A stretch of DNA of 63,039 nt from Desulfobulbaceae bacterium (lineage in GTDB: Bacteria; Desulfobacterota; Desulfobulbia; Desulfobulbales; SURF-16): contig JAHLLM010000035.1 of NCBI GenBank assembly GCA_020444175.1, positions 1 through 63,039 of the forward strand. The letters are read 5' to 3'. Below are positions 1 through 63,039 of this stretch, piece after piece. The notes under the pieces were generated by a model. That model searched no databases. It worked only from the letters and a program-made list of their open reading frames with translations, and was not told the origin of the DNA. The position numbers and the translations under genes are program-made. Every line of letters begins with the position of its first letter. Positions within the stretch are counted from its first letter, which is position 1.

Positions 1-138
1 AATAGGTGGCCGGATAACTCCGGAATGGGTGGCCGAATTACTCCGGAATCCCCACTCATTAACGCATGGTTCACTGACAATGCATTCGTCTCTGAAAAAA
101 TTATCACATTCAAAACATTTTTCCTGGTATGGTTTCAT
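1..138 (-). pseudogene. 5' part of a small Cys-rich protein gene, cut near an IS-like end
   Basis: Reading the minus strand from an ATG at 138, a purine-rich Shine-Dalgarno (GGGAGAG) sits 5 bases upstream. The frame starts MKPYQEKCFECDNFF and has cysteines at residues 8, 11, 19 and 25 (C-x2-C-x7-C-x5-C), which suggests a small metal-binding or redox protein. From about position 50 downward the frame runs into two tandem repeats that look like an insertion-sequence end, so the natural C-terminus is probably lost. The frame stays open to the window edge. I do not recognise the family. Too short for certainty; it could be a chance frame with a good ribosome site. Confidence 0.4.
5..49. repeat. 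Two tandem 22-bp repeats, probable insertion-sequence end
   Basis: Positions 5-26 and 28-49 carry the same 22-base word with two differences, both ending ACTCCGGAAT and separated by one G. Multiple short repeats at the tip are typical of IS21-type elements. The rest of the element would lie left of the window, so the assignment is inference. Confidence 0.45.
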
Positions 139-247
139 TATTTCTCTCCCAATTACTTGAATTTTAATGTGACAAGATAACAAGCTAAAGCATTTTTATA
201 CTCTGCTGAAATTTGTTCCTGATTAAAGAACTGTTAAAATTCAGTTA

Positions 248-439
248 GTGTCTGTCCATAAATGGCCCTTTCGGAGTCTCGCGGGCTCGCTCACCTGCCC
301 GATATCTGCCTCATGCTTCTTAAAAAATTATCCTCCGGTAAGCGAGCCTGCGAGACTCCGAGATATCGTATATATGCCTCCGGTCATTTTTTGCGCAATC
401 CTTGATCTCGAACAGAATGACCTATTTCTGGACAGACAC
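248..439. mobile_element. MITE copy 1 (192 bp) with terminal inverted repeats and target duplication
   Basis: The element begins GTGTCTGTCCATAAATGG and ends in the imperfect reverse complement (CCTATTTCTGGACAGACAC). It is flanked by CAGTTA (242-247) and TAGTTA (440-445), a 5-of-6 target duplication. A related copy in opposite orientation is at 53558-53776, a 46-bp deletion form at 18520-18565, and a single end at 44587. It holds internal palindromes (cggagtctcg arms) and no credible gene, so it must be moved in trans. Confidence 0.8.
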
Positions 440-625
440 TAGTTAATGGGGTCATTCGCAAAAGAGAAGAGGGGCAAGTCCTGAATTATTAAAAAAAATA
501 GTCGATCAGATTTGAAATAAAAAATTTCGGTGGCGACTCTAGTGGCGGTTTTAATTCTCTCAGATGCTTTTAACCGTAAAACCGCACTCTATGTGTTGCA
601 GAATCAAGTATATAAGGCCCCCATC

Positions 626-664
626 TTGACACAGGCTTTTGCTGCAATTATAATTACAATTATA
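626..664 (+). promoter_or_regulatory. Consensus sigma-70 promoter with overlapping operator palindrome
   Basis: TTGACA at 626-631 and TATAAT at 649-654 are separated by exactly 17 bases. A perfect palindrome of 7-base arms with a 2-base centre (TATAATT-AC-AATTATA, 649-664) covers the -10 box. It sits about 30 bases ahead of the antitoxin gene, which fits autorepression by the ribbon-helix-helix antitoxin. Bases 446-625 show nothing else I can identify. Confidence 0.65.
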
Positions 665-693
665 TTAAGCCATAAATCTAGTGAGGTGCCACT

Positions 694-927
694 ATGGGTC
701 AAGTAACTATCTATCTCGACAACGAGACTGAAAACAAATTAAAAAAAGCTGCCCAATCTAGCCATCTATCCGTTAGTAAATGGGTTGCTGGCATTATAGA
801 AGAAAAAATAGCAACAGAATGGCCTCAAGATGTCGTCAACTTGGCGGGTAGCTGGAAAGATGATTTCCCAACCATCGAAGAGATACGATCAGGCGTCGGC
901 CAGGACTCTGCAAGGAAGGGGCTCTAA
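694..927 (+). CDS. Ribbon-helix-helix antitoxin (VapB type)
   Basis: A 77-residue protein beginning MGQVTIYLDNETENKLKKAA, the usual pattern of a beta strand followed by two helices in RHH/MetJ-Arc antitoxins (about residues 3-45). The C-terminal tail (residues 50-77) would be the toxin-binding part. It is expected to bind the palindrome over the promoter just upstream and repress both genes. The next gene, a PIN toxin, starts two bases after its stop, so the two form one transcript. The start is supported by GAGGTG 8 bases upstream. Function is by family and context; the exact VapB subfamily is not resolved. Confidence 0.8.
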   Translation: MGQVTIYLDNETENKLKKAAQSSHLSVSKWVAGIIEEKIATEWPQDVVNLAGSWKDDFPTIEEIRSGVGQDSARKGL

Positions 928-929
928 AA

Positions 930-1322
930 TTGTACCTTCTCGACACAAATACACTCATTTATTTCTTCAAAGGCATGGGTAATGTAGCCGAGACCTTGTT
1001 GTCAAAGTCACCAAAGGATATTTCTATACCTTCAATTACCCTTTATGAGCTTGAAGTTGGAATAGCAAAATCAAACAATCCGAAAAAAAGAAAAACACAA
1101 TTAGAATCGCTCATCTCACGCATTACAGTCTTGCCCTTTACCTCCAAAGAAGCCGCAGTTGCGGCAATGATCCGGGAAGAATTAGAGCATATCGGTACAC
1201 CAATCGGCCCCTATGACACTCTCATTGCCGGAATAGCACTGAGCTCAAACGCTACATTGATCACCCATAACACAAAAGAATTCAGCAGGGTTGAAGGATT
1301 AATCATTGAAGACTGGTTCTAA
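930..1322 (+). CDS. vapC: PIN-domain ribonuclease toxin (VapC)
   Basis: A 130-residue PIN domain. The acidic metal-binding residues expected for VapC are visible: D5 in LLDTN, E40, D96 in PYDTLIA, and the T-H-N-T stretch near residue 112-115. VapC toxins cut RNA, often initiator tRNA or rRNA, and are blocked by the partner antitoxin. The only start that keeps the conserved YLLDTN terminus is TTG at 930, two bases after the antitoxin stop. A weak start would hold toxin below antitoxin. Complete length for the family. The pair sits next to a MITE and an IS-like end, which fits a mobile stability module. Confidence 0.88.
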   Translation: MYLLDTNTLIYFFKGMGNVAETLLSKSPKDISIPSITLYELEVGIAKSNNPKKRKTQLESLISRITVLPFTSKEAAVAAMIREELEHIGTPIGPYDTLIAGIALSSNATLITHNTKEFSRVEGLIIEDWF

Positions 1323-1436
1323 AAAAATTCCATAATTTTTTGATTTCTTTTTAATCAGCCCTTTTTTCTCAATCTCCATTCCTTTTATTTTTGTGCGGCA
1401 CAAATGCCTTTTTCGCTAGACTCCCCGCCACAAAAC

Positions 1437-1456
1437 TGTTGCAAAACCGTGCAACA
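1437..1456. promoter_or_regulatory. Upstream activator palindrome, module A
   Basis: TGTTGCA (1437-1443) and TGCAACA (1450-1456) form a palindrome with a 6-base centre, about 120 bases upstream of a sigma-54 promoter. Further GCACAACA and GCAACACC half-site-like words follow to 1488. The position and symmetry fit a binding site for a sigma-54 enhancer-binding protein. No such regulator gene is in the window. Confidence 0.55.
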
Positions 1457-1574
1457 CCATATGTAGCACAACACACTCCGCAACACCTCCACCAACTCCA
1501 CTAGCGCTGCTATGCATTTATTTTATTCTTAAATTTCAACATATTATAAGAATTTTAAAGTGTAGCGCCCTGCG

Positions 1575-1592
1575 TTGGCACGACAGCTGCTT
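1575..1592 (+). promoter_or_regulatory. Sigma-54 promoter, module A
   Basis: TTGGCACGACAGCTGCTT matches the -24/-12 consensus: GG at 1577-1578, ten bases, then GC at 1589-1590. It lies about 50 bases ahead of the first small membrane protein gene and is repeated with the same geometry before module B. Confidence 0.85.
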
Positions 1593-1643
1593 TTATAGAA
1601 AATCAAACAAACAAAACAACACTTCAACATAAGGAGAGAGACC

Positions 1644-1853
1644 ATGACTACCACAACAAATAACCAAACAACAGCACGGACCCAGGAACAAGAATCTATT
1701 TCTCAGAGCGGTGCTCAGGTAGGAATCGGCATTATCACCATCTTAAGTGCCATGATCGGCACATGGGGAGTTGCCTGCCTCATAGGCGGTCTTTCACAGT
1801 ACGGCGTTACCGGTATGGTTAAAGGCTGGATAAGTGCAGTAATGGGCCTTTAA
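1644..1853 (+). CDS. Small membrane protein, module A first gene (unknown family)
   Basis: A 69-residue protein. The polar, Thr/Gln-rich N-terminus (about 25 residues, with a SISQSGAQ segment) is followed by one hydrophobic helix (VGIGIITILSAMIGTWGVAC) and a short amphipathic tail ending in WISAVMG. There are no cysteine or histidine ligands apart from one Cys in the membrane segment. GGAGAGAG lies just upstream of the ATG. It is followed after 72 bases by the 104-residue gene and is closely matched by the protein at 2584-2787. It is driven by a sigma-54 promoter, so it is made under a specific signal. I do not recognise it. A small subunit or regulator of a membrane complex is possible, but nothing in the sequence proves a role. 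Confidence 0.75.
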   Translation: MTTTTNNQTTARTQEQESISQSGAQVGIGIITILSAMIGTWGVACLIGGLSQYGVTGMVKGWISAVMGL

Positions 1854-1925
1854 TAAAATAAGAAATGAAAATAACAGCACAATTTTAAAGATAAGAAAGA
1901 TAAACGAATCAACAAGGAGAAAATC

Positions 1926-2240
1926 ATGACAACTTTACCTACCTCAAAAGGAACAGGCGTATTTTTCGGCATTATGGCAGCAATCGGCGGCATCATGGGA
2001 ATCTGGGCATTTGCTACATTGATGACGGGTCTGTCTTCCGTTAACTGGCAGGTTTCAGAGATGGCCAGGCAATTTCTGGTAGCCACTGGAAATCTTGGGG
2101 AATATGAAACTCTTGTTGATTACTATACCCACATCAAAGGTGTTGAATACCTGATCGCGGTTGCCTTCTTTGCTGTATTCCCGGCTTTCTATAAATCGCT
2201 GAATCCTAAAGTGGAGGAGGCGACAGCATCTACAAAATAA
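1926..2240 (+). CDS. Small membrane protein, module A second gene (unknown family)
   Basis: A 104-residue protein with an N-terminal hydrophobic helix (residues about 11-35, GVFFGIMAAIGGIMGIWAFA). A central soluble stretch (about 36-72) is rich in aromatic and acidic residues (NWQVSEMARQF, EYETLVDYYTHIKG). A second hydrophobic helix follows (about 73-90, YLIAVAFFAVFPAFY), then a polar tail. The sequence is almost repeated by the protein at 2850-3161, including the central segment, so that part is under constraint. AAGGAGAAA precedes the ATG. It shares a transcript with the 69-residue gene, and the pair ends at a strong terminator. Family not recognised; the two probably act together in the inner membrane. 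Confidence 0.75.
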   Translation: MTTLPTSKGTGVFFGIMAAIGGIMGIWAFATLMTGLSSVNWQVSEMARQFLVATGNLGEYETLVDYYTHIKGVEYLIAVAFFAVFPAFYKSLNPKVEEATASTK

Positions 2241-2275
2241 ACTTATTAAAACCACTCTCCTTCAGTGAAAAAAAA

Positions 2276-2309
2276 GGCCTTCAGTCGTCAGACTGGAGGC
2301 CTTTTTTTT
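2276..2309 (+). terminator. Rho-independent terminator after module A
   Basis: An 11-base stem (GGCCTTCAGTC with GACTGGAGGCC, one wobble pair) closes a GTCA loop and is followed by eight T residues. It ends the first small-membrane-protein module, separating it from module B. Confidence 0.9.
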
Positions 2310-2391
2310 CTATCGATTGAGTCACGTTTACATGCAACTCACACATCATCTCCTGCCCGGACTAGCCTCTGTCGCAAGTGTGGCAGAGCGC

Positions 2392-2428
2392 TGCAACACA
2401 TAGTGTTGCACCACACTTCATGCAACAC
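2392..2428. promoter_or_regulatory. Upstream activator palindrome, module B
   Basis: TGCAACAC (2392-2399), three bases, then GTGTTGCA (2403-2410) form a perfect palindrome. A further TGCAACAC half-site is at 2421-2428. This is about 110 bases before the second sigma-54 promoter. The same TGCAACA core occurs ahead of module A, so one enhancer-binding protein probably controls both. Confidence 0.65.
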
Positions 2429-2515
2429 TTTCTCCGCATTCCCGGATGTAGCATCTTTATAAATTAAACCTGTAAAATCGAGCACATGCATACATTTTTC
2501 AATGTAGCATTTTCC

Positions 2516-2533
2516 TTGGCACGGCTGCTGCAA
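2516..2533 (+). promoter_or_regulatory. Sigma-54 promoter, module B
   Basis: TTGGCACGGCTGCTGCAA has GG at 2518-2519 and GC at 2530-2531 with ten bases between, the sigma-54 -24/-12 spacing. It is about 50 bases ahead of the gene at 2584, the same distance as in module A. Confidence 0.88.
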
Positions 2534-2583
2534 TTCAAACTAGTCAAGAGAACAAAAAAGAATTTCAAACGAGGAGATATATC

Positions 2584-2787
2584 ATGACAACAACAACTCA
2601 AAAAACAACAGTTGCACATGAGAAAGAATCAATTTCACAGAGCGGCGCCCAGGTAGGAATCGGAATCATCGCTATTCTGAGTGCCATGATCGGCATGTGG
2701 GGGCTTGCCTGTCTCGCAGGCGGTCTTTCTCAATACGGTATTGTCGGTCTTGTTAAGGGATGGATAAGTGCAGTTATGGGCATCTAA
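2584..2787 (+). CDS. Small membrane protein, module B first gene (paralogue of 1644-1853)
   Basis: A 67-residue protein nearly the same as the module A copy: Thr/Gln-rich start, SISQSGAQVGIGII, one membrane helix, and the WISAVMG ending. Differences cluster at the N-terminus and at a few positions of the helix (GMWGLACLAGGL against GTWGVACLIGGL). The ribosome site is GAGGAGATAT. It is followed after 62 bases by the second gene of the module. Retention of both copies under separate sigma-54 promoters argues for dosage or slightly different roles. Family not recognised. Confidence 0.75.
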   Translation: MTTTTQKTTVAHEKESISQSGAQVGIGIIAILSAMIGMWGLACLAGGLSQYGIVGLVKGWISAVMGI

Positions 2788-2849
2788 CAAAAAAAGAACA
2801 GAGTCCTTGTTTAACATAAATATGGTCGAATCAAAAAAAGGAGAAAATC

Positions 2850-3161
2850 ATGACAACTCAACCAACCACAAAGGGAACAGGCGTATTTTTCGGCATCGTG
2901 GCAGCAATTGGCGGCATTATGGGCATCTGGGCATTTGCAACCCTGATGACAGGTCTGGCTTCCGTAAACTGGCAGATTTCCGAGATGGCTCGCCAATTTC
3001 TGGTAGCAACTGGAAACCTCCAGGAATACGAAACCCTTGTTGATTACTATACACATATAAAAGGCGTGGAATACCTGATCGCGGTTGCCTTCTTTGCCGC
3101 CTTTCCGGTATTTTACAAATCACTGAACCCCAAGGAAGAGGCACCAGCAACCAGCAAATAA
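2850..3161 (+). CDS. Small membrane protein, module B second gene (paralogue of 1926-2240)
   Basis: A 103-residue protein with the same plan as its module A copy: two hydrophobic helices flanking a central segment (SVNWQISEMARQF through YYTHIKGVEYL) that is almost unchanged. Substitutions are mild (V to I, G to Q) and the tail is variable, a pattern of purifying selection on the core. AAAGGAGAAA precedes the start. A terminator follows its stop by about 40 bases. Function unknown; a partner of the 67-residue protein by gene pairing. Confidence 0.75.
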   Translation: MTTQPTTKGTGVFFGIVAAIGGIMGIWAFATLMTGLASVNWQISEMARQFLVATGNLQEYETLVDYYTHIKGVEYLIAVAFFAAFPVFYKSLNPKEEAPATSK

Positions 3162-3202
3162 AAGTTCCTCATAACTCCTCCTCGGGAACTTTGCAGGCAG
3201 CA

Positions 3203-3232
3203 GCCTCCGGTCAAAAGACCGGGGGCTTTTTT
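3203..3232 (+). terminator. Rho-independent terminator after module B
   Basis: GCCTCCGGTC pairs with GACCGGGGGC around an AAAA loop and is followed by six T residues, a strong intrinsic terminator. Confidence 0.9.
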
Positions 3233-3248
3233 GTTTATATGGTTATAA

Positions 3249-3387
3249 ACAATTCTCAGTTAAAAATTGCCACTTTCTTGTCGCCAAGCTTCCAATACTG
3301 GATTCCCGCCTCCGCGGGAATGACATAACCAAGCCCATCGTCACTCCCGCGGAGGCGAGAGTCTAGAGGTAGGCTACTGAGAATTGT
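3249..3387. repeat. 139-bp nested inverted repeat (MITE/REP-like)
   Basis: Outer arms ACAATTCTCAGT (3249-3260) and ACTGAGAATTGT (3376-3387) are perfect reverse complements. Inside are a GATTCCCGCC...GGCGGGAAT-like hairpin and its mirror. The CCCGC...GCGGGAATGAC words recur at 29522-29593. It has no coding capacity and probably is a dispersed element. The rest of 3162-3529 holds only the terminator. Confidence 0.6.
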
Positions 3388-3529
3388 ATAGAGGCAAATT
3401 TGTTTATTTAAGTCGTTTCTTAGAAAACCAGCATCATTTTTTGACACCACAGAGTGAAACTGATATTATTTTTTTGGTAATTATTCCTACGATTTTTTTT
3501 ATCTCAGTTATCTCTATACGGATGAGCGC

Positions 3530-4657
3530 ATGATACACTTGTTCCGCTTTTTCACTCTTCTCGTCCCTCTGCTGGTGCTGACGGCTTCATGCCAGCAGCA
3601 TCAGGATAAGCCTTTGCCACGCCTGCGCATCGGACATGCCCCCCATGACCATCATGCTCCGCTCTATGTGGCAGCCATGAATCCCGATTATTTCAAAGAA
3701 CATGGCGGCATCTATCTTGAGCAAATCAATTTCCGCAAAGAATATCGTCTTATAGCGAATCAAAAATACCTGGCTGACATCTTAATTGAAACCAGTGCCG
3801 GCGGCAAAGAGCTTATCCGTAAACTCAATGAAGATCATTTTGACTTATCTTTTGGTGGCTTCCCTGCGATGCTGAGTTACATTGACCAGGGCAGCCCTAT
3901 AAAAATTCTTTCCCCTGTCATGGCTGACGGTGCCGGCTTGGTTCTCAAAAAAGAACTGCCGCCCGACAACTGGAACGAATTTCTGCTTTACGTCAGGAAC
4001 AGCACAGAGCCTCTCAAAATAGGCTACAAAAATGCGGTTTCCGTCCAAAATCTTATTTTTGAACGTGCCCTTAAAGAATCGGGTATCTCCTACAGTAAAA
4101 ACAGCAAAGATACCAACGCACAAATTATCCTGTTAAATCTTTATGGCCCCAAAAATCTAATTCCAGCCCTGGAAAACAGCTTAATAGACGGCTTTGTTAC
4201 CATGCAGCCTTTTCTTGCTCTGGTGGAAGAAAGGGGATCCGGAAAAACAATCGCAGATCTCAAGAATCTGCCGCCAGAGGGGAAATGGCCAGGAACGCCA
4301 TGCTGCGCGCTGGCAGCAAACAACAAGTACGTCAATAATCACACTGAAATAGTGCTGAACCTGGTCACGCTCTTACAACATGCCAACCAATATATTAGAG
4401 ATAATCCACAGCAAAGTGCCGTCGATATTTCACAATGGCTCGGCATCACACCGGAAGTAGAAAAAAAATCCATAGCCACCATCAAATATACCAACAATCT
4501 GGATAGTGAATGGCAGCAGGGTGTTACCTTCTGGGTAGAGAACATGATTGAAAGTGGCAGACTAAACAACGAGGTAAAAAAAGCCTATGAAAGTGGCAGT
4601 CTTGAAGAACTGATTTATAACACGAAACTTTATGAACTTGCCCTGAAAAGACTCTAA
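3530..4657 (+). CDS. NMT1/SsuA-type periplasmic substrate-binding lipoprotein
   Basis: A 375-residue protein with a lipoprotein signal: hydrophobic residues 7-19, then LTASC with the lipidated Cys21. Gln at the next position points to the outer membrane by the Lol rule, as known in enterobacteria. The mature part starts with the beta strand and HAPLYVAAMNPDYFKEHGG typical of NMT1/TauA/SsuA solute-binding proteins, which bind nitrate, sulfonates or thiamine precursors. There are no ABC permease or ATPase genes beside it. Instead a hybrid kinase starts 2 bases after its stop, so it more likely presents a ligand to that sensor than feeds a transporter. The ligand cannot be read from sequence. 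GGATGAG precedes the ATG. Confidence 0.85.
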   Translation: MIHLFRFFTLLVPLLVLTASCQQHQDKPLPRLRIGHAPHDHHAPLYVAAMNPDYFKEHGGIYLEQINFRKEYRLIANQKYLADILIETSAGGKELIRKLNEDHFDLSFGGFPAMLSYIDQGSPIKILSPVMADGAGLVLKKELPPDNWNEFLLYVRNSTEPLKIGYKNAVSVQNLIFERALKESGISYSKNSKDTNAQIILLNLYGPKNLIPALENSLIDGFVTMQPFLALVEERGSGKTIADLKNLPPEGKWPGTPCCALAANNKYVNNHTEIVLNLVTLLQHANQYIRDNPQQSAVDISQWLGITPEVEKKSIATIKYTNNLDSEWQQGVTFWVENMIESGRLNNEVKKAYESGSLEELIYNTKLYELALKRL

Positions 4658-4659
4658 CC

Positions 4660-7203
4660 ATGCGAGTTTCCCTGCCCCAGAAAGTCTTCTCCGTCTTCTT
4701 TCCTTTGACAGCCATGACGCTTTTACTCGGCGTTACCATCTATTTTGGCATGACTTCTCTGCGTGATTCCAGCGAACAGATCAGCTTGCTTAAAGATTTT
4801 CAGCTTGTCATTAAACAACTTGAGGTAAGCCAGGCTCAAATATCCAACCAGATAGATTCATTCGATCTGCAAAAATTTGAACGAGAAATTAAGACAGCAA
4901 AGAAACTGGCAGGACAGATTGCCGCCTTTGACCGTTTCATACCATCAGATCTCAGAAAAAAACTTCAGCAATTATCCGCCCGTATTGAAAATTTTCACAG
5001 AGCATTTCTTGAATTGCACCAGAAATACCTGGCAGATAAAAATTTCCTGGAAACAAATTTCAACCTGCACGTACAAATAAATGAGCGCCTCCATGTTGCC
5101 GCATCTGTACGCCCAAGCAATGCGCACGATGCGGTTGGCCAATTGCTGCCTTTGCAGACTCGTGTTTATCACGACAGAGATGCCAGTCAAATTCCGCAAA
5201 TGAAAAAAGTCTACAAAGACTTACAAAATATGACATCGGACAAAAAACTACTCAAAATGGTCCGGGAGTTTGTATCCAATGTTGAAGAAAACTTTCTTAA
5301 CTCGCTGGCAATAAAAAACAGGGGAAAATTCCTTTCAGACACGGCTCATCATTTTTTTACCCTTTCCGATGAAACCATTGCAGCACTATCAAAAGAAAAT
5401 CTTAAAAAACAAAGTCGTCTCATTCAGTCAATTATTGCAATCATTCTGATCACCATATTTCTTTCCTTTTTTCTGTGGTTTCTCTCCTATTCTTATTTTA
5501 AACGCTTTTTGGCGACCCAGAAAAAAGCCATAGAGTCAATCAAAAATGAAAACTATGATTACGAAATGCCCCGCGCTCCTGAAGATGAAATCGGCGACCT
5601 GACAATCACCATGAAACATCTGGCCTTGAGCCTGAAAGAAAGCCGCATCCAAATACAACAATCCAAGGAAAAATACCAGGAGCTGGTAGAAAATCTTGCA
5701 GACTGGATTTGGGAAATTGATGCCCAGGGACACTATATTTATTCCAGCCCGGCGAGCGAAAGCATCCTGGGATTTTTACCGGAAGAAATTATCGGCAAAA
5801 CCCCATTCGACTTTGCCGTTTCCGATACGGAACAGGGACAAAAAGACAGAACTCTTTTTGTCAAAATCCTTAAATCGCAAATAAGCTTTCAGGGCCTGGA
5901 AACCACAAGCATTCATAAAGAAGGGCAGCAGGTTATCCTTGAAACAAGCGGCATACCCATTATTTCGCAAACCGGAGATTTTCAAGGATTCAGGGGAATC
6001 TCAAGAAACATTACAAAAAGAAAGGAGGCAGAATCAGAAAAAGCACTTCTGGAAGAACAGCTCCAGCAATCCCAGAAAATGGAATCAATCGGGCGCCTGG
6101 CAGGTGGTGTTGCCCACGATTTCAATAATATACTCAGTGCCATAAACGGCTACTCAGAACTTCTGCTTCTCGATCTTGATGAAAATGACCCGACAAGAGA
6201 ATCAATAGAAAATATCCTTGAATCCGGCCAGAAGGCTGCCAGATTGACCCAGCAACTGCTCGCCTTCAGCCGAAGGCAAATTATAAAACCGGTGATTCTA
6301 GATTTAAATCAGGAAATATCAGTGACCCGCAAGATGATTGCAAGAATCCTGGGAGAGGACATCGAGATTTCTATTTTTGCAGCCAAGGATTTGTGGCCTG
6401 TCAGAACAGATAGATCCCAGATTGAACAGATTATCATGAACCTGGCTGTAAATGCCCGTGATGCCATGCCCCAGGGAGGAATGCTTACCATTGAAACTGC
6501 CAATGTGAAACTTGATAAGGATTATGTATCCAGCTATTTTTCCCTTTCACCTGGGGACTATGTCACTTTGACCGTCACCGATACCGGCAGTGGCATCACA
6601 AAAGACATACAGCAAAATATTTTTGAACCCTTTTTCACCACCAAGGACCAAAACAAAGGAACCGGCCTTGGTTTGGCTACTGTCTATGGCATTATCAGAC
6701 AGAACGGAGGCGATATCCACGTATACAGTGAAATTAACAAAGGAACATCATTTAAAATCTATCTGCCCCGTGCTGAAGAAAGTAATATCGCGGATGCTGT
6801 TTCCACCTCGAAGGCGCCCGACGATCTGCATCATGGGACCGAAACAATCCTCCTTGTCGAGGATGACGCTTCTGTTCGTGACTTAGCCGAGAGTATCCTT
6901 TCCAAACTTGGCTACACAGTCCTCAAGGCAGGAACCGGTTCTGAAGCATTACAGATATGCTTAGACTATCAAGGACGTATAGACCTGTTGCTGACGGACG
7001 TGGTCATGCCCAAAATGAGCGGTTCCGAACTTGCAGATGAGGTGAAAAAGAACTCCCCTGACACCAAGATCCTTTTCATGTCAGGTTACACGGAAAATTC
7101 CATCGTCCATCACGGAGTCCTGAAGAAAGGCATCAATTTCCTGCATAAACCAATCATCCCCAATAATCTCTCACTGGCTGTCCGCACATTACTGGACTCC
7201 TGA
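4660..7203 (+). CDS. Membrane hybrid histidine kinase (HAMP-PAS-HisKA-HATPase-REC)
   Basis: An 847-residue sensor. Membrane helices near residues 11-30 and 255-277 enclose a helical periplasmic domain. HAMP follows (about 278-330), then PAS (about 340-460, [16 protein letters not shown]), the dimerisation/phosphoacceptor domain with H486 in GGVAHDFNN, and an ATPase domain with [16 protein letters not shown] and [11 protein letters not shown]. The C-terminal receiver (about 728-847) has D780 as phosphoacceptor. It is translationally coupled to the preceding substrate-binding lipoprotein, and I infer that the liganded lipoprotein contacts the periplasmic domain. There is no separate response regulator next to it, so the phosphate may go to a distant output or the receiver may only tune kinase activity. 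Confidence 0.92.
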
Positions 7204-7354
7204 TGCCAAACCCGATCTTTAAAGAACAGTGCAACGCTCTCCCTGGAAAGCAAAGCAGAACTTGCGGACCAAGAGACACTCTGCTCTTTGTCTGACCATA
7301 AAAAAGCATTGCATTTTTTTCCCCATCCTCTAGAGTGGAGCGTCATACATAACA

Positions 7355-7590
7355 TGATTCGGTGTCACTTTTGTTGCCCTGCGGTGCTTGATGTCTCCCA
7401 GAGTTGTCAAACAAAAGTGGTGAAAAGGGAATGCGGTGAAAATCCGTAACGTTGGGCCAGCGCTGTAAACAGGGACTAGAGCCACACAGGTTATCTCTTC
7501 AGGAGATTTCCGGCATGCCACTGTCTTGAGAAAGACGGGAAGGCGTGGCTAAGGGTTGATCTGTGAGTCAGAAGACCTGCCGGGACATGC
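7355..7590 (+). promoter_or_regulatory. Cobalamin riboswitch
   Basis: The leader holds the conserved cobalamin-aptamer blocks in order. First comes AAAAGGGAATGCGGTGAAAA with ATCCG (about 7424-7445), then a GCCA/GGCGTGGC pairing region (7513-7549). Last is the B12 box GAGTCAGAAGACCTGCC at 7565-7582. No thiamine-pyrophosphate element (CTGAGA...ACC) is seen, although the next gene is of the ThiC family. An intrinsic terminator follows directly, so cobalamin binding is expected to stop transcription. Aptamer edges are approximate. Bases 7204-7340 show no gene. Confidence 0.85.
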
Positions 7591-7608
7591 AACAACAATG
7601 GAACTGTC

Positions 7609-7677
7609 CAAAATCCGTGTTACCTGGAAGAACCTTCTTAACAAGAAGGTTCACTCGGGTAGCCCGGATTTTTTTTT
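7609..7677 (+). terminator. Riboswitch expression-platform terminator
   Basis: A long stem (AAATCCG...CCCGGATTT outside, GAACCTTC with GAAGGTTC inside) is followed by nine T residues, 60 bases before the start codon. It should form when cobalamin occupies the aptamer. Confidence 0.8.
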
Positions 7678-7736
7678 GGCCGCGGTGTATGCCCTAAACC
7701 GCATTACATATCATCTGCAACAAAGGAGCAAACACC

Positions 7737-9053
7737 GTGAAAACACAACTGGAACAGGCCCGAGACGGCATCATTACCCCTGAAATTGAACAGATAGCAG
7801 CAGATGAAGGATTCATCCCTGTTGCCATCCAACAGAAAGTCGCCCTTGGCGAAATCGTTATCCCCTGCAACCCAAATCGTAAAAGCCAAAAACCGGTGGG
7901 AATCGGCAGCGGTCTACGCACCAAGGTCAATGCCTCCATCGGTACCTCGTCCGATATCAAAGACCTGGAGCTGGAAAAAGAAAAGGCCCGCGTGGCGGAG
8001 GAGGAAAAGGCCGATACCCTGATGGAACTCTCCACCGGAGGCAATCTTGATGTAATCCGCCGGGAAATCCTTGCCGCCTGCTCTCTGCCGGTGGGCAATG
8101 TCCCTTTATATCAGGCATTTTCCGAGGCGAGCCGCAAATACCATAACCCCAACAAACTTGATCCAGAATATCTCTTTGATCTCATTGAAAAGCAACTTGC
8201 CGACGGCATCTCCTTCATGGCGATTCATTGCGGTATCAACCGCTTCAGCATTGAACGGCTCAGAAAACAGGGATACAGATATGGTGGCCTCGTCTCCAAG
8301 GGCGGCACCTTCATGGTCTCCTGGATGGAATACAACAACCGGGAAAATCCGCTTTATGAACAGTTTGACCGGGTATGCAATCTCATGAAAAAGTACGATG
8401 CCGTTCTGTCTCTGGGCAACGGCATCCGGGCCGGGGCCATCCACGACAGTCATGATCGGGCCCAGATGGCTGAAATGGTTATCAATTGCGAACTTGCTGA
8501 GATAGGACGCGACATGGGCTGTCAGATGATGGTAGAAGGACCGGGTCATGTCCCTCTTGACGAGATCGCCGGAAACATCATGCTGGAAAAAAGAATGAGC
8601 GGCAATGCTCCGTATTACGTCCTCGGTCCCCTACCTGCCGACAGCGGAGCAGGCTATGATCACATCACTGCTGCCATCGGAGCGGCAAACTCAGCCCGAC
8701 ATGGAGCAGATCTCATCTGCTATATTACCCCGGCGGAACATCTGGCCCTGCCAAACGCCGATGATGTCAGGGAGGGACTGCGGGCCACAAGGCTTGCTGC
8801 CCGTATAGGGGACATTGCCAAATATCCGGAACGCCGTGAAGCGGAAAAACGAGTGGCCCTGGCCCGTCGCGACACACGATGGGAAGACCACTTCAAGCTG
8901 CTCATGTTTCCGGATAAGGCTGCTGAAGTCCGTAAAAGCCGGGTACCGGAAAACCAAAAGACCTGTACGATGTGCGGCGACTTCTGTGCCATGGAAAGGG
9001 GCATGTCACTCTTTAAGGATGACATGAAAGGGGATAAGGCTCCTGTTGTGTGA
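7737..9053 (+). CDS. thiC: ThiC-family radical SAM enzyme, probable 5-hydroxybenzimidazole synthase (BzaF-like)
   Basis: A 438-residue protein of the ThiC/BzaF family. Landmarks are TLMELSTGGNLDVIRREIL, the substrate-site loop around SLGNGIRAGAIHDSHDRAQ, MVEGPGHVPLDE, YVLGPLPADSGAGYDHI, and a C-terminal iron-sulfur motif with C410, C413 and C417 (CTMCGDFC). The spacing is C-x2-C-x3-C against the C-x2-C-x4-C of E. coli-type ThiC. ThiC turns aminoimidazole ribotide into the thiamine pyrimidine. BzaF (HbiA) is a paralogue that turns the same substrate into 5-hydroxybenzimidazole, the lower ligand of anaerobically made cobamides, and bza genes are commonly under cobalamin riboswitches. The riboswitch here is the reason I favour BzaF. 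The start is GTG with AAAGGAG upstream. Family is certain; the choice of product is inference. Confidence 0.85.
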   Translation: MKTQLEQARDGIITPEIEQIAADEGFIPVAIQQKVALGEIVIPCNPNRKSQKPVGIGSGLRTKVNASIGTSSDIKDLELEKEKARVAEEEKADTLMELSTGGNLDVIRREILAACSLPVGNVPLYQAFSEASRKYHNPNKLDPEYLFDLIEKQLADGISFMAIHCGINRFSIERLRKQGYRYGGLVSKGGTFMVSWMEYNNRENPLYEQFDRVCNLMKKYDAVLSLGNGIRAGAIHDSHDRAQMAEMVINCELAEIGRDMGCQMMVEGPGHVPLDEIAGNIMLEKRMSGNAPYYVLGPLPADSGAGYDHITAAIGAANSARHGADLICYITPAEHLALPNADDVREGLRATRLAARIGDIAKYPERREAEKRVALARRDTRWEDHFKLLMFPDKAAEVRKSRVPENQKTCTMCGDFCAMERGMSLFKDDMKGDKAPVV

Positions 9054-9062
9054 GGCGTGAGG

Positions 9063-9138
9063 CGAGAGAAGTGAGGAGTGAGGAGATGGCGCATGATGAG
9101 ACTTATTTCACCTCACCCCTCACACTTCACTCCTCTCG
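9063..9138. terminator. Inverted repeat between converging genes
   Basis: CGAGAGAAGTGAGGAGTGAG (9063-9082) pairs imperfectly with the CTCACCCCTCAC...CTCCTCTCG arm (9112-9138). It lies between the ThiC-family gene and the converging regulator genes, so it may end transcription from both sides. It lacks a long T tract. Confidence 0.45.
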
Positions 9139-9140
9139 TT

Positions 9141-9347
9141 CTAACATCCATGCTTGATGAGGAAATCCTCCACCATTTCTTCCATGATGCTTAACTGATC
9201 CCGCCCTGTTTCATGGATGATGATCCAGCTGCAACGATGGTAGGCCCGATACAGATCGGGCCGCAGCTTGAGAGTAACGGTTTCAAGCTCCTTTGCTCCC
9301 GAAGAACGCTCTTTATCCTGCCTGTCGGCTGCTTTCCCGTCGCTCAT
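9141..9347 (-). CDS. Small protein coupled to the HD-GYP regulator (unknown)
   Basis: A 68-residue, charged protein. The N-terminal 20 residues are polar. The rest (ETVTLKLRPDLYRAYHRCSW, ending MVEDFLIKHGC) suggests a strand followed by two helices, reminiscent of ribbon-helix-helix proteins, but I cannot assign it. Its ATG overlaps the stop of the HD-GYP response regulator (ATGA), so translation is coupled and the two are made together. It could modulate the regulator or bind DNA. Confidence 0.6.
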   Translation of the reverse strand: MSDGKAADRQDKERSSGAKELETVTLKLRPDLYRAYHRCSWIIIHETGRDQLSIMEEMVEDFLIKHGC

Positions 9348-10492
9348 ACCATCAGTTCCTTGATACGGAGGATATGGCCTTTTCGTTGCTCGAAAGCATC
9401 CACCACGCGGGGATCAAAATGTTCTCCCCTTTCCCGGGTAATGATCTCTTCGGCTTTTGCAACCGAAAAGGCCTCCTTATAGACCCGTTTTGTGGTCATG
9501 GCATCGAACGCATCGGCCAGGGCCACAATGCGGGCTTCCAGGGGAATTTCCTCTCCTTGCAAGCCATCAACATACCCCGTACCATTCCATTTTTCATGGT
9601 GATAACGGGCAATATTTTTGGCCATGGGATCGATCTGGGCATTATCCATCATTCCAAAGCCAATGACAACATGCTCCTTCATAAGCTCGAATTCATCCCG
9701 GGTATACTTTCCAGGCTTCTTTAATATGGCATCAGGAATGCCAACTTTACCCACATCATGAAGAGAGGCATAAAGCCGGATACGTTTAACAAATTCCCTA
9801 TCAGCTCCATAGGCATCAGCAATCAAGGCAGAATATTCGCTTACCCGGCGGATGTGATTTCCTGTATCATCATCATTTGCCAGGTTAGCATCCTCAAGCA
9901 CACTGACCAGGCTCAGTGTCATTTTCTCAATGGTCTCAGTTTTCTCGTCAACCAGATGGGAAAGATGCTCTTCCCTGTCTGCAAGCATACGATTTTTGGA
10001 CCGCAACTCATCCTGCAGCTGTTTGAGGTGGAGTTGCGCTTTTACCCGGGCCAGCAATTCATCCTTATGGAACGGCTTAGTGACATAATCAACGCCGCCA
10101 TGCCGGAAAGCCTCTACTTTGCTCTCGACATCGGTCTTGGCGGTTATGAAAATAATCGGAATCTCCTTGGTTCGGTACCTTTGCTGCAAAATACGGGCAA
10201 CCTGGAAGCCATCCATACCAGGCATCATAATATCAAGCAGTATCAGATCCGGCAGGTCATGTTCAATCATGTCCAGTACCGCCGCTCCGTCTGCCGCCAT
10301 GCGAATCTGGCAGTCAAGACTCTGTGCCAGAAGCTCAGCCAGCAGTCTTCTATTCTGGGCGATATCATCGACTATCAGTACCTTACATGCCAGATTTCTG
10401 TCTTCTTCATTCAGGGGTCCTGAATAGGGCGCTGTTGGTTGCATTTCCCTGCAAGAGCTGAATTGTTTTTCGTTATGATTGCTTGCTTCCAT
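9344..10492 (-). CDS. Response regulator with HD-GYP phosphodiesterase domain (RpfG-like)
   Basis: A 382-residue protein. The receiver domain (about 36-155) has D42/D43, phosphoacceptor D87 in LLDIMMPGMDG and K139. A coiled linker (about 155-195) leads to an HD-GYP domain with H245-D246 in SLHDVGKVG, H273 in MKEH, and HHEKWNGTGY at 298-307. HD-GYP proteins split cyclic di-GMP. The signature reads GYV here instead of GYP, a mild departure that need not abolish activity. It is preceded on the same strand by a hybrid kinase (66-base gap), which probably phosphorylates it, and overlaps the following 68-residue gene by four bases. Degradation of c-di-GMP fits a switch towards motility. Confidence 0.9.
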   Translation of the reverse strand: MEASNHNEKQFSSCREMQPTAPYSGPLNEEDRNLACKVLIVDDIAQNRRLLAELLAQSLDCQIRMAADGAAVLDMIEHDLPDLILLDIMMPGMDGFQVARILQQRYRTKEIPIIFITAKTDVESKVEAFRHGGVDYVTKPFHKDELLARVKAQLHLKQLQDELRSKNRMLADREEHLSHLVDEKTETIEKMTLSLVSVLEDANLANDDDTGNHIRRVSEYSALIADAYGADREFVKRIRLYASLHDVGKVGIPDAILKKPGKYTRDEFELMKEHVVIGFGMMDNAQIDPMAKNIARYHHEKWNGTGYVDGLQGEEIPLEARIVALADAFDAMTTKRVYKEAFSVAKAEEIITRERGEHFDPRVVDAFEQRKGHILRIKELMV

Positions 10493-10558
10493 TCCTTCTC
10501 TCTAATTTCCAGACTATGATCAAGTCTCAACCCTGCGGTTTTAAATACCAGCTTACTG

Positions 10559-13500
10559 CTACTGCACAATCGTCTCCAGTTTTTTTATCAGGCCCGGCAG
10601 GGCCTCATCATCAAAGGTGGCGGCTATATGTTGCAGCTCCTCTTTGAGACGTTGCATCTGCTCGACTGAATCATATTCACTTAACGATGAGGCAAGCTTG
10701 CGAATCTGGTCAGGATTGAATATTTTCTGATTTTTCTTTAAGACATCAACAGTCATGACAAGAAGAATCCGCAACTCCCGGCTTATTTCGAACGGGGCAA
10801 ATTCCTCGGCAGCCACATCCTCTATTTCCACCGAGGGAGGACTGCCATTTTCCCGGGACAGAAAAAATTTATCCACACAAAAAGCATACATTTTCCCATA
10901 AAGAATTTCCAGGTCTACAGGCTTGGCCACATATTCATTACACCCTGCCTGCAGAAATTTCTCCTCATCACCCGGCAAGGCTTCGCCGGTCATGGCGATA
11001 ACATACAGATCTTTCCATTTATCCTCAGCCCGAATTTTTTTTATCGTTTCCATCCCATCAAGCACTGGCATCTGCATGTCGAGCAACAGCAGATGGAATT
11101 CAGATTCCGCCATTTTATCGAGCGCTTCCCGGCCGTTGTCTGCAACAACAACAGACAAGCCAACTATTTTCAGCATTTCACGTATGAGGCGCTGATTCAT
11201 TTCATTATCTTCGGCAAGCAAAATTTTTAATGGTGTGTCTATCTGTGCCAAAGTATTCCGGAACGCATCTATTTTAATCCGGACATCTTCCTGGCCGGCA
11301 GCTTGCGTCTCTTGTTCTTCCACTGCTGCAAAAGGAATGGAAACGGTAAAAACAGTACCTGTACCAAGATCACTTTTCAGATTAATGGTCCCTCCCATTA
11401 AAGTAATAAGGCGTCTTGTAATGGACAGTCCCAATCCCGTTCCGCCATACATGCGGCTTATTGACGCATCCGCCTGTTGAAATTCGGCAAAGATGATCTT
11501 TTGCATCTCTTTTCTGATCCCGATACCCGTATCTGAAACCTGAAATACGACCTCCTTGTTTTCATAGGAACAATGCAGCGACACGGAGCCTTGTTCTGTA
11601 AACTTGAAGGCGTTATTCAAGAGATTGGCAAGAACCTGGGTGAGCCGTTTTGCATCGCCCAGAACCCTTGCCGGAACATTTGGTTCGCAGACGATCTGAA
11701 AGTCTAATTTTTTCTCCCTGGCCTGAGAGGAAAACATCTGACGGAGTTGCTCGGCAACCTGACTTATGGAAAATTCTTCCCTGACAAAATCAAGTTTACC
11801 TGCTTCTATCTTTGAAAAATCAAGAATATCGCTTATGAGAGTTAAAAGCTTTTTACCGGCCTCACGGATGATTGAAAGCCTCTTTTTATGCGTGTGCTCC
11901 TGCGCGTCCATCAGCATAAGGTCCGTATAACCCAGAATGGCATTCAAAGGCGTTCGGATTTCGTGACTCATGTTGGCAAGAAAAATACTCTTTAAACGCG
12001 TTCCCTCTTCGGCCTGCGTTCTTGCCTCTTTCAAGGCATTCTCAATTCCCTTCAGGTGGGTGATTTCAACGCCATAAACCCGTACCAGACTGTACTCTGG
12101 AACAAAAGCGATTCGACGCAGGAAAACGCCACCATCCACCTCAAGTTCATCGTCAAGATGGCCCTCTTTTTTTCTTTCAAAATCAGCCAGTCTTGCGTGC
12201 AGGTCTCTTAAAAATGGATGGGCAATATCAGGCTTCGCGTCGGGAAAATGCTTTCGGAAGGCAGGGTTTACATAAACGACTTCACCCTGGAGATTTGATT
12301 CTATGACAATATTCGGATTTTCCTCAGGAAAAGAGATCATCCGTCGCAACTCCATCTCAAACTGCTCATGCTCATTTATATCATCTTTTACGACGACATA
12401 ATGACTTACAAAACCGGATTCATCTTTTAAGGGAGTAATGGAGCCATATTCCCAGTGCAGCTGCCCATTCTTTTTTTTCTTAAGAAAATCTCCATGCCAT
12501 TCTTTTCCGGTCTCGAAACTCGCCCACATTTCATGATAAAAATCGGAAGCCAGGAGAGCGGCAAAAGCTTTCAGATTCTGCCCGACGGCGTCACCCTGTT
12601 CAGCCCCTGTTACCTCGGCAAATTTTCTGTTCACATATTCAATCTTGCCTTTTTTATCAGTAATGGCAATTGCTGCCCTGCTCTGCTCAACAACCCTTGA
12701 TAGATAGAGAGCCTTTTTATCGCTATCAGCCTTCTTGAAGCGTGTCTTCAGGTAAAAAAAGCATCCGGCGGCGAGCAAAAGCGAAACAAACAAAAAGCCA
12801 AGAAAGAACCTCCTGGTAAAACCAATACCGTAAGGCTCCCAAAAGCCAAGAGGGAGTTCATTAACAATCTTCCAGAAAAATTTACCCGGCTCTTTTTTAT
12901 GACCCGGATAAAAGGTGGAAAAAGAGATGACACCATTTTTCTGCTGAAACTGTCCCACATTTCCTGCGGAAATTTTCTGCCATTTTTCCGGGTAGGCGTG
13001 GGCATAAGATAGCTGTTTTTCTTGCGAAAATTTGAAAGTCTGATTTTTATCCGCACCGGAGACACTGAGCCGGTGCCCGGCTGAGCTAAGCAGAAAAAGA
13101 ACGCCTGGAAACCCATTTGAAACTTCTTGAATGTCTGCAACAAGATGAGGTCCGGAGTAATTGACTATGACAACCCCTTTCTTCTGTCCATTTTCATCAA
13201 AGACTGGAACGCCGGCACGAAATACCGCATCAGAAGTTTCTTTAACAAGGTCCCGGTCATCATTCAGCTCCAAGGGCGAAACAAAGAAATCACCTTGCTG
13301 CCCCTGTAAAATTTTTTCAAAAAAGGCATGATCCACTTCCTGGTGCAATTTGTTCTGCTCAACCACTGTTGATTGATCATTATCTGAATCAATCCTGAGC
13401 ACCTCCATGCCGGTCAAATCAAGAAGAGATATCTGATCATATTTTTTCTTCCTTTGGGAAAATTTGTAATATTTGCGACTAAGCTTTCTCCGTGAATTTT

Positions 13501-13759
13501 CGGAAGACTCATGCAGATAGGAGTGCAGAACATTTACGGTAGAAAGATGGAGAAGGTCGGCATGAATGACTTCAAGATTTGCACGGATGACTTTTTGAAC
13601 AACACGCACGCACTGCTGTGCCATTTGTTGCTGGTGGAGGTGAAAATCACGCAAGTTACCAAGGGTGTGAACAAGCCCGATGGAAAAAAAGACAAGAAGC
13701 AACGGAATAAAGAGCTTGAAGAAATTTTTGACAAATCTGGAATCTGGAATTTTATCCAT
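10559..13759 (-). CDS. Membrane hybrid histidine kinase with Cache-like sensor and two PAS domains
   Basis: A 1066-residue sensor. The first membrane helix (about 12-32) and a second (about 327-348, FFLGFLFVSLLLAAGCFFYL) enclose a roughly 290-residue periplasmic domain of double-Cache type. Two PAS regions follow (about 360-475 and 480-580). HisKA has H599 in NMSHEIRTPLNAILGY. The ATPase domain has NLLNNAFKFTE, DTGIGI and GTGLGLSITRRL. The receiver has phosphoacceptor D894 in LLLLDMQMPVLDG, and a helical C-terminal tail resembles a degenerate phosphotransfer domain. It heads the cluster with the HD-GYP regulator downstream, so the likely output is c-di-GMP turnover. Confidence 0.92.
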   Translation of the reverse strand: MDKIPDSRFVKNFFKLFIPLLLVFFSIGLVHTLGNLRDFHLHQQQMAQQCVRVVQKVIRANLEVIHADLLHLSTVNVLHSYLHESSENSRRKLSRKYYKFSQRKKKYDQISLLDLTGMEVLRIDSDNDQSTVVEQNKLHQEVDHAFFEKILQGQQGDFFVSPLELNDDRDLVKETSDAVFRAGVPVFDENGQKKGVVIVNYSGPHLVADIQEVSNGFPGVLFLLSSAGHRLSVSGADKNQTFKFSQEKQLSYAHAYPEKWQKISAGNVGQFQQKNGVISFSTFYPGHKKEPGKFFWKIVNELPLGFWEPYGIGFTRRFFLGFLFVSLLLAAGCFFYLKTRFKKADSDKKALYLSRVVEQSRAAIAITDKKGKIEYVNRKFAEVTGAEQGDAVGQNLKAFAALLASDFYHEMWASFETGKEWHGDFLKKKKNGQLHWEYGSITPLKDESGFVSHYVVVKDDINEHEQFEMELRRMISFPEENPNIVIESNLQGEVVYVNPAFRKHFPDAKPDIAHPFLRDLHARLADFERKKEGHLDDELEVDGGVFLRRIAFVPEYSLVRVYGVEITHLKGIENALKEARTQAEEGTRLKSIFLANMSHEIRTPLNAILGYTDLMLMDAQEHTHKKRLSIIREAGKKLLTLISDILDFSKIEAGKLDFVREEFSISQVAEQLRQMFSSQAREKKLDFQIVCEPNVPARVLGDAKRLTQVLANLLNNAFKFTEQGSVSLHCSYENKEVVFQVSDTGIGIRKEMQKIIFAEFQQADASISRMYGGTGLGLSITRRLITLMGGTINLKSDLGTGTVFTVSIPFAAVEEQETQAAGQEDVRIKIDAFRNTLAQIDTPLKILLAEDNEMNQRLIREMLKIVGLSVVVADNGREALDKMAESEFHLLLLDMQMPVLDGMETIKKIRAEDKWKDLYVIAMTGEALPGDEEKFLQAGCNEYVAKPVDLEILYGKMYAFCVDKFFLSRENGSPPSVEIEDVAAEEFAPFEISRELRILLVMTVDVLKKNQKIFNPDQIRKLASSLSEYDSVEQMQRLKEELQHIAATFDDEALPGLIKKLETIVQ

Positions 13760-13947
13760 TCAAGTTAGGCCTTTAAAAAAGGATCAGAAAAAAAGCTGAA
13801 TTAAAAAAATGCATTGTTAAAGAGTAGAGCAACAGCTTTTAATTTTCCAGTGAAAAAAAGGACATAATGCAGCAAAAAAACACTGATTCCATTGCTGCCA
13901 AGAGAAGATAGGGCTTGGGGGAAGAAAAGGAAATGAAAGAGGGGTTA

Positions 13948-14727
13948 TTATTTTTTCGAATTCTGGGAACGACGATGAAAATCAACAGCCTCGGCATAGG
14001 TTATCGTCGTGCCTCCGAATATGTCCAAGGCACTGCCGATTGTGGCATCAAGCCGATTTTGCCCAAGTTCTTCAAGCCGTTCAAGATCTGCCAGGTTTTT
14101 GACGCCGCCGGCATAGGTTGTCGGAATAGTAACCCAGCGCCCAAGTTTTTCAGCCAATTCTTCCTCAATGCCGGCACATTTCCCCTCCACATCAACGGCA
14201 TGGATTAGAAATTCATGGCAATATGAGGCAAAATAGGCCAGTGTCTCCTCGGTAATGGCGACAGAGGTAAAATTCTGCCAACGGTCAGTGACGATAAAAT
14301 AATCGTCTCCCCTTTTGCGACAGCTCAAATCAAGAACCAGATGTTGTGCTCCAACCGCAGCCACCATTTCACGCAAGCGCTCCTCATGCACCACGCCGTT
14401 TTGAAAAACATAAGAGGTGACGATTACTGCGGCAGCCCCTTTATCAAGCCATTCAGCAGCATTGGCGGCAGTGATCCCTCCGCCGATCTGCAGGCCCCCG
14501 GGCCAGGCGGCAAGGGCTTCGGACGCAGCACTCTCATTGCCTGGACCAAGCATGATAACATGACCACCGGTCAGGTTGTCAGCCTTGTACATCTTGGCAT
14601 AATAAGAGGACGGATATTGGGAGGAAAAATTGGTTTTGAGCGATTCCGAAACGGAATCCGACAGGGAGGAACCAACGATCTGCTTGACGCAACCGTTATG
14701 CAGGTCAATACAGGGGCGGAATTTCAT
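13948..14727 (-). CDS. hisA: Phosphoribosylformimino-AICAR ribotide isomerase, eukaryotic-type HisA
   Basis: A 259-residue TIM-barrel isomerase of histidine biosynthesis (ProFAR to PRFAR). The sequence follows the fungal/plant HIS6 form rather than the usual bacterial one. Shared marks are CIDLHNGCVKQIVG with the catalytic Asp, NFSSQYPSSYYAKMYK, LQIGGGI, VLDLSCRKR, FLIHAVDVEGKCAGI and YAGGVKNLADLE. The GSALDIFGG ending also matches. This eukaryotic type occurs in some bacteria. No other his gene is next to it, so it is not in a his operon here. The start agrees with the family N-terminus although the ribosome site is poor. A set of ATTGATAATT repeats lies directly upstream. Confidence 0.92.
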   Translation of the reverse strand: MKFRPCIDLHNGCVKQIVGSSLSDSVSESLKTNFSSQYPSSYYAKMYKADNLTGGHVIMLGPGNESAASEALAAWPGGLQIGGGITAANAAEWLDKGAAAVIVTSYVFQNGVVHEERLREMVAAVGAQHLVLDLSCRKRGDDYFIVTDRWQNFTSVAITEETLAYFASYCHEFLIHAVDVEGKCAGIEEELAEKLGRWVTIPTTYAGGVKNLADLERLEELGQNRLDATIGSALDIFGGTTITYAEAVDFHRRSQNSKK

Positions 14728-14730
14728 CTT

Positions 14731-14822
14731 TCAATTGATAATTGATAATTGATAATTGATAATGTTCTGAACCTTTTCTCTGAAAGAGCGCCTTCCATTA
14801 TCAATTATCAATTTCCAATTTT
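14731..14822. repeat. Repeated ATTGATAATT words forming an inverted repeat upstream of hisA
   Basis: Four overlapping copies of ATTGATA at 14734-14762 face ATTATCAATTATCAATT at 14799-14815. The arms would form a large AT-rich hairpin in the hisA leader. It could be an operator or a simple-sequence expansion; I cannot tell. Confidence 0.45.
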
Positions 14823-14828
14823 ACGATA

Positions 14829-15539
14829 TCAGCCTTCAATAATCATCAAAGTGGCGGGATCAAGATTAAGGCTCTTGCCGCTGAGTCCTGCTCCTGCGTC
14901 CGCTTTCATGATGTTTAAAGCTATACTTTTTGTATCTTTCTGCGGCTGCAGAAGAATGATTGTATCAAACAGCTTGCTGGCTGTATGGCATGGTGCCGGG
15001 ACGCCATCATCACTCATCCGCCCATCCTCTCGGTGGGTAACCACGGAAATCCACATATTAAGGCCAAGCTCCTTAACAAGCGCTCGCATGTCAGTTAAAA
15101 TTTCCTCAGGTGAAGATGAACAGTCAAAACCGTCTACAAGCAGACAATCCGGCTTAAAGATATCCTGTTCAATGAGATCATTAAGGCGCTCTCTCAGCTT
15201 TGCAACACTGAAGGTGTCCTCGTTGAATGTCATAATCATACGCTGAGGCGCAATTTCATCCTGAACGTCAGTGGCGTTTTCCAGATTGCTGCCCTTGGCT
15301 ATATCCTGAAAAATATCATCATACCATATCTTTGTTTTTTCCAGAGTCTGGCCAATACTTACATGAAGCACTTTGTTGCCGCGCAACATGCTGTCCAGGG
15401 CAATCTGTACCAGAATGGCGGTTTTACCTAAGCCGGCCCGAGCCATAACCAGACCCATCTGCGGAGCGACTGCCTTACCTTGATCAGCCGGGCTCAGGAC
15501 ACGAAGTGGGTTCTTGAGAATCAGATCCTCTTTTAGCAT
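14829..15539 (-). CDS. RecA/DnaB-like P-loop ATPase (unknown role)
   Basis: A 236-residue soluble ATPase. The Walker A motif is ARAGLGKTA near residue 33-41, and a Walker B-like strand is KPDCLLVDGFD near 130. A RecA-fold arrangement is suggested by the conserved alternation to ISVVTHREDGR. The first Walker glycine is Ala. It starts 11 bases after the stop of EF-G, with GGGGG upstream of the ATG, so it is likely in the same transcript. The N-terminal 20 residues do not look like a DNA-binding domain. I know no precise function; a KaiC/DnaB-like module acting on nucleic acid or protein complexes is the broad guess. Confidence 0.7.
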   Translation of the reverse strand: MLKEDLILKNPLRVLSPADQGKAVAPQMGLVMARAGLGKTAILVQIALDSMLRGNKVLHVSIGQTLEKTKIWYDDIFQDIAKGSNLENATDVQDEIAPQRMIMTFNEDTFSVAKLRERLNDLIEQDIFKPDCLLVDGFDCSSSPEEILTDMRALVKELGLNMWISVVTHREDGRMSDDGVPAPCHTASKLFDTIILLQPQKDTKSIALNIMKADAGAGLSGKSLNLDPATLMIIEG

Positions 15540-15550
15540 TGTGTTACCCC

Positions 15551-17638
15551 CTATTTACCCTGTTCTTTCTTTTTCTTGCGCAAATCTTCAATTAATTCAT
15601 CTGCCACACTTTTCGGAACCTGCTTATAATCAGCAAACTCCATGGTGAATTCTGCCTTACCCTGGGTAAGAGAGCGAAGCACCGTGGAATAACCGAACAT
15701 CTCTGAGAGAGGAACCTCCGCCTCTACAACGGTATAATCACCTTCTTCAAGAGTTCCGATTATGATACCGCGACGCTGATTAAGGCTACCCATGATACTT
15801 CCCTGGAATTCACTGGGGCCTTCGACGGCGACCTTCATAATGGGTTCCATCAGTACCGGTTTGGCCTTCTGATAGCCTTCCTTAAAAGCACCGATTGCTG
15901 CCAGCTGGAAGGCAACATCGGAAGAGTCCACAGCGTGAGAAGCGCCATCATTGATGACACAGCGCACACCGGTAACAGGGAAATCGGCAAGTGATCCTTT
16001 TTCAAGGCTTTTTGTAAAACCCTTATCACAGGAACTGATAAACTCACGGGGGATGGCACCGCCGACAATATTATCAACAAATTCGTATTCACCCTCTTCA
16101 AGGGGCTCCATATAGCCGGCAACCCGACCAAACTGTCCGGAACCACCGGTCTGTTTCTTGTGGCTGTAGTTGAATTCCGCCCTCTGAGTGATAGTCTCGC
16201 GGTAAGCAACCTGGGGTGCACCAACCTGAACCTCGGCATTATACTCACGCTTCATGCGCTCGATATATACCTCAAGATGCAACTCGCCCATGCCGGAAAT
16301 AATTGTCTCATTGGTTTCATGATCAACAAACGTCCGGAAGGTGGGATCTTCTTTGGTGAAACGATTCAAGGCCTTGGACATGTTCACCTGGGCCTTGTTG
16401 TCCACCGGAATAATGGCAAGGGAAATAACCGAGTTCGGCACATGCATGGAACTCATGGAGTAGTTGATGTCGCTTGAGGTGAAGGTATCACCGGAAGCGC
16501 AGTCAACTCCAAAAAGGGCCACGATGTCGCCGGCTCCTGATTCTTCAATCTCTTCCATTTCATCCGCATGCATGCGGACAAGGCGACCGATTTTCACCTT
16601 TTTCCCAGTACGGCTGTTGACAATAGTGTCACCCTTTTTCATGCTTCCCTGGTAGTTGCGGATGTAAGTCAACTGACCATAACGGCCATCCTCAAGTTTG
16701 AAGGCCAGGCATACCAGAGGATCTTCAATTTTAGAGGAAAGCACAATTTCCTTTTCTTCGTCATCAATATCAAGGGCGATATTTTCAATGTCCATGGGAT
16801 TGGGCATGTAAGAAATAATGGCATCAAGCAGGCTCTGCACACCCTTGTTCTTGTAGGCCGAACCGATGAAAACAGGAGCCATTTCAAGAGCCAGCGTGCC
16901 CTTGCGAACAGCATCATGAATCATCTCTTCAGAGGGTTCACCTTCAAGCACGGCCTCCATCAATTCATCAGAGAACATGGAAGCGGCATCAAGAAGCTCT
17001 TCCCGTTTTTCAGCAACCTCGTCCATCAGTTCTGCGGGAATTACATCTTCTCTGATTTTCTCTCCGTTGTCTCCCTCAAAATAGATGGCCTTCATCTTGA
17101 CCAGATCGACAACGCCTTTCATGTCGCCTTCAAGTCCGATGGGCACCTGCATCATAATGGCATTGAGGTTCAACTTTTCGCGAACCTGGTTAGCCACTTT
17201 ATCAGGGTTTGCACCGGTACGGTCACATTTATTAATGAAAACCACCCGGGGTACTTTATAACGAGTCATCTGCCGATTCACGGTGATACTCTGGGACTGC
17301 ACACCGCCAACGGAACAAAGAATCAGCACCGCTCCATCAAGAACACGCAGGGCGCGTTCAACCTCAATAGTAAAATCAACATGACCAGGGGTATCAATAA
17401 TATTGATAGAATGATTTTTCCAGGTGCAATGGGTGGCTGCCGACTGGATAGTAATGCCCCTTTCTTTTTCCAGTTCCATGGAATCCATGGTTGCGCCGAC
17501 ACCATCTTTTCCACGAACCTCATGGATTGCATGAATACGGTCTGTATAGAAAAGAACTCTCTCGGTCAGGGTGGTTTTACCGGAATCAATGTGGGCGCTG
17601 ATTCCAATATTACGCATTTTTGTCAGATCTTTCTGCAT
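15551..17638 (-). CDS. fusA: Elongation factor G, mitochondrial/spdEFG1 type
   Basis: A 695-residue translational GTPase that moves tRNA and mRNA through the ribosome. GTPase motifs are [10 protein letters not shown] (G1), [10 protein letters not shown] (G2), DTPGHVDFT (G3) and NKCDR (G4). Domains II-V follow, ending [11 protein letters not shown]. The segments [20 protein letters not shown] and the serine in HIDSGKTT match the mitochondrial EF-G1 / spirochaete-planctomycete-delta (spdEFG1) branch, where translocation and ribosome recycling are split between two EF-G proteins. That implies a second EF-G elsewhere in the genome. Full length. It is not in a str operon: no rpsL, rpsG or tuf is adjacent; the next gene is a P-loop ATPase. 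Confidence 0.95.
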
Positions 17639-17754
17639 CTCTTTTTCCTCAAACGTAATTACTCTGTTACTCGCTCCCCGCCCCCGGGAAATAAGAATTT
17701 GAAGTTTAACGCATGTTGCATCAAGCTTTTATTAATAATCAATTAAGATTACAT

Positions 17755-17786
17755 TAAAAAAAACGGCCCTCTTAACAAAGGGCCGT
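17755..17786 (-). terminator. Rho-independent terminator of the SLOG-like gene
   Basis: On the minus strand ACGGCCCT pairs with AGGGCCGT around an 8-base loop and is followed by a run of T residues. It lies after the stop at 17851 and separates that gene from fusA. Confidence 0.8.
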
Positions 17787-17850
17787 ACCATCAAATAGAA
17801 AACAGAGTATATAAACCAGGCTATATCCGACTGTCAAGAAAAAAAAAGCC

Positions 17851-18405
17851 TTATTTTACCGGTCCAAAAGAGTCGGCAAAAAGCTGTTCAATGGCTTTTT
17901 TTCCTTCATCCGACAGATTTCTCGTTCCAGATCCGGCAATTGTATCGTATTTAATCCTGGGGCTATCCTCCTGCCAGCTCATTTCTTTCCAGGAAAACCA
18001 CTTCATTTTCTCCTGATCAAAAACGCTCACCGGACGATTAAACAGTTTGGCCAGCTCAACAGCCCAGCCTGTTCCGCCTTTCACCGTATTATCTCCAAGG
18101 ATAACGCCCACGGCAAAAACCTGATGCCCCTTGTTCACCATGTGAAAGATCGACTGCAGCACCTTTCTGATCTTCTTTTTTTCATAGTAGGTGCGGCTCA
18201 TCATTCTTGAAGCAAGTTCCATACTGATATCTCCCCGGGCAAGATCCTCGTCAGAGAGGACAACAACATTTTTATCCCGGGACAGGGCATGGCCCTCGTA
18301 GGAAAAAGTCACCTCTTTCATACCCCATTTTTCAGCGGCTTCACCAAAAGCGGATTCTGCCCCCTTCATACCACCACTATACAATGTACAATTTGCCTTA
18401 TCCAT
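17851..18405 (-). CDS. SLOG/YpsA-like Rossmann-fold protein
   Basis: About 184 residues from the ATG at 18405 (MDKANCTLYSGG), which has GAGGA 7 bases upstream. An earlier in-frame ATG at 18420 would cover that ribosome site. The opening strand and glycine-rich turn LYSGGMKGAESAFGEAAEKWG are typical of the SLOG superfamily of nucleotide-binding proteins (DprA/YpsA/LOG relatives). A later GGTGWAVELAKLF segment fits the second motif with its binding serine/threonine. SLOG proteins bind or sense nucleotide ligands; a specific activity cannot be named. It stands alone between fusA and a small MITE fragment. Confidence 0.65.
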   Translation of the reverse strand: MDKANCTLYSGGMKGAESAFGEAAEKWGMKEVTFSYEGHALSRDKNVVVLSDEDLARGDISMELASRMMSRTYYEKKKIRKVLQSIFHMVNKGHQVFAVGVILGDNTVKGGTGWAVELAKLFNRPVSVFDQEKMKWFSWKEMSWQEDSPRIKYDTIAGSGTRNLSDEGKKAIEQLFADSFGPVK

Positions 18406-18519
18406 TTTGCATCCTCGCATTATCTTTGATAAAATCGTAAGAAATATGATTTTATCAGGTTCAGGCTTCTTAAAGCTGTTGATTTGCCATATTGCTCCGG
18501 CTCGTTTAGAAACATACTA

Positions 18520-18565
18520 GTGCCTGTCCACAAATGGCCCTTTTGACCGATATCTGGACAGACAC
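18520..18565. mobile_element. 46-bp miniature of the 192-bp MITE family
   Basis: Only the two ends remain: GTGCCTGTCCACAAATGGCC on the left and GATATCTGGACAGACAC on the right. It is flanked by a perfect 6-bp duplication, ATACTA (18514-18519 and 18566-18571). The intact duplication suggests either internal deletion after insertion or movement in this short form. Confidence 0.75.
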
Positions 18566-18571
18566 ATACTA

Positions 18572-18966
18572 ACGAGACCGCCATTTTTTCAAAAAGAAAA
18601 TTCCGGCTCAAGAACTCCCGATGCATGTCAGATTAAAAAAATTCCAGCCAGGGCACTTTGTCCTCCGATGGGCTTTCCAACTATGACATTTCCCGAAATT
18701 TTTTCTTTTACTGAAAAAAGAAAAAGGGGCCACGCTGGTCTACGCACACCCCTTTAAAACTGACATACATAAAGATATCGGGAGAAAAACTCCCCTCAAA
18801 TATCTTGCAGACAACTCCTGAAGCAGCAGAAATTGACAGTTAAAAAAACAAAATCTATCATGATCAGCAACAATCCGCAACTGATTTTCCACCAAACAAC
18901 GCGGAGTTCAGAGCTGCCCGCTCACACCTTCCGCATAGGGCAATCCGGCCTCTGTGCGATCCTGTC
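18572..18966. other. Non-coding stretch, nothing identified
   Basis: About 395 bases between the MITE fragment and the short ORF region. I see no tRNA, terminator or convincing reading frame. Frames present have no ribosome site and no family resemblance. Confidence 0.4.
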
Positions 18967-19183
18967 TTACCGCCTGTTGCTGTTACACTGGCTTGTCTGC
19001 GTAATGGCACAGTCAAGTTTCTCAAAAAAAATGCCGTGCCTCTGCATGTTCGGGCTCCCTCTTCAAGGCATCCTCATAGAGAGCAAAGAGTTTCGTGATA
19101 ACGTGGAACAGTTCGTCCTCTGACAAAGCCCCCAAATCTTCCCATATGTCATTTACAGTTTTCAAAACGCCTCCCTCCTGCAT
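18967..19183 (-). pseudogene. Short TPR-like ORF with a frameshift in a T8 run
   Basis: From ATG 19183 the frame reads MQEGGVLKTVNDIWEDLGAL and continues to EDALKREPEHAEARHFF, then stops at 19022. The stop is caused by a run of eight T residues (A8 at 19024-19031 on the plus strand). With seven, the frame would continue EKLDCAITQTSQCN to a TAA at 18967, giving about 71 residues. The ALKREPEHAEAR segment resembles a TPR helix pair. It follows the HAD hydrolase of the pst cluster. The cause could be a sequencing slip, a true mutation or phase variation. Confidence 0.5.
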
Positions 19184-19256
19184 ATCATTCCCGGTTGAGT
19201 TGCAGCCATATTTATCAACTTCCGCCAACTTATCAAGCTGTAAAAAGCTGAAACAC

Positions 19257-19727
19257 TCAACACCGCAGTGTTGCTGCCACGCGTTTGGGATGAAGAAGAA
19301 GGCCAAGGGCATCCAGAATATTTGAAGTCACAACATCAGCAGCCAGCAATGCTTCAGGTGAAGCCCCCTCCTGCTGCATGACAGCGATCCCCAGGGCTGC
19401 CTTTTTGAGCATGAGCCGGTCATTGCGGCCATTGCCTATGCAGGCGGTTGCGGCACAGCCAAGCTGCTCCACGTAGTCCGCCTTCTTCACGTCTTCTTGG
19501 CCGGAAGAAATCACATGGACAGTGCATGGCGAATCGGCAAACATCTTTTTCACACTGCCGAAGGTGTCGGCTGTAAGAATGTGGACATGCAGTCGATCGA
19601 CAAACTGCTCAAGAAGATAAGCAACCTCCTTTATCAGCCTGCCGTCAAATGCCAGTGTTCCGTTATAATCAAGGACGAGATGCTCCAGGTATACTTCACC
19701 GAAACCGGGTATGTTGATATCAATCAT
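19257..19727 (-). CDS. Small HAD-superfamily hydrolase (soluble P-type ATPase-like)
   Basis: A 156-residue HAD fold without a cap. Motif I is LDYNGTLAFDG (the first Asp is the nucleophile), motif II lies at HILTADTFG, motif III is a lysine in VKKADYVEQLG, and motif IV is CIGNGRNDRLML. It resembles the P-domain of P-type ATPases, the group annotated as soluble P-type ATPase/phosphatase. It lies 42 bases downstream of pstB on the same strand, so it may be a phosphatase co-expressed with phosphate uptake. The substrate is unknown. Confidence 0.8.
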   Translation of the reverse strand: MIDINIPGFGEVYLEHLVLDYNGTLAFDGRLIKEVAYLLEQFVDRLHVHILTADTFGSVKKMFADSPCTVHVISSGQEDVKKADYVEQLGCAATACIGNGRNDRLMLKKAALGIAVMQQEGASPEALLAADVVTSNILDALGLLLHPKRVAATLRC

Positions 19728-19769
19728 TCGCTTTTCCGCTCCTCTCTGTTATCTAAGCCCACGCAATGC

Positions 19770-20489
19770 TCACGCAGCAAACACCAGCGACCGGCCTTTC
19801 ATGTCCCCATCCTGCAACTCAACAATGGAGTCGGCAATTCTTTGCACCTGATCAAGATAATGGGACACCACCAGAACAGTGCATTGCCCCTTCAGGTCCA
19901 CCAGAAGCTCCTCAATGGCTGCGGCGGCCTTATGGTCGAGAGAAGATGTGGGCTCGTCAAGCAGCAGCACCTCGGGCTGCAGCATCATTGCTCTTGCTAT
20001 GCAGAGCCTTTGCTGCTGGCCGCCGGAAAGCGAAAGCGCCGAAGTATCGAGCCTGTCACATACCTCACCCCACAACCCCACTTTTTTCAGACACTGCTCC
20101 ACCATGATTCGGGCATCTTCCCCATCTTTTCTTCCAGCAAGCTCCAGGGGAAAGACAACATTTTTATAAATACTCATTGGCAGCGGATTAGGTGCCTGGA
20201 AAACCATGCCGACCTGCCTGCGCAATCGGGTAACAGGATATTTTTTTTGATAAATATCATGAAAAGTATTGCCGAATTTCATTTCCACCCTTCCCTCTAG
20301 ATTGCAGTTTGGGATCGACTCCCACAGACGATTGAGAGTGAGCAGGAACGTGGATTTCCCGGAACCGGACGGCCCGACTATGGCAGCAATCTTATTTTCT
20401 GCAAAATCAATTGATGTATTCCGCAAAATCCTCTTGCCGTTGTAAGAAAAAGAAAGATTCCTTGTTTTTATTTTCACAGTTTCTGCCAT
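19770..20489 (-). CDS. pstB: Phosphate ABC transporter ATP-binding protein PstB
   Basis: A 239-residue ABC ATPase. The Walker A is GPSGSGKST at residues 39-47, followed by a Q-loop near VFQAPNPLPMSIYKNV, which is close to the PstB signature. The ABC signature is LSGGQQQRLCIARA, the Walker B is VLLLDEPTSSLD and the switch His is in VVSHYLDQ. It would hydrolyse ATP at the inner membrane to drive phosphate import through PstCA. It starts 6 bases after pstA. It is shorter than many PstB proteins (about 250-260) at the C-terminus. No phoU follows. Confidence 0.9.
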   Translation of the reverse strand: MAETVKIKTRNLSFSYNGKRILRNTSIDFAENKIAAIVGPSGSGKSTFLLTLNRLWESIPNCNLEGRVEMKFGNTFHDIYQKKYPVTRLRRQVGMVFQAPNPLPMSIYKNVVFPLELAGRKDGEDARIMVEQCLKKVGLWGEVCDRLDTSALSLSGGQQQRLCIARAMMLQPEVLLLDEPTSSLDHKAAAAIEELLVDLKGQCTVLVVSHYLDQVQRIADSIVELQDGDMKGRSLVFAA

Positions 20490-20495
20490 GTCAGC

Positions 20496-21377
20496 TCATG
20501 CCCTGTAAAGCGAATAAAGGTTTACCCGTTTCTTGATAAGAAATGCCAGGCCAAAGAGAACCAGGCAAATAAAAAGCAGAATAATTGCTGCCCCGTAACC
20601 GGTCGCCAGTTCCTCCTGATCAACATACTGGGAGGAGATATAATAGATATAAAAGGGCAAGGCCTCATAAGGCGACAGAAGCGACCGGGGCACACCAGCT
20701 GAAGCAACAACACCTGTCAGCATGATAACCGCCGTATCCTCTGCACAACGCCCTATGGCCAGAATAACCCCACTGATGATCCCGGACAGTGACTGGGGAA
20801 GCAGAACACGGACAATATTCTGCAACCTGCTTGCCCCCAGAGCAAGCGCCGTCATCCGCAAAGAGCCGGGCAACCCCTCAAGAGCAATCTGCGTAGTACG
20901 GATTATATAGGGCAGAACCAGAAAAGCCAGCGCAATGCTTGAAATGAACAGGCAGGGGTATATCCGCCCGGAAAGATTTCTGTTTAAAAAAACGGTCACC
21001 GAAAAGCCGAAAAGCCCCACGACAACAGACGGAAGTCCGGCCATGACATCGAAAAAAAGGTCCAGAATCTGCTTTGTTTTTCCCTGGGCATATTCAGCCA
21101 GATAGATCCCCGCCGCCATTCCAACCGGAATGGCCCAGCAGATAGCCAGAAAAACAAGGGAAAAGGTGCCAACGATGGCAGGAAAAAGGCCATTAAAGAC
21201 CGGCCGCCTCATCAAAAACGCATCAAGAGGGGGAGTTGTTCCGAAGATGAGTTTGAGACCAAGACTTCTGTATCCCTTGAGAAACAGATATCCCAGCACC
21301 CCGGCTATGGCAACAAGCAGAACAATACCGCACATCCAGGAAAAGAGCGGCACTATTTTTTCAACAAATTTCCTCAT
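20496..21377 (-). CDS. pstA: Phosphate ABC transporter permease PstA
   Basis: About 293 residues from ATG 21377 (MRKFVEKIVPLFSW), whose A is shared with the pstC stop (TGATG). An earlier frame start would read into pstC. Six membrane helices are visible. The phosphate-permease motifs DAFLMRRPVFNGLFPAIVGT and LPYIIRTTQIALEGLPGSLR (the EAA loop contacting PstB) are present, with IGRCAEDTAVIMLTG near the end. It forms the channel with PstC. Confidence 0.9.
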   Translation of the reverse strand: MRKFVEKIVPLFSWMCGIVLLVAIAGVLGYLFLKGYRSLGLKLIFGTTPPLDAFLMRRPVFNGLFPAIVGTFSLVFLAICWAIPVGMAAGIYLAEYAQGKTKQILDLFFDVMAGLPSVVVGLFGFSVTVFLNRNLSGRIYPCLFISSIALAFLVLPYIIRTTQIALEGLPGSLRMTALALGASRLQNIVRVLLPQSLSGIISGVILAIGRCAEDTAVIMLTGVVASAGVPRSLLSPYEALPFYIYYISSQYVDQEELATGYGAAIILLFICLVLFGLAFLIKKRVNLYSLYRA

Positions 21378-22237
21378 CAGCCTGCCATTTTCCGCCTGCC
21401 ACCGACCAGACGCACAGCGCAAACAAGTATGGTGGTAAAGAGATAGAGAAAAATGCCGCAGGCAAAAATCGCCTTAAACTCCATGCTGTTATAGTCTGCG
21501 GCAAAAACAAGGGCAATATGAGAGGTAAGGGTCCTGGCTGAATCGAAAAGAGATCCCGGAACCTGAACGGCATTGCCGGCTATCATCAGGGCGACAAGGG
21601 TATCACCGAGAGCCCTGCCCAGCGACAAGGTGAACCCAATGACGATCCCTGTCCAGGAATGAGGCAGAGTAACATAGAGAAATTTCTGGATTTCAGTGCC
21701 GCCCACAGCCAGAACCGCATCTCCATATGAACGGGGCACCCTTTCAAAGCTGTCACAGAAAAAAAGGATCATGGTTGGCGAAACGAGAAGGGTCAACATC
21801 AGCACAGCGGAAAGGACACACATGCCGGAACCGGCCTCAAAAATTTCCCGCACCAGGGGCACAAGAAGAAAAATACCGACAAAACCATAAATAACCGTTG
21901 GAACACCGGTCATCATTTCAACGGTTTTGCGAAGCAACCAGCTCATCTTGCCCCTGTCCACCACACTTATCAGAATAGCGCAGCCAAGGCTTAAAGGGAA
22001 GGCAACCACCATTGTCAGGAGAGACACCGCCAGGGTGCCTGCTATCATGGGATATATGCCGAAATGGCCAAGATGGGGAGCCCAGGGCTGGGTAATGATA
22101 GAAAAAAAACGGCCCCCCGAAAAGAGCGGGAGGCCCAGAACAAAAAGGAAGGCAAATATGGAGCAGGTTACCAGGGCACTGAAAAATGCTGAGAGAAAAA
22201 AAAATTTCTCAATCGTTTTCTCGTTTATTCGAATCAT
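21377..22237 (-). CDS. pstC: Phosphate ABC transporter permease PstC
   Basis: About 286 residues from ATG 22237 (MIRINEKTIEKFFFL). The frame extends upstream only through a TTG inside a dispersed repeat, so I reject the longer form. Six membrane helices with the permease landmarks GVPTVIYGFVGIFLL, PTMILFFCDSFERVPRSYGD (EAA loop) and LGRALGDTLVALMIAGN. It overlaps pstA by one base. It is the partner subunit of the PstA channel. Confidence 0.9.
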   Translation of the reverse strand: MIRINEKTIEKFFFLSAFFSALVTCSIFAFLFVLGLPLFSGGRFFSIITQPWAPHLGHFGIYPMIAGTLAVSLLTMVVAFPLSLGCAILISVVDRGKMSWLLRKTVEMMTGVPTVIYGFVGIFLLVPLVREIFEAGSGMCVLSAVLMLTLLVSPTMILFFCDSFERVPRSYGDAVLAVGGTEIQKFLYVTLPHSWTGIVIGFTLSLGRALGDTLVALMIAGNAVQVPGSLFDSARTLTSHIALVFAADYNSMEFKAIFACGIFLYLFTTILVCAVRLVGGRRKMAG

Positions 22238-22258
22238 TACCGAACTTGCCCAAAACAC

Positions 22259-22362
22259 CTGAAGCCGACCATCACCCGCCAACTTAACACCAACAAGTTA
22301 CACTCCTTCCGGCGGCGGTTGAGCGTTTTTTTACCCTAAAGGGTATAAATGCGAGACCGTCA
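22259..22362. repeat. Dispersed CCGCC...GGCGG repeat, copy 1
   Basis: CCTGAAGCCGACCATC, CGCCAACTTAACACC, CAACAAGTTACAC and CCGGCGGCGGTTGAG occur in the same order as in copies at 23319-23398 and 29435-29519. The copy fills the pstS-pstC gap and ends with a TTACCC...GGGTA hairpin. Confidence 0.65.
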
Positions 22363-22363
22363 A

Positions 22364-23194
22364 TCATTTCACTGGAACAAAACCCTTCCGGGCCACAAGC
22401 TCCTGCCCCTCATCAGTAAAGAGATAATCAATAAACTTTTTCACAAGGCCAGCCGGCTCACCTTTGGTGTTGCTGTATAATCCCCTGGAAATAGTGTATT
22501 TACCGTCTTTGACATTCTCCAGGGAGGGCGCAACGCCGTTGAATGCAACAGGGGCTACTGACTCATCAATATGCCCCACCGAGACATAGCCAATTCCATA
22601 CGGATCCTGGGAGATGGCTCCTTTCATAGCGCCGTTTGACACAACAAAATTGGCACTTGAGGCAATATCTCCCTTGCTCAATGCTTTTTTCCAGAAAACC
22701 GCCCGGGTACCGCTTGATTCATCTCTGGTATAGAGATTTATCCCCCTGTCTTCGCCGCCAAGCTCCTTCCAGTTGGAAATTTTTCCGGCAAAAACGGCCA
22801 TAAGCTGCTCCTGGGTGAGAGAACGGACACTATTTGCGGGATTCACCACGATGCCAACCCCGTCAATGGCCCATTTAAACATCTTCAGGCCATACTTACT
22901 CACCTCTTCATCTTTTGCTTTTCGGCCGGAGTTGCCAATATCCACCAAGCCTTCACCCACCTGTTTGATACCCACGCCGGATCCTCCGCCGGCAATACTT
23001 ATCTGGATATGCGGATTAAGTCCCATAATGCGGGCCGCAGCCTCTTTCATCACGGGGATATGCGCTGTCCCTCCGGCAATTTTTATCTCGCCTTTCTCGG
23101 ACTTAAAGGCATCCAGATCCCCGGCAAAAGCAGCGGCACATAAACTCAGAGCCATTGCAGCTATACAAATTACAACAGAAAGTTTTGTTTTCAT
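22364..23194 (-). CDS. pstS: Phosphate-binding periplasmic protein PstS
   Basis: About 276 residues from ATG 23194 (MKTKLSVVICIAAMALSLC). GAGGAATAAGGGA upstream favours this start over the ATG five codons earlier. The signal peptide ends near AAAFAG. The mature protein shows phosphate-binding loops: GGTAHIPVMKEAA, GGGSGVGIKQVGEG, NSGRKAKDEEV, YTRDESSGTRAVFWKK and PYGIGYVSVG. Length is typical of the short PstS group. It captures phosphate for PstCAB encoded downstream. No clear Pho box was seen upstream. Confidence 0.92.
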   Translation of the reverse strand: MKTKLSVVICIAAMALSLCAAAFAGDLDAFKSEKGEIKIAGGTAHIPVMKEAAARIMGLNPHIQISIAGGGSGVGIKQVGEGLVDIGNSGRKAKDEEVSKYGLKMFKWAIDGVGIVVNPANSVRSLTQEQLMAVFAGKISNWKELGGEDRGINLYTRDESSGTRAVFWKKALSKGDIASSANFVVSNGAMKGAISQDPYGIGYVSVGHIDESVAPVAFNGVAPSLENVKDGKYTISRGLYSNTKGEPAGLVKKFIDYLFTDEGQELVARKGFVPVK

Positions 23195-23318
23195 TCCCTT
23201 ATTCCTCATTTAGAAGCATCATCAAAAAAGTGAAAAATTTCATCACTGTTCAACGGCATCAATCCCCATTTTGCGAAAATTGCTGGAGTCGCATTTATGC
23301 CCTCCAGGGTAAAAAGCT

Positions 23319-23398
23319 CTGAAGCTGACCAATCCGCCAGCCGGGTATCAATATGTTGCATACGTGCCGGCGGCGCTCGAGTGTTTTGAAACCATCAA
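23319..23398. repeat. Dispersed CCGCC...GGCGG repeat, copy 2
   Basis: CTGAAGCTGACCAATCCGCC followed by GGTATCAATATGTTGCATAC and GCCGGCGGCGC matches copies 1 and 3 in order and spacing, with more differences. It fills the gap upstream of pstS; no gene is seen in 23195-23526. Confidence 0.6.
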
Positions 23399-23526
23399 AA
23401 TTATCTGAACATAATATAGAATCACAAAATGATTCAATAAGGAAATACCGATAATTAAGAACAAAACCATCGCCCAACGCTATAGGAAAAGAATGCGCTC
23501 CGAATGGAGCAAAAATGAGGAATACT

Positions 23527-25077
23527 CTATGCTGGATCTATATGAACGCCATCTTTGTCACAAAGCAGAGGCAACAGTATCCTGAACTCTGTTCCCTCTC
23601 CCGGCTCACTTTGCACGGATATTTCTCCATTAAGGCTTTGGACGATACCATATGCAATGCTTAAGCCCAATCCGGTCCCTTTTCCTGGCTCTTTTGTGGT
23701 AAAAAAAGGCTCAAAAATTTTATCTTTTATGCTGGGAAAAATACCGCAACCGCTGTCGCGGATGCGAATAACAATTGAGTTATTTTTATTGCTGGTCCGG
23801 ATACGGATGACACCTGTGTCCGGGATTGCTTGAAAACTGTTGAGAAGTATATTCATGAACAGTTGACTGATACGGGTTGACGGGCAATACGTTTTTGATT
23901 TTTCAGCACAATAGTCTGTTATCACTTGAATGCGGTCTTTGCCCTGATAGAGGAGAAGCGAAAGGGTTGAATCCAGAGATGCGTGGATATCAGTCAAGAT
24001 GAGTTCAACGCCGCCCCGATCGGAAAACGAGTGGAGATCATGGACAATTTTTTTTGCCCTGTCGGCTCCCTCCCTGATATTGGCAAGGAGAAAATCAATA
24101 TCATCAAAAAGCTCATTGACGGTCTGTCCCTCCTGCGACACCTGGCTCATTCCTGTTTCTTTTGCACAGAAAATCGCCTTCAATTGTGCCAATGAACGAT
24201 CAAGGGAAGGCACAGCACCTGTCATAAAATTAAAGGAGTTATTAATTTCATGGGCAACTCCGGCCACAAGCTGTCCGAGAGCCGCCATCTTATCAGCCTC
24301 AATCAGCTTGGCCCGCATCTCTTTAACCTTTTCTTCCGCTTCCTTGCGCTCGGTGATGTCGCGACCGACATCCTGCATTTCAATGAGCTTCCCATGCTCG
24401 TCGAACACGCCCCTGTTTGTCCATTGCTGCCACCGGACCCTGCCATTGGCAACAGCCCTGTGCTCATGGGTTGCAATGGGATTTTCCGGTGAAAGCGAGG
24501 CAAAATGCTTTTGCACCTTATCAAGATCTTCCGGGTAAATACGCTGGGTGAACTTTTTTCCGATAAGCTCAGATTTATTTTTACCAAAATAGCGGCAATA
24601 AGCATCATTAACAAATGTCACGATGCCACCCGGCTTTGAACGACAGATAAATTCCGTCTGTTCCTGCACTACGCGACGATAGCATTCTTCGCTTTTTCTC
24701 AAATTTTCCTGCACCTCAAGTATATCCGTAATATCCCTGACAATGGCGACGATATATTTGCTGTCCCCTGTCTCCACGGCGCCAACTCTCGTGTCCACAG
24801 GGAAAGATGTTCCATCTTTTCTCACAGCCTCTCCCCTGAAAACGACATGCGTTCCAGGTCGAAGGTCCTTCCACATATCAAGGGCTTTTGCAGAATCTAT
24901 ATTTACATCAATTTCCTGTACATTTTTTTGCAAAAGCTCCTCTTTCGTGTAACCGAGACTTATATGGGCACGGGTATTACACTCAAAAAAATTCCCTTCC
25001 AGATCATGGACATAAATTGCATCCGAAGCCTGTTCGACAATAGATCTATAAAAGACGCCCTCATCCTTCCTTGCCAT
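23527..25077 (-). CDS. Cytoplasmic PAS-PAS histidine kinase
   Basis: About 516 residues from ATG 25077 (MARKDEGVFYRSIVEQ), which has GGAGGAG 7 bases upstream; the frame is open further but has no such site. PAS 1 (about 10-125) and PAS 2 (about 140-260) are followed by HisKA with the phosphoacceptor in GVAHEINNSFNFM. An ATPase domain follows with NILLNSFQAIPD, DSGCGIF and GKGTGLGLSIAYGIV. No membrane helix, so it senses an internal signal (redox, gas or cofactor). There is no receiver domain and no adjacent response regulator; a diguanylate cyclase gene lies just upstream on the same strand. Confidence 0.9.
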   Translation of the reverse strand: MARKDEGVFYRSIVEQASDAIYVHDLEGNFFECNTRAHISLGYTKEELLQKNVQEIDVNIDSAKALDMWKDLRPGTHVVFRGEAVRKDGTSFPVDTRVGAVETGDSKYIVAIVRDITDILEVQENLRKSEECYRRVVQEQTEFICRSKPGGIVTFVNDAYCRYFGKNKSELIGKKFTQRIYPEDLDKVQKHFASLSPENPIATHEHRAVANGRVRWQQWTNRGVFDEHGKLIEMQDVGRDITERKEAEEKVKEMRAKLIEADKMAALGQLVAGVAHEINNSFNFMTGAVPSLDRSLAQLKAIFCAKETGMSQVSQEGQTVNELFDDIDFLLANIREGADRAKKIVHDLHSFSDRGGVELILTDIHASLDSTLSLLLYQGKDRIQVITDYCAEKSKTYCPSTRISQLFMNILLNSFQAIPDTGVIRIRTSNKNNSIVIRIRDSGCGIFPSIKDKIFEPFFTTKEPGKGTGLGLSIAYGIVQSLNGEISVQSEPGEGTEFRILLPLLCDKDGVHIDPA

Positions 25078-25262
25078 GTAAAATCTCCTCCCAGAAAGCT
25101 CTTTTTTGCAACCTCCTGATTTTTTTTCTGCAAATCCTCGCATGAGTGTTGGTGAGAAGTCATCCTGAAAAGTCACAAAATTATTAAAATTTACGTACAA
25201 CCTCGGAATGCTCGTTAATGAGGTTGCTGTTTCAGACATTGCGCCGTGCAGGGTTTTCCGCT

Positions 25263-26396
25263 CTATATGGGCACCTTCTGAGATTTCTTTCTGGTTTTAT
25301 TTTCATACATCAAGTTATCTGCTCTCGACATCAGCTCTTCCACGGTGCAGGAGCCCTCGGATGAGTATTTGACTATCCCCGTACTTATATGGAAGCCAAA
25401 AGAATTGCCAGGATTGGTCACTAATTTTAAATTCTCCTCCAACCGACCAAGAATAGTTTCTTCACTGTCCTCACCGGGCTCACAGCATAACAGGGCAGCA
25501 AATTCATCTCCTCCCAGGCGAGATAAAATATCTGATTTCCGAAAGGTATTTCGCATGGCATTGGCTGCGGCAACCAAAGCCTGATCACCCGCACTATGAC
25601 CCAAGTTGTCATTGATCCATTTCATATTGTCAATATCAGCATAAAGAAGAAATAATTCTTCCTTTATCCTGCCTGCTTTATTGATTTGATTTTCGGCTAA
25701 GGCCATGAAGCCTCTTCTGTTAAGAAGCCCGGTCAAACCATCGGTAATGGAGAGTTTTCGGAGTTCTTCTTCATACCTCTTTGCTCTGAGGAGATTAATG
25801 ACAATTGCAAAGAGTAATATTCCGGAGATGAGACCGACAATGACATAGATATGAACCAGTAATTGTCGGAGCCGTGTGAGTGCTTTCGTAATGTCAAAAT
25901 AAACCTCAAAAGCCCCGACAAATTCCTTGTCTTTCATTATCGGCACATACGTCTCGACAACATCTGATTGCATGCGTTGCCCTTCAAGGGAAAGATCGTG
26001 CTTTTTAACGATTTTTGTATAATTTTCACCCCTTGCAACTTTTTCGAAAAAATAGCTGTGTTTGTTCACTACGCCTATATCCTCTGGATCGGAGGAGAAA
26101 ATTATCTTACCCGTCGGCAGAAAGAGTTTCAGCTTCCTGAGCTGAAACTCTTTTCTCAAACCTTTATCACTTTTAGTCAGCTCTTTTGTGACAGCGTTTT
26201 CTGAAATTATTTTTCCATCAGGGAGAAACATGGAGACCAGATGATTGGCAACCCGCACCGCTTCGAGCTCGGTATTCTCGACAATCAGCTTATTGAACTG
26301 GGGAGAAATGTAAAAAATTATATATGTCGGCAGGACCACCACACCAATTAATGTGAGCAAAAGAAATGTTTTTAAAAAATTTGGCCTGTTATACAT
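25263..26396 (-). CDS. Membrane diguanylate cyclase (GGDEF)
   Basis: A 377-residue protein. Helices at about 10-30 and 183-205 flank a periplasmic sensor domain of single-Cache type. The GGDEF domain (about 215-377) has DGLTGLLNRRGF, DIDNMKWINDNLGHSAGDQ and an intact RLGGDEF active site. The RKSD inhibitory-site motif sits five residues ahead of GGDEF, so it should make cyclic di-GMP and be product-inhibited. It precedes the PAS kinase gene on the same strand. Confidence 0.92.
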   Translation of the reverse strand: MYNRPNFLKTFLLLTLIGVVVLPTYIIFYISPQFNKLIVENTELEAVRVANHLVSMFLPDGKIISENAVTKELTKSDKGLRKEFQLRKLKLFLPTGKIIFSSDPEDIGVVNKHSYFFEKVARGENYTKIVKKHDLSLEGQRMQSDVVETYVPIMKDKEFVGAFEVYFDITKALTRLRQLLVHIYVIVGLISGILLFAIVINLLRAKRYEEELRKLSITDGLTGLLNRRGFMALAENQINKAGRIKEELFLLYADIDNMKWINDNLGHSAGDQALVAAANAMRNTFRKSDILSRLGGDEFAALLCCEPGEDSEETILGRLEENLKLVTNPGNSFGFHISTGIVKYSSEGSCTVEELMSRADNLMYENKTRKKSQKVPI

Positions 26397-26744
26397 GACA
26401 AATCAATCTTCCCTTCTTTTCGTTGGACCGCCTACTCCCCTGCTTCCTGTTAGTTTGAACAGTATGCATAATATATGACCACAAGGTGGCCAAATCTATC
26501 AATTCTTTTTTGAGGCAGGCCAATTTAAAATCCCTTCAACAAAAGCTGATACACGCCATATAGCAGCCAGGCAAGGAGAATATAAACAGGGACACCCGGT
26601 TTAAATTGACTTTTCAAAAGAGACCTGATGCAATTGTAAAAAGATAGTAACTGCTCGCAGTTATAAAGCTGGTGGTTACCGGAAGAAAGATGGCTACAGG
26701 GTGAGTAGTTACAAAAGATAAGCATTCATGGCACGGGTGATACA
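26397..26744. other. Gap between diverging cyclase genes
   Basis: About 348 bases. A minus-strand frame (26525-26725) ends in a hydrophobic stretch, VYILLAWLLYGVYQLL, but has no ribosome site and an unlikely N-terminus; I do not call it. Promoters for both diverging genes must lie here but none stands out. Confidence 0.4.
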
Positions 26745-27761
26745 ATGAAAAATGACATTCTGCAAAATATCTATTACTGCATGGAACGGGTGATAATTTT
26801 TGACGGGCTGGAAGACGTCCTGAGCCATATCGTCAAAACAGCCTGCTCGTTAACCCGGTCCGATGCCTGCACAATGCGTCTTTTCAATATGGAGACGGGG
26901 AAACTCGATATCCGCGCCGGGGTGGGAGTTTCAAAACAGTTTCAGCAGAGACCTCCTTTGTCTCTGGGGGAGGGCCTAATCGGCAAGGTGGTCAGGGATG
27001 GAGAATTCTTCAGAACCAATAATCTGGCCGGAGAGACTGGCAGCTGCATAACGGATTCAGCCGAACTTGAAGGAATAAACTCAATGCTGTCCGTTCCGCT
27101 TAAGGAGGCGGAAGACGCCATAGGGTCGCTAACCCTGTATCGGCGTTCCTCCGAAGCATTCTCCGATCACGAAATCCTCCTGGTAACTATATTTGCTTCC
27201 CAGGCCATTGAAGCTGTCATTAAAACAAGGGCCCTGGAAGCTTTAAAACGTCAGGCAATACTTGATTCTGTCACCGAAATTCATAATCGCCACTTTTTCT
27301 GCCAATGTTTTGAAGAGGAACTCAAGAGGTCTATCCGCTACAGCCATCCTTTTTCCCTGATTTTTATCGACCTGGACAACTTTAAGCAGTTTAACGACAC
27401 CCACGGCCACCTTCTGGGTGATAAGCTGCTCAAAGATTTTGCAGGATCAGTCAGAGAACAGCTCCGTGAAAACGACATTTTCTGCCGCTATGGTGGAGAA
27501 GAATTTGTCATTATCCTGCCGGAGACAGCTAAAAAAGGAGGAGTACGGTTAGCGGAAAAACTTCTTGACACAGTCAAGACGCGGCACTTTCTCGGTCGGG
27601 ATGATTCTCTTCAGAAAATAACTTTCAGTGCCGGAGTGGCAAGTTTTCCAGAAGATGGACAAATCCAGGAAGAATTAGTGCACAAGGCTGATCTGGCCAT
27701 GTATGAAGCAAAAAGACTGGGTAAAGCCACCATTAAAGCTTTTCATCAGCAGGAAAACTGA
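26745..27761 (+). CDS. Soluble GAF-GGDEF diguanylate cyclase
   Basis: A 338-residue cytoplasmic protein. The GAF domain (about 15-160) carries MRLFNMETGKLDIRAGVGVS and PLSLGEGLIGKVV. The GGDEF domain (about 170-335) has DSVTEIHNRHFF, IDLDNFKQFNDTHGHLLGD and active site RYGGEEF. RxxD (REND) lies five residues ahead, an inhibitory c-di-GMP site. GAF ligands may be small molecules or nucleotides. It diverges from the other cyclase at 25263-26396. Start at ATG 26745; the ribosome site is weak. Confidence 0.92.
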   Translation: MKNDILQNIYYCMERVIIFDGLEDVLSHIVKTACSLTRSDACTMRLFNMETGKLDIRAGVGVSKQFQQRPPLSLGEGLIGKVVRDGEFFRTNNLAGETGSCITDSAELEGINSMLSVPLKEAEDAIGSLTLYRRSSEAFSDHEILLVTIFASQAIEAVIKTRALEALKRQAILDSVTEIHNRHFFCQCFEEELKRSIRYSHPFSLIFIDLDNFKQFNDTHGHLLGDKLLKDFAGSVREQLRENDIFCRYGGEEFVIILPETAKKGGVRLAEKLLDTVKTRHFLGRDDSLQKITFSAGVASFPEDGQIQEELVHKADLAMYEAKRLGKATIKAFHQQEN

Positions 27762-27934
27762 CCCGCTCCTTTTGCTTATCTTCCCATGCCCGGAGATTGT
27801 TGGAGAAACGCGCTGAAAGTAAAGGAATTGTCACTTCCGGGGTCAAAACCGTTTGTCGGACTCACTTCAGACCAATCAAGGCTTATCCCCACATTCCCCT
27901 TCAGAACGCAGTAGTGGATAGAGAAGGGAAAGAA

Positions 27935-27964
27935 GTTCAGACCTGACACTTTTCAGGCCTGAAC
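27935..27964 (-). terminator. Hairpin downstream of the repeat protein gene
   Basis: GTTCAGGCCTGA and TCAGGTCTGAAC arms (minus strand) lie 20 bases after the stop at 27986, followed by TTCTTTCCCTTC. A weak T tract makes the terminator role likely but not certain. Confidence 0.5.
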
Positions 27965-27985
27965 TCCATCGTAAAAACACACAAG

Positions 27986-28366
27986 TTACTCTTTGATCCC
28001 CAAAACAGAGGGATCTTCACTCATCATTTCTTCCGGGCCAAGTTTACGATCCATTGGGTCAACCTTGGTTTTCACATGCTTGCTTGGAATAACAACATAT
28101 TTAAACGGTGGATCTTCTCCACATAATGACTCCATATCAAGATAAATGTCCTTCGGGTCATTCTTGCTTTTCACATATTGATCGCGGGGAATAAGAAACT
28201 CGTAAGGCATTCCCTCGTACCCGCATAATGCCTCCAGGCTTAAGTAATTATCTCTTGGATCAACCTTGGTTTTCCGGACATCCTCTCCTCCGTACGCAGA
28301 AAGTATGGCCCCCTGAAAACCCAAAAAACAGATCAATACTATCCCCCACCTTGTCTTGTTTTGCAT
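27986..28366 (-). CDS. Exported small protein with three internal repeats (unknown)
   Basis: A 126-residue protein with a signal peptide (residues 1-26, ending LSAYGGED). The mature part has three related units beginning KTKVDPRDNYLSLEALCG, KSKNDPKDIYLDMESLCG and KTKVDPMDRKLGPEEMMS. The first two share a cysteine; the third is degenerate. Between units lies a short aromatic/proline stretch with IP. GGAGGAGG precedes the ATG. The family is not recognised. The next gene upstream on the same strand is a DUF1566-type lipoprotein, so both may be envelope proteins of one unit. Confidence 0.7.
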   Translation of the reverse strand: MQNKTRWGIVLICFLGFQGAILSAYGGEDVRKTKVDPRDNYLSLEALCGYEGMPYEFLIPRDQYVKSKNDPKDIYLDMESLCGEDPPFKYVVIPSKHVKTKVDPMDRKLGPEEMMSEDPSVLGIKE

Positions 28367-28398
28367 AAGTTCCTCCTCCGTTTATCAGTTACAGATCA

Positions 28399-28860
28399 TT
28401 AAGGGCGCACTGCCAGCACAGAGCCTTTGCTGCTTTTCACCCAACGCAATTCCGGTCCACCGCAAAGTGGATAGTCTTCCCAGTAACCCGCCTTTCCTTT
28501 TTTGCCGTTATCACTCACCCAGAAACTTTTTTTTATTTTAATCGGACAATCTGCTTTTTTCTCCATCAGGAGTAATTCCGCCAGCCGGTAGGATTCATCA
28601 TAGGTTGGCAGTCGCCAGTCATTAAATCCGCCATGACTCATCGTTTTCACATATGCATCAGCCTCCTTCCAGGTTGCAAACTGTGTGCTTCGTTCAATTT
28701 GCCACATTAATCCGGATGAAACTTCCCGACAGCTCCCATTTCCCATGTTTTCAATAAGAAGCGAAGCAGAAGACATTCCCTGGCCCGCTGTATCACCGGA
28801 CTTGGAACATGCCGCAATTATGAAAAAACAGGAGAATAAAAGCAGGACAACAAGTGACAT
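28399..28860 (-). CDS. DUF1566-type lipoprotein
   Basis: About 153 residues from ATG 28860 (MSLVVLLLFSCFFIIAACSK), which gives a normal lipobox with Cys near residue 18. The frame is open to ATG 28992, which has GGAGG 11 bases upstream. That longer start would place 44 extra residues ahead of the signal, encoded partly by two hairpin repeats (28867-28883, 28891-28903). The start is therefore open. The exported part has the DUF1566 core: SGLMWQIERSTQFATWKEAD and GGFNDWRLPTYDE. This is a fold common in surface lipoproteins of delta-proteobacteria, of unknown role. Confidence 0.7.
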   Translation of the reverse strand: MSLVVLLLFSCFFIIAACSKSGDTAGQGMSSASLLIENMGNGSCREVSSGLMWQIERSTQFATWKEADAYVKTMSHGGFNDWRLPTYDESYRLAELLLMEKKADCPIKIKKSFWVSDNGKKGKAGYWEDYPLCGGPELRWVKSSKGSVLAVRP

Positions 28861-29030
28861 ACGGCACCAAGCTTGAGGCTTGGCAGGGATACCCTTTGAG
28901 GGTGAAAAACCATCGAACTTCTGTCGAAAGGGGTAAAGCTTCTTGATATTGCAATGGCGGGTGAAAAGCTTAATGGCTTCAGATGCGTTCATCAAATTTT
29001 ATTCCTCCCGGATAAACATCTGCTGCGACA

Positions 29031-29180
29031 ATGCAGCGCAACCACAGAACCGACAACGTCCCTTTGGAGCTGACCAAGGCTGGCCAGAAGCACAAACACC
29101 TCCGGGAGATCCATGATCCCAAGGAGGCGTTAGAGAGGAAATTTAAGAAGAGCCCAATTAACCATGATTACCTTTCATAA
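29031..29180 (+). CDS. Short ORF or gene fragment (49 residues)
   Basis: ATG 29031 to TAA 29178-29180 gives a lysine-rich peptide including TDNVPLELTKAGQKHKHLRE and EALERKFKK. Third codon positions are rich in G and C unlike the surrounding non-coding DNA, which suggests real or former coding sequence. No ribosome site and no family are seen. It may be the tail of a decayed gene. Confidence 0.3.
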   Translation: MQRNHRTDNVPLELTKAGQKHKHLREIHDPKEALERKFKKSPINHDYLS

Positions 29181-29434
29181 TGAGTTTAGAAATGAACTTT
29201 ATAAAAAATGATCGTCACTCTTATTTTCGCTGTCAACGAGAAAAAAACATACGAGAAAAATTACTTCTACCAATCCTTTTATATGTAATGGCAATTACAA
29301 AATTTACTCATGGAGTTTCACTGATATTTTTTTTGATTACAACGGAAACTCAGCCAGTCTTGCTGCAGGTATGTAATGCATTAATAATTCAAAAAAAATA
29401 CTGTCTACACAAAAGTGACAATCTCGCAAAAAGT

Positions 29435-29519
29435 CCTGAAGCTGACCATCCGCCAACGCAATATCAACAAGTTACACACGTTCCGGCGGCGGTTGAGAGG
29501 GTTTTTACGAAACCGTCAA
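29435..29519. repeat. Dispersed CCGCC...GGCGG repeat, copy 3
   Basis: CCTGAAGCTGACCATCCGCC, ATATCAACAAGTTACACACG and CCGGCGGCGGTTGAG follow the same order as copies at 22259 and 23319. The arms CCGCC and GGCGG could pair over about 30 bases. The rest of 29181-29434 shows nothing. Confidence 0.65.
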
Positions 29520-29521
29520 AA

Positions 29522-29593
29522 GTCATTCCCGCAAAAGCGGGAATCCAGAGTAGTTGGCTAGTCCGCATAGATTCCCGCTTTCGCGGGAATGAC
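29522..29593. repeat. GTCATTCCCGC inverted-repeat element
   Basis: GTCATTCCCGC (29522-29532) and its reverse complement (29583-29593) enclose two hairpins, CCCGCAAAAGCGGG and CCCGCTTTCGCGGG. This is a common dispersed intergenic repeat type and is related to the core of 3249-3387. Confidence 0.7.
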
Positions 29594-29690
29594 ATATAAA
29601 AAGGCTGAAGATGAGTGGTAATCATATATTTTTTTGTTTGAAAAAAATTTCTGCACCTGTAAATCAACTAAAAAACAACCAGCATGCCCG

Positions 29691-30392
29691 TTACAGGAGT
29701 GTTGATTTCTTTTTCCGGGACTTGCCGAACATCATTCCGAGAAGCATTCCAAGGAGCAGCACCCCTCCACCGGCAAGAAACCACTTGATCGCATCATCTT
29801 TTTGCAGGCTCTTGTTTTCCTGCTCTACTGCAGCCAGTTTTTGCAGGAGTAATTCGTTCTCTTTCGCTGTTTTCAGCCGATCATTTTTAATTTTTACCAC
29901 ATCAGAGGTATCCTGCTGCAGGGTCCGAAAGCTGGTCCGGATCTGGTCTCTTTCGGTAAGGACAGAATCACGTTCCGCCTCTGTCCGAGAGAGGGTAGAG
30001 GTTACCTCCTCTAATTTGCGGACAAGTTCGGTTTGTCTTTGCTTCATTTCTTTTTTTTCAGCACGCAGGGAAGCAACAATTTCTCCGAGGGGAGGTTCGT
30101 TGCTCAGGAACCTTTTCAGCAACCAGCCCTCCTTGCCGTTAGCAAGACGGATTTTTGTATAATCATCACCTTCCTCGATGAATTCGACGGAAGCACCATC
30201 TTTTACCATGGCAACAATCTTATAATCATTCCCCTGCCCGGTCCTGACAACAACTTCTGAGCTTGGTTTTACATAAAGGGTCCTCGCAAACACAGATGCT
30301 CCTGAAAACAATCCTGTAATGAATGGGAGAAGAAGAGCTAGAAGGAAAGCAGAAAGAGGGCCTGACTGTTTTTTTATTCGTCTGGTGATCAT
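29691..30392 (-). CDS. SH3-domain membrane-anchored periplasmic protein (TIGR04211/YgiM type)
   Basis: A 233-residue protein. The signal/membrane segment (about 13-36, ending ASVFA) is followed by a bacterial SH3 domain (about 37-98: LYVKPSSEVVVRTGQGNDYK...GWLLKRFL). A coiled coil (about 105-200, rich in E, K, L, R) leads to a C-terminal membrane helix (WFLAGGGVLLLGMLLGMMFG) with a basic tail KSRKKKS. This plan is the SH3-plus-anchor family. It probably binds cell-wall or envelope partners. It stands alone with AAGGAGAT upstream. Confidence 0.88.
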   Translation of the reverse strand: MITRRIKKQSGPLSAFLLALLLPFITGLFSGASVFARTLYVKPSSEVVVRTGQGNDYKIVAMVKDGASVEFIEEGDDYTKIRLANGKEGWLLKRFLSNEPPLGEIVASLRAEKKEMKQRQTELVRKLEEVTSTLSRTEAERDSVLTERDQIRTSFRTLQQDTSDVVKIKNDRLKTAKENELLLQKLAAVEQENKSLQKDDAIKWFLAGGGVLLLGMLLGMMFGKSRKKKSTLL

Positions 30393-31003
30393 AGTTTTCT
30401 ATCTCCTTACCTGAAACATTTCTGATGAGGTGGCCATCGTTCCCCCCCGTAGGAAAGCCGCAAATTTCAGCCATAACTACCCTACTCAAATTGAAAAATG
30501 GGTATCATGCTAAAGCATGCTAAGCATACCATAATCTTTATTGAACTTCATTCCAGACAGCAAAAGTATAAAATTTAAGTGATGTGGTCCACAAAAATTA
30601 CCTTCCAAGAGAATGAACAGGCTGTTTTCAAAATCCCCCTCCTCCATAATAAGCAACTTCCAAGAAAAGTACAGAGGATGAATCGAGGTGGGGAGCAAAC
30701 GGGAGATAAGAGAGGGTCAATTTCCATTACTGTTTGACAAACCTGTATCAAGAGCAGACTGATGACAAGCTTAGCAAGGGGAACGGAGACAAGGAAAAAT
30801 GAGGCGAAAAAGCACAGTTTACATGGAGTAAATGAGCATTTTGAGCCGAATTTTGACACAGCATCAGCAGATAGCGAACAAAGTGAAGCTTCGAGCGCAG
30901 TAATTTTTCATCAGCCGCTAGCTGCAGGTGTAAACATACCAAAATATTACGCGCTCGCCACTTCAAACGTTGCATGATAACTCAGGAGGCTATCCGCCTG
31001 CAG
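30393..31003. other. Non-coding stretch, possible decayed MITE
   Basis: About 610 bases with no convincing gene. CTTCGAGCGCAGTAATTTTT (30889-30908) resembles the right end of the element at 34344-34416 (CTTCAAGCGCAGTCATTTTT), so a decayed relative may lie here. Confidence 0.4.
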
Positions 31004-31513
31004 CTACATAAAAGAGTCCGGATTCATGTCATTCAGGGCTTCCCGCCCCTCGCTGGTTAACACCTTTTCGATGTCAAGAATAATTAGAAATTTGCCTTCT
31101 GCCTGGCGGCCCATGCCTTTGACAAAATCGGTATTCATAGTATTCCCCATTTGGGGGACAGGCTCAATATCGGCAGAGGGCAGATCTAAAACCATCTGCA
31201 CGGAATCGGTGAGCATCCCCATCTCAACCAGGGCTCCATCCATCTCAATCTCAACTATAAGGATACAGGTATTTTTGGTGTTCTCAATCGGGTCCAGAGT
31301 AAGCTTCTGCCCCAAATCCATGACTGGCACCACGCTGCCGCGCAGATTAATAACCCCGCTGATGTATTCGGGCATCCTGGGGATTTTGGTCATGGTGCTG
31401 ACATCCAGAACTTCCCTTACCCTGGCAATTTCGACGGCAAATCCCTCATCGCGAAGGATAAAAGTGAGATATTGTGCAGCCTGATGCTGAGAGCTGGTAT
31501 CTATTGCTGTCAT
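31004..31513 (-). CDS. cheW: Chemotaxis coupling protein CheW (copy 1)
   Basis: About 169 residues from ATG 31513 (MTAIDTSSQHQAA), which has AGGAGG 7 bases upstream; an ATG five codons earlier has none. CheW fold markers: YLTFILRDEGFAVEIARVRE, ISGVINLRGSVVPVMDLGQK and MGMLTDSVQMVLDLP. It links the receptor array to CheA. It follows the soluble MCP gene by 45 bases on the same strand, so the two are probably partners. No cheA is in the window. Confidence 0.92.
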   Translation of the reverse strand: MTAIDTSSQHQAAQYLTFILRDEGFAVEIARVREVLDVSTMTKIPRMPEYISGVINLRGSVVPVMDLGQKLTLDPIENTKNTCILIVEIEMDGALVEMGMLTDSVQMVLDLPSADIEPVPQMGNTMNTDFVKGMGRQAEGKFLIILDIEKVLTSEGREALNDMNPDSFM

Positions 31514-31558
31514 CGTCAACCTCCTCATGAAGAATATTTCTCAAGTGAATCAAAGGAG

Positions 31559-33571
31559 TTATTGTGCATAGGCTTCAAAATTCTCATCAAGTTCATCCTT
31601 CAAGACCAACTGAACCTTCCTTTTCTCCCGCGGACCTGGTTCAGCAGCAGGAGCCGAAAGTTTGGCCGGCCTCTGGATTGAAACCGCTGCCTGCTTAGGC
31701 AGGGAAACATGTTGGGTTGGTTCCATCCCCTCAATCTTGAAAAAACTTACTGCGTCCATGAGATGATTTCCCTGGCTGGACAGCTCCTCACTTGTGGAGG
31801 CCAGCTCCTCACTGGCAGAAGCATTCTGCTGGATAACCTGGTCAAGCTGCTCTATAGCTCTTGTATTCTCTTCTATTCCTCTGGATTGTTCGCTGGATGA
31901 TGCCTCAATTTCTTCCACAAGATCAGCTGTTTTTTGGATTTCAGGGACCATCTTTTCTATGAGACTTCCTGCCCTCTCCGCCACTTCAACACTTGAGCTT
32001 GCCATATCCCCGATTTCTTTTGCCGCGTTCTGGCTACGCTCAGCGAGTTTTCTAACCTCGGCAGCAACCACGGCAAAACCCTTACCGTGTTCACCGGCCC
32101 TGGCCGCTTCAATGGCTGCATTTAAGGCGAGTAAGTTCGTTTGGCGTGAAATTTCCTCAATGATCAAAATATTTTTCGCAATATTGCGCATGGCGGTCAC
32201 GGTTTCAATGACAGCCTTGCCGCCATTCTTTGCATCAGCCGCGACCCGCATGGCAATGGCGGAGGTTTCTTTTGAATTTTCAGCTGTGTTGATCACTGTA
32301 CTGCTCATCTCCTCCATGGAACTTGAAATTTCCTCTATGGCGGATGCGGCCTCGGTACCGCTCTGACTCATTTGTTCTGCAGCAACACTTATCTGTTCAC
32401 TCCCTTCAGAAACCTGCCCAGCCGCCTCCTGACAGTCTTTGGCAAATCTGCTCAAGTTTTCAACCATGGAGTTTATGTTATTTTTGATCGTGTTAAAGTC
32501 TCCCTGGTATTCATCCATTATCTTCCCGGGCAAATTCCCCCGACTGATTTTGTCAACATAATCGGCGGCAACATTGAGTGGATTAATAATAGCATTGAGC
32601 ATATCGTTAATCCCCGAGACCAGTGGGGAATAGACTTCGTCAAAGCCTTCGGTGTTGCATCGCTTGTCCAATTTTCCTGAAAGCGCAGCCTTGACCAGAT
32701 CTGCTATTTCTGTTTTGAGATGCTCTACCTGGGTTCGGTCTACGATAACCTCCATCCCGCCATAAGGGGTGCCGTCCTCATCAAAGAGGGCCGAACAGAC
32801 CGCCTGAACAGCCAGGGGACTCCCGTCTTTTCTAAGGGCCACTGTCTCCCCGGCCACAACATCACCGGACTTCATGCTTTTTTTTATGGTACAGTTTCCT
32901 GTTCCGCATAACGGCGTTCTGGCAAAATCAGCGCAAGTCATTTTCCCTTCCACCTCTTCCCTTTGATAGCCCATGGCTTTCAGAGCCGCGCCATTCACAG
33001 AGGTGATCAGCAAATCCTTATCCGTGACAAACATGGGTGCACCAATGGATTTCAGAATATTATCTGATTCCCACTTAGCTCTTGTCGCCTCGGAACGATC
33101 CATGATGACCTCCATCCCGCCGTTTGGCCGGCCATCATCATCAAAAAATGCGGTGCAGGCTGCCTGGATAGGAATTTTCCGGCCATGATTTGTGATGACA
33201 ACCGTCTCGCCGATAACTGGCTTCCGGGCGAGCATGCTTTTTTTTATGGTGCAGTTTTCCGTACCACACAAGGGGGTCTTGCTGAAATCGGCACAGCTCA
33301 TCTTGCCGACAACCTCGTCCCGAGCGTATCCCATTGACGTTAGGCCGGCATCGTTTATCCAGGTGATAATTAAATCCTTGTCAGTGATAAACATAGGGAT
33401 GGGAATATCGGACATAACCTTTTCATACCAGACTTTTTTTTGATCGGATCTCTCAAGAAGTTCAGACAACTCCTGCTTTTCACGATTCATTTCATCGAGC
33501 TGGTTCGTCAATTCTTCATTTATTGTTACAAAATCTTTTTTCCCACTGCTGTTCATCAGGAAACTAAACAT
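31559..33571 (-). CDS. Soluble methyl-accepting chemotaxis protein with two Cys-patterned PAS domains
   Basis: About 670 residues from ATG 33571, with GGGGGAG 7 bases upstream. No membrane helix. An N-terminal coiled coil (about 15-45) leads to PAS 1 (about 50-165) and PAS 2 (about 170-285), each holding C-x8-C-x4-C ([15 protein letters not shown] and [15 protein letters not shown]) and a fourth Cys about 30 residues on. Two HAMP-like segments (about 290-385) lead to the signalling domain with the hairpin [20 protein letters not shown]. The repeated cysteines suggest a metal, iron-sulfur or thiol redox sensor, so the receptor may report internal redox or gas state. It is paired with the cheW gene downstream. 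Confidence 0.9.
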
Positions 33572-34343
33572 AATCATCTCCCCCTATTAAAATGTTAACG
33601 TCAGGACATCATGTTTACGCTTGAAAGGCGTCATATTTCTCTAAAAAGGTGAAATTACAGAATGCGCCTTTTCATCTTGTGCACGTTTCCATTCCATGAC
33701 GAGTTCTCTTTCACGTAAAAAGTGATAAAGCCAAAATGGTGCCAAAAGATTTTTTTTTAGCAAAACAATGAAGTTTCATAAAGTTAGGGAAACAGTAACT
33801 ACAAAGGGTTACCTCTTGCTATACAACAAAAGAAATCCCCTTTAAGGCGAAAACTAAAAAAAAGGAAAGGTAAAGAAAAGCAGACAGGGACGTAAGTTTC
33901 ATCGCAATTGCTACCAAATCTGCATTATTCAGACAAAATTTATTTGCTAATCAAAACTGATCATTAACTCATTTCCGGCGCAGTATCCCTCCTTTGAACG
34001 ACGCCTTCTGTGATAGGAATAGATTTCAATAACATTGGCGGGATGAGGCCTGTTTCTTCAATTCGGTTAAAAAATCGTTTATGGGACGGCATGACGATTT
34101 ATTTTTTTTCGGGGACATCAAATAAAGGGTCCATGGAAAGCAGAAACAGCAGCAAAACCATGCAATTTTTTGAGTGCCGAAACTTTGGAAGATAAAAACC
34201 AGGAACGCACAACAGGATGCCATCCCCCATCCCTCCTGCGATATCAGGTATAATCATGTTTGCATTTCATTGCCCCCCCCTTCATTTGGTTGCAATGTTT
34301 TTCTCTGTGTTGATCCGTCCTTTGTACGTAATTCATCTACCAG
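33572..34343. other. Non-coding stretch upstream of the soluble MCP
   Basis: About 770 bases with no credible gene. A homopolymer of eight or more C residues lies near 34272. Promoter elements for the MCP are expected next to 33600 but none is clear to me. Confidence 0.4.
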
Positions 34344-34416
34344 GCTGTTGAAAAACCGAGCAAGCCTCGCTGATACAAGAAAAAAAGACTTCAAGCGCAG
34401 TCATTTTTTCAACAGC
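34344..34416. mobile_element. 73-bp inverted-repeat element (MITE-like)
   Basis: GCTGTTGAAAAA (34344-34355) and TTTTTCAACAGC (34405-34416) are perfect 12-base inverted ends around 49 bases. Such GGCTGTTGAAAA ends are common at transposon tips. There is no coding capacity. Confidence 0.55.
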
Positions 34417-34566
34417 TACACTTTAATCATTGACGAATTTGAGTTTGCCTGGGAATGTTTCTCCCTTAATAATAAAGCGTGGGGATAATCGGGGAACGTA
34501 CAGGAAAAAAACAGAGAAAAATCAAACAAAATTACCGAAGCATAAGAAGAGGACCAAAGACGAAAA

Positions 34567-34598
34567 AAGCACTTAACCCCAGAAGGAGCTAAGTGCTT
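34567..34598 (-). terminator. Terminator hairpin next to the tRNA-Phe remnant
   Basis: AAGCACTTA pairs with TAAGTGCTT, with a run of T on the minus strand after it. The hairpin and its surroundings (aaccccaNaaggagct loop) are nearly the same as the hairpin after the tRNA at the right end of the window (62937-62968), so tRNA 3' end and terminator were duplicated together. Confidence 0.75.
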
Positions 34599-34616
34599 TA
34601 TTTTGCTTTATTTTCT

Positions 34617-34688
34617 TGGTGCGATGCCGGGAATCGAACCAGGGACACACGGATTTTCAACCCTTTGCTACAACACCAAGGCCATCAC
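34617..34688 (-). pseudogene. Decayed tRNA-Phe copy
   Basis: The minus strand contains the anticodon loop TTGAAAA (GAA), the T arm CTGGTTCGATTCC and a terminal ACCA. Thirty bases from anticodon loop to T loop are the same as in the tRNA-Phe at the right window edge. The D arm is degraded (no GCTCAGTTGG) and the acceptor stem is one base short with a mismatch, so I judge it non-functional. It may be an attachment-site duplicate left by an integrated element. Confidence 0.65.
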
Positions 34689-34750
34689 ACCAAAACAATC
34701 AAAACGCAACAAGACCCAGAGCTTTTTAAAGGATGCACATATTCAACCGA

Positions 34751-35296
34751 TTATGCCCCATGCGCATCAGCCACAACGTTTGATTGGGCTTGAGCAGCAT
34801 CCTGCAACAAATTGAGATCACATGACAATGCTTCACCTTCGGATGCAAGAACCTCATCAATATCAAGAAGGATCAGGAACTTATCATCTTTGCGCCCCAT
34901 GCCCTTGATAAAATTCGTCTCTACCCCACTCCCCATTTTGGGGGGGGACTCAATATCTTTCGCATCAAGATCAATGACTTCCTGAACAGCATCAGCGAGC
35001 ACCCCCATTTCTACTGCAGACTCATCATCTGCCGCTTTGACTTCAACAATCATGATGCAGGTATTGACTGTCTTTTCAACGGGTTCCATACCAAGTCGAT
35101 ATCCCAGGTCAATAACAGGCACAACGCTCCCCCGCAGGTTAATGACTCCGCAAATATAGTCAGGCATTCGTGGAATACGGGTTAAGGTTGCAACATCTAA
35201 GACCTCACGCAACCTTGCAATCTCCACCGCAAAATGCTCATTCCGCAAAATAAACGAGAGATATTGACGACTTAAAACTTCTCCTGTTTCTCCCAT
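34751..35296 (-). CDS. cheW: Chemotaxis coupling protein CheW (copy 2)
   Basis: A 181-residue CheW with YLSFILRNEHFAVEIARLRE, ICGVINLRGSVVPVIDLGYR and MGVLADAVQEVIDLD. It is clearly paralogous to the CheW at 31004-31513. GGGAGG lies 7 bases before the ATG. It begins 12 bases after the stop of the membrane MCP at 35309 and should be co-transcribed with it. The extra C-terminal tail (about 25 residues, ending DAHGA) is not part of the usual fold. Confidence 0.92.
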   Translation of the reverse strand: MGETGEVLSRQYLSFILRNEHFAVEIARLREVLDVATLTRIPRMPDYICGVINLRGSVVPVIDLGYRLGMEPVEKTVNTCIMIVEVKAADDESAVEMGVLADAVQEVIDLDAKDIESPPKMGSGVETNFIKGMGRKDDKFLILLDIDEVLASEGEALSCDLNLLQDAAQAQSNVVADAHGA

Positions 35297-35308
35297 ATCG
35301 TACCTCCC

Positions 35309-37342
35309 TTAGTAACGCTCGAATTCGTCTTCGCCGTCTGTCATGTTCAATTTGACACCATCGGTACTTTTGGGCTGGACATGAATCTCATTCATCACAG
35401 AAGGGCCGGGCAACTGTATTTTCGGCGTAGCGGCGGGCCGGTTTGCCACATTCGTTAAATCTCCACCAAATTCCCCAATCTTGAAAAATGATATGGAACT
35501 GAGTAACTGTTCGGACTGAGCGGATAATTCCTCACTGGTGGCAGACATTTCCTCAGCCGCAGTGCTGTTTTGCTGGATGACCTGATCAAGCTGTATTACA
35601 GCCTTGGCATTCTCCTCGATACCCTTGGCCTGCTCTGAACTTGCGGCGTCTATTTCCTGAACAAGTTCCGCTGTTTTCTTGATCTGCGGCACGATCGCGT
35701 CAATAAGCTCACCGGCGTTGATGGCAATTGCAACACTTGAACCGGCAACACCCTTGATCTCCTGGGCCGCTAACTGGCTGCGCTCGGCAAGCTTGCGCAC
35801 TTCGGCAGCTACAACGGCAAAACCTTTGCCATGTTCCCCGGCACGGGCTGCTTCAATGGCTGCATTCAAGGCCAGCAGATTCGTCTGGCGAGATATTTCC
35901 TCAACAATTTCTATCTTTTCGGCAATGGACTGCATGGCAGAAACAGTACCGACAACGGCTTCACCGCCTTTTTCAGCATCAATCGAGGCCTTCGTGGAGA
36001 GAGAGGCGGTTTCTCTTGCACTGTCTGCACTCTGTGCAACTGTGCTGGACATCTCCTCCATTGAAGAGGAAATCTCTTCAACTGTGGCGGCCTGTTCGGT
36101 CGCACCCTGGGAGACGCTCTGGGCGGTGGAGGACAGCTCCTGACTGCCGGCAGCAACCTGATTCGTTGCTGACTGTACCTCGTTTATGATATCCCGTAAC
36201 TTCAGGATCATACCATTCAAAGCGGCACCCATTATGCCGAGCTCGTCTTTTGAATCAACATCAGCTGTTCGGGTCAGGTCTCCTTCTGATACACGTTTCG
36301 TTGCTTCAAGCATCAGGGAGACCGGACGAGAGATACTCCTGGATATGAACATTCCGCAAAAAAAAGACAGTATTACAGCAACAAGGATCACGGAAACTAT
36401 GGAGCCGTTGCTTGTTCTCTGTGTTTTATCGGCAAAGAGCATGGCGGCTTCCATTTCTTGAGCGGCAGTCTTCTCAACCTGGTCCATGGCTTGATCGCCT
36501 TTACCGCTAAACTCGTCCACAAGCACCATATGTTCTTGTTTCTCGACAGTCATCCTTAACGATTCGTCTTTCTGGTCGAACATCTTGCCTTTGCCCATGG
36601 CCAGTTCAACAAAATCGGTATGTTCCGCTACGACTTCCTTGGAAAGAAGACCCTCCAGGGCATCAAATTCCCTGGTTTTCTCTTCAAAGGCCTTTCGCAA
36701 CTCTGCAGTCTCATCAAGAGATTTCAGCCCCACGTATTCTTCAACAATGGCCTGTTGTTCGACCATGACCGTCTTGGACTCCATTGCGGCATCCACTTTC
36801 TCATCGATCTTTTGGTTTTTTGTAAGTTCTTCCTCATAGTCTGCAAGAAGTTTCTTAAGTGCATCAACATGCCCGTCAAAATCTTTCATAAGCACAGCGG
36901 TCTTGGATTCAGCCTCAAGGGACAGACGATGATGTTCCATGAGCTCATGGGCGTTTTCTTCAAACTTGCCATGGAATCCATCCGCCTCTTTTACAAGTCG
37001 GCTAATCTCTTCTGACCCGTTTTTTTCAATATGTTCGGCATGTTGATCAAAATTCCTTGAAAATTGATCAAATGCGGATTCTATCGTATCCAACTCAGCA
37101 GAGTCATCGGTCAACAGGAACTCACCCATGGCATCACGACCGCTGATCAAGGCGATCATCCCTTCCATGGAAGCATCTGCAATGGGTACTTTCTCATCCA
37201 GGATGATATCAGTTGCCTTACCGGTTGCCTTGAGGCCGTACATGCCGATAAGACCAACGGCGACTAACAGAAAAAACACAACGGAAAAGCCGCAAATTAT
37301 CTTGGTACCGACCTTCATGTCTTTGAAGTTTTGAAAAGCCAT
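35309..37342 (-). CDS. Membrane methyl-accepting chemotaxis protein
   Basis: A 677-residue receptor. Helix TM1 (about 14-36) and TM2 (about 318-338) enclose a long, acidic, all-helical periplasmic region (about 40-310) longer than a single four-helix bundle, perhaps a helical bimodular domain. HAMP (about 340-392), then the methylated helices and the signalling hairpin [20 protein letters not shown]. No C-terminal CheR-binding pentapeptide is obvious. GAGAGGGAAAT precedes the ATG. It forms a transcription unit with cheW copy 2. The signal is unknown. Confidence 0.93.
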
Positions 37343-37638
37343 ATTTCCCTCTCCTGGTATTTATGGTTTTATAACTTAATCATCCGGTGAAGATGATCAC
37401 CTGGAACATGACGTTTTTCCCTGATCCCTCTGCAAGTTTCAGACCGTTCATCCCGAGCAGCTCATTTCGCGGTCACAGATTACAATGTCTTGCTGTCCAT
37501 CATCAGACTCCCTCAACAAGAGAACATTGAAGATGTCACATTATTGACCTTCTCAGTTTTGCTAATACCTATCATTAATGATCGCATGAAACGCTAAAAC
37601 CAGTCAAGGAAAAGTTAGGATTGGAAAGAGCATCCTAA

Positions 37639-37788
37639 GAGAGTGGTACTCTTATCAGATTTACTGTGAGCATTGGAATGACAGTTGTTGAAAACAAAGA
37701 CGACTTGCTGGATGATATTGTAAAAAAAGCTGACAAAGCTCTTTATCAGGCCAAGACCCAGGGACTCAATGGGGTTATCATTTTATAA
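37639..37788 (+). pseudogene. 3' remnant of a GGDEF-domain gene
   Basis: In the frame ending at TAA 37786-37788 the translation includes RFTVSIGMTVVENKDDLLDD and KADKALYQAKTQGLNG, the last helices and strands of a diguanylate cyclase domain. An in-frame stop lies at 37636 and no GGDEF motif or start is upstream, so only the tail remains. It lies between the MCP gene and the giant surface protein gene. The rest of 37343-37894 holds a CAGCAGCCTG hairpin (37808-37830) and no gene. Confidence 0.7.
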
Positions 37789-37894
37789 AACGAAACTGAA
37801 CACCTAATCAGCAGCCTGGATCAGGCTGCTGATCTCATAATTTCTGCAGATAGAGTTTTTACGAAGAACAGTTTTTCCTGTCTCGAATTCAGGC

Positions 37895-40800
37895 TTACTC
37901 CACCGTTACCAGCACTGAAGCACCATCTGTTGCGATAAAATCCGGAATCGTCGCTGAAACCATTGTCTCACCATCTGAAATCACCGAAAAGGCCACCCCA
38001 CCTGTGGCCACTGCAGACGGCGACAGGTAGCTTCCTTCGCCAATGTCCACCGTCACTGATTGACCGGTGCTGCCGGTTGTAACAAGTTCGGCCACGCCGC
38101 CATTATTGTTGGAGACGGTTGCAGTAACACCCGTTGCGTCTCCGCTGACCCGCACATACTGATTGATGGCAATGGAGGAGTTAGCCGCGTTGGGGATGCC
38201 GATGCTGACCTGAAACGGATCGTCATTGGCCGTCACAGAAGTCGGGTTAACCAGTCCTATGATACGTAAGGCCGGTTGCACGACCTCAACCGACATGCTG
38301 TCTTCGACAAAACCGGGCGCAGTTGCAAGAACCGTGGTAGTACCGGTGACGGATTCCACTCCCTGTACATAAAACCTGGCGCTGCTTGAGCCGTCAGCTA
38401 CAGGCAGAACAATGGACTCGCTGCCCACCGAGGAGGCGTCAGGTGCCACCAGGGCAAGAGCCGTATTGTTGCTGCTCACCGTAACATCTATGCCTCCGTG
38501 ATCGGTACTGTCAAGCTGCACATAATACCAGCCGTATTGCAGCCCGGCTCCGATTGTAGCGGAGTCGGGCAAATGAAGTGCCGCTGCACCGACGGAGACA
38601 TCTGACGAGGCATTATCAGTGGCTATAAAACCAGGTATGGTCGCAGAGACGGTAGTCGTACCGGAGGCAAGTGCGTCAAAGGCGACTCCGCCGCTTGCCA
38701 CATTGCTTGGCGACAGGTAAGTTCCTTCGGCAATGTTCACCGTCACACTCTGGCCAGTGAGTGGATCTGTGACCAGTTGGCCGACTGAAGCAGCACTGTT
38801 ACTCACAGTTGCAATGAACCCGGTGCCGTCACCGCTGACCCGCACATACTGATTGACGGCAATGGAAGAGTTATCTCCGTTGGGAATGCCGACGGTTACC
38901 TGGAAAGGATCATCAACAGCAAGCGTTGTGGTGGAGGTTGTTAGTCCTATCAGACGCAGGGCCGGCTGCACAACTTCAACCGGCATGCTGTCGCTGATAA
39001 AAGCCGGGGACGAGGCGGTGATCGTGGTGGAACCTGTTACATCTTCAAGCCCCTGTATATAAAATCTGGTGCTGGTGGACCCATCAGCCACCGGCAGGAC
39101 AATGGAGGGAGTGCCTGCCGTGCCGAAATCAGGGGAGACCAGAGCAAGAGACGGGTCACTGCTTTCTATGGTCACATTGATGCCGCCGTGATTACCTGCT
39201 CCCAGCTGCACGTAATGCCAGCCGTATTGCAGTCCTGCGCCGATGGTCGCATTACTGGGAAGTGAAATTTCAGGAGCGCTTACCGAGACCGAGGAGGCGG
39301 CATTGGTGGTAGCGATAAAGCCTGGAATAGTTGCCGACACAGTGGTGGCTCCAAAGCCAAGGGGATCAAAAGCCACCCCGCCTTTTGCCACGCTGCTTGG
39401 CGACAGATAGGTTCCTTCGGGAATGGTAACCGTAACGATTTGATCGGTGAGCAGTGTGGTGACCAGCTGGCCCAGTGCAACATCGCTGTTAGCAACCGTT
39501 GCGGTGATTCCAATGCCATCACCGCTGACCCGTACGTACTGGTTGACCGCAATGGAGGAGTTGTCCGCGTTGGGGATGCCGATATTCACCTGAAAGGGAT
39601 CATCACTTGAGAGCGAGGTGGTGGAGGTGAGCAATCCTGTGAGGCGCAGGGCCGGCTGCACGATGTTCACACCCATATTGTCGCTGGTAAACCCCGAAGC
39701 CGAGGCGGTGATGGTAGTGGAACCGATCACTCCTTCCATGCCCTGGATATAAAATCTGGTGCTGGTGGTTCCGTCAGCCATCGGCAGCACGATGGAGGCT
39801 GTGCCTGCCGTGCCGGAATCCGGGGAGACCAGAGCGAGGGAGGGATCACTGCTTTCAACGGTCACATCGATGCCGCCATGGGCTACAGCATTCAACTGCA
39901 CGTAATACCAGCCGTATTGCAGTCCGGCACCCACGGTGGCGTCAGCCGGCAGGGAAATTTCCGGAGTACTCACTGTAATTGTGCTGGAGGCGTTTGTTGT
40001 CGAAATAAAGCCGGGTATGGAGGCCGACACAGTGGTGGTTCCCACAGTCAGCGGATCAAAGGCCAACCCGCCGTTTGCCACACTGCTTGCCGACAGATAG
40101 GCCCCTTCGGCAATGGTCACCGTGACGTTTTGTGCGGTGAGGGGTGTGGTGACCAGCTGGCCCACTGCAACATCGCTGTTAACAACCGTTGCAGTGATAC
40201 CGATACCGTCACCGCTGACCCGCACATACTGGTTGACGGCAATGGAGGAGTTATCTCCATTGGGAATACCGACACTGACCAGGAAGGGATCATCGATAGA
40301 GAGTGCGGTGGTGGATGTGAGCAGCCCTATGAGGCGCAGGGCCGGCTGCACGATGCTGACAGGCATAGTCCCGTCTGTAAAGGTCGGGGCCGAGACGGTG
40401 ATGGTGGTGGAACCGCTCATCCCTTCCAGGCCCTGGATGAAAAATCTGGCACTGGTTGATCCGTCGGCCACCGGCAGTATGATGGAGGCTGCGCCTGCCG
40501 TGGATAAATCCGGTGAGACCAGGGCGAGGGAGGGATCATTGCTTTCAACGGTCACATCGATGCCGCCATGATTGCCGGTGCCAAGCTGCACGTAATACCA
40601 GCCATACTGCAGACCGGCACCCACCGTGGCTGATGCAGGAAGCGTCAAGCTTGGACTTGGGTTGACCGTAACGGAAACACTGTCAAGATCGATATCAGGG
40701 GCAACAGCGCTGACCGTAGTCGCGCAGGGCAGCTGAGTGCTGCCTCCATAATCAAGCCCCACCGTGACATTGACCTGGCCTGCCGGGATGATCGCGGACG

Positions 40801-43800
40801 ACGGAACCGAAACGCACCCGGGATCATCGGCCAGCAGGGTCACCAGGATGCCGCCTGCCGGAGCAACAGTGGGAATACCTGCACTCTCAAGCTGGATAGT
40901 GATCTCATCAGTGAAGCCGCTGTTAAATGTCACGCTTGACTCAAGAATATGAAATGCCGTATCAGTGGCCACCAGGGAACTGTCTTCCAGATAATCCGGG
41001 CTGCTGGCCGTAATAGTGGCGCTGCCTGGCTGAGAGGCCCGGAGCATGCCGTTAGCGGAATAAGCCCCTTCAGGGATGATGACCGTTGGGGTGAGCACTT
41101 CAATATCGCTGCTCGAACTGGCAAGTGTAATGGCCAGGCCGCCGGCCGGTGCCGGATCAGGGGCGATGTTGACCGGCAGGGTGACATTGGTTGCAAGGGG
41201 CAGGGTAAGGGTTTCCGGCAGGCTGATCAGTCCTGCGACGACCCGCACCTCTTCGGTTCCTTGGGCATATCCCGCAGCACTGGCCCGTACGCTAGCTGCC
41301 CCAAGGGAAACACCCAGCACGGAAAAGGTGGCAGTGTTTTCTCCTTCGGCAACAAAAATTTCAAAGGGACTGTTTAGCTGCACTAAGCCGGGATCATCGC
41401 TGGTCAGTGTCACCGTGACGCCGCCAACTGGAACGGCCGCAGAGAAGGTCACCTGCAGGTCCGTACTCTGACCAGGCAGAACGACCACATCCGGCTCGAT
41501 GGTCACGTAACCATAAAGCTGCGACAGGCAGTCTGCCTTACCGAAATTGTCGGCAAAAAGGCTGTAATCCGCGCTGTCGCCGATAAGGCCGTTGCCGTCC
41601 AGATCTGCCAAGGGGTTGGCACCATTTACGAAGATGGCAAAATGCATGGCATCCATACCATCCACGTCAAAATCAGCATCAAGATCGCCCGGGCAGGAGC
41701 CCACTGCCAGCAAGAACCCTAAGTTATTGTTTGTTTCGATTGTTTCATCAATCTCTTCATCCGTGTCAACTGATGCAAACAGGCCGTAACTGTCAGCCTC
41801 TCTGCCATTGGTAAAATCTATCCGGTGGGTCTCGCTTGCCCCCATGGACAGAGAATGTATCTGCCAGTAATGGGACAGAGCAAGGGGTTTGCTGCCGTCG
41901 AGCAGACGGCAGGTAAATGGATCGGCAATATCCGCCTCGCCCTGGTTGCTCACGGTGATATCAACGGAGAAAGGCTCCCATGGGTCGGGAAAGGGCGGCT
42001 GCACCACTATGCTTTCCACCACCAGATCACCTAAGTGGTCAATATCAAGGGTGACCGAAAGTGCATTGTTGTCCTCCAGTATTTCGGCAACGTCGCTTTC
42101 CGTATCCGCCATGGCAGACATGGTGTATGAACCGGCTGGCAGTCCTGCAGCCTGGGAAAACTGGAGAATGGCGCTGGTTCCCTGGGCAAGCCCCGGCAAC
42201 TGCCAGATTTCGCTGATTGAGTTCGGCGCACCGTTGTTGAAGGTGCCGCTGAAAGCCTGGGCAATGCCTGTTTCACCCTGGTTGCGCACCGTGACATATA
42301 CCGAGAACGGCTCATCCGGTTTGGGCGACGCCGGGCTTGCCTGGATGGATTCAATGATGAGATCGGGCAGGGGCGAGGCGTAGTTATAGACCAGTAACGG
42401 CACGGCCAGCTCGTTGTTTTCTTCATCTGATTCTGCAATAAGACCATCGTGATCAATGGAGGCCTGCACGGTATAGAAGCCAGCCTCCCTGCCGCTGTTG
42501 AAATCGTGCTGGGCCGTATAGCTTTCACCCTGGGCAAGACCGCCGAACAGACTGCTGTATTGCCAGATGGAAAAGGGCAGCTCCCCGGAGTTGAAACCAA
42601 GATCGATCAGGCCGCCAAAATCGCCCAGACCGATGTTCGTGTAGGTGACATAGATGCTGAACGGCTCAAATTCCCCAGGAAAAGGGGGATCAATTGTAAT
42701 GGACTCGACAATGAAGTCGGGTCGCACATAGTCTGCCTGAAGCTTTGCGGCAAAAATGTTTGCTCCTCGGTTTTCATAATCAAACCAGCCGTCCTGCCAG
42801 GCAATAAACGGTCCGAAGGGCGATGGCCCGGAACCGTCAAAAACGATTTGCGGATAGCCTGGAATTTCACCACCATAGTCAGGGACTTGGGTAGTCCAGG
42901 TGACCTCTGAGTTCTCAATGCCCATGGCATAGACAGCCCACTCCGCACCCCAGTAAAGAGACTCAAGCATGACATCGGCCACCAGCACAACCCGGCCGCT
43001 TCCGTCGGCAACCAGGCGCGGATTTTTGCTCACCGTATCGTATAGTCCGGTAATCAGGTCCTTGAAATGCAGCGTCAGTGAAATGCGCTCGCCAATTTCG
43101 TTGCCGTCCTCATCCATTCGCTGCACGTACACATTATGCAGTTCATGGGAAAAAACATAATAGGAGGGGCACTGCCAGGCGATATAGAATCCCCCGGAAG
43201 CGTCTATGGCCGCAGTGGGCTTCATGACCTGCTCTTCCTCTATTACGTCATAGGTATGAATTACCTTGCCGCCGTCCGGCCATAACACATTGCCGTTAAA
43301 ATCAATGGACTGGACCACCAGCCGTTCCCGCAGCTCGGTTATATACGTGATGCACGTGTCTGACATGGCATTATAAAAAAGACAGACTTGATCGGCAATA
43401 TGACGGCCGAATGCCACATAGGCGCCGTCCGTGCCGTTATTGATAATGTACGGATGGTACTCGCCTCTGTCGTTGTCCACGGAGGCATAGGTGGGATTCG
43501 GCCCCCAGGGGGTCATCAGGATGGGCAGCATGGGGTTGTCACCCAGATCGATACGCTGTACGGCGACAGATTCCGAGGCAGTGACCCAGGCCACAAAAAC
43601 GCCGCCGCTGCCGTCTCTTGCCATGGTTAAATTATCACCGGGCAGGATGCCGAAACCAAGCTCAATACCATTAATATCGGGGTTGGCCAAAAAACCGTCA
43701 TGGCTGACATGGACAATGCGCGGACCGGATGCGGCCTCAAAGGAGATATAGGCGCCACCTGCGTCATCAGTGGCAATGGCCAGCGGCACAGGATCAGCCC

Positions 43801-44281
43801 GGTTAACGCCTACATCGGTACTGACCGGCATACCGCCAACGCCCCATTGCTCTTCGCCAGCAGCATTGACCCGTTGGGCAAATACACGCCACATATGAGG
43901 GAACACCAGGTCAAGATGCCACCAGGCAATGATGGCGCCGCCGCTCCCATCAGGCATAATCTGCGGCTGGCGTTGGTTGTAGGAGGCGCTGGTCAGCTTG
44001 AAATCACCATGGCCCCAGATGATATTGCCCAGGTGGTCGATACGCTTGGCAAAGATGTCGTAGTCGCCGTTGCGGTTGTCCTCCCAGACAATGATGGCGC
44101 CCCCTGCATCATCGCTTGCCGTGCGGACTGCCTGTTGATTGCTTTCGTTAATGCTGGCCGGAGTGATCCATAATTTATCACCTTCAGCGGCATAACACGC
44201 CCCGGACAAACCAAAGAACACAGAACTCACTGACAGAAGAGCACAGAAAAAATAGATAAACGCGTAATGATGCCTGGCCAT
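37895..44281 (-). CDS. Giant exported surface protein: CARDB domains, dockerin-like domain, four 230-residue repeats
   Basis: About 2128 residues from ATG 44281 (MARHHYAFIYFFCALL), with GGGAGGG upstream; the frame is open 38 codons more without such a site. The signal peptide ends near GACYAAE. Residues about 35-510 look like propeller blades (WEDNRNGDYDIFAKRI). Three CARDB adhesion domains follow (starting near 520, 637 and 753: PDFIVESI, PDLIIESI, GDLVVESI). A dockerin-like pair of calcium loops lies near 862-915 (DLDADFDVDGMD, DLDGNGLIGD). Then come Ig-like units and four long repeats from about 1210 to the end, each with VGAGLQYGWYYVQL and NQYVRVSGDG. No sorting or anchor signal is seen at the C-terminus (ends SVLVTVE). 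Probably an adhesin or matrix protein. Confidence 0.88.
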   Translation of the reverse strand: MARHHYAFIYFFCALLSVSSVFFGLSGACYAAEGDKLWITPASINESNQQAVRTASDDAGGAIIVWEDNRNGDYDIFAKRIDHLGNIIWGHGDFKLTSASYNQRQPQIMPDGSGGAIIAWWHLDLVFPHMWRVFAQRVNAAGEEQWGVGGMPVSTDVGVNRADPVPLAIATDDAGGAYISFEAASGPRIVHVSHDGFLANPDINGIELGFGILPGDNLTMARDGSGGVFVAWVTASESVAVQRIDLGDNPMLPILMTPWGPNPTYASVDNDRGEYHPYIINNGTDGAYVAFGRHIADQVCLFYNAMSDTCITYITELRERLVVQSIDFNGNVLWPDGGKVIHTYDVIEEEQVMKPTAAIDASGGFYIAWQCPSYYVFSHELHNVYVQRMDEDGNEIGERISLTLHFKDLITGLYDTVSKNPRLVADGSGRVVLVADVMLESLYWGAEWAVYAMGIENSEVTWTTQVPDYGGEIPGYPQIVFDGSGPSPFGPFIAWQDGWFDYENRGANIFAAKLQADYVRPDFIVESITIDPPFPGEFEPFSIYVTYTNIGLGDFGGLIDLGFNSGELPFSIWQYSSLFGGLAQGESYTAQHDFNSGREAGFYTVQASIDHDGLIAESDEENNELAVPLLVYNYASPLPDLIIESIQASPASPKPDEPFSVYVTVRNQGETGIAQAFSGTFNNGAPNSISEIWQLPGLAQGTSAILQFSQAAGLPAGSYTMSAMADTESDVAEILEDNNALSVTLDIDHLGDLVVESIVVQPPFPDPWEPFSVDITVSNQGEADIADPFTCRLLDGSKPLALSHYWQIHSLSMGASETHRIDFTNGREADSYGLFASVDTDEEIDETIETNNNLGFLLAVGSCPGDLDADFDVDGMDAMHFAIFVNGANPLADLDGNGLIGDSADYSLFADNFGKADCLSQLYGYVTIEPDVVVLPGQSTDLQVTFSAAVPVGGVTVTLTSDDPGLVQLNSPFEIFVAEGENTATFSVLGVSLGAASVRASAAGYAQGTEEVRVVAGLISLPETLTLPLATNVTLPVNIAPDPAPAGGLAITLASSSSDIEVLTPTVIIPEGAYSANGMLRASQPGSATITASSPDYLEDSSLVATDTAFHILESSVTFNSGFTDEITIQLESAGIPTVAPAGGILVTLLADDPGCVSVPSSAIIPAGQVNVTVGLDYGGSTQLPCATTVSAVAPDIDLDSVSVTVNPSPSLTLPASATVGAGLQYGWYYVQLGTGNHGGIDVTVESNDPSLALVSPDLSTAGAASIILPVADGSTSARFFIQGLEGMSGSTTITVSAPTFTDGTMPVSIVQPALRLIGLLTSTTALSIDDPFLVSVGIPNGDNSSIAVNQYVRVSGDGIGITATVVNSDVAVGQLVTTPLTAQNVTVTIAEGAYLSASSVANGGLAFDPLTVGTTTVSASIPGFISTTNASSTITVSTPEISLPADATVGAGLQYGWYYVQLNAVAHGGIDVTVESSDPSLALVSPDSGTAGTASIVLPMADGTTSTRFYIQGMEGVIGSTTITASASGFTSDNMGVNIVQPALRLTGLLTSTTSLSSDDPFQVNIGIPNADNSSIAVNQYVRVSGDGIGITATVANSDVALGQLVTTLLTDQIVTVTIPEGTYLSPSSVAKGGVAFDPLGFGATTVSATIPGFIATTNAASSVSVSAPEISLPSNATIGAGLQYGWHYVQLGAGNHGGINVTIESSDPSLALVSPDFGTAGTPSIVLPVADGSTSTRFYIQGLEDVTGSTTITASSPAFISDSMPVEVVQPALRLIGLTTSTTTLAVDDPFQVTVGIPNGDNSSIAVNQYVRVSGDGTGFIATVSNSAASVGQLVTDPLTGQSVTVNIAEGTYLSPSNVASGGVAFDALASGTTTVSATIPGFIATDNASSDVSVGAAALHLPDSATIGAGLQYGWYYVQLDSTDHGGIDVTVSSNNTALALVAPDASSVGSESIVLPVADGSSSARFYVQGVESVTGTTTVLATAPGFVEDSMSVEVVQPALRIIGLVNPTSVTANDDPFQVSIGIPNAANSSIAINQYVRVSGDATGVTATVSNNNGGVAELVTTGSTGQSVTVDIGEGSYLSPSAVATGGVAFSVISDGETMVSATIPDFIATDGASVLVTVE
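37898..40650 (-). repeat. Four tandem 690-bp units inside the giant surface protein gene
   Basis: The same decamer, CATAATACCA or CGTAATACCA with small variation, occurs at 38521, 39211, 39901 and 40591, exactly 690 bases apart each time. Units are alike but not the same, so length is conserved at 230 codons while sequence has diverged. Confidence 0.9.
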
Positions 44282-44423
44282 GTTCCCTCCCCCGGTTTGA
44301 GAAATGGATGGGCAATAAGGATAGATGCATATTGTCCAGAAAGAAAATTCCCCCAATTTAGCCTTATAAATGCAACATTTACACCATATATACAATTGTT
44401 GGTTTTTATGTAATTATTTCAAT

Positions 44424-44536
44424 GCATTTTGCTGACAGGCCGGCATTTTGGAAATATGTGGAGAGTTTGTTTTTCTGGAAAAATGGAAAAAATATCCAAA
44501 AAAAAGGAAAAGTTCGGGGTGTTTCACATGTTTTAC
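44424..44536 (+). repeat. 113-bp direct repeat, copy 1
   Basis: From GCATTTTGCTGACAGGCC to GGTGTTTCACATGTTTTAC the sequence is the same, base for base as far as I can see, as 54211-54323. It holds short TTTTCC/GGAAAA palindromic parts and no gene. A lone MITE end (GTGCCTGTCC) is at 44587-44596. The remaining gap 44282-44798 shows nothing else. Confidence 0.85.
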
Positions 44537-44798
44537 TGCACTGAGATGCACAGGAAAGAGTGTTCGTGAGGCACGATTTCCAGTTAGTGCCTGTCCGAGG
44601 TTGAGCTTTAACCAAGGGAAGCCAGAAATTCCACCCCAAGCCCCAGAGAACCGCAAGGCGGGATCTTCTGCGCAAGAGATTGCATCCTGTCCAGCTCAGA
44701 ACTTCAATGATCAATAGCCTTCAGGCCGTTTTGCATCGCAACTGCGAGGCTCGTTTAAGCGTCTGCAAGGTCAAATTCTCATTCCCATCAACCCTTAA

Positions 44799-47141
44799 TC
44801 AATCCGAATCCTGGTTGACTCCATATTCATTTGATGAGGAGCTCGTGATATTAACATAGAGGTTCTCGCCATGCTGGTTATTAAATCTAGCTGTATTCCG
44901 GTCAATAAGGCTGCCCACAGTAGATATTCCGTTGCCGAAATTATTATTTGCAATATTATCAATTATTACACTGGAAGACGTTGCGTAAATACCATGTGCA
45001 CCATTATGACTCGCATTACATTTTTCCACGTGAGCGCTACCCATAACCCGAACACCATTTCCACCATTATAAAGAGCTGTGCATTCTTTAACAAAAGTAC
45101 TTGTGCCATAAAGTTGTATACCATCACCACCATTGTATACAGCCTTGATATTAACAACTCGATGGTAGCTTGGGTCCCAAAATGAATTTGCATTACTCCT
45201 AATACCTGTATCTCCAAAATTTCCGATACTACCGTTTTTTATCTGTACATTCGTTTGATCACCTATATATATCCCGCTGCCAGCACCGGCGGCACCAGGT
45301 CCGGTGATTTTATAATCTTTGAGATCAATAATCACATCATCAGCATTGACGGCGATACCGTGTGCTGAGGTATCAGTAAGAGACAAGTTGCCGGTCAGGT
45401 AATACTGTCCAGAGCTTGTAATGATATACGGCAAGTACTGAATAGGAACAGGAGGCATACTTGAGACAACACTCCCTGCACAGTCAACCGTATTGCCAAA
45501 AAAACGGTTTCCAGACATGCTATTATCCGGACTTACAAAATAAATTCCATTGTTGGAGTTACTTACCATGTTGCCTTCAATGGTATTTCCAGCATCCAGT
45601 ACCTTAATATTGTTCTGTAAGTTTCCATTCAGGGTATTTCCTTTGATCTGGGAATCAAAAGATACTTGAATTCCGCTGTATGCGGGAAGATTCGCCTGGT
45701 TGTTTTCAGCGACCGTATTATTTAGTATTGTCGAACCTCGCTGACTTTGAATACCTGAAAAAGTATTTTCGTGAACAGTATTACCAGTTACTGTACAAAA
45801 ATCATTAAGTGATATTCCAATCCCTCCATTACTTCTCACTGCATTTCCTCTTATCGTAGAGCCGGTATCTGAAACAATTCCAATACTATTATTATTGAAG
45901 CTCGTATTGCCTGTTATTGTTGACCCAGATCCACCATAAATACCATATCCACCGTTATCCCTGACAGTACAATCTTTAATCAGATTTCCTGAACCACGAA
46001 GCATCATACCGGTCCCACCATTTCCGAGAACCCTGACTTCAACAATACGATGGCTCTTTGCAGCAAGTCCTGACTCATAAACTCCCACAGAACCAAAACC
46101 TGCTATTGTACCGTTTCTTATTTCCACGTTGGAACGGTTATACAAGTAAATGCCATTTCCAGTGCCAGAACCAGGCCCGCTGATACTAAATCCCATGAAG
46201 TCGATGGTAACATTATCAGCAGCAACAGTGATTCCGTTTGCTGCGGTACCTGAAAGATTCAAATCAGCAGTTAAATAATAGGATCCTGAAGCAGAAATTA
46301 TAAAAGGAAGTGATGAGATAGGTGTACGGACCTCATCAGCCGCAGCGTCAATGATCTCACTTGCATGTTGTCCATCAAGTAGATCAGCGTCAAGTGTTGA
46401 TCCAGCACCATCAGTTGCCTGGATGGCAGCTAGTGCATCCGCATCAGCGTATTTTGCATGATGAACAGAAGGAGAGAGGGAATGGGAAATAAGGTCTGAC
46501 AATCGGATGACTGTTGAAGGTATCTGAGCATCTGCTGCTTGACCGGTTAGTTCGGTAAAACTGGTTGTTTTATCATGGTTCAGCGGGTTAGTATCTGCCT
46601 TTACGCCCATTGCTGTGACTGCGTCAGTATGGGTGTATTTTGAATGGTGCGCTGAAGGATCAGCAGTATGGAGGTTGTACTCTGATGCAGCAACAAAAGC
46701 TGTTGCATCCATACCGGCCAGGGTTTCTGCGTCTGCTGCCATATCAGCCCATATTGCGGAAGGAACACTTGTTATAGAGGTCCGAGGTGAAAGGGTTTCC
46801 CCATCCACGCTTACCTCAAGCCATAATTCATAGTTGCTACTGAAGTTAATTGGATCACCAAGACCACCACTGTCACTCCCCAACATCACATTATAAATGC
46901 CGTTAGTCACATTGACGCTGTGTTTTTCCTCAAAGATCAAATCTGCAATATCTTCCGAAGTCGGATCCAGCCATATAGTAAATTTCATGACCAGTGCCGG
47001 ATCATTTACGGGGGCACCAAGTGAATCAGTCAATTTTCCTTGATAGTTTATATAAGGCACTACTGCCCAAGTACATACTGACCAAAAAAGTGTCAAAGTA
47101 ATCAGCACTGCTTGAAGCATATATATGCTTGATTTAATCAT
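44799..47141 (-). CDS. Exported right-handed beta-helix protein (NosD-like PbH1 repeats)
   Basis: About 780 residues from ATG 47141 (MIKSSIYMLQAVLITLTLFW), with GGAGG 6 bases upstream. The signal peptide ends near TWAVV. Residues about 25-110 form a strand-rich domain (INYQGKLTDSLGAPV) and about 125-260 a linker with HSKYTHTDAVTAMG and HHAKYADADALAAI units, a pattern seen in tail-fibre-like and surface proteins. Two beta-helix blocks follow (about 270-530 and 545-780), each opening with an IISASGSYYLT or ITSSGQYYLT strand and repeating GNGIY, GSTITGNT and similar rungs. Such folds bind or cut polysaccharides; no catalytic site is evident. It precedes no gene tightly; the signal peptidase gene is 48 bases upstream. 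Confidence 0.85.
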   Translation of the reverse strand: MIKSSIYMLQAVLITLTLFWSVCTWAVVPYINYQGKLTDSLGAPVNDPALVMKFTIWLDPTSEDIADLIFEEKHSVNVTNGIYNVMLGSDSGGLGDPINFSSNYELWLEVSVDGETLSPRTSITSVPSAIWADMAADAETLAGMDATAFVAASEYNLHTADPSAHHSKYTHTDAVTAMGVKADTNPLNHDKTTSFTELTGQAADAQIPSTVIRLSDLISHSLSPSVHHAKYADADALAAIQATDGAGSTLDADLLDGQHASEIIDAAADEVRTPISSLPFIISASGSYYLTADLNLSGTAANGITVAADNVTIDFMGFSISGPGSGTGNGIYLYNRSNVEIRNGTIAGFGSVGVYESGLAAKSHRIVEVRVLGNGGTGMMLRGSGNLIKDCTVRDNGGYGIYGGSGSTITGNTSFNNNSIGIVSDTGSTIRGNAVRSNGGIGISLNDFCTVTGNTVHENTFSGIQSQRGSTILNNTVAENNQANLPAYSGIQVSFDSQIKGNTLNGNLQNNIKVLDAGNTIEGNMVSNSNNGIYFVSPDNSMSGNRFFGNTVDCAGSVVSSMPPVPIQYLPYIITSSGQYYLTGNLSLTDTSAHGIAVNADDVIIDLKDYKITGPGAAGAGSGIYIGDQTNVQIKNGSIGNFGDTGIRSNANSFWDPSYHRVVNIKAVYNGGDGIQLYGTSTFVKECTALYNGGNGVRVMGSAHVEKCNASHNGAHGIYATSSSVIIDNIANNNFGNGISTVGSLIDRNTARFNNQHGENLYVNITSSSSNEYGVNQDSD

Positions 47142-47189
47142 TTCATTCCTCCAACCTGTTATATTGCCGGTCAAAACTCAGGCTACTAT

Positions 47190-47666
47190 TCAGTTATTTG
47201 TTGCTTTAATAATCTTTACAACTCGCCCAATAACCTGATCCTGAGAAATGAGTCCAAGCCGCCGACTGTCCCGGCTGTTTGCGTGGCTATCTCCCAATAC
47301 AAACAAGGTATTATTGGGTATTGTCCATTTGTATCGTTCCAGTTGTCTGATGGTCGCTTGCCATTTTGCTGGGTCGATAACACTTTTCTTCCTGCCATTC
47401 ACAATAAGTGCGCCATCCTTAACCGAAACCGTATCTCCAAACACAGCAACTACCCTTTTTATCATTGGGTTCTTCCTGTGCTTGAATGAAATCGCTACTA
47501 AATCCTCTCGGGTAATTGTGCGATTAATAATTTCCTGTACAACAACATTATCACCTGGCACCAGAGACGGTGACATAGATAAACCAGCGACGGTATAAAC
47601 TCGTTCTGCACCTGCAGGTGCTACGAGGATTAAAAATAAAATAAATAAAAAAATAATTTTTTTCAT
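47190..47666 (-). CDS. Small type I signal peptidase (S26 family)
   Basis: A 158-residue protease. The N-terminus (MKKIIFLFILFLILVAPAGA) is a single hydrophobic segment that could be an anchor or a cleaved signal. Box B is GLSMSPSLVPGD with nucleophile S30. The general base is K69 in MIKRVVAVFGDTV. Box E is GDSHANSRDSRRLG (124-137). It is much shorter than housekeeping LepB (over 200 residues, two helices). It starts upstream of the beta-helix gene on the same strand and sits in a block of exported proteins, so it may process a restricted set of substrates. GGAGAG precedes the ATG. Confidence 0.88.
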   Translation of the reverse strand: MKKIIFLFILFLILVAPAGAERVYTVAGLSMSPSLVPGDNVVVQEIINRTITREDLVAISFKHRKNPMIKRVVAVFGDTVSVKDGALIVNGRKKSVIDPAKWQATIRQLERYKWTIPNNTLFVLGDSHANSRDSRRLGLISQDQVIGRVVKIIKATNN

Positions 47667-48155
47667 TTTACTCTCCGTACTATCAATGTTTGCTTTTTAT
47701 AAAATCCTGCAAATTTTAATCCGCCCAATAGAAACCCATGGACCATGCGGAAAAATGCCATACATTTTAGGCAGTTAATGTTTTTTTGGGGGAGTCTAAT
47801 ACACAGGCAACAAGGTGATATGATAATGGGTCATTTAACCAAAGGGCAGGGGTTTTCCCTGCCAGGTACAGTTAATAAATGCGCATTACTGGGTGAGGTG
47901 GTCCGATTTGTTTGGACAGGTTCATAGGCTTTTTTCCGTCATTCATCATTTCACTTGCAGACGCTCTCATCAGCTTAGCAGGAAAGCTGATCGAAAATAA
48001 AATTCTCAATTAAAACAAACTAAAGTTGTTCGGCTGCCACGGTAACTTCAGAATTTTCTTTGAAACCTCACATTTTATATTCTTGTAAAGATATGCGATC
48101 AAATCGCAGAAATCTTAAAAAAACCGTCAATGCTGCAGTGCGTGTTGACAGATTC
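47667..48155. other. Gap with two hairpins
   Basis: About 490 bases without a gene. GGGCAGG...CCCTGCC (47844-47862) and ATCAGCTT...AAGCTGAT (47969-47991) are hairpins; either could end transcription of the protease gene at 48156, but neither has a good T tract. Confidence 0.4.
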
Positions 48156-51100
48156 TTATAATCCAAACTGATCAGCAAACTCGCTCACTGATAGCCCGGC
48201 AGGGTCATCGATGAATCGAAAAATATCGTTCCCGTCCACATCTCCGTCCTGATCCAGGTCACTGGAGGCATAGCAGTCCAATCCTTCATCAATATTTCCA
48301 TCGCAGTTGTTGTCTATATTGTCACAAATTTCATTGGCGCCGGGAAATATAGTATCAACATGATCATTGCAGTCCCCTTGATTAACAGTAAATCCATCAA
48401 GGTCATGATCAATGTCATCCGGGTTAATAGCAACGGAGAACGGGGCGTCACTTACATCATTTATTCGAGAGTCATAGGTGTTTGAAATCCTTATGAGCCA
48501 TTTCGCTTCAAACCAGTCGCTGATCGTCCATTTGTAAAGATTGGTGTTGGTGGTGGAATCAACGATGTGTTTCCATTCTTTCCCTCCATCAACACTGAAT
48601 TCAATCTTTACAAACGATGCATCATGGGTCGAGTCCCAGGTTATGTCAACTGTGTCTCCCAGGTAATACTCTTCACCGCCATTGGGAGCCGTGACCTTAA
48701 GAGATGGCAGTTCGGTTGCAAAGATGTCACTGGTGTCTGAGACAGGCATATCGACAAGACTGACACGTATGCGGCAATCCTGACCGGGGTTCCAGGTAAC
48801 CTGAAATTCTTCATGACCGTCATTTGGCACCCCTTCTGCCGGGGTGAGTAAAGTCCAAATAATTTGGTTGCAACTCTCTTCTATGATCACCTTATGGTCG
48901 GTGGCCGATAAATTTGTGGACCAGTTCACAGTGCGGTTTTCCCCCAGATACCAGACATCACCTTCTGCCGGTCTTGTCACCGTTAGAAGCGGCTCTAAAA
49001 TCGACAAGGGTACGGAAGTGTAGCTGTTTACAAGTGGATAGCCCGCATAACTTATTTTGATACGGCAGTTATCGGAAGTCGGGCCCATGACATTGGCCCA
49101 GACAAAATAGCCGTCATCTTCTGTGGCTGCGGCCAGAGTTGTCCAGTTGATCCCTCCGTTCCGGCTCAGCTCAATCTTCACCATGCCGCCGCTGCCAATG
49201 GAATTCCAGCGGATTACCCCGTACCCTCCCATATACCAGTTTTCACCACCGGCTGGTTCAGTGAGAAAAATCTGGGGCATGATCTTAAACTGGTCGCTCC
49301 AGTCATTAACTAAATCTTCCGGCGATCTGACCCATATCTGTACAGTTTCTGAGGGAAAGATATTTGTGGGCACCTGCCAGAGATAGGAGCCGTCATTCTC
49401 CGTGTTACTGGTGATATTCATCAGATGGGTGGCGCCCAGGTCATAACTGTAAGACAGGGTTACATAAGAACCATCGCCCACGGAATCCCATTTTATTTCA
49501 TAGGTTTCTCCCATTTTCCAGACCGGCTTTGAATCGAATTTGCCAAGCTTTGGCTGGGTAATGGTAATAGAACGGGGGCCGGCCAGAGTGAAGGTGCCCG
49601 CGGTCCAGTCTTTTATCGGAGTAGTGGTGTCGGCATAATAGACTCGCATCCGGCATTGAGAGGATAGAGGAAGCGAGCTGTCGATTAACCACATGTGTCT
49701 TCCATCCGAAAGGGTCTGCAAGTTCGGCACCGAGCCCCAGGTGCCCCCGTTGTCATAGGAAATCTCAAAGGCAACAGGTCGGCTGACATCCATACTGCTC
49801 CGTCGGATTTCGACATAATCGCCCACGTAAAAGGTTTCTCCGCCATTGGGATAAATCATCTCCACTGCGGGAGCGGTATAAAGTGAGAATGTTGGGCTAA
49901 TCCCTGCAACAGAAGGAAAATCAAGAGAAGTGACCCGAATCTGGGAGTGCTGTCCAACCTTGTTGATCGGCCAGTTGTAAAAACCGTAGTCAGTGGAAGG
50001 GGATGAAAAAGAAAGATTTGACCAGGTATTGCCGTTATCGGTGCTCAGTTCAATCCGGACATTTTTAAGGGAATTGTCAAGACCAACAATCTGCCAGAAT
50101 ATAGGCAGAGTTTCCCCAACATAGAATGTTTCGCCCTCCTTGGGATTGGTGATATTGATAAATGTCCCAGGGCCATCCGCAATGGCAAAATATCCACTTA
50201 TGTTGGAGAGAAAATCATAGGCATCGGAAATGATTTTTATCCGACAGGTGGTTGAGGCGGGTGCCGTTACAAGCCAGTTATAACTGCCTGTATTGGGAAC
50301 ATTAACAGCAAGCGGACTCCATGTCAGGCCGTTGTCACGGCTGATGTGCAGAGAAACAGTCGTACCGGCAAGATACGCGGAGTTCCAGGTAATGGTGCGG
50401 TTTTCGCCAACCCACCAGGTGCCGCCATTTCCTTCTGGCGGATTGGTCAAAGTAAGGGAGCGGGCCCGTACATCAACCTTTCCCCAGAGATGGGTCGTGT
50501 CATCAAAACTCAGGCTGTCTCCCCACACTCCGTCCGCCAGGATCTGGGCAACCAGATAATAGGAGCCGGTGGGAATATCCCCGGGAATCTGGCCGGCAAA
50601 ATCATAGACCGTCCAGGTCTCAGGGGCAAAATTAGTCATATTCCACTCACCTACAAGATAGTTCGATGGGCCCTTGGTGGTGGAGAGGTAAAGACTGAAT
50701 CTGGCGCCGTCAACATCTTCGGTACCGGTGTTTTCAATGGTCATGCCATGAACCGTGATGGTATCACCGCTCAGATAATAGGCAGGGGGAACGCGATCGG
50801 CTACAGCATTCTGCCAGTCGCCGTTGCTGTTGGCAAATTTGGAAATGACTGCCATGTTGTCAAACTCATTCATAACTGCCAGGGGAGGGAATGGAATCCC
50901 GTTGAAGTACTGCGGGGTGCCGTAAACCTCTCGCAGCAGTTTGACATCCGGAGCATGCAGCATAAAGTCCTGCACCGTTTCTCTATGGTTGGAATGCATG
51001 ATCGTGGGCACGTCAAACTGATAATCACCATCAGGATGCTTCAGCCCAAGAGCATGACCCAATTCGTGAATGGCTACGCTGTGATAATAGATGTGATCCG

Positions 51101-51551
51101 TGTTGTCTTCGGCAAAATCTTTGTCATAGGTCCATTTGTAATTGGCATTAAAGGCGACATCACTTTCCACTGCTTCTTCGCACCAATCACCCGGCCAAAA
51201 CCAGCGCATGCAGACCGCAATTGTACCTGGATCCCAGCTCTTTCCCTGGTTTTCCATGTTTTCATCGGTTGCCAATCCGGCAAACTCGCTGTCAAAATTA
51301 TAGGTTCCCCAGGAACCGTCATCATCGGTCTCGCCAAAAAAGTCTGCATAACGGTTATAGAGGTCAAACATGATTCGCTCGTTTGGTATAAAGGCGGGAT
51401 CAGTCTCCGCGACCTGTTCCATGATCAAACGGAGATCTGCGTAGCCGCAAGTGTCAAGGGTTGCCGCCTGAACATGAACTGTCGAGTTGATAAGCAAAAA
51501 CACAAGGAACGTATAAACAACGGAAAGAAAGGGGGATTTTTTGTTTTTCAT
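48156..51551 (-). CDS. Exported matrixin-like metalloprotease with Ig-like repeats and MopE-type calcium motif
   Basis: A 1131-residue exported protein; the signal peptide ends near HVQAA. The catalytic domain (about 35-215) has HELGHALGLKH at 162-172, the zinc-binding motif of metzincins, and a Met-turn in TIMHSNH. A CARDB-like domain (about 245-330) follows. Then about eight Ig-like units occur, each opening like NPPEGNGGTWWVGENRTITWNS, the Kre9/KNH-type domain of surface proteins. The C-terminus (about 1050-1131) has a MopE-like motif (GDCNDHVDTIFPGANEICD) and a dockerin-like loop DLDQDGDVDGND. It probably cuts extracellular proteins. GGGGGG precedes the ATG, inside the end of the 253-residue gene. 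Confidence 0.9.
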   Translation of the reverse strand: MKNKKSPFLSVVYTFLVFLLINSTVHVQAATLDTCGYADLRLIMEQVAETDPAFIPNERIMFDLYNRYADFFGETDDDGSWGTYNFDSEFAGLATDENMENQGKSWDPGTIAVCMRWFWPGDWCEEAVESDVAFNANYKWTYDKDFAEDNTDHIYYHSVAIHELGHALGLKHPDGDYQFDVPTIMHSNHRETVQDFMLHAPDVKLLREVYGTPQYFNGIPFPPLAVMNEFDNMAVISKFANSNGDWQNAVADRVPPAYYLSGDTITVHGMTIENTGTEDVDGARFSLYLSTTKGPSNYLVGEWNMTNFAPETWTVYDFAGQIPGDIPTGSYYLVAQILADGVWGDSLSFDDTTHLWGKVDVRARSLTLTNPPEGNGGTWWVGENRTITWNSAYLAGTTVSLHISRDNGLTWSPLAVNVPNTGSYNWLVTAPASTTCRIKIISDAYDFLSNISGYFAIADGPGTFINITNPKEGETFYVGETLPIFWQIVGLDNSLKNVRIELSTDNGNTWSNLSFSSPSTDYGFYNWPINKVGQHSQIRVTSLDFPSVAGISPTFSLYTAPAVEMIYPNGGETFYVGDYVEIRRSSMDVSRPVAFEISYDNGGTWGSVPNLQTLSDGRHMWLIDSSLPLSSQCRMRVYYADTTTPIKDWTAGTFTLAGPRSITITQPKLGKFDSKPVWKMGETYEIKWDSVGDGSYVTLSYSYDLGATHLMNITSNTENDGSYLWQVPTNIFPSETVQIWVRSPEDLVNDWSDQFKIMPQIFLTEPAGGENWYMGGYGVIRWNSIGSGGMVKIELSRNGGINWTTLAAATEDDGYFVWANVMGPTSDNCRIKISYAGYPLVNSYTSVPLSILEPLLTVTRPAEGDVWYLGENRTVNWSTNLSATDHKVIIEESCNQIIWTLLTPAEGVPNDGHEEFQVTWNPGQDCRIRVSLVDMPVSDTSDIFATELPSLKVTAPNGGEEYYLGDTVDITWDSTHDASFVKIEFSVDGGKEWKHIVDSTTNTNLYKWTISDWFEAKWLIRISNTYDSRINDVSDAPFSVAINPDDIDHDLDGFTVNQGDCNDHVDTIFPGANEICDNIDNNCDGNIDEGLDCYASSDLDQDGDVDGNDIFRFIDDPAGLSVSEFADQFGL

Positions 51552-51553
51552 TA

Positions 51554-52315
51554 TTATTTCCCCCCTTCGTTTGCTTGCATTTCTTCAATTTTGGTAACAA
51601 AGTCTTCCAGGGTCATCAGTGTTTCCGCTTTCTGTAGCATGAGAGATTTGTCGCTGGCCTCAGGATTTACGCGAGAGGCGGAAAGCGCCCCGGAACCGGG
51701 TACTGGTTGAGCGATGGCCGTGGACAAAGTATTATCCTGCAGAAGCATGGTTTTCTTTCTTGCTTTTCCGTGTGCGATTCCGAGGTTCGCCCTTGAACCG
51801 CGCATGATTTTGCCTTTTTTGTCTACCGCGATAATGGCACGTTTGCCATAGGTTAATGGATGAAGTGTGCCGGTAATGTCATCAGTAACGACGCGAAACA
51901 GGCCTTGACTGCCGCCGATAACCGGACTGAAGTAGGATTTGCCGTCTGATCGGGCCAGAACGATGTACAGGCTCTGCAGATCAAAATCCGGAACATCCGA
52001 GACCTGGAGTATCCCCTCTGCGGTTTCCCCGCCGGCAAAGGTGAGGACAACTTCTCCTTCAGGCTTTTCAGCAGAGCGGTCTCTGACAAAAAGGATCCTG
52101 TCAATGGCAAATGTGACATCAGTGTTAATCATCCTCGGCTTTTCCGTATAACGGGATTCTTTGTCAACAACCCTACCGACAAAAGCCAGATCCGCCTGGG
52201 CAATTATTTCGTCAAACTGGACGTGCTGCATCATGGCGGAAGATTGAGAGTGAGTCAAAAATTGCACGGCAGCAAGGGTAATAATCAGAAAAAAGAAAAT
52301 TCTCATTTGTCGCAT
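51554..52315 (-). CDS. Exported protein coupled to the metalloprotease (unknown)
   Basis: A 253-residue protein with a signal peptide (about 1-27, ending SQSSAMM). The mature part starts with VQFDEIIAQADLAFVGRVVD and continues as alternating strands (VTFAIDRILFV, VVLTFAGGETAEG, LYIVLARSDGKSYFSPVIGG). This OB- or Ig-like pattern is seen in proteins found beside secreted peptidases. The C-terminus is helical and acidic. Its stop lies two bases before the protease ATG, so the two are translated together. It may be an inhibitor, chaperone or stabiliser of the protease; that is inference from coupling only. GAGGAAATAA precedes the start. Confidence 0.7.
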   Translation of the reverse strand: MRQMRIFFFLIITLAAVQFLTHSQSSAMMQHVQFDEIIAQADLAFVGRVVDKESRYTEKPRMINTDVTFAIDRILFVRDRSAEKPEGEVVLTFAGGETAEGILQVSDVPDFDLQSLYIVLARSDGKSYFSPVIGGSQGLFRVVTDDITGTLHPLTYGKRAIIAVDKKGKIMRGSRANLGIAHGKARKKTMLLQDNTLSTAIAQPVPGSGALSASRVNPEASDKSLMLQKAETLMTLEDFVTKIEEMQANEGGK

Positions 52316-52646
52316 TTATTTCCTCATTTTAATTAGTTGGTGGTCCTGTCAATTCCGCTCGTCCAATTGATCTTGCCTCAAATAGATACGTCTTTGTTAA
52401 ACTTCTCTTCGGAAAATGATTCATCAACCGCCTATCCACAACTGCTCTGAAATCTTTTCAGGCAATTGAATCATTCTGTCACTGTATGAACTATCTGTCT
52501 GGGCCGTGCCGCCGCCTCAATTTCGACTCAATTACACAGAGTTTTGTGAGGAGAGATCTTTTCAGCAGGTTGCTTCACAATGAAATCGGTTTTTGTCGCT
52601 AAAATTTACACATTTTGATATTTTGACATCAACAAGTTGATGAAAT

Positions 52647-52677
52647 TAAAATGGCAAGGGCCGAAACCCTGCCATTA
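52647..52677 (-). terminator. Hairpin after the PEP-CTERM gene
   Basis: On the minus strand AATGGCAGGG pairs with CCCTTGCCATT (one bulge) around a short loop, followed by TTAATTT. It lies about 55 bases after the stop at 52732. A plausible but weak terminator. No gene is seen in 52316-52731. Confidence 0.5.
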
Positions 52678-52731
52678 TTTGTAATGATGAGATATGGTAT
52701 CTCTTCCAACAGAAAAGGAATTTCTCATCTT

Positions 52732-53406
52732 TTATGCTTTCTTTTTTCGCCTGAGTCCAGCGAGTCCGGCAAGTCCGGAACCAAGAAGCCAGACAGCGCC
52801 TGGTATTGGAACCGCCGATACTTGAATGTCATCAAAAACTCCGCTGGTATTTCCGGAGCCCATCACTGAAAACGCCAACGCCACGCTTGTTGTTGCGGAA
52901 TCGGTGGTAAATTGAAATGTCTCTGTGGTCCAGTCAAATAATGCAGGTGTAGGGAAGAGTAAATGAGAGAAGATTGTGGAGTTATCAGCCGCAACGACAT
53001 CGACAACTGACGTATCCGCAACATAACCGTAACGGTCATCTCCAGCGTGCATAAAAGAGACAGTATATGTCGTTTCAGGTAAAACAGAAAATACGTTATA
53101 AATTCTATCAAAACCCGTATTCCCAAAACTACCGATGCTTGTGGTTCCATCATAAGCACCAGCATTTTGCAGCAGGCCTGCATAATATTCACCCTCAGCA
53201 GCCGGTTTACTCTCCGAACTCCTTATTCTATCACCATCTGTATGCGAAGCCTTCCAGACAACAACAGAATCGCTTTGGAGAAAGGGCATTGAATATACGG
53301 AATATCCCTCCTCAAATCCCGGGCTAATTATTGCAGCGCCGGCACTACCCATTATTCCCAATACAAAAAAACCGATAGTCAATCCAACTAAAAACTTTTT
53401 TTTCAT
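52732..53406 (-). CDS. PEP-CTERM-type exported protein
   Basis: A 224-residue protein with a signal peptide (about 1-24, ending SAGAA) and a C-terminal sorting signal: VPIPGAVWLLGSGLAGLAG, then RRKKKA. This is the PEP-CTERM plan (proline motif, membrane helix, basic tail) in its PGA variant. The middle (about 30-190) is a jelly-roll-like domain with DWTTETFQFTTDSATTSVAL and GVFDDIQVSAVPI. PEP-CTERM proteins are cut by an exosortase and linked to exopolysaccharide production; no exosortase gene is in the window. Confidence 0.88.
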   Translation of the reverse strand: MKKKFLVGLTIGFFVLGIMGSAGAAIISPGFEEGYSVYSMPFLQSDSVVVWKASHTDGDRIRSSESKPAAEGEYYAGLLQNAGAYDGTTSIGSFGNTGFDRIYNVFSVLPETTYTVSFMHAGDDRYGYVADTSVVDVVAADNSTIFSHLLFPTPALFDWTTETFQFTTDSATTSVALAFSVMGSGNTSGVFDDIQVSAVPIPGAVWLLGSGLAGLAGLRRKKKA

Positions 53407-53557
53407 TTTCTTTTCCGCTTTTTTTATGACTCATTTCCTATCTATTTAATTCATCAATTCCTTCGAAACCTCACACCGATCTCCAGCATAACGTATAATC
53501 GCAAAATGCCAGTTTTGCTATACTTAAACATTTATTCAAGTTTCAACTGCTTATTTA

Positions 53558-53776
53558 GTATCTGTCCAGAAATAGGTCATTTCGGAGTCTCGTAAACTCG
53601 CTTACCTGTTTGAGATCAAGGATTGCGCAAAAAATTACCGGAGGCATATATACGATATCTCGGAGTCTCGCCGAGGCTCGCTTACCGGAGGATAATTTTT
53701 TAAGCATGACGAAGATATCGGGCAGGTACGCGAGCCCGCGAGACTCCGAAAGGGCCTTTTATTTATGGACAGGCAC
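53558..53776. mobile_element. MITE copy 2 (219 bp), reverse orientation to copy 1
   Basis: It begins GTATCTGTCCAGAAATAGG and ends CCTTTTATTTATGGACAGGCAC, the reverse of copy 1. It is flanked by a perfect TATTTA duplication (53552-53557 and 53777-53782). Internal cggagtctcg palindromes match copy 1, with about 27 extra bases. No gene. Confidence 0.85.
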
Positions 53777-54210
53777 TATTTAAGCCTGCAATTATTGATC
53801 CAAGAAAAAGTCATATTGCGTTGTTTGTGTTTGTTGTAACAATATCAACAATGTGGAAATTAAAAAAAATAAACTGTACCACTATGTGCCACTAACCAGC
53901 GGGAAATATAGCGATTTTGGCATTTGTTGAGCTATTTCACCCAGAATATTTGGGCTCGAATGATGCCGTGGTTCTCCCTCGCAAAAACTCGTCCCTACTG
54001 AAACCATTGATAAAATTGAGTTCGCCTGATACCATTTCAGTTATTATGGAAACGATTATTTTCTCCGTTTTTATCATCAGACTTGCGCATAATATGAACA
54101 AGAAGTTCCTCATAGGAAATCTTGCTCTTCGGCTGCAATTAATGGTGATTAGGCTGTCGGTCAACCCACCGAAAATCCACAAAATAAACCGTCTTTTCGG
54201 GGTAATCCTT

Positions 54211-54323
54211 GCATTTTGCTGACAGGCCGGCATTTTGGAAATATGTGGAGAGTTTGTTTTTCTGGAAAAATGGAAAAAATATCCAAAAAAAAGGAAAAGT
54301 TCGGGGTGTTTCACATGTTTTAC
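54211..54323 (+). repeat. 113-bp direct repeat, copy 2
   Basis: Same orientation and sequence as 44424-44536, about 9.8 kb away. The two copies bracket most of the secretion block (beta-helix protein, signal peptidase, metalloprotease, PEP-CTERM protein). It could mark ends of a transferred segment or be a dispersed element. Confidence 0.85.
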
Positions 54324-54820
54324 CGGTGTTGTCAAACAGCATTGAGATTGATCCATCCCTCCGACTTTGATGTATGCAGCGGCCTGCTCTCCCAAGCTAT
54401 TTAGCGAGGCCAACCGGCCAGCACCTGAGTCTTTGCAATTTATATTTTATGGGGAAATGTGAGCAGGTCGGGCCAACGGCTCCTTGCCGCCGTGACAGCA
54501 AAACCCATTTAGGCTTCTATATGTCAAACCGATAAATGAGTTATTTTCAGGCAGGTGCATATCACCGTTTGCTTGCCGCTTGTCCACTCGTAAAAAAGAG
54601 GGCATCAACTTATGCACCTTTTTTTCATGGTGCACTGCGTGGTTTGTTGCTCATTGGCAACCTCTAGACATTTTTCCAATGAGCCCGTAATAAAGCTCAA
54701 CGCACGTTCAAAATTTGTTGCATGCCTACTGCGAATGCTCGAACCACACAGGAATAATCAAGGCAGCATGTCGGTAGTTTGTCTTATCACACTTTGTATA
54801 TAAATGCGAAAGGAGACCAC
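54324..54820. other. Gap upstream of the transporter gene
   Basis: About 500 bases. No gene with a ribosome site or family resemblance is seen. A short palindromic TGCAC...GTGCA pair flanks 54612-54645. Bases 53783-54210 likewise show nothing I can support. Confidence 0.35.
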
Positions 54821-56616
54821 ATGACGCATCTGCTCAACGAACAAGAAGCAAAAGCCAAAAGAGAGTTAGCTGAAAAACTCAAATACGCTGAAAAGGAAAC
54901 GAGGCTCAGGGCGATCAAGGAACGGGAGCGATTTCGAGGCTTGCAGATTCGACCGACAGCTTCCTTTTATGATGATGCCGAGACGAGAGAGCCTGGCGAA
55001 GGCAACTGGGTGGGCATGGGTTTTGACATCCACCCGCATGTTACCTTTATTTCAACGGCTCTTTTGGTTGTTTTTATTTTAGGCACATTAATGTTTCGCA
55101 GCGAGGCGGACCAGATTTTTAAAAATACACTGGCATACATCACCAGCACCTATGGCTGGTTTCTCATTCTGACTGCGAATATCTTTGTTCTTGCTGCTGC
55201 GTATTTTGCATTCAGCCGCTTTGGAAATATCCGCATTGGGGGCAATGATGCCAAACCGGAATTTACCACACCGGCTTGGTTTGCCATGCTGCTCAGTGCA
55301 GGTATGGGCATTGGACTCATGTTCTGGAGCGTGGGAGAACCGATGTATCATTACAGTTCTCCGTCCCCCATGTTCATCGGCATCGAGGGGCAGACGCCTG
55401 AGGCTGCCCAGGCCGCTATGGGAATTACCTATTTCCACTGGGGAATCCACCCCTGGGGGATCTATGCCATTGTCGGACTTGGACTTGCCTTTTTTGCTTA
55501 TAATCGGGGCTTGCCGCTAACAATTCGTTCTATCTTCTATCCGATTCTTGGCAACAAGATTTACGGGTTCTGGGGCAATGTCATCGACGTTCTCTCTGTG
55601 CTGGCAACTCTGATGGGATTGGCAACATCGCTTGGACTCGGTGTTCAGCAGATCAATGCAGGTTTGAATTTTCTCTTCGGCATAGAAATAAATGTTGCCA
55701 GTCAGGTTCTTTTAATTACTTTGATTACCGGGTTTGCCACCCTGTCAGTCATATCAGGTCTGGACGGAGGGGTGAAGCGCCTCAGTCAATGGAATATGGG
55801 GCTGGCCGGCCTGGCCTGTTCATGCTTTTTCTGCTTATCACCGGCCCAACAGTTTATATTTTGAGCGGCTTTACCCAGAATCTTGGTTTTTATATCACCA
55901 AACTTCCTGAAATAAGCCTCTGGACCGAGACGTTTCGACAAAGCAACTGGCAGGGTTCATGGACCGTTTTCTACTGGGCCTGGTGGATCTCCTGGTCACC
56001 TTTCGTGGGTATGTTTATCGCCCGTATATCAAAGGGTCGGACTGTCCGGGAATTTGTCCTTGGCGTCATGATCATTCCCACCTTGCTGTCATTTGTCTGG
56101 ATGTCCGTTTTTGGCGGCTCTGCTCTCTATCTGCAGGCAGGTGGAACTGCTGATATTCTGGCTGCAGTAAAAGATAATGTCGCCACAGCCCTGTTCGCCA
56201 TGCTGCAACATTATCCATTGACACAGCTCCTGTGCCTGGTGGGCATTATCCTTGTCACCATCTTCTTTGTTACATCATCGGATTCCGGCTCGCTGGTCGT
56301 TGATCATCTGACATCCGGCGGCAAACTTGATTCTCCAGTGCCGCAACGTGTCTTCTGGGCAGTGATGGAAGGTATAATAGCCGCAGTCTTATTGCTGGGA
56401 GGAGGGCTCGCCACACTCCAGACAGCTTCAGTCAGCACAGGCCTTCCCTTTGCCGTGGTTCTGCTCTTTATCATTTATGCTCTGTATATCGGTTTCACTC
56501 AAGAGCTCTTTGTCGAAAATGCTGTTCAAAAAAAATTAAAAGCAGTCAAAGAAGAACATCGGCTGACCACTGCCATAGAGCTTGCGGCAAACGCCGAAGA
56601 CGAGCATTCAGTATAG
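54821..56616 (+). pseudogene. BCCT-family (betaine/choline/carnitine) transporter with a frameshift
   Basis: ATG 54821 has GAAAGGAG 5 bases upstream. The first frame gives an acidic N-terminus and about eight membrane helices with the BCCT signature GMGIGLMFWSVGEPMYHY and GLATSLGLGVQQINAGL, up to LSQWNMGLAGL (about 55816). The rest (LFMLFLLITGPTVYILSGFT, WAWWISWSPFVGMFIARI, and the last helices to 56616) is in the next frame. Around GGCCTGGCCTGTTC one base is missing or two are extra. Apart from that break the protein is complete at about 598 residues. It would import betaine or a similar osmolyte. It is either a recent mutation or a sequencing error. The porin gene follows on the same strand. 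Confidence 0.85.
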
Positions 56617-56729
56617 AATGCCTTTGAACAGCAACGGGAACATGTTTGCCGGGCGGCAATCAACATAGCCACCTTTCTCGAAAACAACTCTATGTCGCTT
56701 TTTTAACTGAAAATCGGAGGAACAACAAA

Positions 56730-58067
56730 ATGAATAAAATTTACAAGGCGGCAATTTTCAGCCTTGTGACCATAATGGTCCAACACGCTCTGCCATCCAT
56801 GGCCAATGAAACTGATAACGAAATGATTTTAAAGGAACTTCAGGCTCTTAAAGCAAAAGTTGCGGAACTTGATGTTCTGAAAGAACGCATTACCGAACTT
56901 GAAACGATGCTCAGCGGTGAGGGAAAGCAGCAGCTCGCGGTGGTGGTTGAAGAAGAAAACGAGAAAAGTACAAGTGATTATCTGGATATCGGTGGAGCCA
57001 TGCGTCTCAATTATATGTATAAAGACTGGGATCATGGGACCCAGGAGCGCAGCGGCGATTTTGACCTTGATACCTTCCGGCTGAACGTGGATGCCTCCTA
57101 TAGTGATGTGCTGCTTTCCGCAGAATATCGTTTTTACGGGGACGGTGCCAATGGCAACAACTACAATTTCCTTCATCACGGCTGGCTGGGTTACAACTTC
57201 AGCGAAAGTATTCAGGGACAGCTCGGGGTGACCCGGGTGCCCTTTGGCATTCTGCCCTACGCATCCCACAACTTTTTCTTTCAAATTCCATACTATGTCG
57301 GCCTGGAAGATGATTATGACGCAGGCCTCAAGCTGATCTATGACAGCAAACCATGGAATGTGCAACTGGCCTTCTTCAAAAGCTCGGAGTACGGGGCCAA
57401 CAACAGCGAACGCTATTCCTATGATGTGGTCAATGCCGACTTTAACGGCGACGGCAGCAATGAGTATCTCAATGAAGAAAGCAACCAGATGAATGCCCGG
57501 CTCACCTATACCTTTGCCCACAACGAGGAAAACAGCACAGAAGTCGGCATTTCAGCAGAAGCAGGACAGCTTTATAACAGCGGTACGGATAAGAACGGCA
57601 GCCGGGTAGCCGGCGCTGTTCACTTAAACGGCACCTATGACCGCTGGAATTTAATGCTTGAAACTCTGCGCTATCAGTACAACCAGAAAAACCCTCCCCA
57701 CCTTGATGATCGCTTTGTCGCCATGGGAGCATATGATTTCCCTTACAAGGTGGCAAGCGCGGGCAACATCTACATGGCCGGTCTGAGCTATTCCCTGCCG
57801 GTTAACTGGGGACCAATAACATCACTCACCTTTTATGACGACTATTCCGTACTGGACAAGGATGAACGTTCTTATAAGAACTCCCAGCAGAATGTGCTTG
57901 GCATGGCGGTAAGCGCCGGGCCGATCTATACCTACATCGATTTTGCCATGGGGAAAAACCAACCCTGGCTCGGCCCGGGATGGACCAACTCATTGGCGCA
58001 GGGCGACCCGGCTTCGGATGATGGGTGGCATACCCGCTTTAACGTCAACTTCGGCTATTACTTTTAA
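56730..58067 (+). CDS. Outer-membrane porin with N-terminal coiled coil (DcaP-like)
   Basis: A 445-residue protein from ATG 56730, with GGAGG 9 bases upstream. The signal peptide ends near LPSMANE. Residues about 30-70 are a coiled coil (LKELQALKAKVAELDVLKER), as in trimeric DcaP-type porins. The rest alternates aromatic and polar residues as beta-barrel strands (LDIGGAMRLNYMYKDW, TRVPFGILPYASHNFFFQIP) and ends with a terminal aromatic (NVNFGYYF), the usual outer-membrane insertion signal. It follows the BCCT transporter gene, so the two may form an uptake route, with the porin passing the solute across the outer membrane. Confidence 0.85.
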   Translation: MNKIYKAAIFSLVTIMVQHALPSMANETDNEMILKELQALKAKVAELDVLKERITELETMLSGEGKQQLAVVVEEENEKSTSDYLDIGGAMRLNYMYKDWDHGTQERSGDFDLDTFRLNVDASYSDVLLSAEYRFYGDGANGNNYNFLHHGWLGYNFSESIQGQLGVTRVPFGILPYASHNFFFQIPYYVGLEDDYDAGLKLIYDSKPWNVQLAFFKSSEYGANNSERYSYDVVNADFNGDGSNEYLNEESNQMNARLTYTFAHNEENSTEVGISAEAGQLYNSGTDKNGSRVAGAVHLNGTYDRWNLMLETLRYQYNQKNPPHLDDRFVAMGAYDFPYKVASAGNIYMAGLSYSLPVNWGPITSLTFYDDYSVLDKDERSYKNSQQNVLGMAVSAGPIYTYIDFAMGKNQPWLGPGWTNSLAQGDPASDDGWHTRFNVNFGYYF

Positions 58068-58185
58068 TGATGATCCACGGCGGGAAGGCCTCTCCCTCGC
58101 CAAAAACTCGTCTTAATTGAAATTTGAGTTCGCTTAATAGCAGAAAATCTATCCCAAGACCCAGAGATGACCCAGAAACAAAAAA

Positions 58186-58215
58186 AGGCTTTACAACGAA
58201 ATCGCTGTAAAGCCT
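58186..58215 (-). terminator. Terminator hairpin next to a tRNA 3'-end fragment
   Basis: AGGCTTTACA pairs with TGTAAAGCCT, with a T run after it on the minus strand. It stands just after the fragment at 58225-58245, the same arrangement as at 34.6 and 62.9 kb, though with a different stem. Confidence 0.7.
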
Positions 58216-58224
58216 TATTATTCT

Positions 58225-58245
58225 TGGTGCGGGACCAGGAATCGA
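58225..58245 (-). pseudogene. tRNA 3'-end fragment (T loop to CCA)
   Basis: The minus strand TCGATTCCTGGTCCCGCACCA matches the end of the tRNA-Phe at 62977 with one base missing. The 5' part of a tRNA is absent. Together with the tRNA at the window edge it brackets the accessory segment 58.2-63.0 kb. No gene is seen in the rest of 58068-58611. Confidence 0.6.
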
Positions 58246-58611
58246 CTTTTGCGGAGATCTCAATGCACCATACACATATGGTAGTTTCACGTAACCCCAT
58301 GCAAACGCTGGAGCATCAAGGGTTTCCACAACTAAAAAATGATTCTTCCGTGATAAATATTTGCTTCCCAAAACGACCAGAGGACGACCAGAGAATTTTT
58401 CAGGCCATATTTTACATTGCTCCTGTCGAGCAGATCTTTTGTTGTCGCTTGAAGTCCATATTTTGCTCTCCAACCCGGAGGGCTTTTCAAGTTCCGCTGC
58501 TACCAGGGTTGTATCGGACAATGCCGACAAAACTAACTGGGACTGGGCCCCTGACTGGGCCTTTCACTGGGCCCTACGCAGCATTCCGAAACTAGGGACA
58601 CTCCGTCTCGA

Positions 58612-58887
58612 CTACACAATATTCAGCTCGATCCGTCTACCTACCGCTTCAGCAAAGCGCTCAAGGGTTGATAACCTGATATCTTCAGCGTGGTTCTCAA
58701 TGCGGGAAATTGCAGACTTTTTAGTCCGTAATTTTTCTGCTACCTGCTCCTGGGTAAGGCCGGCCTCTTCCCTTGCCATTTTCAATAAGGCACCGATTTT
58801 GAACTCCTCGTATCCTTTCTCAAAATTTGCGGCAAAGGCAGGGCTTTTCTTCTTCCGTTTGGCTATGTATTTGTTCAAATCATCCAT
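58612..58887 (-). CDS. higA: XRE-family antitoxin (HigA type)
   Basis: A 91-residue protein. A helix-turn-helix of the XRE type spans about 30-88: [20 protein letters not shown] and [20 protein letters not shown]. The N-terminal 30 residues are basic and probably bind the toxin. It overlaps the upstream toxin gene by 8 bases (toxin first, antitoxin second), the gene order typical of HigBA and related pairs. It should neutralise the toxin and repress the operon, likely at the GTTAAC palindromes before the toxin. Confidence 0.88.
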
Positions 58888-59233
58888 TTTCTTTCCTCGC
58901 CAGATAATTTTTCTTACGCTTCTCCGCCAGAGCGATCTCCTTTTTAGGAGTTTTTTGAGTCTTTTTCTGAAAACCGTTTGTTAAAATAATTAGCTTATTG
59001 CCGTCAAAAAAACCGATTAACCTGAAAATATTACCACCGCGTGTTGCCCTAACCTCCCACAAATCGTCGGTGTTAATAAGTTTTTGGAAATACTGTCTGG
59101 GAACTCTGTCAAACTCCCTGACAAGTTTCAAAACCCAAAGAATCTTTTCTACCTGCTTGTCCTCCAAGCTATCAAGAAAATCCTGTACAGGCTTGTCACC
59201 CGATTCTGTGGTATAAAAATTGATCCTACGCAT
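58880..59233 (-). CDS. higB: RelE-superfamily toxin (HigB/Gp49-like)
   Basis: A 117-residue protein of the phage-derived Gp49-like/HigB family: [20 protein letters not shown] at the start, then [20 protein letters not shown] and [20 protein letters not shown]. These carry the basic residues expected to cut mRNA on the ribosome. It is encoded first in the operon with the XRE antitoxin. The start MRRINFY agrees with the family although the ribosome site is poor, as often in toxin genes. It lies within the accessory segment next to integron-like sites. Confidence 0.88.
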
Positions 59234-59240
59234 AGATAAA

Positions 59241-59268
59241 TGTTAACATATTTGTTAACAAAGTCAAG
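59241..59268 (-). promoter_or_regulatory. Probable higBA promoter with two GTTAAC operators
   Basis: GTTAAC palindromes at 59242-59247 and 59254-59259 are 12 bases apart, just upstream of the toxin ATG. On the minus strand TTGACT stands ahead of them as a -35-like box. This fits HigA autorepression. Confidence 0.5.
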
Positions 59269-59491
59269 AGAGGCGAAAGCATTGTTCAAATTTGGATGAA
59301 GAAAAAATTGGGGTCTGTCCCTTATTGTTTCAAGTTATTATTGTTTATATTCGTCGATTCTGAATACTGGTTTTTGGTTCAACATCCCAACATGATGCAC
59401 ATACTCTAGCAGATCATTAAAGAGACCTTTTGTTTCTGGATCATTATTTTGGTTTTCATTATTCATATTTTATTTTCGAGTACTTTTAGAA

Positions 59492-59589
59492 ACACAACGC
59501 TGGAAGTGAGGGGCGCGCCCAAAGCCTTGCCCGTCAAGCCGCCAGAGTTTTTCGCGTCCCCTCAACTGACTTGTTAACTGATGTTAGTC
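59492..59589 (-). repeat. Integron attC-like recombination site B
   Basis: Read on the minus strand: GACTAAC, TTAACAAG, TTGAGGGGACGCG, a loop of about 40 bases, CGCGCCCCTCA, then CAGCGTTGTGT. The order and spacing follow classic cassette attC sites (TAACAA..., paired inner arms, ...AGCGTTRRRY). The outer core is GTTGTGT, one base off GTTRRRY. It overlaps the stop of the gene at 59584, as attC sites do in cassettes. Confidence 0.5.
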
Positions 59590-59811
59590 TGTAAATTCCT
59601 TGAACAGCCTTTCAAGGGCTGATTCGTCTTTGATTTCTCCAGAACTCTTAAATATCTCCACTTCGACATTTCCATCTTCGAAAAATTCTATTTCCCATCT
59701 TTCTCCAGGAACGGTGGCAAGAACCATAATGGTTTCGTCGCGAATATGTTCGAGAGAATATGATATTTTGGCTTGTTCAAGCCTGGATAAGAAAAAGAGA
59801 AGTTTTTTCAT
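59584..59811 (-). CDS. Small cassette protein (unknown)
   Basis: A 75-residue soluble protein, MKKLLFFLSRLEQAKISYSL, continuing with two or three strands (TIMVLATVPGERWEIEFFED and NVEVEIFKSSGEI) and an acidic C-terminal helix (LERLFKEFTD). The pattern is like small immunity or partner proteins that accompany polymorphic or cassette toxins, but no family can be named. It starts five bases after the upstream 95-residue gene, and its stop lies within an attC-like site, so the two genes probably form one integron cassette. Confidence 0.65.
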   Translation of the reverse strand: MKKLLFFLSRLEQAKISYSLEHIRDETIMVLATVPGERWEIEFFEDGNVEVEIFKSSGEIKDESALERLFKEFTD

Positions 59812-59816
59812 AATAT

Positions 59817-60104
59817 TTATTCATCAGGGAAAAAAGTATATCCGCTTCCTGGTGGATCAACTCCCTCAAAATTGTGGATTTCTGAAATTTTTTCTGCATA
59901 CAGCATAGGAGGATTGTCTTTTCCGTTGATAATTGTTTCTCTTAATTCTTGATCATTCTTAATCAATTCTATGGCTACCGTTTCTGCTTCCTCTGGAGAA
60001 AATGCTTCAACCCACCGAGTTGTATAGAAACCCATTGTTTTTTTCTCACCGTCTTGCGAGACGAGGAAGTTTTTCCCCTGGATTTGAATTTGGTACTTTT
60101 TCAT
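59817..60104 (-). CDS. Small cassette protein with Trp-Val-rich fold (unknown)
   Basis: A 95-residue protein from ATG 60104, MKKYQIQIQGKNFLVSQDGE, then GFYTTRWVEAFSPEEAETVA, ending GSGYTFFPDE. It looks like one mixed alpha-beta domain. Longer in-frame starts read through the attC-like site A, so the shorter start is right: it lies 10 bases after the GTTAACT core, as first genes of cassettes do. It is followed by the 75-residue gene. Similar short proteins occur in cassette arrays with unknown roles. Confidence 0.65.
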   Translation of the reverse strand: MKKYQIQIQGKNFLVSQDGEKKTMGFYTTRWVEAFSPEEAETVAIELIKNDQELRETIINGKDNPPMLYAEKISEIHNFEGVDPPGSGYTFFPDE

Positions 60105-60112
60105 ATGTGAGG

Positions 60113-60192
60113 CAGTTAACGTATTAGTTAACCGGAGAGGAAAGATGAGCGAAGCGAAGAATGACGAGTCCGAGTTAAACGCCTTGTTATAT
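60113..60192 (-). repeat. Integron attC-like recombination site A
   Basis: Read on the minus strand: ATATAACAAGG, CGTTTAACTCGGA, about 25 bases, TCCGGTTAACTAATACGTTAACT. The inner arms GTTTAACTCGGA and TCCGGTTAAC pair with one unpaired T on the first arm, the extrahelical-base feature that sets attC orientation. The 3' core GTTAACT ends 10 bases before the start of the gene at 60104. Confidence 0.6.
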
Positions 60193-60206
60193 TCAGGAGA
60201 TTGACC

Positions 60207-60443
60207 ATGTGGCCGCTTAAGAAGAAAGAACCTGTTAAAAAATGGGGGGAATGGCAAGAGCTAAAGAAATGCGGTGACTGCGATAGATTGCAGAAGCCGT
60301 TTTATTTTGATTTTAAACACGGCGTATGTCCCGCTTGCGGCAGTAAGAATATTGAGGTGGTGGTTGCAAGATGGGAAGAGTCTACAAAAAGCGTAGGGTT
60401 TATGTGTGAAAGAGTTTTGCATCGAAGTGAGATAAGAATATAA
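60207..60443 (+). CDS. Small zinc-ribbon protein
   Basis: A 78-residue protein from ATG 60207, with AGGAGA 7 bases upstream. Two CxxC knuckles, CGDC (about 23-26) and CPACG (about 40-44), form a zinc ribbon, preceded by WGEWQELKK and followed by strands VVVARWEESTKSVGFMCER. Its stop codon TAA is part of TAACAAG, an attC-like start. It is transcribed opposite to the cassette pair at 59584-60104. Probable DNA, RNA or protein binder; family not known. Confidence 0.65.
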   Translation: MWPLKKKEPVKKWGEWQELKKCGDCDRLQKPFYFDFKHGVCPACGSKNIEVVVARWEESTKSVGFMCERVLHRSEIRI

Positions 60444-60499
60444 CAAGTTATTAGCTGGACGGAATCCGTCCCTTCAATACTCAAATTTGAGTGTTAGTC
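60437..60499 (+). repeat. Possible attC-like site after the zinc-ribbon gene
   Basis: TATAACAAG, a GGACGGAATCCGTCC hairpin (60457-60471) and GTGTTAGTC (60491-60499) appear in the order of an attC site, but the outer arms pair over only five bases. Weaker than sites A and B. Confidence 0.3.
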
Positions 60500-60728
60500 A
60501 TAAATACAAAATTTGTGCCGAATTCAGCACAATTGATATTTAAAAGCCCAGTGGACTTGTTTTGTCTTTTTGTGACAGTTTTTGTTTGTTATAGAAAGGT
60601 TAGGCGTTTATGTCAACAATATGTTTGATAGGACTTGGGGAGGGGAATAGTTAATTTGTTTTTTGTTTTGGTCAACTGTTACACAATGTGCCATTGCGAC
60701 ACAATACCACATTTACACCATTGATTTG

Positions 60729-61013
60729 TTACGCTATCTTCTCCTGTTGATGGGAATTATCTCTGCTTTCTTCACTATCTTTCTTTTCTTTCCATGCTTT
60801 GAATTCTGGAAATTTTTCTTCAAATTGCGCTTCAAACCAAATTAATTTCCTTTCATCTTTTGAGGTTATATTTTCAACCCATTCATTAATTTTACTTATT
60901 ATGACTAAGTTCTCTTGATTTCCTTCTCTTTTTTTAAGTCTTTCGCTGTTGTTTTTCCCTTCTAGAATCCACTCTGCAAGTAAATTATATTTTCTTCCTA
61001 TTAGGTCAGTCAT
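60729..61013 (-). CDS. Small coiled-coil accessory protein (unknown)
   Basis: A 94-residue, charged protein, MTDLIGRKYNLLAEWILEGK, then LVIISKINEWVENITSKDER and EFKAWKEKKDSEESRD. It is mostly helical with regular W/L positions. Its stop reads TAACAAATC, again like the start of an attC site, with AACAGTTGACC about 60 bases on. That fits a single-gene cassette. The ribosome site is poor. I do not recognise it. Confidence 0.5.
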   Translation of the reverse strand: MTDLIGRKYNLLAEWILEGKNNSERLKKREGNQENLVIISKINEWVENITSKDERKLIWFEAQFEEKFPEFKAWKEKKDSEESRDNSHQQEKIA

Positions 61014-61025
61014 GGGGTCAAATCT

Positions 61026-61523
61026 TTGCTTGGCCCTTGCTCCCTCTTTGTTTTTTTAGTAAGAGCCATGCAAAGACTTGACCCTCTGCCTTTACAAATA
61101 ATGTACCGCTTTGATAATGAAGAAATAGTAGCGCATCGATTAGCATTTTTTCCTTCTCCATTTCTGGAGGAATTCCAAAACAATCCAGAAATATACCTCG
61201 ATGATGAAATGTTTGCAGAAGTGACAATGAAAAACATTGTCCCATTCCCGCTACGTTTTGACTTCGATTCAAGTGACGAAATCTTTCAAGAAATACATCA
61301 CCCGAAATCACATTTAACTCTAGGGCAATACCAAAATTGTCGAATTCCTGTCAGTGCTCCTTTGACACCTTATCATTTTATAAGCTTTATCCTGCGCAAT
61401 TTTTACAATACTGCATATAAGAAATATTGCGAAAAGATTAGCCCGTTTCACCTTTTTTTTAATAAAACTATTGCATATCAAGAAAATAAAATAGTGTGCA
61501 TGCAGGTCCCAGAAGGGGATTAA
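61026..61523 (+). pseudogene. 5'-truncated DUF2290-family gene
   Basis: The frame is 165 residues. From about residue 18 it matches the C-terminal part of DUF2290 proteins: HRLAFFPSPFLEEFQNNPEI, IVPFPLRFDFDS, HHPKSHLTLGQYQNCRIPVS and LTPYHFISFILRNFY. Family members are usually about 220-240 residues, so roughly the first third is missing. The first 15 residues here (LGPCSLFVFLVRAM) do not belong to the family. DUF2290 genes occur in defence and accessory regions; the function is unknown. Possibly cut by insertion of a neighbouring cassette. Confidence 0.55.
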
Positions 61524-61617
61524 ACCACACATTGGCGTATAGGAACCAATCTGTGCATTGGAACACATACAATTGTTGGGTGCCTTTCAGTGCCTTAATG
61601 TCTCTATTGGTTGGCTT

Positions 61618-62490
61618 TTACATCACGAGAACCTTGACCATCAGCTCGCCATCTTTTGTCCTACGAATACCTTCCAAATCCGTGCGCAGGCCTTCTGCAT
61701 TTGTAAGCAGGCTTTCTGGATCGTAGACGACACACCAGAGGCTGTTGCACGCAGGGTGTCGCCTATAGTGCTCGATGTCAACAATGAGTTCATCACCGAT
61801 GCGCTTCCCGTGAGCGCGATCACGAACAAACTTCAATTCAATGACCAAACTATGAGCAGGCAGAAGAAAATCCATGCGTGTGCTTGACCCCGCATAACTG
61901 GGCGTGAATTCCTCAGGACGTATGTCACTGATCCATGGTCGAAGCATGCAGTGAAGCAGATCTTGAACGTCATACTCGCTAGAGAAAGAAAGTGGCTGTG
62001 CGCCCTTCCTGCGATGGGTCAGCGGATGCATTGCGCGACGGAGCCCACGCAACAAAACCATGAGAAGATCTTGAACACTGTCCGGCTTCATGGGATGAGG
62101 GAATTTCTGTGATCTTCCCTGTGGCTCGCATTGCTCCGGTTGCTGGCCCTCAGGAAGAATGCGTCCGAAACGGAAATAGCGCAGCCCATTCTCTTCGAGT
62201 GCCGCCTCAACTCGTGCGCGATTCTCTCTCCACTCGTTGAGCTCTTGTCCGTCCTCCTTTGGCGAAAGATCCATGAACTCCTCCAGCACGCTGCCGAGTA
62301 CTGAAAGGCTGTCAACATTTGGATCAACTCCCGTGCGGAACAGCCACTCTTTCCATTTGGAGCCATGGGAGAGGTCTGGTGGGTCACCTGGCGCCCCCGC
62401 CCCTTGAAACAATACATCGAGCATGGCATGCGACCCTGTAGTAGACAGTACATCGCCGACAACCGCACATAACGATCTGGAAAGTCTCAT
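61618..62490 (-). CDS. PD-(D/E)XK nuclease of the DpnII/MboI-like type
   Basis: About 290 residues from ATG 62490 (MRLSRSLCAVVGDVL), with AGGA about 10 bases upstream; a TTG 11 codons earlier is less likely. The N-terminal two thirds are helical and unassigned. The C-terminal nuclease domain (about 190-290) reads YDVQDLLHCMLRPWISDIRP, GSSTRMDFLLPAHSLVIELK (catalytic D and ExK) and LWCVVYDPE. This is the REase DpnII-MboI-type fold found in orphan defence proteins. No methyltransferase is adjacent, so it is not a classic restriction pair. GTTGGGC (62519-62513) upstream and ACCCAAC (61580-61574) downstream look like cassette cores. Confidence 0.75.
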   Translation of the reverse strand: MRLSRSLCAVVGDVLSTTGSHAMLDVLFQGAGAPGDPPDLSHGSKWKEWLFRTGVDPNVDSLSVLGSVLEEFMDLSPKEDGQELNEWRENRARVEAALEENGLRYFRFGRILPEGQQPEQCEPQGRSQKFPHPMKPDSVQDLLMVLLRGLRRAMHPLTHRRKGAQPLSFSSEYDVQDLLHCMLRPWISDIRPEEFTPSYAGSSTRMDFLLPAHSLVIELKFVRDRAHGKRIGDELIVDIEHYRRHPACNSLWCVVYDPESLLTNAEGLRTDLEGIRRTKDGELMVKVLVM

Positions 62491-62930
62491 TTTTTTACGT
62501 CCTAGTGTATGATCGCCCAACAAGTTACTTATATAGTTATAGTTTCCTAATATCTAAACCGACTTTACATGCTTTACAACAAAATCCCAGGCATTTTACG
62601 CCATTTCTTTCTAACCCGCTATCATGCATCAAGATTTGATAAGCGTAAACCTGATTGCATCTCAAATTTACATAATACATTTTCTCGGGTAGGTAAGGCT
62701 GTGGCAGCGGTGGCCCTCAAAGGCCACGCAGGCCACAGACAAAATTTCACTTAGAGAAAACCAGAAGAGCTACAGACAAAAGATAGCTCAGCATGGAGGA
62801 TATTTTTTTGAAGAATATCGAGGTGGGCTTGGTGGACTTCGTGGACCTGGAGAAAAAGAAGAATAAGAAATCGACGAAACCCCAATGACGACAAGGAAAA
62901 ATTTCACGGGGACCGAAGGAGGACCGAAAA
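62491..62930. other. Gap with short fragments
   Basis: About 440 bases. A 31-codon frame (62793-62888) contains NIEVGLVDFVDLEKKKN, which could be a gene tail, but it is too short to call. A GTTGGGC core lies at 62513-62519 on the minus strand. Nothing else is supported. Confidence 0.35.
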
Positions 62931-62936
62931 CGAAAA

Positions 62937-62968
62937 AAGCGCTTAACCCCAAAAGGAGCTAAGCGCTT
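62937..62968 (-). terminator. Terminator of tRNA-Phe
   Basis: AAGCGCTTA pairs with TAAGCGCTT around a 14-base loop, with a T run after it on the minus strand, about 8 bases after the tRNA CCA end. It is nearly the same as the hairpin at 34567-34598. Confidence 0.85.
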
Positions 62969-62976
62969 GATTTTCT

Positions 62977-63039
<63 letters not shown>

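Follow-up and report, generated by a model that had tools for sequence, protein, structure and literature searches.

Sigma-54-type gene pairs encoding small membrane proteins with a putative link to an Hmc/Nhc-like respiratory complex and FtsH in Desulfobulbales

Two neighbouring copies of a gene pair encoding small membrane proteins, named A and B here, were analyzed in a 63-kb stretch of Desulfobulbaceae DNA (the window, that is, all 63,039 nucleotides). We propose, with what we judge to be an even chance of being correct, that A and B are small membrane proteins, made under certain conditions, that partner a periplasm-facing Hmc/Nhc-type quinone complex of cytochrome c, iron–sulfur and NrfD-type proteins, with A linking to a dedicated FtsH. 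Two small membrane protein families, A without a curated family and B weakly matched, thereby gain a concrete setting: next to NrfD-type respiratory complexes, behind sigma-54 promoters with a linked two-component regulator, and with an FtsH gene in the cluster.

The first copy consists of A1 (1644–1853, + strand), a single-helix membrane protein of the A family with 69 aa, and B1 (1926–2240, + strand), a two-helix membrane protein of 104 aa whose N-terminal half is homologous to A and whose C-terminal half is HmcD-like. The second consists of the A-family protein A2 (2584–2787, + strand; 67 aa) and the B protein B2 (2850–3161, + strand; 103 aa). The open reading frames agree in coordinates and lengths with the original prediction of a two-copy gene pair, and the membrane location claimed for both proteins was also found, with one hydrophobic segment in A1 (residues 30–48) and two in B1 (residues 12–30 and 70–88). 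Across the A family, the N-terminal tail ahead of the helix has a median length of 29 residues. The two copies form direct repeats (300 nt at 85% identity and 212 nt at 78%) that differ chiefly at synonymous sites, with low dN/dS values of 0.067 for B1–B2 and 0.160 for A1–A2 (dS 0.90 for both comparisons), indicating that the pairs diverged under purifying selection. A third A-B pair lies elsewhere in the genome (contig C18, 14481–15070) with its own promoter and a palindrome of the same type. Recurrence of the pairing, proposed earlier as a check, was observed at 36 of 39 related loci. A VapBC-like pair is located immediately upstream of the module, with the VapC homologue at 930–1322.

Both copies are preceded by a consensus sigma-54-type promoter (GG-N10-GC), TGGCACGACAGCTGCT at 1576–1591 (+ strand) for copy 1 and TGGCACGGCTGCTGCA at 2517–2532 (+ strand) for copy 2, and the pattern TGGCACG-N5-TGCW matched exactly twice in the window, once at each A-B promoter (0.08 matches in shuffled sequences). 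Farther upstream, copy 1 carries an enhancer-like region (1437–1490, + strand) of TGTTGC/GCAACA half-sites with a palindrome at 1450–1468, and copy 2 carries a perfect 19-bp enhancer-like palindrome (2392–2410, + strand). The TGCAACAC-N3-GTGTTGCA palindrome, allowing up to 2 mismatches, likewise occurs exactly twice in the window, both times ahead of an A-B pair (shuffles, 0.03), and the distance from its centre to the downstream -24 element is about 117 bases, within the 110–120 bases given before. The terminators expected after each copy were also seen. Copy 1 is followed by an intrinsic-terminator-like inverted repeat at 2267–2310 (+ strand; 20-nt arms, 95% complementary, 4-base loop, T run) that was absent from the matches of a simple terminator scan, and copy 2 by an intrinsic-terminator-like hairpin with a T run at 3202–3233 (+ strand) that was scored, over 3202–3227, in that scan, which gave 4 matches in the window against a shuffle mean of 2.3 (sd 1.8), i.e. 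near chance.

The sigma-54 promoters recur as well, as the original prediction had asked to be verified: a GG-N10-GC promoter was found within 150 bp upstream of 42 of the 43 leading A genes (0.64 expected), a count based on a pattern settled after initial inspection and leaving out one L009 gene, for its short upstream sequence, and five A genes that come second in a row. By this criterion, a GG-N10-GC element close upstream of the first gene, A-B is a predicted sigma-54-type operon. The palindrome with up to 3 mismatches was present in only 11 of 41 upstream regions, and related half-sites in 34 of 41. The same palindrome type stands ahead of an A gene that immediately follows the regulator gene in G090 (L138; 2 mismatches), and a weaker one with 4 mismatches occupies the same place in G057 (L137); no such palindrome was found between regulator and FtsH where the cluster lacks A, in this genome and in G002.

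Searches with A1 and A2 gave no Pfam match up to E 1 and no NCBIfam match, and 49 A members showed scattered weak Pfam matches, of which at most 4 shared one (best E 0.0028). A is a protein family without a Pfam or NCBIfam counterpart. Two fragments, of 34 residues (L032) and 8 residues (L020), were left out of the A alignment. The match in 4 of the 49 members (best E 0.0028) was to Phage_holin_3_6; together with the VapBC-like pair just upstream, it would suit A and B being holin-like proteins or small toxins of the membrane carried by a mobile island. This reading is barely credible in view of the strong purifying selection between copies, the conservation of a setting with two-component, FtsH and redox genes, and the 45 of 49 A members without a holin match at E ≤ 0.1.

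The B family proved less novel. Of 44 B proteins, 40 matched the NCBIfam model HmcD (NF045712) at E ≤ 0.1 (best 2.8e-5); B1 and B2 scored 14.4 and 17.1 bits, short of the 34 bits set as the model's curated cut-off. The HmcD-like proteins of L042, L043 and L045 also fell below this cut-off (14.4 to 22 bits with B1 and B2 included), and the HmcD-like comparison protein of L039 gave no match to the model. Residues 61–88 of B1 align to positions 2–29 of the 38 in the model, the HmcD sequence core (THIKGVEYL plus helix) is present in B, and V64, Y67, I70, G72 and Y75 are invariant across the 44 B proteins. By hhalign, B was aligned over 37 columns with HmcD-like proteins of other phyla, which are HmcD by similarity and context only (probability 98.0%, E 2.8e-13), and A was aligned with the N-terminal half of B (probability 96.4%, E 1.4e-9). 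The B alignment omits incomplete copies (in L002, in L018 and the second one in L027), the second of two identical copies in L032, the L020 and L038 fragments, the HmcD-only proteins of L039 and L041–L045, and L046/L047, which are the window itself. The earlier statement that neither protein belongs to a known family therefore holds for A, for which nothing curated was found, and not for B; a match to a known small-subunit family had been named as grounds for refutation, and the HmcD matches partly refute the novelty of B. The other refuting condition, homologues lacking the partner gene or the promoters, turned out in favour of the original prediction (36 of 39 loci and 42 of 43 leading A genes). 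Profile searches of PDB with both alignments gave no match up to E 1. The AlphaFold models were poor for A (pLDDT 63) and moderate for B (pLDDT 76, pTM 0.40), and a Foldseek search of PDB with the B model gave a single meaningless match (E 9.8). No description of A-B was found in literature searches of open-licence PMC papers, and Hmc, Nhc, NrfD and sigma-54 are absent from the main text of a paper on Desulfobulbales sulfur metabolism (PMC8170396).

In other families, A-B lies inside a cluster with histidine kinase, sigma-54 regulator, FtsH, multiheme cytochrome, HmcB-like and HmcC-like genes, and linked regulator-A-B-FtsH-cytochrome-HmcB-HmcC genes were found at L139, L019, L021, L028, L029, L031, L032 and L035. 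The linked cluster is also carried by the cultured relatives Desulfobulbus rhabdoformis DSM 8777 (L025) and Desulfofustis glycolicus DSM 9705 (L020). The HmcB/HmcC scores were below the equivalog cut-offs (405.7 bits at L021, cut-off 420; 359.3 bits at L028, cut-off 550). In this genome, the corresponding cluster is on contig C34 and lacks A-B. Among 116 genomes of the order, 59 contained both B and an HmcB orthologue, 4 B only, 8 HmcB only and 45 neither (Fisher's test, 3.7e-19, kinship ignored). The B-only genomes are drafts of 170–410 contigs, and the B match in one of them (G014) is marginal (E 7.2e-6) and has an internal stop. Co-occurrence persists in the window's family despite A-B being unlinked from the cluster (C14 and C18 versus C34 in this genome, C3 versus C12 in G002, C36 versus C91 in G016).

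The co-occurrence also fits a plainer account, which we regard as possible if somewhat improbable, that A and B are simply small structural subunits of an Hmc/Nhc-like complex with B being HmcD/NhcD, sigma-54 control as in other redox complexes, and FtsH incidental. HmcD has an NCBIfam model of its own, the complex table of PMC8076601 lists Nhc complexes with a fourth subunit NhcD, and a section of PMC4641369 predicts sigma-54 control of the octaheme Ohc complex in Desulfovibrio. The copy numbers argue against it: the HmcB orthologue is single-copy in 67 of 67 genomes, whereas B matches number 1 to 6 per genome and total 105 in the 59 genomes with both, fragments and broken copies included. 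Weighing against our own proposal, B is up to six-fold more numerous than HmcB, which is odd for a plain stoichiometric subunit, and 8 of the 67 HmcB genomes have no B match, indicating that B is not strictly required. Two further observations speak against the plain-subunit account: A occurs with FtsH at L147 and L117, where the DNA covered contains no HmcD-type complex, and it lies beside NrfH/NrfD-type genes without B.

The cluster FtsH is, judged by its sequence, a genuine FtsH with AAA ATPase and M41 peptidase (L021: 778.9 bits against the FtsH_fam equivalog cut-off of 600; M41, 229.4 bits). A adjoins FtsH without B at L122, L124, L130 (two clusters), L133, L135 and L136; at L117 (divergent), A lies beside an FtsH paralogue without B; and at L147, which belongs to another family of the phylum, A-A-FtsH without B was found in 18 kb of sequence where no redox gene was recognised. 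In 8 of the 10 regulator clusters with A only, the next gene after A is FtsH (L134 by tblastn only). The A-only clusters were picked for a regulator match near A, so that their regulator linkage is not independent evidence; L135 and L136 were picked with the FtsH match already seen. At the strict threshold of E ≤ 1e-220, FtsH was found in only 38 of the 116 genomes. These arrangements, the N-terminal tail ahead of the A helix and the precedent of MgtR (PMC6813294) would agree with A and B acting on the cluster FtsH as MgtR-like adaptors or modulators, or being its substrates, in a membrane-quality-control response independent of the redox complex. This is unlikely, since an HmcB orthologue is present in 59 of the 63 B genomes and part of B is HmcD-like.

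Sigma-54 promoters, duplication and membrane location fit stress systems too. The dosage-dependent response to envelope stress, metal or nitrogen in the original prediction is nevertheless very unlikely: no stress, metal or nitrogen gene was seen to recur in clusters of class I or II, linkage is to genes for redox complexes, FtsH and two-component systems, and unlinked pairs sit among unrelated genes, e.g. PNPase, TruB and enolase. Neighbours of unlinked pairs (also peptidase M16, peroxiredoxin family and CLC channel) were considered as clues to function and set aside because they look unrelated; at the unlinked locus L001, a peroxiredoxin-family gene lies upstream. A repeat of about 200 bp near A loci (window 240–460) was rejected as a dispersal vehicle, being present in 6 of 7 other stretches of this genome (not L100) and again at 53.6–53.8 kb of the window, and is therefore a general repeat.

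In the proposed role as partners of the Hmc/Nhc-type complex, the C34 histidine kinases would phosphorylate the C34 sigma-54 response regulator under a redox or respiratory condition. The regulator may then bind the TGCAACAC-N3-GTGTTGCA palindromes, as the motif association suggests, and fire the promoters of all three unlinked A-B pairs. B would use its second, HmcD-like helix to dock on the complex, as homology suggests, and the A module (A, and the first helix of B) would work with the linked cluster FtsH, such that the complex is stabilised, assembled or remodelled. Several A-B copies would supply a large or tunable pool relative to the one-copy core complex. For a respiratory enzyme, it would be unusual to have a single complex served by as many as six regulated gene pairs for small proteins. 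Points against this scheme are the HmcD scores under the cut-off, the quality of the structure models, and the limited occurrence of the palindrome and, at the strict threshold, of FtsH.

A bolder extension, which we hold to be rather improbable, is that B is a natural fusion of an A module, travelling with FtsH, and an HmcD module, travelling with the cytochrome-FeS-NrfD complex, and that A and B are sigma-54-inducible multicopy adaptors placing Desulfobulbales respiratory complexes under a dedicated FtsH. If true, anaerobic electron transport would undergo switchable proteolytic remodelling, and class II clusters (A only, NrfH/NrfD-type complexes) would be parallel versions. The setting bears on how periplasmic electron flow is rewired in sulfate reducers, sulfur disproportionators and cable bacteria, and it is directly testable through its predicted regulator, enhancer sequence and partner genes.

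Among known systems, the 30-aa MgtR peptide promotes FtsH degradation of MgtC (PMC6813294); it resembles A and B as a small hydrophobic protein tied to FtsH-dependent turnover of a membrane protein, a working analogy with no homology claimed. The TMH1-DsrOhPh-tetrahaem locus of cable bacteria, compared by its description in part of PMC13047784, is also from Desulfobulbales and combines cytochrome, FeS and NrfD-family proteins with an unannotated single-helix protein; FtsH and sigma-54 as terms are absent from the main text of that paper. OhcABC, with the sigma-54 activator DVU3142, is likewise a multiheme-cytochrome membrane complex of a sulfate reducer under predicted sigma-54 control, where the promoter is on the core complex genes and not, as here, on small and often unlinked membrane proteins (a section of PMC4641369). 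HmcABCDEF and NhcABCD, the multiheme cytochrome-quinone complexes of sulfate reducers, have in common with the system here a cytochrome c, an HmcB-like Fe-S protein, an NrfD-type protein resembling HmcC and a small membrane protein resembling HmcD. In place of HmcA/NhcA, the cytochrome here is short, with five CxxCH motifs (L100, counted by eye) against the nine hemes of Nhc; in gene content, the cluster resembles the Nhc set of cytochrome, FeS, NrfD and small D subunit. Unlike in Hmc, HmcE/HmcF are not adjacent in L100, where a kinase directly follows HmcC. Compared with both complexes, B has an extra N-terminal helix, A is an additional protein, FtsH lies inside the cluster, and A-B is often unlinked and multicopy.

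The sequence of the window carried both A-B gene pairs at the positions originally noted (A1, 1644-1853, with B1, 1926-2240; A2, 2584-2787, with B2, 2850-3161), together with their promoters, palindromes and terminators. The two copies have diverged under constraint (dS 0.90; dN/dS 0.067 for B and 0.160 for A). A B1-based scan of GTDB genomes gave 45 loci, six of which (L039, L041-L045) matched only the C-terminal part of B, from residue 57 or 61 to 95, the match of L043 being gapped and beginning at residue 19. An A gene adjoined B in 36 of the remaining 39 loci, the A-less exceptions being L002 and L023, both with B at a contig edge, and L038, with a broken B; L007 additionally holds one B without A. 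The recurrence of the pairing and of its promoters was borne out. Among 43 leading A genes (those of the scanned loci and three own-genome pairs), 42 had the sigma-54 pattern no more than 150 bp upstream, where the remainder of these loci would predict 0.64. The exception, in L005, had no counted pattern and carries CGGCACACCACATGCT. Of five second A genes in A-A-B units, four were without the pattern and one (L014) had it. A-B is a conserved two-gene unit with sigma-54-type promoters. Seven of the scanned loci held A-B in tandem (L001, L007, L017, L025, L027, L032 and L033). A tree built from 44 B proteins joined the tandem copies by genome, with starred support, for L017 and L025; it placed the copies from the window, L001 and L033 together in unresolved forks and did not group those of L007, indicating that duplication or homogenisation has recurred.

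The A-B promoters share enhancer-like half-sites and, in the window's relatives, a palindrome. The hexamers TGTTGC/GCAACA were enriched upstream (71 vs 14.1 expected), with at least one in 34 of the 41 regions; 11 regions had the full palindrome (≤3 mismatches) and 10 had TGTTGC-N3..8-GCAACA. Within the 63-kb window, the palindrome TGCAACAC-N3-GTGTTGCA (≤2 mismatches) and the pattern TGGCACG-N5-TGCW each had two matches, each 5' of an A-B pair, compared with 0.03 and 0.08, respectively, in dinucleotide shuffles. Across the 5.4-Mb genome, TGGCAYG-N5-TGCW had 21 matches vs 2 for a reversed control, three of the 21 preceding A-B pairs; of the six places where the palindrome occurred with ≤2 mismatches, three were at A-B promoters, and allowing ≤3 mismatches gave 36 places vs 14 for the reversed control.

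Around the module, a VapBC-like toxin-antitoxin pair lies just 5' of copy 1 (694-1322; VapC 134.8 bits against a cut-off of 140, the antitoxin with weak matches only). At 3530-7203, a gene for an NMT1/SsuA-like substrate-binding protein and, immediately after it, one for a hybrid PAS histidine kinase probably encode a sensor pair for a small molecule. A receiver protein and a large histidine kinase are encoded at 9344-13759; the receiver shares 77.6% identity with one encoded 3' of B in L002, so the neighbourhood is partly conserved in one relative. A dispersed repeat of ~200 bp (240-460 and 53555-53778), with matches in L101 and L117-L121, is a general repeat of the genome.

In L032 (titled Desulfurivibrio) and similar loci, A and B stood within a class I cluster in the order PAS histidine kinase, sigma-54 response regulator, A, B, FtsH, short cytochrome, HmcB-like, HmcC-like and second kinase. 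A-B followed HmcC or the second kinase in L020, L025, L036 and L037 (Desulfobulbus- or Desulfofustis-titled), L140 and L141, and lay on the opposite strand at the cluster end in G266, outside the order. The window's genome has its cluster on contig C34 (its HmcB and regulator share 78% and 66% identity with their L021 and L028 counterparts), where neither A nor B lies between the regulator and FtsH genes; the A-B pairs of this genome are on C14 (the window) and C18. A transition is visible within the window's family: G057 and G090 keep A in the cluster, and G090 has a B remnant with two stops 5' of FtsH. The same palindrome type precedes the G090 cluster A with 2 mismatches, linking the enhancer to the regulator next to it; that of G057 is weaker (4 mismatches). 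No palindrome was found between regulator and FtsH in the A-less clusters of the window's genome and G002; G002 carries a 3-mismatch palindrome between its FtsH and cytochrome genes.

A-B is closely associated with one Hmc/Nhc-like complex even when unlinked. Across 116 genomes of the order, B was found in 63, the HmcB orthologue (E ≤ 1e-90) in 67, the regulator (E ≤ 1e-190) in 66 and FtsH (E ≤ 1e-220) in 38. B and HmcB were both present in 59 genomes, B only in 4 (drafts G014, G069, G085 and G101), HmcB only in 8 and neither in 45 (Fisher 3.7e-19, uncorrected for kinship). HmcB gave a single match in 67/67 genomes; B gave 105 in the 59, including fragments and broken copies, and 30 of these genomes had two or more. 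In the two-contig genome G041, six full-length B genes are spread over four separate stretches (L125-L128), the two in L126 being identical; each pair has its own sigma-54 pattern ahead of it, and none of the six falls inside the part of the Hmc-like cluster covered by L122-L123.

B is homologous to both A and HmcD. A moderate model places B helices at residues 8-38, 43-53, 63-68 and 73-91. Its N-half matched A (96.4%, E 1.4e-9), and its C-half matched HmcD below cut-off and, profile to profile, five HmcD-like proteins from other phyla (98.0%, E 2.8e-13). In L039 and L041-L043 the HmcD-like gene stands ahead of a gene from the same cytochrome cluster and of HmcB/HmcC-like genes; the HmcD-like proteins of L039, L041-L043 and L045 are extended at the C-terminus by a conserved stretch of some 65-110 residues. 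A, with one helix, matched no curated family. It belongs to a larger family, with matches in 78 of the 116 genomes and in 6 of 198 phylum genomes (at least 8 of the 198 belong to the order), three of the six outside the order. The window's genome had 15 A matches, one being the C18 B gene, leaving 14 A genes.

Adjacency of A and FtsH is recurrent. In ten A-only clusters with a regulator of the same subfamily (L122, L124, L130 twice, L131-L136), picked for a regulator match near A and, for L135 and L136, also with an FtsH match already seen, FtsH came directly after A in eight, identified in L134, at a contig end, only by tblastn; in L131 and L132 it lay at a greater distance. Several of the clusters run on into an NrfH-like or c7-type cytochrome, an NrfC/DsrO-like FeS protein and an NrfD protein. 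These class II clusters form a B-less second version of the system. They comprise a kinase, a sigma-54 regulator and 2-4 A-family genes, mostly with FtsH next, and in several also multiheme cytochrome, FeS and NrfD genes. Outside the order, A precedes an NrfH-like cytochrome in G237, and the 18 kb read in G213 hold A-A-FtsH but no recognised redox gene. On C53 of the window's genome, A-A is divergent from an FtsH paralogue. Leading A genes on C43, C53, C59 and C80 have GG-N10-GC within about 115 bases, with looser -12 elements; the C8 gene has no such site within 300 bases. On C8 (L118, 6237-9688), sigma-54-like sites precede a membrane ORF ahead of an A gene and also precede what is, judged from sequence, a multiheme cytochrome/cytochrome b-like pair, with another sigma-54 activator homologue nearby.

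We infer that the C34 regulator may act on the window promoters in response to a presumed signal, that B may dock on the Hmc/Nhc-like complex, and that A, or the A-part of B, may work with FtsH. The Nhc complex, a cytochrome c3:quinone oxidoreductase, is described with a subunit NhcD (PMC8076601), and sigma-54 control was predicted for the Ohc complex in Desulfovibrio (PMC4641369), so sigma-54 control has precedent among redox complexes. The literature searched gave no description of small subunits that are multicopy, unlinked, driven by sigma-54 and partnered by FtsH. The nearest published parallel found is the TMH1 protein of cable bacteria (PMC13047784).
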